A stretch of 30,761 nt of DNA, taken from the IMG/VR virus record IMGVR_UViG_3300018053_000004, positions 1 through 30,761 of that record. The stretch is one strand, 5' to 3'. Numbering within the stretch: position 1 is the stretch's first letter; every line of letters begins with the position of its first letter. A program made the position numbers and the translations under genes. The notes beneath the pieces were generated by a model that was given only the letters and a program-made list of their open reading frames with translations, did no database searches and was not told the origin of the DNA. The DNA is from a virus. Positions 1 through 30,761 of this stretch are shown one piece after another.

Positions 1-55
1 TACCAAGTAGTTCACTCGCCTCCTTTGCACTGATGGTTTTTGGAAAGCTAGACAT
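1..55 (-). CDS. Partial 5' end of a probable helix-turn-helix DNA-binding protein
   Basis: An ATG at 55-53 on the minus strand opens a frame that runs off the left edge after 18 codons. The peptide begins MSSFPKTISAKEASELLG, the usual opening of an excisionase/MerR-like helix-turn-helix (a short lead, then a helix rich in E/A/L ending in LG). It has a strong SD, AGGAGTCAG, 6 nt before the ATG, of the same GGAGTCAG type seen before six other genes of this arm. It lies just downstream of the HNH gene. Only 18 residues are visible, so the family is a guess from the N-terminal pattern. Confidence 0.55.
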   Translation of the reverse strand, partial: MSSFPKTISAKEASELLG

Positions 56-64
56 TTCTGACTC

Positions 65-382
65 CTATGACCGAGGGTGATTATGGAAGTATCTTCTCAT
101 GTTCTCGGCCTGACTAACATTGAGAAGATTTAGAACTCTGTTATTAGACTTGTTCTCATCGAGATGATCTATAGTGATAGGCCACTTTCCGTGGATATAA
201 AGCCAGACAAGAACATGAGCGTAGTAGCTGTGTCCATTTATCTTTAGATGAACATAGCCATCTTTTCTTTGGTGACCGGCTCTCATTCCATATATGACTC
301 TTGATTTTGGCTGCTTCCAGTGAAAATGTCCGGTACAAGGATTGTACCGTAGCATTCTTCTGAGTCTAATCTGCGTAAGCAT
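65..382 (-). CDS. HNH homing-type endonuclease (first of three)
   Basis: 105 aa. The protein has the layout of phage free-standing HNH endonucleases: an N-terminal YNPCTGHFHW motif (residues 13-22), a beta-rich middle with G-x-Y-x-H-x-K-I-x-G, then the catalytic core with Asp72-His73, Asn81-Arg82, Asn85-Leu86 and Asn94. Such enzymes nick or cut DNA at specific sites and often spread within phage genomes. The start is supported by SD GAGGTCGTAGA. Its stop codon is 9 nt from the next gene's start, and it follows the Sak4-like gene by 1 nt. The usual AHRLAW motif reads AHVLVW, a small departure from the other two HNH copies; all core residues are present. Confidence 0.9.
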   Translation of the reverse strand: MLTQIRLRRMLRYNPCTGHFHWKQPKSRVIYGMRAGHQRKDGYVHLKINGHSYYAHVLVWLYIHGKWPITIDHLDENKSNNRVLNLLNVSQAENMRRYFHNHPRS

Positions 383-383
383 T

Positions 384-1178
384 CTACGACCTCACTGTAT
401 CAAAAAATGTAGCTAGTCCCGTTTCGATAGGTAAAGTTGGAAGCATCTTGAAACTCGCAGGGTTCGCCAGGTCGATCATGGCAGTCGCCGCCGTTTGTAT
501 TTGGCGCTTGCCGCCCGGGCCGGTCTGCGCGAGTGCGACAGAATTGAAGTAAGTGGGTATCTGCGGGGAGAGAGCGGACCCCACAGCCGTCGGATATCCT
601 TTTTTCGTCCCGTCTGGATTATCAACGTAGCGCACGTGGCTGATAACAATAACGTTTGTTCTGAATGTTTCAGATGTGAGTAGGGCGAGCACATTCTCAA
701 CAGCGTCTTGAGCATCTTTATAGACTGCGCGTACGTCATATTTACCATCCTTCGAGCGCGGGACCAGAGGCTCTCTGAACCGGAATGCAGCATCGGACAT
801 GAATGTCAGGGAGTCGACGACGAGGATCACCTCCTCGCCCCAGTTGGCCGGAATGCCCATATCCACTGTTTCGTATTTCCAGTGATCGAGCATTTTCAGC
901 CCTTCGATAAAGGCCGTGGCGGTCCCATCCACCACAGTTCCGATGGGGGTGGCCTTTAGCTTGTCGCGGAGCGTACGAAACTCGACGCGGTCAAGCAAAG
1001 TCGGGTTCTCTCGCTTGATGACCTGCGCGAGGGCGTCGAGCCCATTATCAAAATCGAGTATGCGAAGCTTGTATTTCTTCACAAGCGACGCAAGTCCGCC
1101 GGTCTTGCCGGACTTGGAGTCCCCGATCAAGAGGAGCTTCGTAAACTTACTCGACTGATGTTGCGTCAGGTTTGGCAT
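384..1178 (-). CDS. Sak4-like P-loop ATPase (RecA-fold recombination protein)
   Basis: 264 aa. Walker A is GDSKSGKT at residues 19-26, and a hydrophobic beta strand ending in Asp-Ser (VILVVDS, 117-123) gives Walker B. A third strand NVIVISH (175-181) fits the sensor strand of RecA-like ATPases. This is the profile of phage AAA_24/Sak4 proteins, single-domain RecA-type ATPases that help single-strand annealing. The location beside a Cas4/RecB-type nuclease is typical of that module. The ATG at 1178 has SD AGAGGA about 10 nt upstream and lies 32 nt inside the previous gene, suggesting translational coupling. A generic phage ATP-binding protein is the alternative reading. Confidence 0.8.
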   Translation of the reverse strand: MPNLTQHQSSKFTKLLLIGDSKSGKTGGLASLVKKYKLRILDFDNGLDALAQVIKRENPTLLDRVEFRTLRDKLKATPIGTVVDGTATAFIEGLKMLDHWKYETVDMGIPANWGEEVILVVDSLTFMSDAAFRFREPLVPRSKDGKYDVRAVYKDAQDAVENVLALLTSETFRTNVIVISHVRYVDNPDGTKKGYPTAVGSALSPQIPTYFNSVALAQTGPGGKRQIQTAATAMIDLANPASFKMLPTLPIETGLATFFDTVRS

Positions 1179-1359
1179 TTGGTGGATTTTCCTCTACATC
1201 TATGACCAGTTGCATCTTCGCCCAGATAATAGTCTTGATCCAGTTTGGCGCGCTCGTTGTGAGTCTGACACCGTTACCGAGTTCGACTCGCAACTGGCCG
1301 TCCACGAGCGTCACCGCGTCCGGTTCCAGCGGGAACTCCATTATAACACTACCGCTCAT
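1147..1359 (-). CDS. Small protein of unknown function upstream of the Sak4-like gene
   Basis: 70 aa, acidic at the C-terminus (DVEENPPNAKPD) with a beta-rich N-terminal half. I do not recognise a family. The ATG at 1359 overlaps the stop of the membrane microprotein (ATGA), and GGTGAT upstream can pair with the 16S tail. The 3' end overlaps the ATPase gene by 32 nt, so the three genes are probably translated as one coupled set. A second in-frame Met at residue 7 is a possible later start. Confidence 0.65.
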   Translation of the reverse strand: MSGSVIMEFPLEPDAVTLVDGQLRVELGNGVRLTTSAPNWIKTIIWAKMQLVIDVEENPPNAKPDATSVE

Positions 1360-1439
1360 TTGAATATCACCAGTATTACCATTAGGATAGCGAGTGCCAA
1401 GAACACCCTACAGATTATCTTGGAATAAGCTGGTCTCAT
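1356..1439 (-). CDS. 27-aa single-span membrane microprotein
   Basis: The frame starts at ATG 1439 with SD AGAGGCGCAA and ends in TGA at 1356-1358. It encodes a short basic head (MRPAYSKIICR) followed by about 15 hydrophobic residues (VFLALAILMVILVIF) and a terminal Lys, so an inner-membrane span is likely. It sits between the stop of the zinc-ribbon protein (9 nt away) and the start of the 70-aa protein, which it overlaps by ATGA. The frame extends upstream as a longer ORF, but the SD and gene packing favour this start. Function unknown; the arm holds three other microproteins of the same build. Confidence 0.65.
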   Translation of the reverse strand: MRPAYSKIICRVFLALAILMVILVIFK

Positions 1440-1447
1440 TTGCGCCT

Positions 1448-1612
1448 CTATACGGGGGCTCCCCGGCCGCAGCGCGGACAGTAAGCATATGGCCTGAGAC
1501 TGCCATCGCTGAAAGGACAGTCCCTGTACTCGAGCGGAGGCGGCCCGAACAGCCAGCACAGCCAGCGCGGACAGTTGTACTGCAACAGTTTCTCGGGTGT
1601 CCACTTACTCAT
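1448..1612 (-). CDS. Small cysteine-rich (zinc-ribbon-like) protein
   Basis: 54 aa starting at ATG 1612, which overlaps the TGA of the Cas4-like nuclease (ATGA). Cysteines are spaced as in a zinc-binding knuckle: an early C-x4-C and a later C near residue 31 followed by CPRCG near the C-terminus. Trp, Pro and aromatic residues are frequent. A longer in-frame start exists at 1633, but the stop/start overlap makes 1612 the likely one. It probably binds a metal ion; no partner can be named, although coupling to the nuclease suggests co-expression. Confidence 0.65.
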   Translation of the reverse strand: MSKWTPEKLLQYNCPRWLCWLFGPPPLEYRDCPFSDGSLRPYAYCPRCGRGAPV

Positions 1613-2559
1613 CTCGGCACCAGGGGGTTCCATTCGCGCCGCTCAAAGCTACTTTCGAGGAACTTGCCCCTGACCATAGGGCTCTTCGAGCAGATACCCC
1701 TAAAGATACAGCCGCCATACTTATGGCAGGACTTGTCATTCTGCGGCCAATAGCCCTTATCGACATAGGACTCGGCCTGACGGATGTGGATCTGTGTGTC
1801 CTTCATCCACTCGTCGATCTGATCGGCGGTCTTGAACACGAACGAGCGAACAAAACGGCTGAAGCCGACCGCGATCTGTGCAGCGTCCACGATCACGCCT
1901 TTGACAGGGGTGTGGAAGGCGACTTGCGAGGCCACGGTGTAGAAGGACATTTGATTGTCTGGTTCGTACTGCTCGAAATAGTAGGAGCCGAGCGTGCTCG
2001 TGGTGGTCTTACGGTCCATCACAAAGGGCTGTTCTTGAAAGTCTACAACGCGATCGAGATAACCGCACATAGCGTAGGGAGTATTGAAATTGTAGTTGAA
2101 CCCGGCGTCGAATTGGAAGTGCAGTTCGATCATAGGCTTACCAGAGTCAGAACTCATTCGGGTCTTGGCGGGATCGTCGCGGAACTTGTCCAGATACCAG
2201 ACGACGGTGCGAACGAGAAATTCACGACACTTAAGCGAGGCTTTATCCTCAACGGACAGATCTTTACTCGCACGCCAGGGCTTTCCGTCGCGCCAAGTGC
2301 GCTCAAGAACGCGCCTGACTGTATGAAGCATTGCGCCATCGTGATCCAAGCCACTAAAACGGCTGCGCTCATAGCCTTCCAATGCCTCGTGATAGAGGAT
2401 ACCGAATTCAAGGTGAACGGACTCACCGCGCCCGACCCAACCCTCGATCATATGATACTGGTACTTGCGGGGGCACTCTTTGAGCCAACCGAGGGACGTG
2501 GAGTCCCAAGCCCACTGGGCTCGTGTACCATCTACGAATGGCGAAGGCCATTTTTCCAT
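1609..2559 (-). CDS. Cas4/RecB-type PD-(D/E)XK nuclease with Fe-S-type cysteines
   Basis: 316 aa. Visible motifs, in order: LKECPRKYQY with Cys29; GILYHEALE with His57; Glu145; GYLDR with Asp169; MDRKT with Asp182 and Lys184; a Q-x3-Y motif at Gln203-Tyr207; and Cys278, Cys284, Cys290 near the C-terminus. One early plus three late cysteines is the Fe-S arrangement of Cas4 and AddB/RecB-family exonucleases, though the late spacing here is C-x5-C-x5-C. The enzyme should resect or trim DNA ends and would work with the Sak4-like ATPase two to four genes downstream. SD TGGAGTCAG lies 7 nt before ATG 2559. A 330-codon open frame on the opposite strand is a shadow. Confidence 0.88.
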   Translation of the reverse strand: MEKWPSPFVDGTRAQWAWDSTSLGWLKECPRKYQYHMIEGWVGRGESVHLEFGILYHEALEGYERSRFSGLDHDGAMLHTVRRVLERTWRDGKPWRASKDLSVEDKASLKCREFLVRTVVWYLDKFRDDPAKTRMSSDSGKPMIELHFQFDAGFNYNFNTPYAMCGYLDRVVDFQEQPFVMDRKTTTSTLGSYYFEQYEPDNQMSFYTVASQVAFHTPVKGVIVDAAQIAVGFSRFVRSFVFKTADQIDEWMKDTQIHIRQAESYVDKGYWPQNDKSCHKYGGCIFRGICSKSPMVRGKFLESSFERREWNPLVPR

Positions 2560-2585
2560 TTTCTGACTCCATTAAAAGACAGCTT

Positions 2586-2768
2586 CTAAAGTCCAAGGTC
2601 CTTCAGTAGGTCATCGGTCTTAGATGACTTTTTCCTAGGCGCCACTGGCGCCTTAACTCCAAGTTCGTACTGGGCTTGCGCCTCGCGCATACGAGTGATG
2701 ATCTTCGCGATATCCTGATCGGTGAGCGTCAAGGGATCGCGATCAAAGAGTTCACTGAGGTCGCTCAT
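2586..2768 (-). CDS. Small charged protein of the recombination cluster
   Basis: 60 aa: an acidic N-terminal helix (MSDLSELFDRDPLTLTDQD), a predicted helix IAKIITRMREAQAQYELG, then a Lys-rich linker and a C-terminal DDLLKDLGL tail. Such short two-helix proteins with an acidic tail are common next to phage Cas4/Sak4 genes, but I know no proven function. The ATG overlaps the TGA of the previous gene (ATGA); a GGAGA sits 11 nt upstream. It lies 26 nt before the nuclease start. Confidence 0.7.
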   Translation of the reverse strand: MSDLSELFDRDPLTLTDQDIAKIITRMREAQAQYELGVKAPVAPRKKSSKTDDLLKDLGL

Positions 2769-2995
2769 CGGTTTTTGTCTCCGTATTCACACTGACAGGG
2801 CTCTAAGTGCATCGAACCATCAACTACCTTCCCGTCTTTGGTCACGACACAGTACGCCCAACCAGTACCACCACACCTATTGCACAGACTGTAGTCAATC
2901 TCCTTGGGGCGCTCAAGCAGGGATTTCGATATCGAGGGTATCGACGATGGGGATCCTCTGAGCAGCGCTCTCTTCAATCTGGCGAATATGTGCAT
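2765..2995 (-). CDS. Small zinc-finger-like protein, start uncertain
   Basis: Up to 76 aa. The C-terminal half has CNRCGGTGWAYC and later EPCQCEYG, a DnaJ-like or zinc-knuckle arrangement of CxxC and CxC pairs, so metal binding is likely. The ATG at 2995 has no convincing SD and would overlap the upstream gene by about 83 nt. No good alternative ATG/GTG/TTG exists closer to the upstream stop at 2913, so the true start may be non-standard. The 3' end overlaps the next gene by ATGA, which supports that this frame is translated. Confidence 0.5.
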   Translation of the reverse strand: MHIFARLKRALLRGSPSSIPSISKSLLERPKEIDYSLCNRCGGTGWAYCVVTKDGKVVDGSMHLEPCQCEYGDKNR

Positions 2996-3122
2996 GGATT
3001 ATATCCCTGATGATCTTGGCAGCACCTATGCGGGGCGGATAGAGCGCCTGCAGCTTGGCATAGTCGCCAGCATACAGGTTCAGGGTGTGTTTAGTGATAT
3101 CACGATCTTCACGTCTGCGCAT
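2913..3122 (-). CDS. Ribbon-helix-helix-like DNA-binding protein
   Basis: 69 aa. After a basic start (MRRREDRD) comes a probable beta strand KHTLNLYAG, helix DYAKLQALYP and helix AAKIIRDIIHAHIRQIEES, the ribbon-helix-helix order. These proteins bind operators as dimers and usually act as repressors. SD GAGGTGAACAGTA precedes ATG 3122. The gene overlaps the preceding Arc-like gene by 14 nt, so two RHH-type regulators appear to be made from one coupled message. The fold is inferred from pattern only. Confidence 0.65.
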   Translation of the reverse strand: MRRREDRDITKHTLNLYAGDYAKLQALYPPRIGAAKIIRDIIHAHIRQIEESAAQRIPIVDTLDIEIPA

Positions 3123-3297
3123 TACTGTTCACCTCGATACCCCACTCAATGAAGGTAAGAACCTGCTCATTGAGACTGTTGTTATCTTTCGTAGCGGCAT
3201 CTCGAAGCTCCCGCATAGTAGCGTGCGGTACACGAAGAAGAAGGTAGTGGTTCTCCTTTCGATTTTGCTTATATCGAACGGTATTAGACTGTCTCAT
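3109..3297 (-). CDS. Arc-family ribbon-helix-helix repressor
   Basis: 62 aa from ATG 3297 (SD AAAAAGGCGAAGA). The segment NHYLLLRVPHATMRELRD followed by AATKDNNSLNEQVLTFIEW matches the Arc/Mnt pattern: a beta strand with alternating hydrophobic residues ending in R-x-P, a first helix, an N-N-S-L-N turn and a second helix. Arc-type proteins regulate phage promoters. Candidate operators are the inverted repeats at 11656-11668 and 11700-11748, but that link is only inference. An upstream TTG at 3321 would add 8 residues but lacks support. Confidence 0.75.
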   Translation of the reverse strand: MRQSNTVRYKQNRKENHYLLLRVPHATMRELRDAATKDNNSLNEQVLTFIEWGIEVNSNAQT

Positions 3298-3511
3298 TCT
3301 TCGCCTTTTTATTCTTGACAAGCCATAGCTTCATAGGATCAAATGGAGAATTGCACATACTGATCTGGTTGAGGTCGGGGTCTTTGGCCTCTTTCCGCGC
3401 GGTATAGAGTCGATTTCGCGCCCCCTCTACGTCCGAACATACAATGGCAATGCCATCGGGAGAGTGGAGCGCCCGATACCAATAGTTTAGGATAGGTTCC
3501 TTAACTAACAT
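3284..3511 (-). CDS. Small protein of an SP-x-GI family (paralogue of 5737-6054)
   Basis: 75 aa from ATG 3511, with GGAG 8 nt upstream. A GTG at 3523 is a less likely start. The core YRALHSPDGIAIVCS, followed by an A-R-x-R-L-Y-x-A-R-K helix and a late basic strand, aligns with DRAVNSPKGIRISCE and the LRSRFNYYRK helix of the 105-aa protein at 5737-6054. Function unknown. It overlaps the Arc-like gene by 14 nt. Two members of one small family in the same arm suggest an old duplication or separate capture. Confidence 0.65.
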   Translation of the reverse strand: MLVKEPILNYWYRALHSPDGIAIVCSDVEGARNRLYTARKEAKDPDLNQISMCNSPFDPMKLWLVKNKKAKNETV

Positions 3512-3540
3512 TGAGCGCTCCACTTACGCTTACGCCACCC

Positions 3541-4047
3541 TTACAGCCCTAGCGACTCTAGCTTATCCACTAGCAGAGTCATATCCGCCTTGAACAGTAC
3601 CGCCCCACCGTAAACTGTTTCATAAGTACTGACTGACCAATATCGAGGCGCCCGCGGATCGTACTTGTCTAGATAATGCAAGCCCGACCAAACGTCTCCC
3701 ATTCTGAATGCGTCGAGGGCAAGCATGCTATCAGCAACCTTGCCGCCATATCTCTTCCTGACAGCACAGACATTCAAGAACTCGCCAGGATCGGTATTGA
3801 GGGACATAGCAAGTACGGCACCAGCAAAACAAGTCTGACACCGCCCGTCTCCGTAAGCCGCTGAGAGAGTAGGATCTAGCGAGGAACTAACGCGCCCGGC
3901 TGCATCGTGCCACACTTTCATATTGACTTTGTGATGAGGGCTCTGCTCGATCTTTTCCAGATCGGCAAGAGCAAGCCTGATCAGAGCAGAAGGTGTGTCT
4001 GGTAGTACTGACTCGACTTTGTATTCCTTACTCGGATCGTATAGCAT
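3541..4047 (-). CDS. Hypothetical phage protein with a CxxC-AGAVLA motif
   Basis: 168 aa starting at ATG 4047 (SD CGGGAG, 9 nt upstream). The middle contains DGRCQTCFAGAVLA followed by a helical region and a Tyr/Trp-rich C-terminal half. I have seen a C-x2-C-x-AGA-x2-A pattern in small phage proteins but cannot assign a role. The frame stays open to 4125, but that part covers a terminator hairpin and is proline-rich, so it is unlikely to be translated. The gene follows directly after the terminator at 4068-4092 and so depends on read-through or a promoter I cannot see. Confidence 0.75.
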   Translation of the reverse strand: MLYDPSKEYKVESVLPDTPSALIRLALADLEKIEQSPHHKVNMKVWHDAAGRVSSSLDPTLSAAYGDGRCQTCFAGAVLAMSLNTDPGEFLNVCAVRKRYGGKVADSMLALDAFRMGDVWSGLHYLDKYDPRAPRYWSVSTYETVYGGAVLFKADMTLLVDKLESLGL

Positions 4048-4067
4048 CTTGGTTCTCCCGAAGCTGG

Positions 4068-4092
4068 AAAAAGTGGGAGCATTTGCGCTCCC
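4068..4092 (-). terminator. Leftward rho-independent terminator (cassette copy 1)
   Basis: On the minus strand GGGAGC, loop GCAAAT, GCTCCC is followed by AC and TTTTT. It lies 60 nt past the stop of the 169-aa gene at 4153-4662 and closes that unit. Stem sequence, loop pattern, the AC spacer and the T-run match the terminator at 11183-11211. The 3' arm GCTCCC could also pair with the downstream SD CGGGAG of the 3541-4047 gene. Confidence 0.75.
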
Positions 4093-4098
4093 CAAGTT

Positions 4099-4146
4099 CC
4101 AAGAAGGAGTGGGGGAAGGTGTCACGCTTCTTTGGCTCCTTCTTGG
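4099..4146. repeat. 11-bp perfect inverted repeat between gene end and terminator
   Basis: CCAAGAAGGAG (4099-4109) is the exact reverse complement of CTCCTTCTTGG (4136-4146), with a 26-nt loop. It lies in the 3' untranslated region of the 4153-4662 gene, just before the terminator hairpin. It may protect the message end from exonucleases. No T-run follows it directly, so it is not a terminator by itself. Confidence 0.7.
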
Positions 4147-4152
4147 GGGCGT

Positions 4153-4662
4153 TTACGCGCTGGCACCAAGCAGTTCGTTGACCGAAGCCATAGCCTCCTT
4201 CGCGGCTTCCTTCTCGGCCTCGACCTGGCGGCGCGCAGTCTGAATGATCTTGCCGTCGTCGCCCTGAGAGTCGAGAAGGCCCTTCGCAGCCTGAGAGATA
4301 CGAGCTGCGGGCCAGTCGTCTTGATCGAGGTTCTTCTGCTTGATCGCGGTGCGAACCATCTCGCGAGCAATACCCATTGCGAGAGTCATCACCGGATCGC
4401 CTCGGAAGCCGCCGCCACCAGTGCGAACACCGAACTGGTAGTCATTAGCGTAGTCGTCGAGTTGCTGCTGGAGGGTCTCGTTCGGAACTCCAGCCTCTTG
4501 ACCCTCTGAAACCTTCTTGGCGAAGTTGTTGCGAAGGTTCTCATGCAGGGTCTGGTTCAGCGCGCCCGCCTCGCCGTCGGTCAGTACGTGCCCGGCCGCA
4601 TAGCGGATAGGGACTTTGAACGTCTGTCCCTGGATAGTAATCTGGTCGTAGCCATTCGCCAT
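4153..4662 (-). CDS. Conserved-looking phage protein, probably abundant; function unknown
   Basis: 169 aa from ATG 4662 (strong SD TGGAGGTAACT); an upstream in-frame ATG at 4674 overlaps the SD. An N-terminal beta region (YDQITIQGQTFKVPIRYAAG) is followed by helices, an FGVRTGGGGFRGDPVMTLA stretch near residues 92-110, and a charged Ala/Glu helical tail. It has its own strong SD, a near-consensus promoter upstream (5043-5072, shared with an HNH gene) and a terminator with an extra hairpin downstream, all signs of high expression. A structural or DNA-coating early protein is possible, but nothing proves it. Confidence 0.8.
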   Translation of the reverse strand: MANGYDQITIQGQTFKVPIRYAAGHVLTDGEAGALNQTLHENLRNNFAKKVSEGQEAGVPNETLQQQLDDYANDYQFGVRTGGGGFRGDPVMTLAMGIAREMVRTAIKQKNLDQDDWPAARISQAAKGLLDSQGDDGKIIQTARRQVEAEKEAAKEAMASVNELLGASA

Positions 4663-4664
4663 AG

Positions 4665-5003
4665 TTACCTCCATTGGTTGGTAAGAAACAGTGAGTAGTT
4701 AGCTTGTCTGCAGGCCTTGACATTCTGAGAGTGAGTTAGCTCTCGAAGGTTCTCTATTCTGTTGTCGCCTTTGTCTCCGTTGATGTGGTCTACCTCATAC
4801 CCTTCTCTTGGCTCTCTCCCGTAGTAAAGATACCAGGCGAGTCGATGAGCCTGATATTGTCTCCCACCTATGGTAACACTGATGTAAACTCTATCTCCGG
4901 ACCTTACTTTCTTCCCAACAGTTGTATGCTTCGTGAAGTATCCTGTTACTGGGTTATATGATAGAGTTTTTTGTAGCTCTTCCAGTGGAGGGTGTCTTTT
5001 CAT
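4665..5003 (-). CDS. HNH homing-type endonuclease (second of three)
   Basis: 112 aa from ATG 5003 with SD TAGGAG. It has SYNPVTGYFTK (residues 15-25), QAHRLAWYLYYGREP (51-65) and the core VDHINGDKGDNRIENLR with Asp72-His73, Asn81-Arg82, plus Asn94. This is the standard phage HNH_3-type endonuclease. It lies between the strong promoter at 5043-5072 and the 4153-4662 gene (2-nt gap), as if inserted into that gene's leader. A longer in-frame start at 5072 would lie in the promoter and is rejected. Confidence 0.9.
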   Translation of the reverse strand: MKRHPPLEELQKTLSYNPVTGYFTKHTTVGKKVRSGDRVYISVTIGGRQYQAHRLAWYLYYGREPREGYEVDHINGDKGDNRIENLRELTHSQNVKACRQANYSLFLTNQWR

Positions 5004-5042
5004 TCGAGTCAGACTCCTACGGGTGTTCGAACCATACGGGGG

Positions 5043-5072
5043 ATTATATGCATATTTCACTAGCCTTGTCAA
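5043..5072 (-). promoter_or_regulatory. Near-consensus sigma70 promoter, leftward
   Basis: On the minus strand TTGACA (5072-5067) and TATAAT (5048-5043) are separated by 18 bp. Both hexamers are perfect; only the spacer is 1 bp longer than ideal. The start would be near 5036, giving a leader of about 33 nt to the HNH start at 5003. It lies in a real gap between genes and is matched by the terminator at 4068-4092, so positions 5036 to about 4068 form a self-contained unit. Confidence 0.85.
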
Positions 5073-5079
5073 GTAGATT

Positions 5080-5253
5080 TTACACAGCTTCGTTATTTAT
5101 TTTTGAGTTCTCCGTCTGGAGGCGCTCGATCTCGGCGCGCAGCCGCTCGATTTCATTCAATAATGTGATGATCTCGTGCCGTGACAATATCGCATTGTCC
5201 TCGTGATCGGCATTGCGCCACATCTGCCATTTGTCGTAAACGCTCACGCTCAT
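5080..5253 (-). CDS. 57-aa coiled-coil protein
   Basis: ATG 5253 overlaps the TGA of the preceding coiled-coil gene (ATGA), and AAGGA lies just upstream. The product has an N-terminal YDKWQMWRNADHEDN segment and a heptad-like second half (EIITLLNEIERLRAEIERLQ) that should form a coiled coil. The EIERLRAE stretch and the underlying DNA (gcgcagccgctcgat on the plus strand) also occur in the neighbouring 160-aa protein, suggesting partial duplication. The two may interact as coiled-coil partners. Function unknown. Confidence 0.7.
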   Translation of the reverse strand: MSVSVYDKWQMWRNADHEDNAILSRHEIITLLNEIERLRAEIERLQTENSKINNEAV

Positions 5254-5732
5254 TCCTTCCCTCCCTTTGCCTTTGCTCTGGCGGCGCGGGCTAACGCCAC
5301 AACGTCATCACTGACCTTCGAACTCATTCGGTGCTCGGCTCGGTCAATGATGGCTGTGAGCGCCGCCAGCAGCTCGGCTTTGCTGACGCGTAGCTGCCCG
5401 ATCTCGACCGCACGATCTCCAAGAATTTCGCGGACCTGTTCAAGCTCCGCGCGCAGCCGCTCGATCTCCTGCCGCTGGTCTTCGTTCTCGCGCCGCATGT
5501 CTCTATCAAGTTCCGAAATCTTGGCCATGCGCAGCCGCTCGATCTCGGCCTGTTGCTGGTTCCATCGCTCTGACAGAGTGGACGCTCCAGCTTCGGTGAG
5601 CCTCCGTTTCAGCCGCTCGTTCTCGGCCTCCAGATGCCTGATCGTATCAATGCTGATCCGGTGCGCACCGACGTGGTTACGCTTTAGCCGCTCGTTTTCT
5701 TCGGAGAGGGCGGCGCATTTATCGCACTTCAT
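5250..5732 (-). CDS. 160-aa coiled-coil protein with N-terminal CxxC
   Basis: The protein begins MKCDKCAALSEENERLKR and stays in heptad register for most of its length, with repeats such as EAENERLKRRL, QAEIERLRM and RQEIERLRAELEQVREIL. The C-terminal 40 residues become Ala/Lys-rich. The N-terminal CxxC could bind metal. Similar Glu/Arg/Leu coiled coils are frequent fillers in phage early arms and rarely have a known role. The ATG follows the previous stop by 4 nt. Imperfect DNA repeats around gcgcagccgctcgat at about 5450 and 5528 make internal expansion or contraction likely. Confidence 0.75.
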   Translation of the reverse strand: MKCDKCAALSEENERLKRNHVGAHRISIDTIRHLEAENERLKRRLTEAGASTLSERWNQQQAEIERLRMAKISELDRDMRRENEDQRQEIERLRAELEQVREILGDRAVEIGQLRVSKAELLAALTAIIDRAEHRMSSKVSDDVVALARAARAKAKGGKE

Positions 5733-5736
5733 GGCT

Positions 5737-6054
5737 TCACTCTATCTCCTCTATGTTCATATCAGCAACCGAGCGGGGCTCTATGTAGAGTGTTGTTTCC
5801 TCTTCGCTTCCCTTGGAGGGAATGCGCAGGATTAACCTATCGTAGGCCGAGCGGTTCCACATCTGATGGTCTGGTGGATAAGTTCGTTTGTTCTCCTCTC
5901 GATCCATCTTACGATAGTAGTTGAAGCGCGACCGCAGCACGACCGCTGCACCGTAGCTCTCACAGGATATGCGAATGCCCTTTGGAGAGTTGACAGCGCG
6001 GTCGAATGCCTCGCGAATATCGTCGAACGCCAAGGGCGAGCGATTGAAGCTCAT
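5737..6054 (-). CDS. Small protein of an SP-x-GI family (paralogue of 3284-3511)
   Basis: 105 aa with SD GGAGGA ahead of ATG 6054. The core FDRAVNSPKGIRISCES, the AAVVLRSRFNYYRK helix and a late strand AYDRLILRIPS are shared in outline with the 75-aa protein at 3284-3511. This copy carries an extra acidic tail of about 30 residues. It follows the helicase gene by stop/start overlap (stop 6055, start 6054), so it is probably co-translated with it. No function is known to me. Confidence 0.7.
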   Translation of the reverse strand: MSFNRSPLAFDDIREAFDRAVNSPKGIRISCESYGAAVVLRSRFNYYRKMDREENKRTYPPDHQMWNRSAYDRLILRIPSKGSEEETTLYIEPRSVADMNIEEIE

Positions 6055-7548
6055 TCACAGGTCCTCCATGAGTCCATCAAGCCGGACAAAGAACAGTGAC
6101 TCTTTCGCCCGTGTCTCTATGACGTAACGGACATTAAACTCTTGCTGGAGCGCTTCCCCCTCTTTGGACCACGGGCTCGGAATTCTATGGGGGTCCAGGT
6201 GATAGACAGTTTGCCATTCAAGCCCTTTAGCCTTATGTCCCGATAGCAGCTGTATTGGACCTTTGGACGAAAAAAGGCGCTCGCAGTAAGCAATAGCCGC
6301 TCCGAGAGTAGGTCCGAATTCAGCGAAAACACGTAGGCACTCAGCTTTATCCGCCACGGTTCCTGGGTTACGCGCCTTGCGGAGTTTGTCCGCCTCCCAG
6401 ACATTGATCGCCTCATAGACCTTCTCCTGCGGAAGTTGCATATCGTCGCTCAGTTTCTTAAGAGCCCGCACAAGCTGAGGACCAAGGTCAGTGCCAACAA
6501 GGTGGACACCTCTTCCGGCCCTAAGAAGTGCGAGAGCGCAGCTAAGTAGAGGAGCATTGTTGCGACAGATAATAGCGCTATTGTCTGGTATGTCATTGGC
6601 CTTCCACTCCTCTAGAGTTGTGACCTGACCCTCCTTGGCCCACTCGGGCCAGCGCATATGAGGGACACGCTTGTGAGCGTTGCGGACCACGGAACGTGGA
6701 CAGCGGAATGAGACGCTGAGCGTCATCTCGTGCATCGAGAAACGCTCGCGGAGATAACCCATCGACCTCGTGTCCGCGCCCCGGAAAGCATAGATGCTCT
6801 GCCAGGGATCACCGACTGCACCGAGCCAGGTGCTCGGCCCAACGAGCTTATCGAGCATGGCGTGGTTCAGCGGGCTGAAGTCCTGCACCTCGTCAGCCAT
6901 GACGCGACGGTGCTGAGGAAACGATCCGCCGAAGAGTGTAGACATATAGATCTGGTCGTCGAAGTCAATCAATCCACCGTAGGACTGCCTGATCCCCGCC
7001 GCGAGCACATTGTTGATTATCTCGCAGAACCAGTCATCGGGCTCCTCTTCGAGCCCACCGAAGAACTCTTCGTTAGTCAGGATGGACTTGCCCTGAACTG
7101 AGTTCGGCGGCACGTAGCCTGAGAGCTTCGCGCGCGCAACAGTTTTGATGATGTCTCCCATGATCTCATAGGAGGCCTCACGATCGCGCTTTGGCAGGCG
7201 GTCGATAGCCTCTTTGACGAGGTTATAGTTCTTTTTGGTGTCGAGCACGAGGCGTTTGCCAACTGCGGCACCCCAAACCCTGTGCCCGATCGAGTTCATA
7301 GTGGCGCACCTAACGTGACCGGGCAAGACCTTGCCCATCTCTTCGGCAATGCGCTTGTTGAACGCCAACGAGACAGTAGGCTCGATCGGCAGATACTTGC
7401 ACAGGAACCGCAAGGTGCTGGTCTTGGCCGCGCCCGCTAGAGCACTGATCAGTAGGTTCTGACTGTTCCCGAGCGCGAAGTCTATGATTGCGGTCTGTTC
7501 CTCGGTGGCCTCAAGGACCTTGCCGTCTGTTTCGAGTGTATAGGTCAT
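6055..7548 (-). CDS. SF1 UvrD/Rep-like DNA helicase with variant P-loop
   Basis: 497 aa with the SF1A helicase motifs in order: Q motif EEQTAII (Gln18); motif I SALAGAAKTST (35-45); Ia SLAFNKR (60-66); motif II DEVQD (219-223); motif III GDPWQSIYAFRGA (246-258); motif IV SFRCP (280-284); motif V SGHKAKGLEW; and a C-terminal motif VI region YVIETRAKESLFFVR. It should unwind DNA 3'-5' for phage replication or recombination. The P-loop has Ala where GKT is usual (AAKT), and motif II is DEVQD, not DEAQD. It is shorter than UvrD (about 720 aa), as expected for phage forms. Its ATG overlaps the previous gene's stop. Confidence 0.92.
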   Translation of the reverse strand: MTYTLETDGKVLEATEEQTAIIDFALGNSQNLLISALAGAAKTSTLRFLCKYLPIEPTVSLAFNKRIAEEMGKVLPGHVRCATMNSIGHRVWGAAVGKRLVLDTKKNYNLVKEAIDRLPKRDREASYEIMGDIIKTVARAKLSGYVPPNSVQGKSILTNEEFFGGLEEEPDDWFCEIINNVLAAGIRQSYGGLIDFDDQIYMSTLFGGSFPQHRRVMADEVQDFSPLNHAMLDKLVGPSTWLGAVGDPWQSIYAFRGADTRSMGYLRERFSMHEMTLSVSFRCPRSVVRNAHKRVPHMRWPEWAKEGQVTTLEEWKANDIPDNSAIICRNNAPLLSCALALLRAGRGVHLVGTDLGPQLVRALKKLSDDMQLPQEKVYEAINVWEADKLRKARNPGTVADKAECLRVFAEFGPTLGAAIAYCERLFSSKGPIQLLSGHKAKGLEWQTVYHLDPHRIPSPWSKEGEALQQEFNVRYVIETRAKESLFFVRLDGLMEDL

Positions 7549-7877
7549 GACCCCTCCTCGATATCGTCTATTAGTTCCATGAGATTGGCAAACCTCAGTT
7601 GTAATTTCTCTGTGTGCTCAATAAGTTTTAGTATAGCTACAGAGAGAGCCGGCCGAAGTAGTTGATCCTCTTGCACCTCGAACACTTTATCGAGTATGCC
7701 GATCGTGAAAACATAGCTACTGAGCTTCATCCCAGCATCCAGCATGTCACCGAACTTATCTCTAGGTAGTGCTCTCGCTATTATCAGGGCCATGTAGACA
7801 GAGACCTGGATTTGTTTGGCTGGACCGAGTGCCTCGAAGCGAGACTTGAACTGTTGAAAGTTTTCATCCGTTTCCAT
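7545..7877 (-). CDS. Helical protein of unknown function upstream of the helicase
   Basis: 110 aa from ATG 7877, placed 6 nt after GGAG in the AAGGAGTCAG signal; the GTG at 7880 is too close to the SD. The sequence is mostly helical and amphipathic (FQQFKSRFEALG, VSVYMALIIARALP, SVAILKLIEHTEKLQLRFANLMELIDDI). It overlaps the preceding gene by 14 nt and the helicase by ATGA, so coupled translation with the helicase is likely. No family recognised. Confidence 0.7.
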   Translation of the reverse strand: METDENFQQFKSRFEALGPAKQIQVSVYMALIIARALPRDKFGDMLDAGMKLSSYVFTIGILDKVFEVQEDQLLRPALSVAILKLIEHTEKLQLRFANLMELIDDIEEGS

Positions 7878-8136
7878 CACTGACTCCTTTCAGGCCAAGA
7901 ACTGTGTCTATAGCGGAGGCGAACTCCTCGGCCTGAGATTTGGTAAGGCCGAGTACATCGAGGTCGAGAAGGGGGCGCGCTCGCGCACGCGCCCACTCGA
8001 TGTCGATCTGGTGGCGAGTATCGTAGAGCAACTGCGAGGCTTCGCCAAGGGCTTTGTCTAGAGCGAGTGTGTCGGGGCTGTACTCGAGCCCCGACACGTA
8101 CAGTTTGAATTTGTCGAAGGCCTCGCGAGTGTTCAT
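7864..8136 (-). CDS. 90-aa helical protein of unknown function
   Basis: Mostly helical and mixed-charge (MNTREAFDKFKLYVSGLEY, then an ARARARPLLDLDVLGLTKSQ segment). ATG 8136 is 5 nt past the stop of the membrane microprotein, whose end supplies GGTGATGAG as a weak SD. The 3' end overlaps the following gene. Same operon as the helicase. Function not recognisable. Confidence 0.65.
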   Translation of the reverse strand: MNTREAFDKFKLYVSGLEYSPDTLALDKALGEASQLLYDTRHQIDIEWARARARPLLDLDVLGLTKSQAEEFASAIDTVLGLKGVSDGNG

Positions 8137-8140
8137 CTCA

Positions 8141-8224
8141 TCACCAGATAAGTGCCGCCACTACGCAGGCCACAGAGGCTGCAAGCAGAGCGAGCACGAC
8201 TAGATAGGGAATGTTAACGTCCAT
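8141..8224 (-). CDS. 27-aa single-span membrane microprotein
   Basis: ATG 8224 overlaps the TGA of the DUF7768-like gene (ATGA), and the frame ends in TGA at 8141-8143. The peptide starts MDVNIPY and then has about 19 small hydrophobic residues (LVVLALLAASVACVVAALI), ending in Trp. That is one clear membrane span and almost nothing else. The SD is weak, so expression would rely on coupling. It fills an otherwise unexplained 87-nt gap between two genes, which supports that it is real. Confidence 0.6.
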   Translation of the reverse strand: MDVNIPYLVVLALLAASVACVVAALIW

Positions 8225-8661
8225 CACTCGTCCCACTTAAAGACGTATGCCAAGACTCCTGGCATTGACTCGTCCATCGGCTCTATGATACCGGCCTTGA
8301 GCAGGTCTTCAACCTCTGGCGGAGGTACGATACCCGATCGGTACGGTGTAAACCTGCGCACCTCGGTCGGGCGCTTGAGCAATCTCGCCATCTTGAGTGC
8401 CTTGAGCATTCCGGGAGACCAACCGAGATCTACGTAAAAGACTATTTTGTCTGCGGCGTACATCCACTCGTATCCAGCTTGGATACCGCGCTCGCGCTCG
8501 GCTGGGATCGAGTCATCGAGGACATCCGGCTGAGTGTACAACAGATGGCTTGCCAGAGGCGCCTCACCTCTATCGAGACAATGCCGAAGGCACCGCCGAG
8601 CGTAGGCGGTGTTGCGCTCGATGTCGCCTGCGTAGGGCGACTCGACTATAACGAGGTTCAT
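8224..8661 (-). CDS. DUF7768-like protein (nucleoside deoxyribosyltransferase-type fold)
   Basis: 145 aa with very strong SD GGAGGTGGCATC before ATG 8661. Family marks: VIVESPYAGD (4-13), NTAYARRCLRHCLDRGEAPL, ASHLLYTQ, a SIPAERERGIQAGYEWM helix and DKIVFYVDLGWSPGM. This pattern belongs to the DUF4406/DUF7768 group, related in fold to nucleoside 2-deoxyribosyltransferases, common in phages. The true reaction is unknown; handling of a nucleotide or NAD-like compound is possible. It is coupled to neighbours on both sides by ATGA overlaps. Confidence 0.8.
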   Translation of the reverse strand: MNLVIVESPYAGDIERNTAYARRCLRHCLDRGEAPLASHLLYTQPDVLDDSIPAERERGIQAGYEWMYAADKIVFYVDLGWSPGMLKALKMARLLKRPTEVRRFTPYRSGIVPPPEVEDLLKAGIIEPMDESMPGVLAYVFKWDE

Positions 8662-8852
8662 GATGCCACCTCCGCGGTAGCGTTCACAGAGTCAGCAAAG
8701 CGCTTGGCGATAAGATCGTTCTGAAAGAAGACAGCAAGCTCGAAATCGCGGCCACGGCCGTCTACGAAAGTGAGATCAACCCAGCTAGATCGCTCGCCCG
8801 CGGTATGGACGGCGCGAACGGCCTTGCAGTTGTGAATGGTTATGCTTAGCAT
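8658..8852 (-). CDS. 64-aa beta-rich protein of unknown function
   Basis: ATG 8852 has SD AAGGAGTCAG. The sequence looks like a small beta barrel or sheet (MLSITIHNCKAVRAV, SSWVDLTFVDGRGRDFELAVFF) with a short C-terminal helix. It overlaps the following gene by ATGA. No family recognised; such proteins are common early-arm fillers. Confidence 0.7.
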   Translation of the reverse strand: MLSITIHNCKAVRAVHTAGERSSWVDLTFVDGRGRDFELAVFFQNDLIAKRFADSVNATAEVAS

Positions 8853-9097
8853 TAGTCTGACTCCTTGTTAATACGAAACCAGCGGTCGATCTCGCCGTTG
8901 TTGAAGTGCTCCGAGCGAACGCGCATAGTGTCGCGCAGCCGGAACTTGATAGGGATCTCGAAGCGCGAGGAGTCGCGCTTCCACATCTGTGTTCTGCCGT
9001 TGCGGCGGCAGTTGTACCACTTTGTGCCCTCGCGATAGACGATGGCAGTTTGTAACTGGCCAGCGTCGAGCGCGGCCTCGAATGCACTCCGGGTCAT
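8852..9097 (-). CDS. 81-aa basic protein of unknown function
   Basis: ATG 9097 with SD GAGGAGATCAA. The product is rich in Arg, Lys, Trp and Tyr (TKWYNCRRNGRTQMWKRDSS, FRLRDTMRVRSEH), so nucleic-acid contact is plausible but unproven. It overlaps its neighbours by 4 and 1 nt. No family recognised. Confidence 0.7.
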   Translation of the reverse strand: MTRSAFEAALDAGQLQTAIVYREGTKWYNCRRNGRTQMWKRDSSRFEIPIKFRLRDTMRVRSEHFNNGEIDRWFRINKESD

Positions 9098-9420
9098 TTG
9101 ATCTCCTCAATGTCGAGAGAGTTCTGATGGGGCCTATTGGCCGCCATCAGTTCGTCCATTCTGGCTCTGGCGTGGGCCTCAGTGCGATAGTAGCCACGCA
9201 CGATCTCGAAGTCGCGAGAAGTCTCGATCACGAGCCACTGGTCGCCGATCCGGCCACGGGAAGCTTCCGCCATCGCACAGAAAACGGCTTTTACAGCCAC
9301 GCGAAGCGACTCAATAGGCTCGTTGTCGAGGCCATAGCCGCGACGCTGTAGCGCCTCGACCCCAGCGTCGATCATCTCGGTGGTCAACTCGTGCGGACCC
9401 ACCACGGAGAGTTTAGCCAT
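9094..9420 (-). CDS. 108-aa protein of unknown function
   Basis: Chosen start ATG 9420 (MAKLSVVGPHEL) with AAGGGG 9 nt upstream; a GTG at 9450 would overlap the previous gene by 38 nt. The N-terminal half looks helical (LTTEMIDAGVEALQRRG, SLRVAVKAVFCAMAEASRG), followed by a beta segment QWLVIETSRDFEIVRGYY and a helix with AHARARMDELMAAN. It overlaps both neighbours. No family recognised. Confidence 0.7.
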   Translation of the reverse strand: MAKLSVVGPHELTTEMIDAGVEALQRRGYGLDNEPIESLRVAVKAVFCAMAEASRGRIGDQWLVIETSRDFEIVRGYYRTEAHARARMDELMAANRPHQNSLDIEEIK

Positions 9421-9622
9421 TTTTGAACCCCTTAAAGAAGTTCGAGCCACAGTGGATCAGGAACATTCCTCCCTTGTCCGCCATCTCGAACGCGCAGTAC
9501 ATATAGCCATCAGAGTCGTGGATGATGGCTGCGACTTCACCCTCGAGAGTGCCCTCGGTGCTGTTCCGGTCGAAGAACTTTGGGCTGATCAAGACTTGAG
9601 ATGGTAAGCTATACGTTGACAT
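9413..9622 (-). CDS. 69-aa protein of unknown function
   Basis: ATG 9622 with SD GAGGAGGTCAGCG, a variant of the arm's GGAGTCAG signal. Predicted beta-rich (GEVAAIIHDSDGYMYCAFEM, GGMFLIHCGSNFF). It overlaps the previous gene by 14 nt and the next by 8 nt. No domain recognised. Confidence 0.65.
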   Translation of the reverse strand: MSTYSLPSQVLISPKFFDRNSTEGTLEGEVAAIIHDSDGYMYCAFEMADKGGMFLIHCGSNFFKGFKNG

Positions 9623-9806
9623 CGCTGACCTCCTCGATGAGTATTCGATTGATGTTAGTGATACCGTAGCCGTCGGCCCACTGAACTCGAACTTCGCCCG
9701 CGCGAGTGTACTCGCTGGGCTCGAGTACGCGCCCGCGGACCTGATTGGCGCCGAGGCGCAAGCGATACTCGAAGAGCACCTTGGTGCCGGGGACGAGGGT
9801 TTTCAT
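9609..9806 (-). CDS. 65-aa SH3-barrel-like small protein
   Basis: The start is ATG 9806, 6 nt after GGAG in TGGAGTCAG; an in-frame ATG at 9818 would place the SD inside the gene. The sequence has the rhythm of a small beta barrel of the KOW/SH3 sort: PGTKVLFEYRLRLGANQVRG, then EVRVQWADGYGITNINRILI. Function unknown. Confidence 0.65.
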   Translation of the reverse strand: MKTLVPGTKVLFEYRLRLGANQVRGRVLEPSEYTRAGEVRVQWADGYGITNINRILIEEVSDVNV

Positions 9807-9817
9807 TGCTGACTCCA

Positions 9818-9937
9818 TTAGTCGTAGCGATCAAAGTCGCGGTAGATCTGTCGCTTGGTGAGATGCACGAGAATACCGAGGACTATGAGACACAGTAGCC
9901 AGGCCGCTATGCCGAGCGCGACGACTATGCCAGACAT
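9818..9937 (-). CDS. 39-aa single-span membrane protein
   Basis: ATG 9937 shares its last base position with the TGA of the zinc-finger gene (TGATG), and TAA lies at 9818-9820. The first 25 residues are strongly hydrophobic (MSGIVVALGIAAWLLCLIVL and on), followed by a basic, aromatic tail HLTKRQIYRDFDRYD. The likely topology is one inner-membrane span with the charged tail in the cytoplasm. It fills the 130-nt gap between the flanking genes completely. Confidence 0.7.
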   Translation of the reverse strand: MSGIVVALGIAAWLLCLIVLGILVHLTKRQIYRDFDRYD

Positions 9938-10185
9938 CAGGGATGCCCCTTGCGGGCAAGGTGCTGAGCGATACGGCCGAACGGGACCATCCGGTTACAG
10001 GTGCAAGTGTAGAAGATGCGGTGGCCTTTGTAGCCCTTAGATTTGATAACTGTGACCTTGACCCCGTCGATCTCCTCGACCGAAGCGTGCTCGGGCGGGA
10101 TATGCTGGCCGCGACGAAAGCCGAGAAGGTTGAGCATCTCGTCGGAGTTGACTGGGCGACCCCAAGCGTTGCGAAGGTAGTTCAT
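9937..10185 (-). CDS. 82-aa protein with C-terminal zinc-finger-like motif
   Basis: ATG 10185 with SD AAGGAGTCAG. The N-terminal half has a short helix-turn segment (NSDEMLNLLGFRRGQHIPP). The C-terminus has YTCTCNRMVPFGRIAQHLAR-KGH, that is C-x-C, a helix, then H-x5-H, which resembles a C2H2-type zinc knuckle. A small DNA-binding protein is possible. It overlaps the HNH gene before it by ATGA and the membrane protein after it by one base. Confidence 0.7.
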   Translation of the reverse strand: MNYLRNAWGRPVNSDEMLNLLGFRRGQHIPPEHASVEEIDGVKVTVIKSKGYKGHRIFYTCTCNRMVPFGRIAQHLARKGHP

Positions 10186-10583
10186 TGGGCTGACTCCTTA
10201 AGTGGTTGTGGACTCCAGTATTTGAGCTGTTTGAGAGCCTCGATATACTCTTGCTCTCTCCGTGTTTTCCAACTGTTAGCAACATTGCGGCTGTTGGAAA
10301 TAACGCGTAGGTTACAGAGACGGTTATCGCGAGTGTCACCATTGATATGGTCTACGACAAGACCCGGAGCCGGCCATTGGCCGTGCACGAGTGCCCATAT
10401 GATTCGACTAACTGAATGAGTTTTGCCCTCGAACCTAATCCGAGCGTATTCACTTTTACGGCGCTGATTGGTGCTGGTTCGCGCGCTCGGACCAGATAGC
10501 ACAACGCCAGTTCGCCTGTATGCGAAGCGGCCTGTGTTGGGCTCGTAGTCGAATGTCTCGACGAGTTTTGGTATTAGGGACAT
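10182..10583 (-). CDS. HNH homing-type endonuclease (third of three)
   Basis: 133 aa from ATG 10583. Motifs: FDYEPNTGRFAYRR (11-24), SVSRIIWALVHGQWP (57-71), and the core VDHINGDTRDNRLCNLR with Asp78-His79, Asn87-Arg88 and Asn100. The middle part (GPSARTSTNQRRKS) is longer than in the other two copies. No SD is visible before the ATG. Instead an extended -10 element ends 6 nt upstream, so a leaderless message is possible. A GTG at 10628 would add 15 residues but also lacks an SD. Confidence 0.85.
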   Translation of the reverse strand: MSLIPKLVETFDYEPNTGRFAYRRTGVVLSGPSARTSTNQRRKSEYARIRFEGKTHSVSRIIWALVHGQWPAPGLVVDHINGDTRDNRLCNLRVISNSRNVANSWKTRREQEYIEALKQLKYWSPQPLKESAQ

Positions 10584-10589
10584 TTTTCG

Positions 10590-10598
10590 ATTATGGCA
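10590..10598 (-). promoter_or_regulatory. Possible extended -10 promoter for the third HNH gene
   Basis: The minus strand reads TGCCATAAT, the TGn-TATAAT-type extended -10 with one mismatch. Transcription would begin about 7 nt later, at the A of ATG 10583, giving a leaderless mRNA. The -35 region (ACAATT at a 17-bp spacer) is poor. A promoter is needed somewhere here, because two terminators and a long hairpin separate this gene from the main leftward promoter. Confidence 0.4.
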
Positions 10599-10672
10599 TC
10601 GAATGTGGACAAAATTGTGGCGGGACACGCCCGCTCGAAGATTTATTTTGCAGCGAGATCAGGCTTCATTCG

Positions 10673-10975
10673 CTGGGTATGGCTCTGTCATGTCTTCCTC
10701 AACCTATGATATGCCCTTCCTAGTGCTACTATGCCTATGTTTACGGTTTTGCGACGCGCATTGGGGTGGCTCCAGAGAGGAGGCAAGGGTCGAGTGGGGT
10801 GCTCTTAGTCTTAGTCTATATATATATATTTATAAGGGTAGTAGGGGCAAACTGGGGCCTTGGGGTCCATCCTCTGAGCCATACCAATACGCGTCGCAAA
10901 AGCCGAAATGTAGGCATAGTAGCGTTAGGAAGGGTATATCATAGGTTGAGGAAGACGAGACGTAGCCATACCCGG
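10673..10975 (+). repeat. Long imperfect inverted repeat, candidate structured plus-strand RNA
   Basis: The left arm (10673-10780) and the reverse complement of the right arm (10871-10975) align over about 105 positions with 13 substitutions and a few 1-nt bulges, around a 90-nt loop. The loop contains an AT run (TATATATATATTTATAA at about 10818-10834) in G-rich sequence. Of the 10 transitions, 9 are of the kind that leave a G-U pair in a plus-strand transcript. Both arms are open in one frame, but the differences are not concentrated at third codon positions, so paired paralogous genes are unlikely. It occupies most of the gene-free stretch 10584-11046. I see no gene there; the remainder is a GC-rich hairpin GGGGCTGAGCCCC at about 10974-10986. 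Confidence 0.85.
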
Positions 10976-11046
10976 GGCTGAGCCCCCCGCGAGACACTCC
11001 ACGAGACGCGTGGCTAAGCCCCCTGATGCTCCCGCAGCAACGAGTG

Positions 11047-11083
11047 AAAAATGGGTACGATACCGATTGGGTATCGTACCCAT
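11047..11083 (-). terminator. Leftward rho-independent terminator, 14-bp perfect stem
   Basis: ATGGGTACGATACC (11051-11064) and GGTATCGTACCCAT (11070-11083) form a perfect 14-bp stem with a 5-nt loop. On the minus strand it is followed by a run of T (11050-11047). It starts 4 nt after the stop of the 26-aa membrane protein gene. The 10-mer GGTATCGTAC of its stem recurs in the hairpin at 23808-23832 before the coat gene. Confidence 0.85.
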
Positions 11084-11086
11084 CAC

Positions 11087-11167
11087 TCACTGTTCTACCG
11101 CCGTACCAACTATGAAACCGCAGCAGAAACCGAACCAAACTACCACAATCAGGACTAGGATTTCCAT
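11087..11167 (-). CDS. 26-aa single-span membrane microprotein
   Basis: ATG 11167 with SD GGGGAG 8 nt upstream; TGA at 11087-11089. The peptide is almost entirely hydrophobic (MEILVLIVVVWFGFCCGFIV) with a GTAVEQ tail, so one membrane span is expected. It is isolated between two leftward terminators (11183-11211 and 11047-11083), so its mRNA must come from read-through of the first. The SD's GGGGAG is complementary to the 3' arm of that terminator (CTCCCC), which could mask it or compete with the terminator stem. Confidence 0.7.
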   Translation of the reverse strand: MEILVLIVVVWFGFCCGFIVGTAVEQ

Positions 11168-11182
11168 TGTAGTGTCTCCCCG

Positions 11183-11211
11183 AAAAAGTGGGGAGGCATT
11201 CGCGCCTCCCC
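11183..11211 (-). terminator. Leftward rho-independent terminator (cassette copy 2)
   Basis: On the minus strand GGGGAGGC, loop GCGAAT, GCCTCCCC, then AC and TTTTT. It lies 10 nt beyond the stop of the 116-aa gene. The layout matches the terminator at 4068-4092, including loop pattern, AC spacer and T-run, and in both cases a C-GGGAG-type SD for the next gene follows. Confidence 0.85.
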
Positions 11212-11221
11212 GATTGTCACA

Positions 11222-11572
11222 CTACGCGGCGACGGCCACGGGGACTCGGACCAAACCCAACTTGGCCAGCTCCTCGTCGGTCATTTCGCCGGCCTGCTCG
11301 GCCAGGGTCTTGACCGGAGTCTTGGTCGTGGTGCGAGTGCCCGGAACGTTGCCACTCACGATTTGATCCCAACGCTTCTGGGCCTTGGCGAGTGCGGCCG
11401 CGTTGAACTCTGCGTCGGTTTTGAACTCTGTTCGCTTCACTCCCGCAGTCGTATCGACCACGGCTTGGGTCGCGCCGTAGCGGATGATGTATTCGAGTGA
11501 CACAGGCGGAAGCGACTCGATCTCGATCGAGAACGTGTGATCAGCCTTCGGGACGTTGACGTTGAGCAACAT
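11222..11572 (-). CDS. First gene of the left arm, 116-aa protein of unknown function
   Basis: Start ATG 11572 (MLLNVNVPKADHTF) with SD TGGAGTCAG 8 nt upstream; an in-frame start at 11647 would lie in the promoter. The N-terminal half is beta-like (FSIEIESLPPVSLEYIIRYG), the middle is helical with Lys/Ala (AALAKAQKRWDQIVSG), and a Thr/Lys-rich linker leads to a short acidic helix TDEELAKLGL. It sits about 40 nt from the main leftward promoter and directly before a terminator, so high early expression is expected. Role unknown. Confidence 0.8.
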   Translation of the reverse strand: MLLNVNVPKADHTFSIEIESLPPVSLEYIIRYGATQAVVDTTAGVKRTEFKTDAEFNAAALAKAQKRWDQIVSGNVPGTRTTTKTPVKTLAEQAGEMTDEELAKLGLVRVPVAVAA

Positions 11573-11618
11573 GGTTCTGACTCCATTTCGGCTGGGATCA
11601 TTCCCAAACCGTGAGTGG

Positions 11619-11647
11619 ATCATACATCCGCGCCACTCCATTGTCAC
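11619..11647 (-). promoter_or_regulatory. Main leftward sigma70-type promoter
   Basis: On the minus strand GTGACA (11647-11642) and TATGAT (11624-11619) are spaced by 17 bp. Each hexamer has one mismatch to TTGACA/TATAAT. Predicted start near 11612, leader about 40 nt to ATG 11572. The palindrome at 11656-11668 sits just upstream of the -35, where an operator could lie. Confidence 0.7.
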
Positions 11648-11655
11648 GTGCTATT

Positions 11656-11668
11656 ACAGCATGGCTGT
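11656..11668. repeat. 13-nt palindrome ACAGC-ATG-GCTGT, possible operator
   Basis: Perfect 5-bp arms around a 3-nt centre, 8 bp upstream of the leftward -35 box. Small dyads of this kind are typical of sites for dimeric phage repressors such as the RHH proteins at 2913-3297. No second copy was noticed. Confidence 0.4.
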
Positions 11669-11699
11669 CATGCACTCACAGCATACCCAAACAACCGAG

Positions 11700-11748
11700 T
11701 GTTGTATTCATTTGTTATTAAAAACTGAATGAAGAAATGAATACAACA
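11700..11748. repeat. 14-bp perfect inverted repeat in the control region
   Basis: TGTTGTATTCATTT (11700-11713) is exactly complementary to AAATGAATACAACA (11735-11748), with a 21-nt AT-rich spacer. It is one of the most AT-rich segments of the window. It may be a protein-binding site, a replication element or a transcript hairpin. No T-run follows on either strand, so it is not a simple terminator. Confidence 0.75.
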
Positions 11749-11970
11749 GTGTTGCGCTTGCGCTGCAGTGTGGCATGGTGGAGTGTGGCCTGCGGGAGAC
11801 TGTTGCAAAGCAATTATAGAAGGGGGAGGGGGCAAAAAACGAACTTTTCTTGCTGGGCGCTTCAACCCCGCTAGAAAAATCCCCTCCCTACAGCCATACT
11901 ATCCCCTGGCCCTTCGCGCCCCTCGCGCTTGCCCATCCACCAGTTCTGGCCGAAACTCGGCCGATTCCGC

Positions 11971-11999
11971 TTGACTCGCTCCGGCAAAAACGGTATCAT
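11971..11999 (+). promoter_or_regulatory. Main rightward sigma70-type promoter
   Basis: TTGACT (11971-11976), 17-bp spacer, TATCAT (11994-11999). Each hexamer has one mismatch to consensus. Start expected near 12006, about 39 nt before ATG 12045 and about 195 nt before terS. It lies in the divergent gap and is the best rightward promoter seen. Confidence 0.75.
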
Positions 12000-12044
12000 G
12001 CTCGCGCGGGGGAAGAGCCCCGACTGTTGGACGAGCCATATCAG

Positions 12045-12218
12045 ATGGGCGACAGAGTTCATCCGCTAGGGCGCCCGGCCAAGGTGGAACTGGAGCCGCT
12101 TAACGACGCGGACTATGTCCGGGCGCGGAATGCTCAAGACGCCGAGGGCTGTGACGGGCTGCTTGAGCGCCTGCGAAAACATCATCCCGAGAGGGACCCA
12201 TGTCCGACGACGAACTAA
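12045..12218 (+). CDS. Small ORF opening the right arm
   Basis: 57 aa from ATG 12045: MGDRVHPLGRPAKVELEPL and a charged C-terminal half with AQDAEGCDGLLERLRKHHPE. The SD is weak (GGACGAG). Codon use looks like that of neighbouring genes, and the 3' end overlaps terS by 19 nt, carrying its SD (GAGAGG). No family recognised. The frame extends upstream without a start that fits the promoter. Confidence 0.5.
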   Translation: MGDRVHPLGRPAKVELEPLNDADYVRARNAQDAEGCDGLLERLRKHHPERDPCPTTN

Positions 12219-12820
12219 TTGAATCTCTGGATCTCTCTGGTCCCATCGAGCGGCACCGCACTGTCGGAGCGATGCACAAGGAATTCTACATTGCCTACGA
12301 GAAGGATTTGTCCGCGGCGGACCTCGCGGCGCTCGAGCTTCCACGACCTCGGGCGCCGCGAACTCTTCAACGCATCCACGCCAGTCACCACTCGCTCGCG
12401 CGGTGCCTTGCTGTAGGGATGAAACAGAGCGAAGCCTCGCTGATCACCGGATACAGCTACACCCGAATGAAGCAACTCGAAGAGGACGCGGCCTTCAAAG
12501 ACCTTGTTGCGGACTATCGCCAAGAGGCCAAGTCAGTCGTCGCGGATATGACCGAGCGGATGAACATCATGTCCCTCGACGCGATGGAACTTCTGCAGGA
12601 GCGAATGCAGGATAATCCCGAGCTGCTGACCGTTCCAGTCCTGCTGGACATCATCAAGGCCTTCGCCGATCGAACTGGCCACGGGCCGGGACAAGAGGTC
12701 AAACTGACCCTCGATCGAGATCTTATAGATCGACCGCCGCGCGAAACTGCTGAAGAGTGGAGCGCCCGTCGCGCGCGGGAACTTACGGGCGAGTCCACTG
12801 AAGTGAAGAAACTCAACTGA
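12200..12820 (+). CDS. terS: Terminase small subunit (putative)
   Basis: 206 aa. The region from about residue 65 (HSLARCLAVGMKQSEASLIT-GYSYTRMKQLEEDAAFKDL) has the helix-turn-helix look of phage small terminases, which recognise the packaging site and form a ring. A long helical central part (TERMNIMSLDAMELLQERMQ) would serve assembly, and the charged tail may contact the large subunit. SD GAGAGG before ATG 12200. Position three genes ahead of terL supports the call; sequence alone would not settle it. Confidence 0.75.
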   Translation: MSDDELIESLDLSGPIERHRTVGAMHKEFYIAYEKDLSAADLAALELPRPRAPRTLQRIHASHHSLARCLAVGMKQSEASLITGYSYTRMKQLEEDAAFKDLVADYRQEAKSVVADMTERMNIMSLDAMELLQERMQDNPELLTVPVLLDIIKAFADRTGHGPGQEVKLTLDRDLIDRPPRETAEEWSARRARELTGESTEVKKLN

Positions 12821-12830
12821 GGAGCATCTA

Positions 12831-13052
12831 ATGACTGATGTCGTGGAGCAAACACTGGGACAGGAGCGCGTTCGCACGGGCTTCAATCCCTCCACTGAGA
12901 ACATGGTCGATGTTATCAAGACCAAAACGGCCGAGTTGATCGACCTCTGTGAGGAGATCAAACACAAAGATCCGCGACTTGCGTCGCTCGCCCAAACGCA
13001 CTACGAGGACGCAGCTATGTGGGCCGTTAAGTGCGCGACTGCGAAACGTTAG
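12831..13052 (+). CDS. acb2: Acb2/Tad1-like small protein, candidate cyclic-nucleotide sponge
   Basis: 73 aa, SD GAGGAG before ATG 12831. An N-terminal segment ERVRTGFNPS is followed by helix MVDVIKTKTAELIDLCEEI and a second helix DPRLASLAQTHYEDAAMWAV ending KCATAKR. This two-helix hairpin, with R-L-x2-L-A-x-T-x3-D-A-A-M-W-A-V-K, is the pattern I associate with the Acb2 family. Acb2 binds cyclic di- and trinucleotides and blocks CBASS defence; Tad1, which shares the hairpin, acts on the Thoeris signal. The assignment comes from recalled family features, not a search. It sits between terS and a small basic protein, likely expressed with the late genes. Confidence 0.65.
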   Translation: MTDVVEQTLGQERVRTGFNPSTENMVDVIKTKTAELIDLCEEIKHKDPRLASLAQTHYEDAAMWAVKCATAKR

Positions 13053-13062
13053 GGAGGCATAA

Positions 13063-13275
13063 ATGCCGAGGAAGAAAGCTGTAAAGTCAGTGCCAAAGGC
13101 CAAGGCCCCACCTCCGGCTCCACCGCAACGCGAGTGGACTCGACCGCGGTTAACCTCGAGAGAACAAGAGGCCCTTGTCACGCTCAAAGAGATCGAGCAC
13201 TGGCACATTGACCGCGGCGAGCGTGACGATCCCCATGTAGCAGCGCTGACCGCGCTGATACGCAAGTTCCAGTAG
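13063..13275 (+). CDS. 70-aa basic protein before terL
   Basis: ATG 13063 with SD GGGAGGCATAA. The first 20 residues are Lys/Pro/Ala-rich (MPRKKAVKSVPKAKAPPPAP), a flexible cationic tail, followed by a helical part with REQEALVTLKEIEHWHIDRG and DPHVAALTALIRKF. DNA or terminase contact is possible. It ends 8 nt before the terL start. No family recognised. Confidence 0.7.
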   Translation: MPRKKAVKSVPKAKAPPPAPPQREWTRPRLTSREQEALVTLKEIEHWHIDRGERDDPHVAALTALIRKFQ

Positions 13276-13283
13276 GCACTTCT

Positions 13284-14759
13284 GTGCCTGTCGCGCCCCG
13301 TAGCGCAGCTTGGAGTCCACAGCCGGGGCCTCAAACCGAGGCCATAATGGCTGATTGGTGCGATGAGCTGTTCTACGGCGGCGCGGCTGGAGGGGGAAAG
13401 AGTGATTTTCTGTTAGGTGATTTTCTGCAAGATGTACCCACCTACGATAAACGGTGGCAGGGGATATTGTTCCGTCGGACCTACAACGAGCTTGAGGACT
13501 TGATCCGCCGCGCGCGCGAGATCTACCCCGCGTCTGGCGCTGTTTGGCACGAACAGGCCAAGACTTGGACCTGGCCAAACGGCGCCAGTCTGCGTATGCG
13601 CTATGTTGAAAGGGACGCAGATGCCACACGCTATCAGGGTCACCAATATACCTGGATCGGATGGGATGAGCTTACGCAGTGGCCCTCCGACTACGCATAT
13701 CGCTTCCTCCGAGCGCGATTACGCAGCGCTCATGGAGTCCCTACAAAACGTATTCGGGCTGCGGCTAACCCCGGCGGAGTGGGCCATCACTGGGTCAAAG
13801 CTTATTTCGTCGATCCGCATCCAGGGGGCTACATTCCCATTGAGGACTCGATCGTCAAGTCCAAAAGGATGTTCGTTCCCGCTAAACTACGAGATAATCA
13901 GATCCTATTATCCGCCGATCCCACCTACGGAGATCGACTCCGCGGGCTTGCGTCCGACGCTATGGTGCGAGCGTGGCTCGAGGGCGACTGGACCGTGGTC
14001 GAGGGCGCCTATTTCGACTGTTGGCGCTACGATTTACACGTTTTGGAGCCCTTTGACATCCCGCGGGAGTGGCCACGGTTCCGTTCGATGGACTGGGGCT
14101 CGTCCAGACCGTTTTCAGTCGGCTGGTGGGCTATCGTAACAGAGGACTTTTGGGCTCAGGGGCAGCGGACCGAGAAAAAGACTCGTTTGGTGCCTCGCGG
14201 CGCGCTTGTGCGGTGCCGAGAGTGGTACGGAATGACCTCTGCGTTCAACGTAGGGCTGAAATTGACCGCTGAGGGGGTCGCTGAGGGCATCAAAAAGCGC
14301 GAAAAAGAGGCAAAAGACCCTCAAATGCGATATGCAGTGCTCGATCCTGCCTGTTTCAAGGAGGACGGCGGGCCGAGCATCGCTGAACGCATAAACAAGG
14401 TGCTTTTAGGTGCTCGCCTGAAGCCTTTTCACGCTGCGGAGAACGCTCGGGTCCCGCAGCGTGGCGCAATGGGGGGCTGGGATCAAATGCGGGCGCGCTT
14501 AGTTGGGCATGATGGTCTACCAATGATCTACTGCCTCAGTACGCACGCAGCATCTATCCGAACGATCCCAGCCCTCCAGCACGACCCCGCTCGAATGGAG
14601 GACGTGAACACAGAGTCTGAAGATCACGCGGCGGATGAGTGGCGCTACGCCTGTATGTCGAGACCCTACGCCCCGGTCCCGGTCAAAGTTACTATGGCGA
14701 AGAAAATCGGTTACACTGCTAAGACCTCCAAGGCCGCGGGCGACTGGATGATCTACTGA
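13284..14759 (+). CDS. terL: Terminase large subunit
   Basis: 491 aa. The N-terminal ATPase shows the adenine motif WSPQPGPQ (10-17), Walker A GGAAGGGKS (32-40), Walker B IGWDE (125-129) and coupling motif ANPGG (161-165). The C-terminal half has RNase H-like nuclease marks: RSMDWGSSRP and YAVLDPACF. The enzyme powers DNA packaging and cuts the concatemer. The start is GTG 13284, because the adenine motif lies before the first ATG (13347); AGTAGGCA serves as SD. Length and motif set fit the P22 gp2-like/terminase_6 group. It overlaps the fibre gene by one base (TGATG). Confidence 0.95.
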   Translation: MPVAPRSAAWSPQPGPQTEAIMADWCDELFYGGAAGGGKSDFLLGDFLQDVPTYDKRWQGILFRRTYNELEDLIRRAREIYPASGAVWHEQAKTWTWPNGASLRMRYVERDADATRYQGHQYTWIGWDELTQWPSDYAYRFLRARLRSAHGVPTKRIRAAANPGGVGHHWVKAYFVDPHPGGYIPIEDSIVKSKRMFVPAKLRDNQILLSADPTYGDRLRGLASDAMVRAWLEGDWTVVEGAYFDCWRYDLHVLEPFDIPREWPRFRSMDWGSSRPFSVGWWAIVTEDFWAQGQRTEKKTRLVPRGALVRCREWYGMTSAFNVGLKLTAEGVAEGIKKREKEAKDPQMRYAVLDPACFKEDGGPSIAERINKVLLGARLKPFHAAENARVPQRGAMGGWDQMRARLVGHDGLPMIYCLSTHAASIRTIPALQHDPARMEDVNTESEDHAADEWRYACMSRPYAPVPVKVTMAKKIGYTAKTSKAAGDWMIY

Positions 14760-17700
14760 TGGCGCATAAGATCGAGGATCGCATCAGAGATACTACCACG
14801 TCAAGTGGTGTAGGTCCCCTTACGGTCACCGGAACTGCTCCAACTCGGTATCGAGCCTTCAGTGCTGTTTGCGCTCCGGCAGATACTATCTGGATCGCCA
14901 CTGTTCACCAGACCGCGAACGAGTGGGAAGTAGCGCTTGCCACCTCCGACGGGGGAACAGGGCTAACTCGGACGACCATTCTCAGTTCATCCAACGGCGG
15001 TGCGGCAGTCAGTTTCTCGGCGGGGACTAAAGATGTTTTCGCAGTTCATCCAGCGGCCGAAATCTATCCGTTTGTCTTCACAGACGTAGTCAAGGGCCTC
15101 GTTCCGGCCTCTGGCGGCGGCAGCACGAACTTTCTTCGCGCCGATGGCACTTGGAATACCCCCGGCGGGAGCAGCACTAACGCATTTGGAACTATCGTTG
15201 TCAGCGGTCAGAGTGACGTGGTCGCTGAGACAGCTCCGGATACTTTGACCCTTGTCGCCGGAACTAACATAACTATTACCACCGATGCCGGAACAGATAC
15301 GATCACTATTAACGCCTCTGGCGGTGCCTCTGCCGGTGGAGCCGATACCCAAATCCAGTTTAATGATGGCGGCGCGTTCGGGGCTGATGCGGATTTCACT
15401 TGGAACAAGACCACCAACGCGCTGTTCGTGAACGGGACTATTGAACTCGGTGCCGCGAGCGATACTACCCTCGCGCGGGTAAGTGCCGGAGTGGTGTCGA
15501 TCGAGGGCGTTACGATCCTTACCACGGCCACTGGTCAACCGCTCGATGCCGATCTGACCTCGTGGGCGTCGGTCACTAGGGCGGCCGGATTTGATGCCTT
15601 CGCGGCCACACCCTCCAGCGCTAATCTCGACACTTTAGTGACAGACGATACCGGCTCTGGCGCGCTGGTCTTTGCCAACACACCTACGCTCGTATCGCCC
15701 CTTCTGGGAACTCCAACATCTGGCGTGCTGACCAACTGTACGGGCCTTCCGAGTATCGTGGTGGCGAACGAAGGCACTGATACAACGTGTTTTATAGCCT
15801 TCTTCACTGGCGCCACGGGCGAACTCGGACCCAAGACCAACGCGAACCTGACCTACAACTCCAATACTGGTGCCTTCTCCATAGGCACGGCTGCGGCCTT
15901 TACGGCCGGAACTATCGAACTAGGCGCCGCTTCAGATACGACGCTGGCACGCGTTTCTGCGGGCGTAGTGTCCATCGAAGGCGTGACCATTCTAACCACC
16001 GCAACGGGGCAACCCCTGGATGCGGATTTAACTTCTTGGGCTGGAGTTACTCGGGCGGCTGGCTTCGATACCTTCGCCACCACCCCGTCTAGTGCCAATC
16101 TTATCACGTTAGTCACCGACGAAACCGGAACTGGGGCGTTGGTGTTTGCCAATACTCCATCCCTGATTACGCCAAAGATCGCTGATAGTGCTGGTGGGCA
16201 GTTTTATAATTTCGCAGTCAGTAATCTCACGGCTGATCGAATAGTGACGCTGCCATTGCTTACGGCTGGTGACACCTTTGTATTTGAGGCCCATGCGCAG
16301 ACGCTCACAAATAAAACCATTGCTCTGGGCAGTAACACAGTCTCCGGCTCGGTGGCCGAGTTCAATGCCGCCCTGACTGCAGCGGACTTCTACACCACAG
16401 GCGGCACCGACGTATCCCTGGCCGATGGTGGTACTGGGGCCTCGCTGGTTGACCCTAACCTCGACCGTTTTCTCTTCTGGGACGACAGCGCGGGTACCAT
16501 CAAGTTCGCCATCCTGGCTGACCTCATCACGGAAGCCGCCCCCGCAGCGGGAGACTTCATCCTGGTGCAGCGCGCGGAGGATGACCTTGTTAAAGTTAAC
16601 TGGTCCTCGCTCCCTGTCGGTGGGGTGCCAACCCTCATCACGGTGGCGAACGAGGCCACCGATACTACGTGCTTCCCGGCGTTCTTCACCGCTGCGACCG
16701 GAGACCTCGGGCCGAAGACCAATACGAACCTCACCTACAATTCTAACACTGGGGCCTTCTCGATTGGCACTGCGGCAGCCCTCACTGCTGGCACGATTGA
16801 ACTCGGTGCTGCCTCTGATACAACTCTGGCCCGCTCTGGCGCTGGTGATGTGACCATCGAAGGTAACACGGTCTATCGCGTAGGCGGCACCGATGTTGCT
16901 TTGGCCGACGGCGGAACCGGTGCATCACTGACAGATCCTAATCTTGATCGTGTCTTGATGTGGGATGACAGTGCAGCGACTATTAAGTTTGCTGACCTCG
17001 CTTCACTAACTACTGAAGGTGCTCCTGCTGCGGGAGACTTTTTGTTGGTGCAGCGAGCTGAGGATGACATTGTCAAAGTGAATTGGTCTTCTCTTCCTGG
17101 GGTGGGCGGCGGCATCTCTAACGTGGTCGAGGACAGCACGCCCGAGTTGGGCGGCGACCTGGAGACCAACAACTTCGACATCAAGTTCGAACAATACAGC
17201 GCCGACGCGGTAGACGCGGAAGCAATCTTCCAGAAGTCCCGCAACGCGGCTATCGGATCGCACACCATCGTCCAGGACGGCGATGACCTGGGTACGCTCC
17301 GCTTCCAAGGCTCCAACGGCACCACCTTCGACACCGCCGCTTTAATCCTTGCTGAAGTGGATGCCACGCCTGGTGCCTCCGCTGATATGCCGGGCAGGCT
17401 TAGCTTCTGGACTACACCAGATGCTTCGGCAACGCCACTAGAGCGGATGCGGATTTCAAACGCTGGGGGCGTGGCCATCGGAGGCGGCGGGGCGGGGGTG
17501 TTTGGAACCATATTCACAGTCCAGGGCAACAGCACACTCCCTGTTGTGGTGGACTTCGGCCATTGGGAGGCGAGCAACGTCGGTCCTACCCAGCGGTTTA
17601 TAAAGAGCCGCAGTGCCTCAATTGCTGGCGTTACTATCGTCAACGATGGTGACACTCTCGGGGTTATGCACTTCTACGGTGCAGATGGTACGAGTTATTC

Positions 17701-18958
17701 ACTCGGCGCTCAGCTTGGCGTTTTCGTGGACGGCACGCCCGGTGTAGGCGATATGCCTTCACGCTTCGTGTTCTCTACGTCCCCAGATGGGAGTGGAACG
17801 CCCAGCGAGCGGATGCGGATCGACAGCGCTGGAAAAGTTGTTATATCTCAGCTTGGTTCTGGTGCTATAACCGGGCACGCAAACACCCCGCAAATTCAGT
17901 TTCATTCCTCTAGCATAGCTAATAATACATTAATGCTTGCCATGTGGGAAGCTGGTGTTAATGGACAGCGATTGGAGTTTGCGAAGTCCCGCCACACTAC
18001 GTTTGGCAGTCACACGGCTCTGAACAGTGGGGACACTATTGGAGAGATTGTCTTTTCGGGGTCGGACGGAGTAAACTTTGAGAAGTTCGCAAAGATCGAA
18101 TGTCTTGTAGAGAGTACTGTAGCTAGCAACGACTGTCCGGGAGGACTGTATTTCTACACTACGCCGGATGGAAGTGCGACGACCACCGAACGTCTGAGGA
18201 TCAACAACGCTGGTGTTGTAATCGTCGGCGGGGCTGCTTCGGTTGCCTCAGTTGACCAAACGGGCGCTGCTATTACCCCCGCTTTGCAAGTTCTGGGTAC
18301 CAATGCTAGTACCTCGGCTATGGAGGTACTGCGCTTTGAAAGCGGTAACAACGCCGCGCGGTTGATACTCGGACGTAGCGCCAATGCTACGATTGGCAGC
18401 CACACTGCTGTTGCAAACAGCGAGGCAACGGGAGCGATCATATTCGTCGGCTCGGACGGCACTGACTTTGAACCATTGGCGGCGATCTTCGCCTTCACCG
18501 ATGGCACTGTCGGGGCCGGTGATATGCCAGGATCGCTTGTGTTTGCTACTACACTAGACGGAGCGGAGGCCACCACCACCCGGCTTACTATCAAGAACGA
18601 TGGGCGTATCGTAGCAGTCAACGGCGCGGTCCCGCACTTCTGGTGCTACTGGACAGCCAACAGTACCACCATTCTGGCCAGCTACAACATGACCTCCATT
18701 GCCGACACCGCAGTCGGTGACGCCGATGGGACTATTGGAGTGGACTTCTCGTCGGCCAACTGGGCCGGGCACGTAGACACCAGCGACTCCACCGCCGCTG
18801 GTTGGGACACGGACAGTATTCAAAGCTCGGGCTTCAACGCCAAGGCTGCTGGTACCTTTGGTGTTCTGTGTGGAAATATGATCGACGGCACTACGGCCGT
18901 AGGTGGTCTAGTGGATCCTCAACAATGGAGCGTGACAGGATTGGGGGTTTCAGCATAA
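14759..18958 (+). CDS. Large repetitive tail fibre protein
   Basis: 1399 aa. The N-terminal ~110 residues (MAHKIEDRIRDTTTSSG, a WEVALATSDGG stretch, AAVSFSAGTKDVFAVHPA) match a frequent head of phage fibres. Then come: a FLRADGTWNTP motif; two ~158-aa repeats beginning GTIELGAASDTTLARVSAG at residues 226 and 384, with a third partial copy at 678; two ~161-aa repeats with ADGGTGAS at 555 and 716; four ~125-aa repeats with a K-S-R/G-R-S start and a DMPG-x-L-x-F-x-T core at about 825-1290; and a C-terminal domain with ASYNMTSIADTAVGD, as in many receptor-binding fibres. It probably forms a trimeric fibre that binds the host surface. The place between terL and portal is unusual. Confidence 0.88.
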   Translation: MAHKIEDRIRDTTTSSGVGPLTVTGTAPTRYRAFSAVCAPADTIWIATVHQTANEWEVALATSDGGTGLTRTTILSSSNGGAAVSFSAGTKDVFAVHPAAEIYPFVFTDVVKGLVPASGGGSTNFLRADGTWNTPGGSSTNAFGTIVVSGQSDVVAETAPDTLTLVAGTNITITTDAGTDTITINASGGASAGGADTQIQFNDGGAFGADADFTWNKTTNALFVNGTIELGAASDTTLARVSAGVVSIEGVTILTTATGQPLDADLTSWASVTRAAGFDAFAATPSSANLDTLVTDDTGSGALVFANTPTLVSPLLGTPTSGVLTNCTGLPSIVVANEGTDTTCFIAFFTGATGELGPKTNANLTYNSNTGAFSIGTAAAFTAGTIELGAASDTTLARVSAGVVSIEGVTILTTATGQPLDADLTSWAGVTRAAGFDTFATTPSSANLITLVTDETGTGALVFANTPSLITPKIADSAGGQFYNFAVSNLTADRIVTLPLLTAGDTFVFEAHAQTLTNKTIALGSNTVSGSVAEFNAALTAADFYTTGGTDVSLADGGTGASLVDPNLDRFLFWDDSAGTIKFAILADLITEAAPAAGDFILVQRAEDDLVKVNWSSLPVGGVPTLITVANEATDTTCFPAFFTAATGDLGPKTNTNLTYNSNTGAFSIGTAAALTAGTIELGAASDTTLARSGAGDVTIEGNTVYRVGGTDVALADGGTGASLTDPNLDRVLMWDDSAATIKFADLASLTTEGAPAAGDFLLVQRAEDDIVKVNWSSLPGVGGGISNVVEDSTPELGGDLETNNFDIKFEQYSADAVDAEAIFQKSRNAAIGSHTIVQDGDDLGTLRFQGSNGTTFDTAALILAEVDATPGASADMPGRLSFWTTPDASATPLERMRISNAGGVAIGGGGAGVFGTIFTVQGNSTLPVVVDFGHWEASNVGPTQRFIKSRSASIAGVTIVNDGDTLGVMHFYGADGTSYSLGAQLGVFVDGTPGVGDMPSRFVFSTSPDGSGTPSERMRIDSAGKVVISQLGSGAITGHANTPQIQFHSSSIANNTLMLAMWEAGVNGQRLEFAKSRHTTFGSHTALNSGDTIGEIVFSGSDGVNFEKFAKIECLVESTVASNDCPGGLYFYTTPDGSATTTERLRINNAGVVIVGGAASVASVDQTGAAITPALQVLGTNASTSAMEVLRFESGNNAARLILGRSANATIGSHTAVANSEATGAIIFVGSDGTDFEPLAAIFAFTDGTVGAGDMPGSLVFATTLDGAEATTTRLTIKNDGRIVAVNGAVPHFWCYWTANSTTILASYNMTSIADTAVGDADGTIGVDFSSANWAGHVDTSDSTAAGWDTDSIQSSGFNAKAAGTFGVLCGNMIDGTTAVGGLVDPQQWSVTGLGVSA
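15434..16042 (+). repeat. Protein-identical, codon-divergent tandem repeats in the fibre gene
   Basis: Segments 15434-15568 and 15908-16042 (period 474 bp) encode the same 45 amino acids, yet 33 of 45 codons differ synonymously by my hand count. A shorter third copy starts at 16790, and a second repeat pair (16421 and 16904, period 483 bp) behaves the same way. The DNA repeats are therefore much weaker than the protein repeats. Confidence 0.9.
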
Positions 18959-19578
18959 TGACTGATTTGATTAAACCAGATGTAGTTACAGTAGCGGTTA
19001 CTCGTGCGGACGGAGGTCTTACGATCCTCAAAATAATTGAAGCTGAGTATATACAAGACCCGGAAGACAAGTCTAGACGACTTCTGAATAAGAGATATGA
19101 TGTAACTTCAGAGTACATAAAGGAGATAATCTCTAAATACGGTTGGCGAGGAGATCTTGCTCCAGTGAGCTGGCGTATTGTACCGGATGACTTCGTGGAT
19201 GAGACGGTGGACCGAACCTTTAGGAATGCCTGGAAGGACGTTCCAGGCCGAAAAAAGCCTGACCACGATATGAAAAAGGCTAAAGAAGTACAGAGGATTT
19301 ACCTCCGAAGGGCTCGATTGGCAGAGTTCTGTCGGTTGGACAATGAACTCCGTCTCGCCGAGGCCGCCGAGGACGTAGAGGCCAAAAAGGTCATCATCAA
19401 GGAGCAGCAGAAGTTCCGCGACGTGACTGATGATCCTCGGATTGAGGCCGCCGAGACAGTAGAGGACCTGAAAAAGCTGCGGCTAGACGCTCTGGTTCCA
19501 GAGACCAAAGGCGAGAAGTACATGGACAAGATGCACTGGAATACGGCCGTCAAACTCCTGAAGGAAAACGGAACATGA
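18958..19578 (+). CDS. 206-aa fibre-associated protein of unknown function
   Basis: Start ATG 18958, overlapping the fibre stop by one base (TAATG), with a G-rich GGGGG SD. The N-terminal third is beta-like and mentions no known domain (VVTVAVTRADGGLTILKI). The middle and end are long charged helices (LAEFCRLDNELRLAEAAEDV, VEDLKKLRLDALV). The first ~370 bp are more AT-rich than the surroundings, a possible sign of separate origin. By position it could be a fibre chaperone or attachment protein, which is inference only. Confidence 0.7.
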   Translation: MTDLIKPDVVTVAVTRADGGLTILKIIEAEYIQDPEDKSRRLLNKRYDVTSEYIKEIISKYGWRGDLAPVSWRIVPDDFVDETVDRTFRNAWKDVPGRKKPDHDMKKAKEVQRIYLRRARLAEFCRLDNELRLAEAAEDVEAKKVIIKEQQKFRDVTDDPRIEAAETVEDLKKLRLDALVPETKGEKYMDKMHWNTAVKLLKENGT

Positions 19579-19835
19579 CTTGGGATCAATTTGGGGCTTT
19601 GGGGCTCAGCACTGGGCAGAAGAGCGTTCTCGCGCAGTTCGAGGCTATTGGGCGCGCTGGATCAGTAGATTTCGCTGGCGTCACGTTCTCACAAGCAAAA
19701 AAGATCATTGGGTTTCAACGGGACTTGATGAGTCTTATAGGCCCCGCCTTTGCGGCGGCACGAGAGATGCAACGTGTGACTATTGTAGCTGCCGGCAAGG
19801 CCGCCGACGACGCAACACCAGAGACACCACTCTAA
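19575..19835 (+). CDS. 86-aa helical protein of unknown function
   Basis: ATG 19575 overlaps the previous TGA (ATGA). Sequence starts MTWDQFGALGLSTGQKSVLA and continues with Ala-rich helices (IGFQRDLMSLIGPAFAAARE). The Thr/Pro/Ala tail ends 13 nt before the next gene. A second frame over the same stretch is a shadow. No family recognised. Confidence 0.65.
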   Translation: MTWDQFGALGLSTGQKSVLAQFEAIGRAGSVDFAGVTFSQAKKIIGFQRDLMSLIGPAFAAAREMQRVTIVAAGKAADDATPETPL

Positions 19836-19848
19836 GGAGGCAACAGCG

Positions 19849-20253
19849 ATGAGACTGGCAAACCGAGACGTTCAGAGGATTTACATCGGTCTTAAGAAGA
19901 TCGACGAGGCACCGGAAACGACGCTCGATGGTGAAGTTCGAGTAAGGATCGGAGTTAATCTCAATCGACTCTTTGAGCACGTTAGAGTAGTGGATAAGGA
20001 GACCCAACGGCTGAGTAATCAGATGGCGTTGATGAGCCAGCAGGTAAATGGACAGAAGATCGACACCTTAAAGCTTTTCGGGCTCGACGACGAACTCCAG
20101 ACTATTCTGGATACTGTAGAGGACTTCAAGCTGAAGAAATTCAGGCTTGAGGAATTTAAGCTGAAACAGAACCCCAAGATCAAGGCCGAAATGTTGTCGC
20201 AGATCGCTATTCTCATCAAAGACTTTGATGACGGTGAGAGTGATGAGGACTAG
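19849..20253 (+). CDS. 134-aa charged helical protein of unknown function
   Basis: Strong SD AAGGAGGCA before ATG 19849. The N-terminal half reads like a helical bundle (VQRIYIGLKKIDEAPETTLD, RVRIGVNLNRLFEHVRVV). The C-terminal half is a long Lys/Glu/Leu helix with near repeats KLKKFRLEEFKLKQ, ending in an acidic tail GESDED. It lies in the interval between fibre and portal, and a small virion or assembly protein is plausible. Confidence 0.7.
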   Translation: MRLANRDVQRIYIGLKKIDEAPETTLDGEVRVRIGVNLNRLFEHVRVVDKETQRLSNQMALMSQQVNGQKIDTLKLFGLDDELQTILDTVEDFKLKKFRLEEFKLKQNPKIKAEMLSQIAILIKDFDDGESDED

Positions 20254-20445
20254 ATGGAAGAGGCTGGAATTGGTGCAGTTGCTGTATCCGAGGTGGCGAT
20301 CTCGGGCTCGCTGTTTGTGGCTGCGGTCACGCCCGAGCCAGAGCCTGCGCCAGACGATGGATACAACTTTCCAGTCGGAAGGCGACTCGACTCCGACTAC
20401 GGAGTCAGAGGCTTGAGGCATAGGTTCGTGATAGGACGACGCTGA
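20254..20445 (+). CDS. 63-aa protein of unknown function before the portal
   Basis: The ATG directly follows the previous stop codon and the TGA overlaps the portal ATG (TGATG), so it is packed like a real gene. The first half is hydrophobic and small (IGAVAVSEVAISGSLFVAAV), then Pro/Glu-rich, then basic (GVRGLRHRFVIGRR). The SD is weak (TGAGGA). Function unknown. Confidence 0.55.
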   Translation: MEEAGIGAVAVSEVAISGSLFVAAVTPEPEPAPDDGYNFPVGRRLDSDYGVRGLRHRFVIGRR

Positions 20446-22523
20446 TGGCTTATGAAGTTGACAGGCGTGAGTTCGTAAGCGGCGCGACTTCAGCTCTTGC
20501 AGCCGCAATGTTTGGCAAAAAGCCTACATTGCCAGCGGACGAAAAGGGCGACGAAGAGGATATGAAGTACTGGCCTCTCACGAGGTGTATCGAGTCATAT
20601 GAGGACTATCTCGCCAACAAACAAGAGGAAATTCAAGAGCAAAAGAACGCTCGACAGTACCGGCACGGAGCCCAGTGGACCACGAAGCAGGTAGAGGTCT
20701 TTAACCTCCGCAGACAGCCTGTGGTGACCTACAATCGTATCTCGCGTAAGATCGACTCGATTATAGGGCTCATGGAGAAGCTCAAGCAGGATCCGAAGGG
20801 CTTCCCGACCAATCCACGGACGACTGATGAAACCGCGGCCGAGCTGGCGACGCACGCAGTGCGTTACGTTGTTAATACTGAACTGCGGGAGAGCCGGTTT
20901 CCGTTCGCTATTGAGAACGGGGCCACGGACGGCCTCGGTGGGATCGAAATGGTCCTGATAAAGGGCGATAAGGACGATATAGACGTAGCCTTTGCTCATG
21001 TTCAGGTGGACAGCTTCTTCTACGATCCGCGCTCGTTCGAGCACGATTTCAGCGATGCTCGATATATGGGCGTCGGAAAATGGCTCGATCTCGAGGATGC
21101 TAAGGACCTCGCGCCAGATATGGCCGACGAGATCGAGTCTTCTATGGCACGCGGTACGAACCTGAGTTCTGACCCCGATCGTGAGAGAAGGTTCTTCGAT
21201 GTTGACCCTAAACACAAACGGATCAGGGTTGTTGAGATTTGGTACAAGCACAAAGGCGGATGGTGCTGGGCCCTGTTTACCGGTGGACAAAAGCTTCGTG
21301 AGGGCAAGTCCTACTTCTTCAACGAAAAGAACGAGCCCATCTGTAAGTTCATTATGTTCTCGTCCTTCGTCGATCACGATGGAGACCGCTACGGTTTCGT
21401 TAGAAATCTCCGATCTTCCCAGGACGAGATCAATCAGCGTCGCTCCAAGGGCCTGCACGAGTTGATGTCGAGGCGGATCAAGGCCGAGGACGGGGCCTTC
21501 ACCGACGTAGAACTGGCTCGTCGTGAGGCGGTGAAGCCCGACGGCGTCGTTATCTACAACAAAGGTTTCGAGATGGAGTTCGACGATGCAGCTCGCATCG
21601 CGAATATCGAGGGCCAATTGAAGTTCCTTGAGGACGCGAAGAACGAAATTGAGAACTTCGGGCCTAATCCGGCCCTGATCGGGCAGGGACTCGAGTATAA
21701 GTCTGGGCGCGCTATCAACCTGCTCCAGCAGGCAGGGATCGCGGAGTTGGGACCGTTCGTGATAGGCATTAAGAACTGGAAACTTCGTATTTATCGGGCT
21801 ATTTGGTCTGCCGTACAGCGCTATTGGACCGGAGAACGCTGGATCAGGGTCACCGATGTGGAGGGCGTTGAGCAGACTGTGACACTGAATGGGGTCGGAA
21901 TAGACCCTCAAACAGGCTTTCCGAGGATGGTAAACGTTGTTGGACAGCTAGATGTCAACTTCACGCTCGATGAGGGACCGGACGAGATCAATATGATGGC
22001 GGATGCCTATGATACGCTCGTAGCACTGACTGCGCAGGGCGCGAATATACCTCCACAGATCCTCCTCGAACTGGCTCCGCTCCAGGCGAGCGTGAAACGG
22101 AAGCTTCTGGCCATTCTGAACAAGCCCGATCCGATGCAGCAACAGGCCAAGATGATCACTCTCCAGGGCGAGGGTGCCAAAGTCGAGGAAACTAAGTCCA
22201 AAACTCAGTTGAACATCGCAAAAGCCCAAGAAACTGCTCAGGGCGGTGCTCATGGCGTTGTCGAGCGCCAGATGGACATGCAAATGGCTCGTGAGGAGCA
22301 CGGACTGAAGCAGCAGGAACTCGCTGGCAAGGTCCAGGCCCAGCGCGAACAGTCCCAGATCAAGATGCAGGGCGAATTCGCCAAACTTCAGTCAAATCAG
22401 GTGAAATCGCAGCAAGATCTGCGGACTAACGAGGTAAAAAATGCGATGGGGCTGCGCCACAGTGAGGAACAGCACCAACAGCGGATGCGGCAACAGCCAG
22501 CAACAAACGGCAAGGGAGTCTAA
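20445..22523 (+). CDS. P22 gp1-type portal protein
   Basis: 692 aa, the length range of P22-like portals. Typical segments: YEDYLANKQEEIQEQKNARQ with YRHGAQWT near residues 48-80, RRQPVVTYNRISRKID (about 88-103), YDPRSFEHDFSDARYMG, and FGPNPALIGQGLEYKSGRAI around residue 410, all marks of the Phage_portal/P22 family. The C-terminal ~130 residues are a Gln/Lys-rich helix (QREQSQIKMQGEFAKLQSNQ), a barrel-like tail seen in P22. The portal is the ring through which DNA enters and leaves the head. The large minus-strand open frame inside it is a shadow. Confidence 0.92.
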   Translation: MAYEVDRREFVSGATSALAAAMFGKKPTLPADEKGDEEDMKYWPLTRCIESYEDYLANKQEEIQEQKNARQYRHGAQWTTKQVEVFNLRRQPVVTYNRISRKIDSIIGLMEKLKQDPKGFPTNPRTTDETAAELATHAVRYVVNTELRESRFPFAIENGATDGLGGIEMVLIKGDKDDIDVAFAHVQVDSFFYDPRSFEHDFSDARYMGVGKWLDLEDAKDLAPDMADEIESSMARGTNLSSDPDRERRFFDVDPKHKRIRVVEIWYKHKGGWCWALFTGGQKLREGKSYFFNEKNEPICKFIMFSSFVDHDGDRYGFVRNLRSSQDEINQRRSKGLHELMSRRIKAEDGAFTDVELARREAVKPDGVVIYNKGFEMEFDDAARIANIEGQLKFLEDAKNEIENFGPNPALIGQGLEYKSGRAINLLQQAGIAELGPFVIGIKNWKLRIYRAIWSAVQRYWTGERWIRVTDVEGVEQTVTLNGVGIDPQTGFPRMVNVVGQLDVNFTLDEGPDEINMMADAYDTLVALTAQGANIPPQILLELAPLQASVKRKLLAILNKPDPMQQQAKMITLQGEGAKVEETKSKTQLNIAKAQETAQGGAHGVVERQMDMQMAREEHGLKQQELAGKVQAQREQSQIKMQGEFAKLQSNQVKSQQDLRTNEVKNAMGLRHSEEQHQQRMRQQPATNGKGV

Positions 22524-22524
22524 A

Positions 22525-22692
22525 ATGGCTATAGGGTTTATCTTCTGGCTACTCATGCTTCTGTCCATAATCTTCTGGGTATGGGGTCGGCCCTGGGAAG
22601 GCGATCGAAACATAGGCGGAATGACCCTTCTAGTGTTCATTCTGTTCTTCCTGCTCGGATGGAAGGTCTTTGGGTTCGCTATTCACGCATAG
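22525..22692 (+). CDS. 55-aa membrane protein with two spans
   Basis: ATG 22525, one base after the portal stop, with SD AAGGGAGTC. Two hydrophobic segments (FIFWLLMLLSIIFWVWG and MTLLVFILFFLLGWKVFGFA) flank a short charged loop RPWEGDRN. This could be a holin-like or head-assembly membrane protein, but a holin would normally lie near a lysin, and none is in view. Confidence 0.75.
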   Translation: MAIGFIFWLLMLLSIIFWVWGRPWEGDRNIGGMTLLVFILFFLLGWKVFGFAIHA

Positions 22693-22701
22693 GAGGCACT
22701 C

Positions 22702-22893
22702 ATGCCGCCAGTATCACAAGCGCAGAGAGGCGCGATGTTCGCCGCAGCCGCGGGCAAGAGTACGCTGGGCATTCCGAAGAAGGTCGGCAAAGAGTTCGTC
22801 GCGGCCGATCCTGGTGGAAAGCTTCCGAGCGTTGCACCGAAGCGGCGCGGAGGGATAGACCAGCTTAAATCCGGTGACTATCGGAGAAGGTAA
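22702..22893 (+). CDS. Conserved small phage protein ([14 protein letters not shown] type)
   Basis: 63 aa with SD TAGGAGGCA. The sequence [20 protein letters not shown] followed by [20 protein letters not shown] matches a short protein found widely in phage morphogenesis regions, always basic, with no known role. The C-terminal [16 protein letters not shown] tail is cationic. An 89-nt gap follows with only a weak CGAGA/TCTCG hairpin and the next SD. Confidence 0.8.
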
Positions 22894-22982
22894 CGTCAGC
22901 ACTACGACACAGTGCATCGCTGGGCGAGAGCGATAGTCTCGTCGAAACGTGACCGCAACGAGATAGCGGAGAGGAAGTGAAA

Positions 22983-23804
22983 ATGGCAGACGAAAAGACT
23001 GTTGATCAGGTCCCCGACTCGGATCTGTTCGAAAAGGCTACTACACCACCAGTGGCTCCTGAGCCACCGGCACCACCGGCAGAACCAGAGGTGAAGGAAG
23101 CTGCAGCCCCTGAGCCTCCGGCTAAGCCGGAACCACCGGCTCCACCAGAGCCGCCAGAACCTACAATACCTCCCTGGCGTCTCCGTGAAGAGGCGGAAGC
23201 TCGTAGACTGGCCGAGGACCGCGCGCGGATGCTTGAACAGCGTCTGAACGAGGTTGCGGCACATATGCAGCAAAGCCAGAAGCAACCGGACTTCTTCGAG
23301 GACCCGGATGCCTCTACGCGTCGGATCATCCACCAGGCTATTCAGCCTTACGCTGAGGAAACTCGACGTAATCTGATGTATATGGGTAAGATGGTTGCGG
23401 ACGCAAGACATGGTGCTGATAAGGTGGAAGAAGCCGAACAGGCTTTTCTCAAGGCTCGCTCTGAAGAGAGCCTTGACCCCGCAGACTACGAACGGGTAGT
23501 TCAGTCACCCAACCGATACGATGCAGTTGTACAGTGGCACAGAAAGCAATCTGTACTTGCATCAGTCGGCGATGACCCAGCTGCCTGGTTCGAAAAGCAG
23601 CTTGAGGCCAAACTGGCCGATCCTGAGTTCCAGGCCAAGATGCTTACGAAAGTCCGTGGGGACGCTGCCAGCAGACCTTCCGAAGTTCAGCTACCGCCAA
23701 CGCTCTCGCGAGCTACAGCCTCTAAGGGTAATTCTGCAGAGTCTGTGAGGGACTTGAGCGATGCAGGCTTATTCGCCCATGCTATGGGAGATAAGCGGCG
23801 CTAG
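22983..23804 (+). CDS. Putative scaffold protein
   Basis: 273 aa from ATG 22983 (SD GAGAGGA); the GTG at 22977 is too near the SD. The acidic Pro/Glu/Ala-rich N-terminal 60 residues (repeats like PEPPAKPEPPAPPEPPEP) are followed by a long charged coiled-coil (RLREEAEARRLAEDRARMLE in outline) and a basic C-terminus ending FAHAMGDKRR. Placement right before the coat gene, plus low-complexity and helical composition, is typical of tailed-phage scaffolds, which fill the procapsid and leave. Scaffolds are too variable to recognise by sequence alone. Confidence 0.75.
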   Translation: MADEKTVDQVPDSDLFEKATTPPVAPEPPAPPAEPEVKEAAAPEPPAKPEPPAPPEPPEPTIPPWRLREEAEARRLAEDRARMLEQRLNEVAAHMQQSQKQPDFFEDPDASTRRIIHQAIQPYAEETRRNLMYMGKMVADARHGADKVEEAEQAFLKARSEESLDPADYERVVQSPNRYDAVVQWHRKQSVLASVGDDPAAWFEKQLEAKLADPEFQAKMLTKVRGDAASRPSEVQLPPTLSRATASKGNSAESVRDLSDAGLFAHAMGDKRR

Positions 23805-23807
23805 TAG

Positions 23808-23832
23808 GTATGGTACCGAAACGGTATCGTAC
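23808..23832 (+). promoter_or_regulatory. mRNA hairpin ahead of the coat gene
   Basis: GTATGGTACCG and CGGTATCGTAC pair over 11 bp with two G-U pairs and an AAA loop. It lies 4 nt after the scaffold stop and about 26 nt before the coat start. There is no T-run, so a processing or stability element is more likely than a terminator. Its GGTATCGTAC arm also occurs in the terminator at 11047-11083. Confidence 0.55.
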
Positions 23833-23858
23833 GTACAGTTTAAGAAAGGGTTGAAGCT

Positions 23859-25001
23859 ATGGCTTTAACCGTAATCGAGAACAACAACAAGCTCATCGTA
23901 TTTACCGAGGAGATAAATCGGGAATACGTTCGAGAGAATATGTTCTCGCCATACATGAGTACCGGCCTCACAGCCATCATCCGGCTACGGCAGGAACTTA
24001 AGAGTGGTGGCGAAGACATGAATATCCCCCTTGTTTCCCGTCTGACGGGAGCAGGGGTTGCTACCGATACCCTAGTGGGTAACGAAGAGAAGATCGACAA
24101 CTACGGTATGCGGGTCCGTATCGAGTGGGCACGCAACGCTATCACTACCAATAAGGCCGAGCGTCAGAAAGACTCGGCTGATGTCTTCGGAGTCGCGAAG
24201 CCGTTGCTGAGCGACTGGGGCAAGGAACTTCAGCGCGACGAGCTGATCGCCGCGTTTATGGCCCTTCCCACTGAGACCCTACCGGCCTCATCGTCTGGCG
24301 TCCGTGTGAACGGTATCCAGTATGATTTGGCCACCGCAGCGCAGCGCGATACTTGGAATGCGGCCAACTCCGATCGCATTCTCTATGGGAACTCGACGGC
24401 GAACTTCAACGCCACCCACGCCACTGCTCTGGCTACTGTCGATACTGCCAACGACAAATTCACTGCCACAAACTTGTCGTTGCTGAAGCGCATCGCAAAG
24501 AACGCTAACCCGAAAATCCGTCCCTACAAGACGGATGACGGATATGAGTACTTTGTGGCCTTCGCCGGAACTAATCCGTTCCGGGATCTCAAGATCTCTC
24601 TTGAGACTATCAACAAAGATGCCAGACCCCGTGAGGGCAATGGCGTCTCCAAGAACCCGATCTTCCAAGATGGTGACCAGATCTATGACGGAGTGATCGT
24701 TCGGGAAGTTCCCGAGATGTCTTCGTTCGTTACCAACGTCTGGACAACCCTCTTGACAGCGGGTACCACGTCTGCTCGAGTCGAGCCCGTGTTCCTGTGT
24801 GGTCAGCAGGCTGCGGTCTTTGCTTGGGGCCAGATGGCAAGGCCGACGTTCCGTAGTGAAGACGACTACGGCTTCATCACCGGCACTGGCGTCGACATGG
24901 CCTATGGCGTGGCGAAGATGTTCAAGAAGCACCCGAACACCAGCTCCAATCTAAAGCAGTGGGGCATGGCGACCGGGTTCTTCGCGTCGGCGTCGGATTA
25001 A
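23859..25001 (+). CDS. N4 gp56-type major capsid protein
   Basis: 380 aa; AAAGGG lies upstream of ATG 23859. Diagnostic stretches: EINREYVRENMFSPYMSTGL, a GEDMNIPLVSRLTG segment, VGNEEKIDNYGMRVRIEWAR with NAITTNKAERQKDSAD, and an FVAFAGTNPFRDLKISLET stretch near residue 230, then CGQQAAVFAWGQMARPTF near 325. These mark the DUF4043/N4 gp56 coat family (HK97 fold). The coat forms the icosahedral head. The neighbours are P22-like, so coat and connector families are combined here. Confidence 0.92.
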   Translation: MALTVIENNNKLIVFTEEINREYVRENMFSPYMSTGLTAIIRLRQELKSGGEDMNIPLVSRLTGAGVATDTLVGNEEKIDNYGMRVRIEWARNAITTNKAERQKDSADVFGVAKPLLSDWGKELQRDELIAAFMALPTETLPASSSGVRVNGIQYDLATAAQRDTWNAANSDRILYGNSTANFNATHATALATVDTANDKFTATNLSLLKRIAKNANPKIRPYKTDDGYEYFVAFAGTNPFRDLKISLETINKDARPREGNGVSKNPIFQDGDQIYDGVIVREVPEMSSFVTNVWTTLLTAGTTSARVEPVFLCGQQAAVFAWGQMARPTFRSEDDYGFITGTGVDMAYGVAKMFKKHPNTSSNLKQWGMATGFFASASD

Positions 25002-25012
25002 GGAGGCACATA

Positions 25013-25441
25013 ATGACAACCTCTCTGAATAATGCTGTGCCTGCCCGTGACTTCGTCACCGCGCAACTGGTACATTATCTGCGCAAGGCCATCAACGTCG
25101 CTCAGAGCTTGACTGGTTCCACAACTACAATCGGAACCCTTCCGGCGGGTGCGATGGTGTTGGGAGGACTGAGCGGGGTCTTTGTGACTCAAGACCTCAA
25201 CGGTACTACCAACGTCGCTAACATCGGCTTTGCTGCAGATGCTCTCAGCTCTGCCAATACCGGCGCCTACGCAACCGCGCTCGCGCTGGCAATCACTACC
25301 GGCGGCTTCGTAGCCGTTGATGAACTTGGTGTTGCAACAGGGCGTCCGCGCGCTGTTGATACGAGGGTGACCGCGACGTGGACCGGAACTGCTACTACCG
25401 GTATCTTCGAGGTCGTCATCGCTTACGCGCCTAACAGGTAA
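25013..25441 (+). CDS. Candidate head decoration protein
   Basis: 142 aa, SD AAGGAGGCA before ATG 25013. Rich in Thr, Ala, Gly and Val with short beta strands (TIGTLPAGAMVLGGLSGVFV, NTGAYATALALAITTGGFVA, TATWTGTATTGIFEVVIAY). The compact beta fold and the place right after the coat fit small decoration or head-fibre proteins that bind N4 gp56-type heads. A terminator follows, so coat and this protein would share the most abundant message. Role inferred from context. Confidence 0.65.
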   Translation: MTTSLNNAVPARDFVTAQLVHYLRKAINVAQSLTGSTTTIGTLPAGAMVLGGLSGVFVTQDLNGTTNVANIGFAADALSSANTGAYATALALAITTGGFVAVDELGVATGRPRAVDTRVTATWTGTATTGIFEVVIAYAPNR

Positions 25442-25446
25442 ACTTT

Positions 25447-25482
25447 GGTCGGTGGGTATGTACAGCCCACCGATCCCTTTTT
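25447..25482 (+). terminator. Rightward rho-independent terminator after the coat unit
   Basis: GG-TCGGTGGG, a 9-nt loop and CCCACCGA-TC form a stem of 8 perfect pairs (10 with one G-U), followed by CC and TTTTT (25478-25482). It ends 11 nt before the next start codon and would lower expression of the genes beyond relative to coat and portal. Confidence 0.85.
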
Positions 25483-25493
25483 AGGAGAATACT

Positions 25494-26663
25494 ATGCGTC
25501 CAATGTCAGAGCCTATCCGTCGCGCTGACGGCAATGCTGAGTCTATAGAACTACTTGAGCGGTGGCTCAAGAGAGCCAAAGAGCATGGACAAATAGGTTT
25601 TGTTGGTATTGTTGCCTGTGAAAATCTCAAGCACGTTGTATCTGATTATGGAGGGTCACTGGAGCTATCGTTTGTAGCTAACTGGGGACTGGACACTCTG
25701 AAATACCAGCTGCTCGCGCGGGCACACTCGCGCTACGAAGAACCATTCGAGCCCCCGAACCCAGATCAGGCAGATCGTATCTGCTACGATATCTCGGCTG
25801 GTCCAGCCTGTTTCGATTTCATCGCATGGCTCGTTCTCGCAGAGATGAACAGACGCCGTCATGGTGCTCCAGCGCCGTTGAAGGTCGGGTTCAAGATGCT
25901 TAACAGTCCGCAAGAACGAGATCTACACGAGCGGGAGCGAGCTTCGTTCTATCGGAATGTGATCTTTCCGTCACTGAGTTTTGTCGGAGCTATCGCCGAC
26001 GAGGGCTCAAACGACTCTCCGACTATGGCCAAGTATACACTTCGACCGATAGTCGAGCTTGCGCTCAAAGGCGAGAAAGTGCCGCTGCTCAAGCCGTCGG
26101 CTATGGCGGTCAGTATGATAGACACATTCTTGGCTGACAAGCGTCCGCCAGTGACTATCACTCTGCGTGAGTCCAAGGCCAAATGGGAGTTCAGAAACTC
26201 CAATATTGACGAGTGGCTCAAAGTCGCTAGGTATCTGGAGAACAGAGGCGAGCGAGTGATCTTTGTCCGTGACACGGAGTTTGCTCGGGAGCCTATGTCT
26301 GGTGGATTTAATACTTGTCCAGACGCCTCGATAGACATCAACGCGCGTCTCGCGCTGTATGAGGCTGCCAAGTGCAACTTGTTCGTATCGAACGGCCCCT
26401 GGATGCTTGCCCTGCACGGCTCTCGTCCATGGCTGATGTTCGTCGAGACTAATGCGATGTCGGCGTTCTTTCCGGAGACACCTCAGTGGTGGACGCAGTG
26501 GCATGGCATCCACAACGCTCAGTTCCCGTGGTCTCTACCGACGCAGGAGATCATTTGGGAGCGCGATGATGCTGATAACATCATCAAGGCTTGGGAGAAC
26601 CTCAATGCCCGAATGATCCACGCTGGAAACTGGGGAGCCCAAACGGTGCAAGCCGCAGAATGA
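25494..26663 (+). CDS. 389-aa protein, possible GT-B (glycosyltransferase)-like domain
   Basis: SD TTAGGAG before ATG 25494. Residues ~15-85 (SIELLERWLKRAKEHGQIGF-VGIVAC, ending LDTLKYQLLAR) resemble a short domain seen alone in some phage proteins. The rest alternates strands and helices like a GT-B fold: RICYDISAGP, VTITLRES with KWEFRNSN, EWLKVARYLENRGERVIFVR, then KCNLFVSNGPWMLALHGSRP, which recalls the GPMHLA-type loop of heptosyltransferase-like (GT9) enzymes. A sugar-transfer role on a virion component is conceivable but unproven. The gene lies between coat and tail-machine genes, after a terminator; P22 has nothing here. Confidence 0.45.
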   Translation: MRPMSEPIRRADGNAESIELLERWLKRAKEHGQIGFVGIVACENLKHVVSDYGGSLELSFVANWGLDTLKYQLLARAHSRYEEPFEPPNPDQADRICYDISAGPACFDFIAWLVLAEMNRRRHGAPAPLKVGFKMLNSPQERDLHERERASFYRNVIFPSLSFVGAIADEGSNDSPTMAKYTLRPIVELALKGEKVPLLKPSAMAVSMIDTFLADKRPPVTITLRESKAKWEFRNSNIDEWLKVARYLENRGERVIFVRDTEFAREPMSGGFNTCPDASIDINARLALYEAAKCNLFVSNGPWMLALHGSRPWLMFVETNAMSAFFPETPQWWTQWHGIHNAQFPWSLPTQEIIWERDDADNIIKAWENLNARMIHAGNWGAQTVQAAE

Positions 26664-26706
26664 AAAAAGTCAGACAAACAACCATATCGAGTGAAGGAGA
26701 AGAAAG

Positions 26707-26889
26707 ATGGAAGACCAGACCAAAGATCAGACTCATGTTCCGCCCTCACAGCAATCCGCTCAGGGGCCTGTTGCGAAGCCTGGAGAGCCAGTGACCTGGA
26801 CGAAGGGCACTAACGCCCCGCCGAAGCCTCCGACCAAGAAGGCTCCGGAGCCTGTCGTCGAGTCGAAGCCCGTAAAAAAGAGCCCTTGA
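26707..26889 (+). CDS. 60-aa low-complexity Pro/Lys-rich protein
   Basis: SD GAAGGAG before ATG 26707. The sequence is almost all Pro, Lys, Gln, Thr and Glu (KPGEPVTWTKGTNAPPKPPT, then KAPEPVVESKPVKKSP), so it should be unfolded. The stop is 1 nt before the next ATG. It may be a flexible linker or small virion accessory protein. Confidence 0.6.
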   Translation: MEDQTKDQTHVPPSQQSAQGPVAKPGEPVTWTKGTNAPPKPPTKKAPEPVVESKPVKKSP

Positions 26890-26890
26890 G

Positions 26891-27352
26891 ATGGCCGTAT
26901 TCTCATCAACTCAGCCGAGTCTTCGGGCTCGGATACTCCCAAGGTTCCCCGCGCAGGTTGTCGCGGGGAATGGGATCACTATCACCAAAAGTGGTGGAGT
27001 GTACACCTTCGAGGTGACCAACCAGCTTGGTGGTAACGATACAGAGGTTCAGTTCAACAGTGGTGGGGTCTTCGCAGGCGATCCTACCTTCACGTTCAAC
27101 AGTGCTACGAACGTGCTTACAGTTGCTGCTCTTACAGTGGCTGGAAACGTCACAGTTGGTGGTATCATTGATGCTGGTGTCACTATCAAGACCGTTCCTA
27201 CAACAGTAGCTCTTCTACCGGCGGTAGGAACAAAGGGCAGAAGAGCCTTTGTTACCGACGCTAATGCGACGACGTTCGCCTCTATCGTCGCCGCAGGCGG
27301 CACAAACAATCTCCCGGTCTACGACGACGGGACCAACTGGAGGATTGGATAG
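26891..27352 (+). CDS. Small fibre-like protein sharing a module with the large fibre
   Basis: 153 aa. The core AGNGITITKSGGVYTFEV, then NDTEVQFNSGGVFAGDPTFT and NSATNVLTVAALTVAGNVTV, repeats the pattern ADTQIQFNDGGAFGADADFT and TTNALFVNGTIELG of the 1399-aa fibre (about residues 198-230). The C-terminal AVGTKGRRAFVTDANATTFA and NNLPVYDDGTNWRIG is typical of phage fibre tips. A short fibre, or a part that joins the fibre to the virion, is likely. Confidence 0.7.
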   Translation: MAVFSSTQPSLRARILPRFPAQVVAGNGITITKSGGVYTFEVTNQLGGNDTEVQFNSGGVFAGDPTFTFNSATNVLTVAALTVAGNVTVGGIIDAGVTIKTVPTTVALLPAVGTKGRRAFVTDANATTFASIVAAGGTNNLPVYDDGTNWRIG

Positions 27353-27696
27353 TGGATATAACCAAGACCCGAACCGAGTTGATACTCGAGGCCGCGGACA
27401 AGCTGAAAATCGTCGGTACTGGCCAATCACTCGAGGCAGAGTATTCGGCCAAGCTCGATGGCAATATCGACCCGCTGTTCATGCAGCTCGCCTCGGATGG
27501 TATCTGCGAGGTCGTCAATGATAACCAGATACCAAGCGAATGGTTCGACGCTCTTGCGGGCCTACTGGCCAACATCTGCGCGCCTCTTGGCGGCACGGGC
27601 TTCGATCCGAGAATACAAGAGTACTACGAGATGAAGCTCAAGCGGCTGACTTCTAGTCGTCCGAGCTACACCGTGTTGGAGAATGAGTATTTCTAA
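27352..27696 (+). CDS. P22 gp4-like head-completion/adaptor protein (putative)
   Basis: 114 aa from GTG 27352 (overlaps the previous TAG by one base). It is helical, with TRTELILEAADKLKIVGTGQ and NIDPLFMQLASDGICEV, then WFDALAGLLANICAPLGG, the outline of tail accessory adaptors that bind under the portal. It directly precedes the gp10-like gene, as in P22 (gp4-gp10-gp26). Sequence likeness to gp4 is remote and the call leans on order. P22 gp4 itself is longer (about 166 aa). Confidence 0.65.
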   Translation: MDITKTRTELILEAADKLKIVGTGQSLEAEYSAKLDGNIDPLFMQLASDGICEVVNDNQIPSEWFDALAGLLANICAPLGGTGFDPRIQEYYEMKLKRLTSSRPSYTVLENEYF

Positions 27697-29114
27697 TGTC
27701 TGTGAGTATCATATTTCCGCCTTCGAGCGCGCCCGGTCAGCGGCCTCAGGAGTCTGCTGGGCGCCTCATAAATGCTTTCGCTGAAAAGACTCCAGTTGGG
27801 GCGCCTTCGCAGGTGATCCATCGACGCTCGCCAGGGCTCTTAAGAGTCGCAGAGTCCGTGGACAAAATACATACGAGAGGTTTTTTGGATATTGGGACAG
27901 AGGTGCTCTGGATACTGAACGAAAGAGTTCTCAAGATCAACTCAGCCTTTACAGTCTCAGACGTTGGGGCTCTTAGCGGAACAGAGCCGGTGACTGTAGC
28001 ACGAAACAATGCAGTCACTCCAAACAACGTCGTGGTCACTGACACTGGCTGTTTCAATCTGTTCAGTGGCTCTGCTCCGACATCGTTCGCTGATGCAGAC
28101 CTTCCAGGGTCACCGACAAGCGTCTGTGATTATAATGGATACTTTGTTTGGTCCTTTGCGGATGGGAGGATTTTCGCGTCGGATCTCAACTCGGTGTCAG
28201 TGTCGGCTCTGTCGTTCAACACCGAGCAGGGGCTCAACGTTCGTCGAGTTGTGCGCTACGCGGGGCGATTGTATGCCTTTGGCGACAAGTGGACAGGGGT
28301 CTATCGTGACGCGGGAACGAGTCCTTTCCCATTCGCCCGCGAAGTCACTATTCCTCGGGGGATCGTCGGGACTCATGCCATTGGAGGCTGGGAAGCGGGA
28401 TGGGCGAACGAGTTGATCTGGGCTGGAGATGACTTTATAGTGTATAAACTCAATGGATACACTCCAGTACCAATCTCTACCAACGACGTGAGTCGCTCTA
28501 TTCAGGAGGCTGTACTGGCCGGGGATAGAGATTTGATCGAGGTGACTATCTATATGTTTGAGAAGAACGCTTTTTGGGCGATTAGCGCTCATAACCGTTT
28601 TACTTGGGAGTATAATCTCTCGACCGGGGAATGGAACGAGCGGAAATCGTACAATAAGGATGACTGGAAGGGGATGAAGTCACTCCGAATGTTCGATCGC
28701 TGGCTCGTAGGAGATCAATATACTGGAGAACTGTACGAACTTCGAGGAGACTACTATTTGGAGGGCATTGACCCACTGATTTGGCATGTGGAAAGTGGAG
28801 CACTTTCAGATTTTCCTCGCGGAATGGTGATACCAAGGGCGAGTTTCAACTGTACCGCAGGTGTTGGCGACTTCGATGTTGCAGAGGATCCGAAAATCGA
28901 GATCTCATGGTCTCTCGACGGCGGATATCACTATGGAGAGCCAGTAATTCGTCGTCTAGGCGGCCCCGGACGAACAAAGTCTCATCCGTACATTCTCAGC
29001 AGTGGACTGTCCAAAGGTCAGGGCGTGCGATACCGACTTAGGGTCTCCGATCCAGTTCACGTTGGACTATCTGGCGGTGTTATTGAGCCAGAACAGAGAG
29101 GGTTCTCTGGATGA
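27696..29114 (+). CDS. P22 gp10-like packaged DNA stabilisation protein
   Basis: 472 aa, about the length of P22 gp10. Typical opening: APGQRPQESAGRLINAFAEK, then RRSPGLLRVAES. Later parts (GRLYAFGDKWTGVYRDAG, WELIWAGDDFIVYKLNG in outline, NLSTGEWNERKSYNKDDWKG) form beta-propeller-like strands as in the Phage_stabilise family. The protein caps the gp4 ring and holds packaged DNA. ATG 27696 overlaps the previous TAA; the stop overlaps the next gene by ATGA. Confidence 0.88.
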   Translation: MSVSIIFPPSSAPGQRPQESAGRLINAFAEKTPVGAPSQVIHRRSPGLLRVAESVDKIHTRGFLDIGTEVLWILNERVLKINSAFTVSDVGALSGTEPVTVARNNAVTPNNVVVTDTGCFNLFSGSAPTSFADADLPGSPTSVCDYNGYFVWSFADGRIFASDLNSVSVSALSFNTEQGLNVRRVVRYAGRLYAFGDKWTGVYRDAGTSPFPFAREVTIPRGIVGTHAIGGWEAGWANELIWAGDDFIVYKLNGYTPVPISTNDVSRSIQEAVLAGDRDLIEVTIYMFEKNAFWAISAHNRFTWEYNLSTGEWNERKSYNKDDWKGMKSLRMFDRWLVGDQYTGELYELRGDYYLEGIDPLIWHVESGALSDFPRGMVIPRASFNCTAGVGDFDVAEDPKIEISWSLDGGYHYGEPVIRRLGGPGRTKSHPYILSSGLSKGQGVRYRLRVSDPVHVGLSGGVIEPEQRGFSG

Positions 29115-29656
29115 TTACAGAACCCCTCGATCCGTTCTCTGAGGTCGTTGATGAGCGACGAAAGTGGAACCCTGAGTGGTATTCATGGCTCAAGACATTT
29201 GTGTCTGAGACGATCGGGAGCTTCGCTGCAGATCCAGTTGAGCAGGGGACCTGGATACCAGTTATAACTTTTCCGGTCCTTGGCGATTTGTCGGTGGCCT
29301 ACTCATTGCAGGTTGGAGCATACAGAAAGATAGGCACTCTTGTCTGGGTTAGATTTGACATAGCTACAAGCACTTTCACTCATACAACCGCTTCTGGCAC
29401 CTTGCTTATAACTGGACTTCCATTTCAGCCCATGACTACTCAGGGGACAAACGCTCGGACAGGAGAGCTACAGTTTCAAGGCATTACAAAGGCAAACTAT
29501 ACACAGTTCATGCCAGCCTTTGATGACTTTATTGGTCCTAGAATTCTTATGGAGGCTTCTGGTTCTGGGCAAGCCTTTAGTACTGTTACTGCCGCTGATA
29601 TGCCAAGCGGCGGCTCTGTCGTTCTTCGAGGCGGCGGCGTGTACGCTATGGACTGA
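29111..29656 (+). CDS. Tail-needle-position protein with a beta-sandwich domain
   Basis: 181 aa. After a ~45-residue helical N-terminus (EVVDERRKWNPEWYSWLKTF) comes a Gly/Thr-rich beta domain: GTWIPVITFPVLGDLSVAYS, YRKIGTLVWVRFDI and TTASGTLLITGLPFQPMTTQ. This beta domain recurs in many phage fibre and spike tips. The gene follows the gp10-like gene, where P22 and Sf6 have gp26 (tail needle), whose tip can be a jelly roll. So it may plug the tail and touch the host. A separate fibre role cannot be excluded. Confidence 0.6.
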   Translation: MITEPLDPFSEVVDERRKWNPEWYSWLKTFVSETIGSFAADPVEQGTWIPVITFPVLGDLSVAYSLQVGAYRKIGTLVWVRFDIATSTFTHTTASGTLLITGLPFQPMTTQGTNARTGELQFQGITKANYTQFMPAFDDFIGPRILMEASGSGQAFSTVTAADMPSGGSVVLRGGGVYAMD

Positions 29657-29669
29657 ATAGGAGACTAAT

Positions 29670-30761
29670 ATGGCCTTCGATCCTCTCTCAATCTTCACTG
29701 GTAGTGCTCAGGAAGAGGCTGCTCAACAGCAGCGACAGTACTTTCAACAGCAACAGGCTCAGAACGCTGCACAAGCCCAAGCGGCTCAGACTGGGGGACT
29801 TGCCGCCCTTCAGTCAGGTCAATCCAGTGCGATCGGGGCCATCGGCCCAGCTACTCGCACCGCTAGAAACGATATAGTAAACTCGACTGGATCTGGCCTG
29901 AATACACTGTATGGCGGTCAGGTCCAGGGCGCAGGAGCACTTACCAGTGGTCAAATGGGCGGGCTCGCTGCTCTTCAGAGTGGCGTCTCACAGGCGACTG
30001 GGGCATATCAGCCACTGACCGCTGCTGCAAGCAGGTACGGTATGGCTTCTGGTCAGGCTCAGGGAATGTCCGCCGACGCACTGGGGCTCAATGGCCCAGA
30101 GGGCGTTGCCCGTGCACAGCAGGCCTTTCAGGCCAGTCCTGGCTATCAGTTTCAATTGGACCAGGGGCTCGAGGCTATAGGACGAAACGCTAACATGGCC
30201 GGGATGGGCGCTGGTGGAAACGCTCTTGTCGAGGCTCAGAAATACGGATCAGGGTTGGCCGGGGCGGAGTTTGATAAATGGCGACAGGGTCTGCAGCAGC
30301 AACAGGGGCTCTATGCTCCGCTCGAACAGGGAGCACTTAGTAGCGCTGGTCAAGGCGTAGCAAATGCTGCTCTTACGGGCGGTACGAGCGCGGCCAATAT
30401 CGAAACTGGAACCGGAGGACGGCTAGCTGATCTGTATGGACTCACAGGCCGCACGGGCGCAGATATCTATGGTACTTCTGGGCGCTCTCTTGCCGACCTT
30501 GAGTCGAAGGGTGGACTTGCCGAGGCTGGTATATACACTGGCACCGGCGGTGCAGCGGCTAATCTGTACGGAAACATCTACGGGACGCAGTCTGGGTTCA
30601 ATCAAGCGATGATTAAGCCCTATGCCGACACGTACCAGCAGGAAGCTGCGGCCACGACAGGTGGCGCACAGAACTTCTGGAACCTTATCGGTGGTGCCGC
30701 GAAGGGTGCGGCTGGCGGCGGCTTCATACCGGGTGGTAGCTATACGCCCTGGAAGGTGTAA
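29670..30761 (+). CDS. Candidate DNA-ejection (internal virion) protein
   Basis: 363 aa, SD ATAGGAG before ATG 29670; the TAA is the last codon of the window. The protein is rich in Ala, Gln and Gly, with an N-terminal Gln-rich helix (EEAAQQQRQYFQQQQAQNAA) and many short repeats around GALTSGQMGGLAALQSG. A central SPGYQFQLDQGLEAIGRNAN, then GGNALVEAQKYGSGLAGAEF, is a module often found in phage DNA-transfer proteins. It is placed where P22 has gp7/gp20/gp16. The C-terminus ends in a Gly-rich segment. Further ejection proteins probably lie beyond the window. Confidence 0.7.
   Translation: MAFDPLSIFTGSAQEEAAQQQRQYFQQQQAQNAAQAQAAQTGGLAALQSGQSSAIGAIGPATRTARNDIVNSTGSGLNTLYGGQVQGAGALTSGQMGGLAALQSGVSQATGAYQPLTAAASRYGMASGQAQGMSADALGLNGPEGVARAQQAFQASPGYQFQLDQGLEAIGRNANMAGMGAGGNALVEAQKYGSGLAGAEFDKWRQGLQQQQGLYAPLEQGALSSAGQGVANAALTGGTSAANIETGTGGRLADLYGLTGRTGADIYGTSGRSLADLESKGGLAEAGIYTGTGGAAANLYGNIYGTQSGFNQAMIKPYADTYQQEAAATTGGAQNFWNLIGGAAKGAAGGGFIPGGSYTPWKV

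Follow-up and report, generated by a model that had tools for sequence, protein, structure and literature searches.

The window analysed here, a 30,761-nucleotide stretch of viral DNA, carries a gene for a 389-residue protein within its head and tail genes (Table 1), preceded by a Shine-Dalgarno-like AGGAG at 25483-25487. The phage is related to the Pseudanabaena phages Pam1, Pam5 and Pan3 and to CBW1004C-Prop1, with capsid identities of 32-38% and portal identities of 30-35%. In Pam1 the genes run in the order capsid, cement, adaptor and needle head. The window keeps this order, with the gene lying between the coat and cement pair and the adaptor and head-completion genes, in accordance with the first-pass annotation, which had placed it between decoration and tail-machine genes. 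Sequence similarity is low for two of these neighbours: Pam1 cement aligns with the cement candidate over 13 residues only (E 0.008), and comparing the sequences of the adaptor candidate and the Pam1 adaptor yielded nothing useful. The terminator that had been reported ahead of the gene is present as a hairpin, and hairpins of quite different sequence occupy the same position in the related loci L003, L006, L016 and L025 (pairing judged by eye), with a T run just 3-4 long in L003, L006 and L016. Since a general terminator scan of the region was not richer than shuffled sequence (7 found versus a shuffle mean of 5.6), the position of the hairpin and its kept pairing carry the weight. Three HNH-type homing endonuclease-like ORFs were also seen by eye in the window, at 65-382, 4665-5072 and 10182-10628 (minus strand).

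Table 1. Features of the locus (window coordinates)
Feature	Position	Strand	Remarks
Major capsid protein gene	23859..25001	+	PHROG 334, PF13252; 38% identity to Pam1 capsid
Cement (decoration) protein gene, 142 aa	25013..25441	+	position as in Pam1, not sequence
Terminator-like hairpin	25447..25475	+	11 pairs then TTTTT; between cement and GT genes
GT-B protein gene	25494..26663	+	389 aa; ORF, AF2 model, PDB comparisons led by GT9
N-terminal accessory domain, alpha-beta-beta-alpha	25494..25757	+	residues 1-88; AF2 model; PHROG 796 match
GT-B core	25758..26633	+	residues ~89-380; VIA-align ranges 91-376 (1psw), 88-374 (3tov)
D108, proposed catalytic base	25815..25817	+	starts first core helix; candidate counterpart of WaaC D13 / TibC D110
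T223-L224-R225-E226 ... R234-N235-S236	26160..26201	+	putative donor-phosphate site
R259-D260-T261 motif	26268..26276	+	44, 44 and 43 of 44 rows
R285 to N300-G301-P302	26346..26399	+	ends in counterpart of GT9 D-x-G-x-x-H loop
60-aa ORF, probable gene remnant	26707..26889	+	C-terminal half of ~125-aa gene; insertion scar
Fibre-like structural gene, 153 aa	26891..27352	+	weak PHROG tail fibre match, E 0.01
Adaptor gene	27352..27696	+	by position, Pam1 order
Head closure / needle-head gene	27696..29114	+	PHROG 578; Pam1 gp8 E 2e-15

From a capsid-protein scan, 80 of 253 relatives were taken and L025 was added, giving 81 coat loci: 57 with a closed interval behind the coat genes, 3 open with the gene and 21 open without it. 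The gene is present in 6 of the 57 closed intervals (two of them copies of this window) and absent from 51, counts that include near-copies and in which absence concerns the sequenced stretch and not the whole genome. Behind the gene, the 60-residue ORF aligns with residues 65-119 of its counterpart in L113 (E 6e-12) and residues 58-102 of that in L138 (E 1.6e-13), and across the ~125-residue genes that occupy this place in L113, L118, L131 and L138 the matches to their second halves run from E 2.8e-6 to 1.6e-13. These alignments were made on a Pro/Lys-rich stretch with the low-complexity filter and composition correction off, and on them the ORF is the probable 3′ half of a replaced gene. Because 51 of the 57 coat relatives do without the gene there and the remnant of another gene follows it, the data support an accessory insertion between the cement and adaptor genes of a Pam1-like podovirus, as the first-pass annotation had proposed.

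A near relative places the gene elsewhere. L053 (1-8291) has a terminase 92% (partial) and a portal 90% identical to those of the window, whereas its enzyme is only 50% identical and lies between terminase and portal, before fibre-like genes, accompanied by a Ser/Thr-rich 142-residue gene, a 156-residue gene and a 922-residue fibre-like gene. This other location, together with the absence from coat relatives, indicates that the gene has been gained and moved. The window itself has a 1399-residue repetitive fibre-like gene (14759-18958) where L053 has the enzyme and fibre-like genes. The 153-residue fibre-like gene of the window also comes after the enzyme gene in L103, L104, L106, L109 and L006. 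Within the clade of the window ORF the gene is under purifying selection, since dN/dS was 0.10-0.11 in the two measurable pairs (0.110 for L003 and 0.099 for L006); in the comparison with L016, synonymous sites were saturated.

Searched alone, the 389-residue protein had no match in Pfam or PHROGs at the limits used, and phage and plasmid records returned nothing useful, only one chance match (E 8). Its close relatives are seven loci (79-100%) on uncultivated virus contigs in IMG/VR, and iterated profile scans enlarged the set to 8, 10, 21, 36 and then 57 loci, with 59 distinct IMG/VR contigs overall. Three other family members found no match at E 0.1 in 50,697 phage records, no family relative turned up when bacterial genomes were scanned with two patterns, and solved structures searched by sequence with family profiles gave no convincing relative. 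Since family loci were collected via peptide patterns, part of the residue invariance described below is a selection effect. The pattern for the seven close relatives included D108 and E226 among others, that of the 10-locus scan NSN[IV]DEW and LYEAAKC (which holds Y289), that of the 21-locus scan NSN[IV]DEW and N295-F297-V298-N300, and those of the 36- and 57-locus scans V255-R259-D260 and N295 to P302. D108, T223-L224-R225-E226, R234 and R285 are absent from all patterns that brought distant members. The resulting alignment, A8, has 44 rows: the 57-locus set minus 15 (13 near-copies and 2 with the frame broken at the match), plus L052 and the 389-residue protein. Rows L064 and L071 are partial, L051 reaches the end of its contig, and start codons of the six rows that have no N-terminal domain were picked by reading.

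From A8, AlphaFold modelled the protein at pLDDT 90.6 and pTM 0.82, compared with pLDDT 33 from only 7 near-identical rows. In the predicted model, residues ~91-376 form two Rossmann-like domains with a cleft, the arrangement of the GT-B superfamily. A GT-B-like fold had been proposed from sequence, with an unrelated predicted fold named as the outcome that would count against it; instead, GT9 enzymes lead both comparisons with the PDB. Foldseek put GT9 on top (3tov at E 1.1e-5, WaaC and WaaF), with TibC lower in the list, while VIA-align gave WaaF a Z of 15.4 (236 residues, 3.5 Å), 3tov 15.4 (231 residues, 3.1 Å), WaaC 14.0 and TibC 12.6. The fold is shared with E. coli WaaF and WaaC and with 3tov over 223-236 residues, but at only 8-13% identity in structural alignments. 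At the level of the model, a GT-B fold closest to GT9 heptosyltransferases is confirmed for this part of the protein.

Profile searches give a fainter picture of the same kinship. The best glycosyltransferase family match is TIGR04372, found by 11 of 26 members at E <= 0.1 (best 1.5e-5); the 389-residue protein covers 88 of its 207 profile positions and scores 16.3 bits (18.2 in the genome search), below the 45-bit cut-off. TIGR04414, the Aah/TibC O-heptosyltransferase family, is matched weakly by 3 of 26 members (best 0.0044). The amidase CwlD profile (TIGR02883), to which the fold gives no support, likewise picks up 4 of 26 members (best 0.0003), so profile matches at such a level are weak. 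For the GT9 family PF01075, 2 of 44 members match at E <= 0.1, the best at 0.022 and thus short of the cut-off, and the 389-residue protein itself has no match. Aligned by hhalign with four E. coli GT9 proteins (WaaC, WaaF, WaaQ and WaaU), the family reaches a probability of 89.7 and E 1.8e-6 over 96 columns. A structural relative is found among viral models: the uncharacterized BFVD entry A0A0F7L8U4 from an uncultured marine virus has the same fold (E 8.3e-15, target TM 0.77, 21% identity) and probably belongs to the family. This unannotated protein of 272 residues is probably too short to hold the N-terminal domain.

The conserved residues cluster where an active site would be expected. In the column of D108, Asp stands in 39 and Glu in 3 of the 42 rows having a residue there. 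On secondary structure in the model, D108 may be the equivalent of WaaC D13, the catalytic base of that enzyme, both starting the first core helix. Its proposed counterpart in TibC is D110 (PMC4358343). T223, L224, R225, E226, R234, N235 and S236 are each invariant in all 44 rows; N235 and S236 sat in search patterns, whereas the other five did not figure in the distant-member scans. An ungapped hand alignment makes R234 a candidate counterpart of WaaC K192, the phosphate-binding lysine, whereas hhalign does not reproduce this and places K192 near the variable K228-K230 stretch with gaps. The counts for R259 and D260 in Table 1 are biased, as both lay inside a search pattern. All 44 rows also share R285 and Y289; Y289, N295 and the NGP residues belonged to search patterns, and R285 did not.

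The GT-B-like loop singled out in the first-pass annotation, NGPWMLALHGSRP (residues 300-312 of the 389-residue protein), does align by hhalign with the WaaC donor loop D261-T-G-L-S-H266...P274 (E 1.8e-6). The donor-loop glycine is kept (G301) and the proline, P312, is found in 41 of 44 rows, both in register with WaaF and WaaC. In place of the D-(S/T)-G-x-x-H loop of GT9, however, the protein has S299-N300-G301-P302-W303-M304, and WaaC Asp261 and His266 fall on S299 and M304, both variable in the family. Since these positions hold variable residues, the enzyme may be a glycosyltransferase with a donor other than ADP-heptose. Active-site places are conserved while the hallmark Asp and His of GT9 are lost, for which reason we regard the protein as a divergent glycosyltransferase that is likely to be active, a judgement drawn from sequence and model. 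Very probably it transfers sugars and belongs to a viral family that has no name as yet. Among open-licence articles in PubMed Central, none combined TIGR04372 with glycosyltransferase, and the titles and abstract openings of those listed on phage glycosyltransferases and virion or capsid glycosylation contained nothing recognised as this family.

A further difference from WaaF and WaaC is the extra domain in front of the core, residues 1-88, which bears out the short N-terminal domain described from the sequence. PHROG 796 (83 residues, unknown function) matches it in 20 of 41 records at E <= 0.01, the best at E 5.9e-9 in a relative and at E 0.001 for the window protein. A profile of the domain leads to a stand-alone 79-residue protein of Pseudomonas phage YMC11/06/C171_PPU_BP (E 4.4e-8). 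The profile search of both halves that had been recommended thus takes the core to TIGR04372 and, by hhalign, to GT9, and the N-terminal domain to PHROG 796 and this C171 protein. Single domains found less: that of L048 had no match in phage records at E 1, and that of the window protein matched them at E 0.7 or worse only. The domain is missing in 6 of 44 family members, and on a tree of cores its presence and absence need two changes, of which the well-supported branches force one only. The stand-alone relative is encoded at L102:31646-31885 (KU310944.1), near DNA-metabolism genes. We rejected the idea that the domain is a dedicated virion binder, since this C171 relative has genes for endonuclease VII and DNA polymerase nearby and is not part of a structural cluster.

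The architecture resembles that of the bacterial TibC/Aah (BAHT) enzymes, in which a GT9-like core follows a ~90-residue N-terminal domain. According to PMC4358343, TibC glycosylates a protein acceptor and requires its N-terminal domain, and it has an iron finger and a ring assembly; that domain is a beta-barrel there, unlike the alpha-beta-beta-alpha domain of the phage protein.

The neighbours of family members offer a view of what the enzyme may act on. Of 115 neighbour ORFs, 114 enter the PHROG tally, the remaining one being a copy of the glycosyltransferase, and the first 25 of the 110 families include terminase, portal, major head, tail and tail fibre proteins, as well as methyltransferases, one of them named DNA methyltransferase (3 of 114 proteins). 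Methyltransferase domains lay within 1 kb of a glycosyltransferase copy at 9 of 20 places, compared with 2.27 expected, and none of 20,000 random placements put as many near the copies. Only places whose domain exceeded the Pfam cut-off (20) entered this test, 9 weaker ones being dropped; the nearest copy is partial in G011 and G013, and the place in G047 was derived from L064. Immediate neighbours are also richer in Ser and Thr, with a mean content of 0.172 (n=42) versus 0.142 (n=222) in other nearby genes, at a one-sided p of 0.001 that is uncorrected for related, hence not independent, loci. The comparison covered 33 loci under simple ORF calling, and ORFs with R+P+W+C above 0.22 were dropped as probably spurious. 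Of 40 records, 3 hold a GT2 domain that exceeds the cut-off. Second enzyme copies were seen in L066 (4378-7068), L028 (1698-8585) and L054 (1801-7128, in pieces), with a methyltransferase domain between the two copies in L066.

The region behind the capsid gene varies among related phages. In CBW1004C-Prop1 (MZ188970.1) a sulfotransferase-annotated gene stands directly behind the capsid gene (L096:8101-8631), near the slot that the enzyme gene takes in the window; its product had no sulfotransferase match among solved structures, so the label rests on annotation and motifs read by eye. In the same genome gp44 (L096:4158-6035), annotated as a 6-phosphogluconolactonase, matches the portal of the window phage at E 1e-64, and by this match the annotation is probably wrong. 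In podovirus ctDrO704, genes for a TPR protein, an FkbM methyltransferase and a galT-like protein follow the capsid gene at a distance of a few genes. The TPR part resembles solved TPR proteins by sequence, O-GlcNAc transferases among them, and a GT9-like G-D-E-I-L motif was found by reading; membership of the ctDrO704 protein in the present family is unsupported (hhalign probability 0.1). Behind the capsid gene, RHph_Y1_10 has an HNH endonuclease gene and KLEP18-1 has structural genes; related phages likewise have HNH genes close to the capsid gene. Acetyltransferase-annotated genes occur further down the structural operon as Pam1 gp11 (L095:9000-9419) and KLEP18-1 gp18 (L101:8872-9261), and may encode a further kind of modifying enzyme.

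The first-pass annotation had left three options, an enzyme modifying virion glycans, one modifying host glycans, or an enzyme fold reused as a structural part. Given the conservation pattern and the methyltransferase genes nearby, an enzyme is more likely than structural reuse of the fold. Our main reading, to which we give a probability of about one half, is that the enzyme glycosylates a virion surface protein. Virion glycosylation has been reported for a few mycobacteriophages, which serve as its precedent; for a protein acceptor and for dependence on an N-terminal domain the closest precedent is TibC. PMC12363180 and PMC11256854 describe phage-encoded glycosyltransferases of Che8, Corndog and Myrna that decorate capsid and tail proteins, the tail tube being named in the former; in Maravista, the glycosyltransferase genes are reported to lie near the 3′ end of the genome, unlike the placement here. 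Against this reading, the enrichment in Ser and Thr is small and these residues abound in structural genes in any case, most coat relatives manage without the gene at this place, and Pam1, Pam5 and Pan3 likewise have no annotated enzyme directly after capsid or cement.

The main rival, which we consider rather unlikely, has the active glycosyltransferase alter LPS or capsule on the host surface late in infection and so block re-adsorption of progeny to debris or superinfection. WaaF and WaaC, the nearest solved enzymes, act on LPS, and serotype change driven by phage glycosyltransferases is established and supports this alternative. Such change is named in PMC12619734. The gene, however, belongs to the virion module, just 4 of 40 records (many of them fragments) have integrase domains that exceed the cut-off, and protein glycans are the better, if not the exclusive, fit to the methyltransferase and Ser/Thr-rich structural neighbours.

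Reuse of the GT-B fold as a non-catalytic virion or assembly part is improbable. One chain of the NDH-PSI supercomplex of chloroplasts, 7wff_a, ranks third in VIA-align with Z 14.2, so a GT-B-type fold can serve inside a large assembly too, and the gene does lie within a structural cluster. The invariant acidic and basic residues argue against this, as do the absence of the gene from most coat intervals, its other location in a near relative, and the hairpin between the coat/cement and enzyme genes, which suggests lower expression. Glycosylation of modified bases of phage DNA is a long shot: phage glycosyltransferases acting on DNA are established, but no base-hydroxylation genes were noticed by reading among the ORFs of the window, the gene sits in a head-tail cluster, and no such enzyme is among the 50 structural matches listed. 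DNA-acting phage enzymes are also mentioned in PMC12619734. As improbable is a GT-B-fold enzyme that is no transferase, such as a nucleotide-sugar epimerase, as the non-hydrolysing UDP-GlcNAc 2-epimerases reach a VIA-align Z of ~10, about five units under the leading GT9 enzymes, and among family profiles a glycosyltransferase gives the best match.

If the enzyme does glycosylate a virion surface protein, it would be a soluble GT-B glycosyltransferase of GT9/TibC-like type with a small phage domain fused in front, encoded by an accessory gene in the late operon and made together with shell and tail proteins. Its donor may be a host nucleotide-sugar that R225, R234, R285 and the NGP loop bind in the C-terminal half of the core, while D108 would activate a Ser or Thr of an exposed virion protein, leaving the sugar on the particle. 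Candidate acceptors are the cement protein made just upstream and fibre-like proteins, and the sugar could alter recognition of the particle or the place to which it binds. Many relatives have an adjoining methyltransferase that may cap the sugar; that it acts on the sugar is a guess, because one neighbouring methyltransferase family is named DNA methyltransferase in PHROGs. More tentatively still, an unnamed viral GT-B family with its fused phage domain may constitute a mobile virion-glycan cassette. Small Ser/Thr-rich cement or fibre genes and sugar O-methyltransferases would travel with it from one structural slot to another in diverse tailed phages, and each such cassette would place a capped glycan of its own on a surface protein that belongs to it.

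The motif set TLRE, RNS, RDT and NGP can find such genes, which Pfam and PHROGs missed here. Were the cassette reading true, the slot after the capsid gene of Pam1-like podoviruses would be one in which glycosyl-, sulfo- and methyltransferases come and go. Were virion glycosylation true of the enzyme's family, tailed phages from the environment would widely carry protein glycans as a swappable trait, and in any one genome the gene next to the enzyme would point to the protein to examine.
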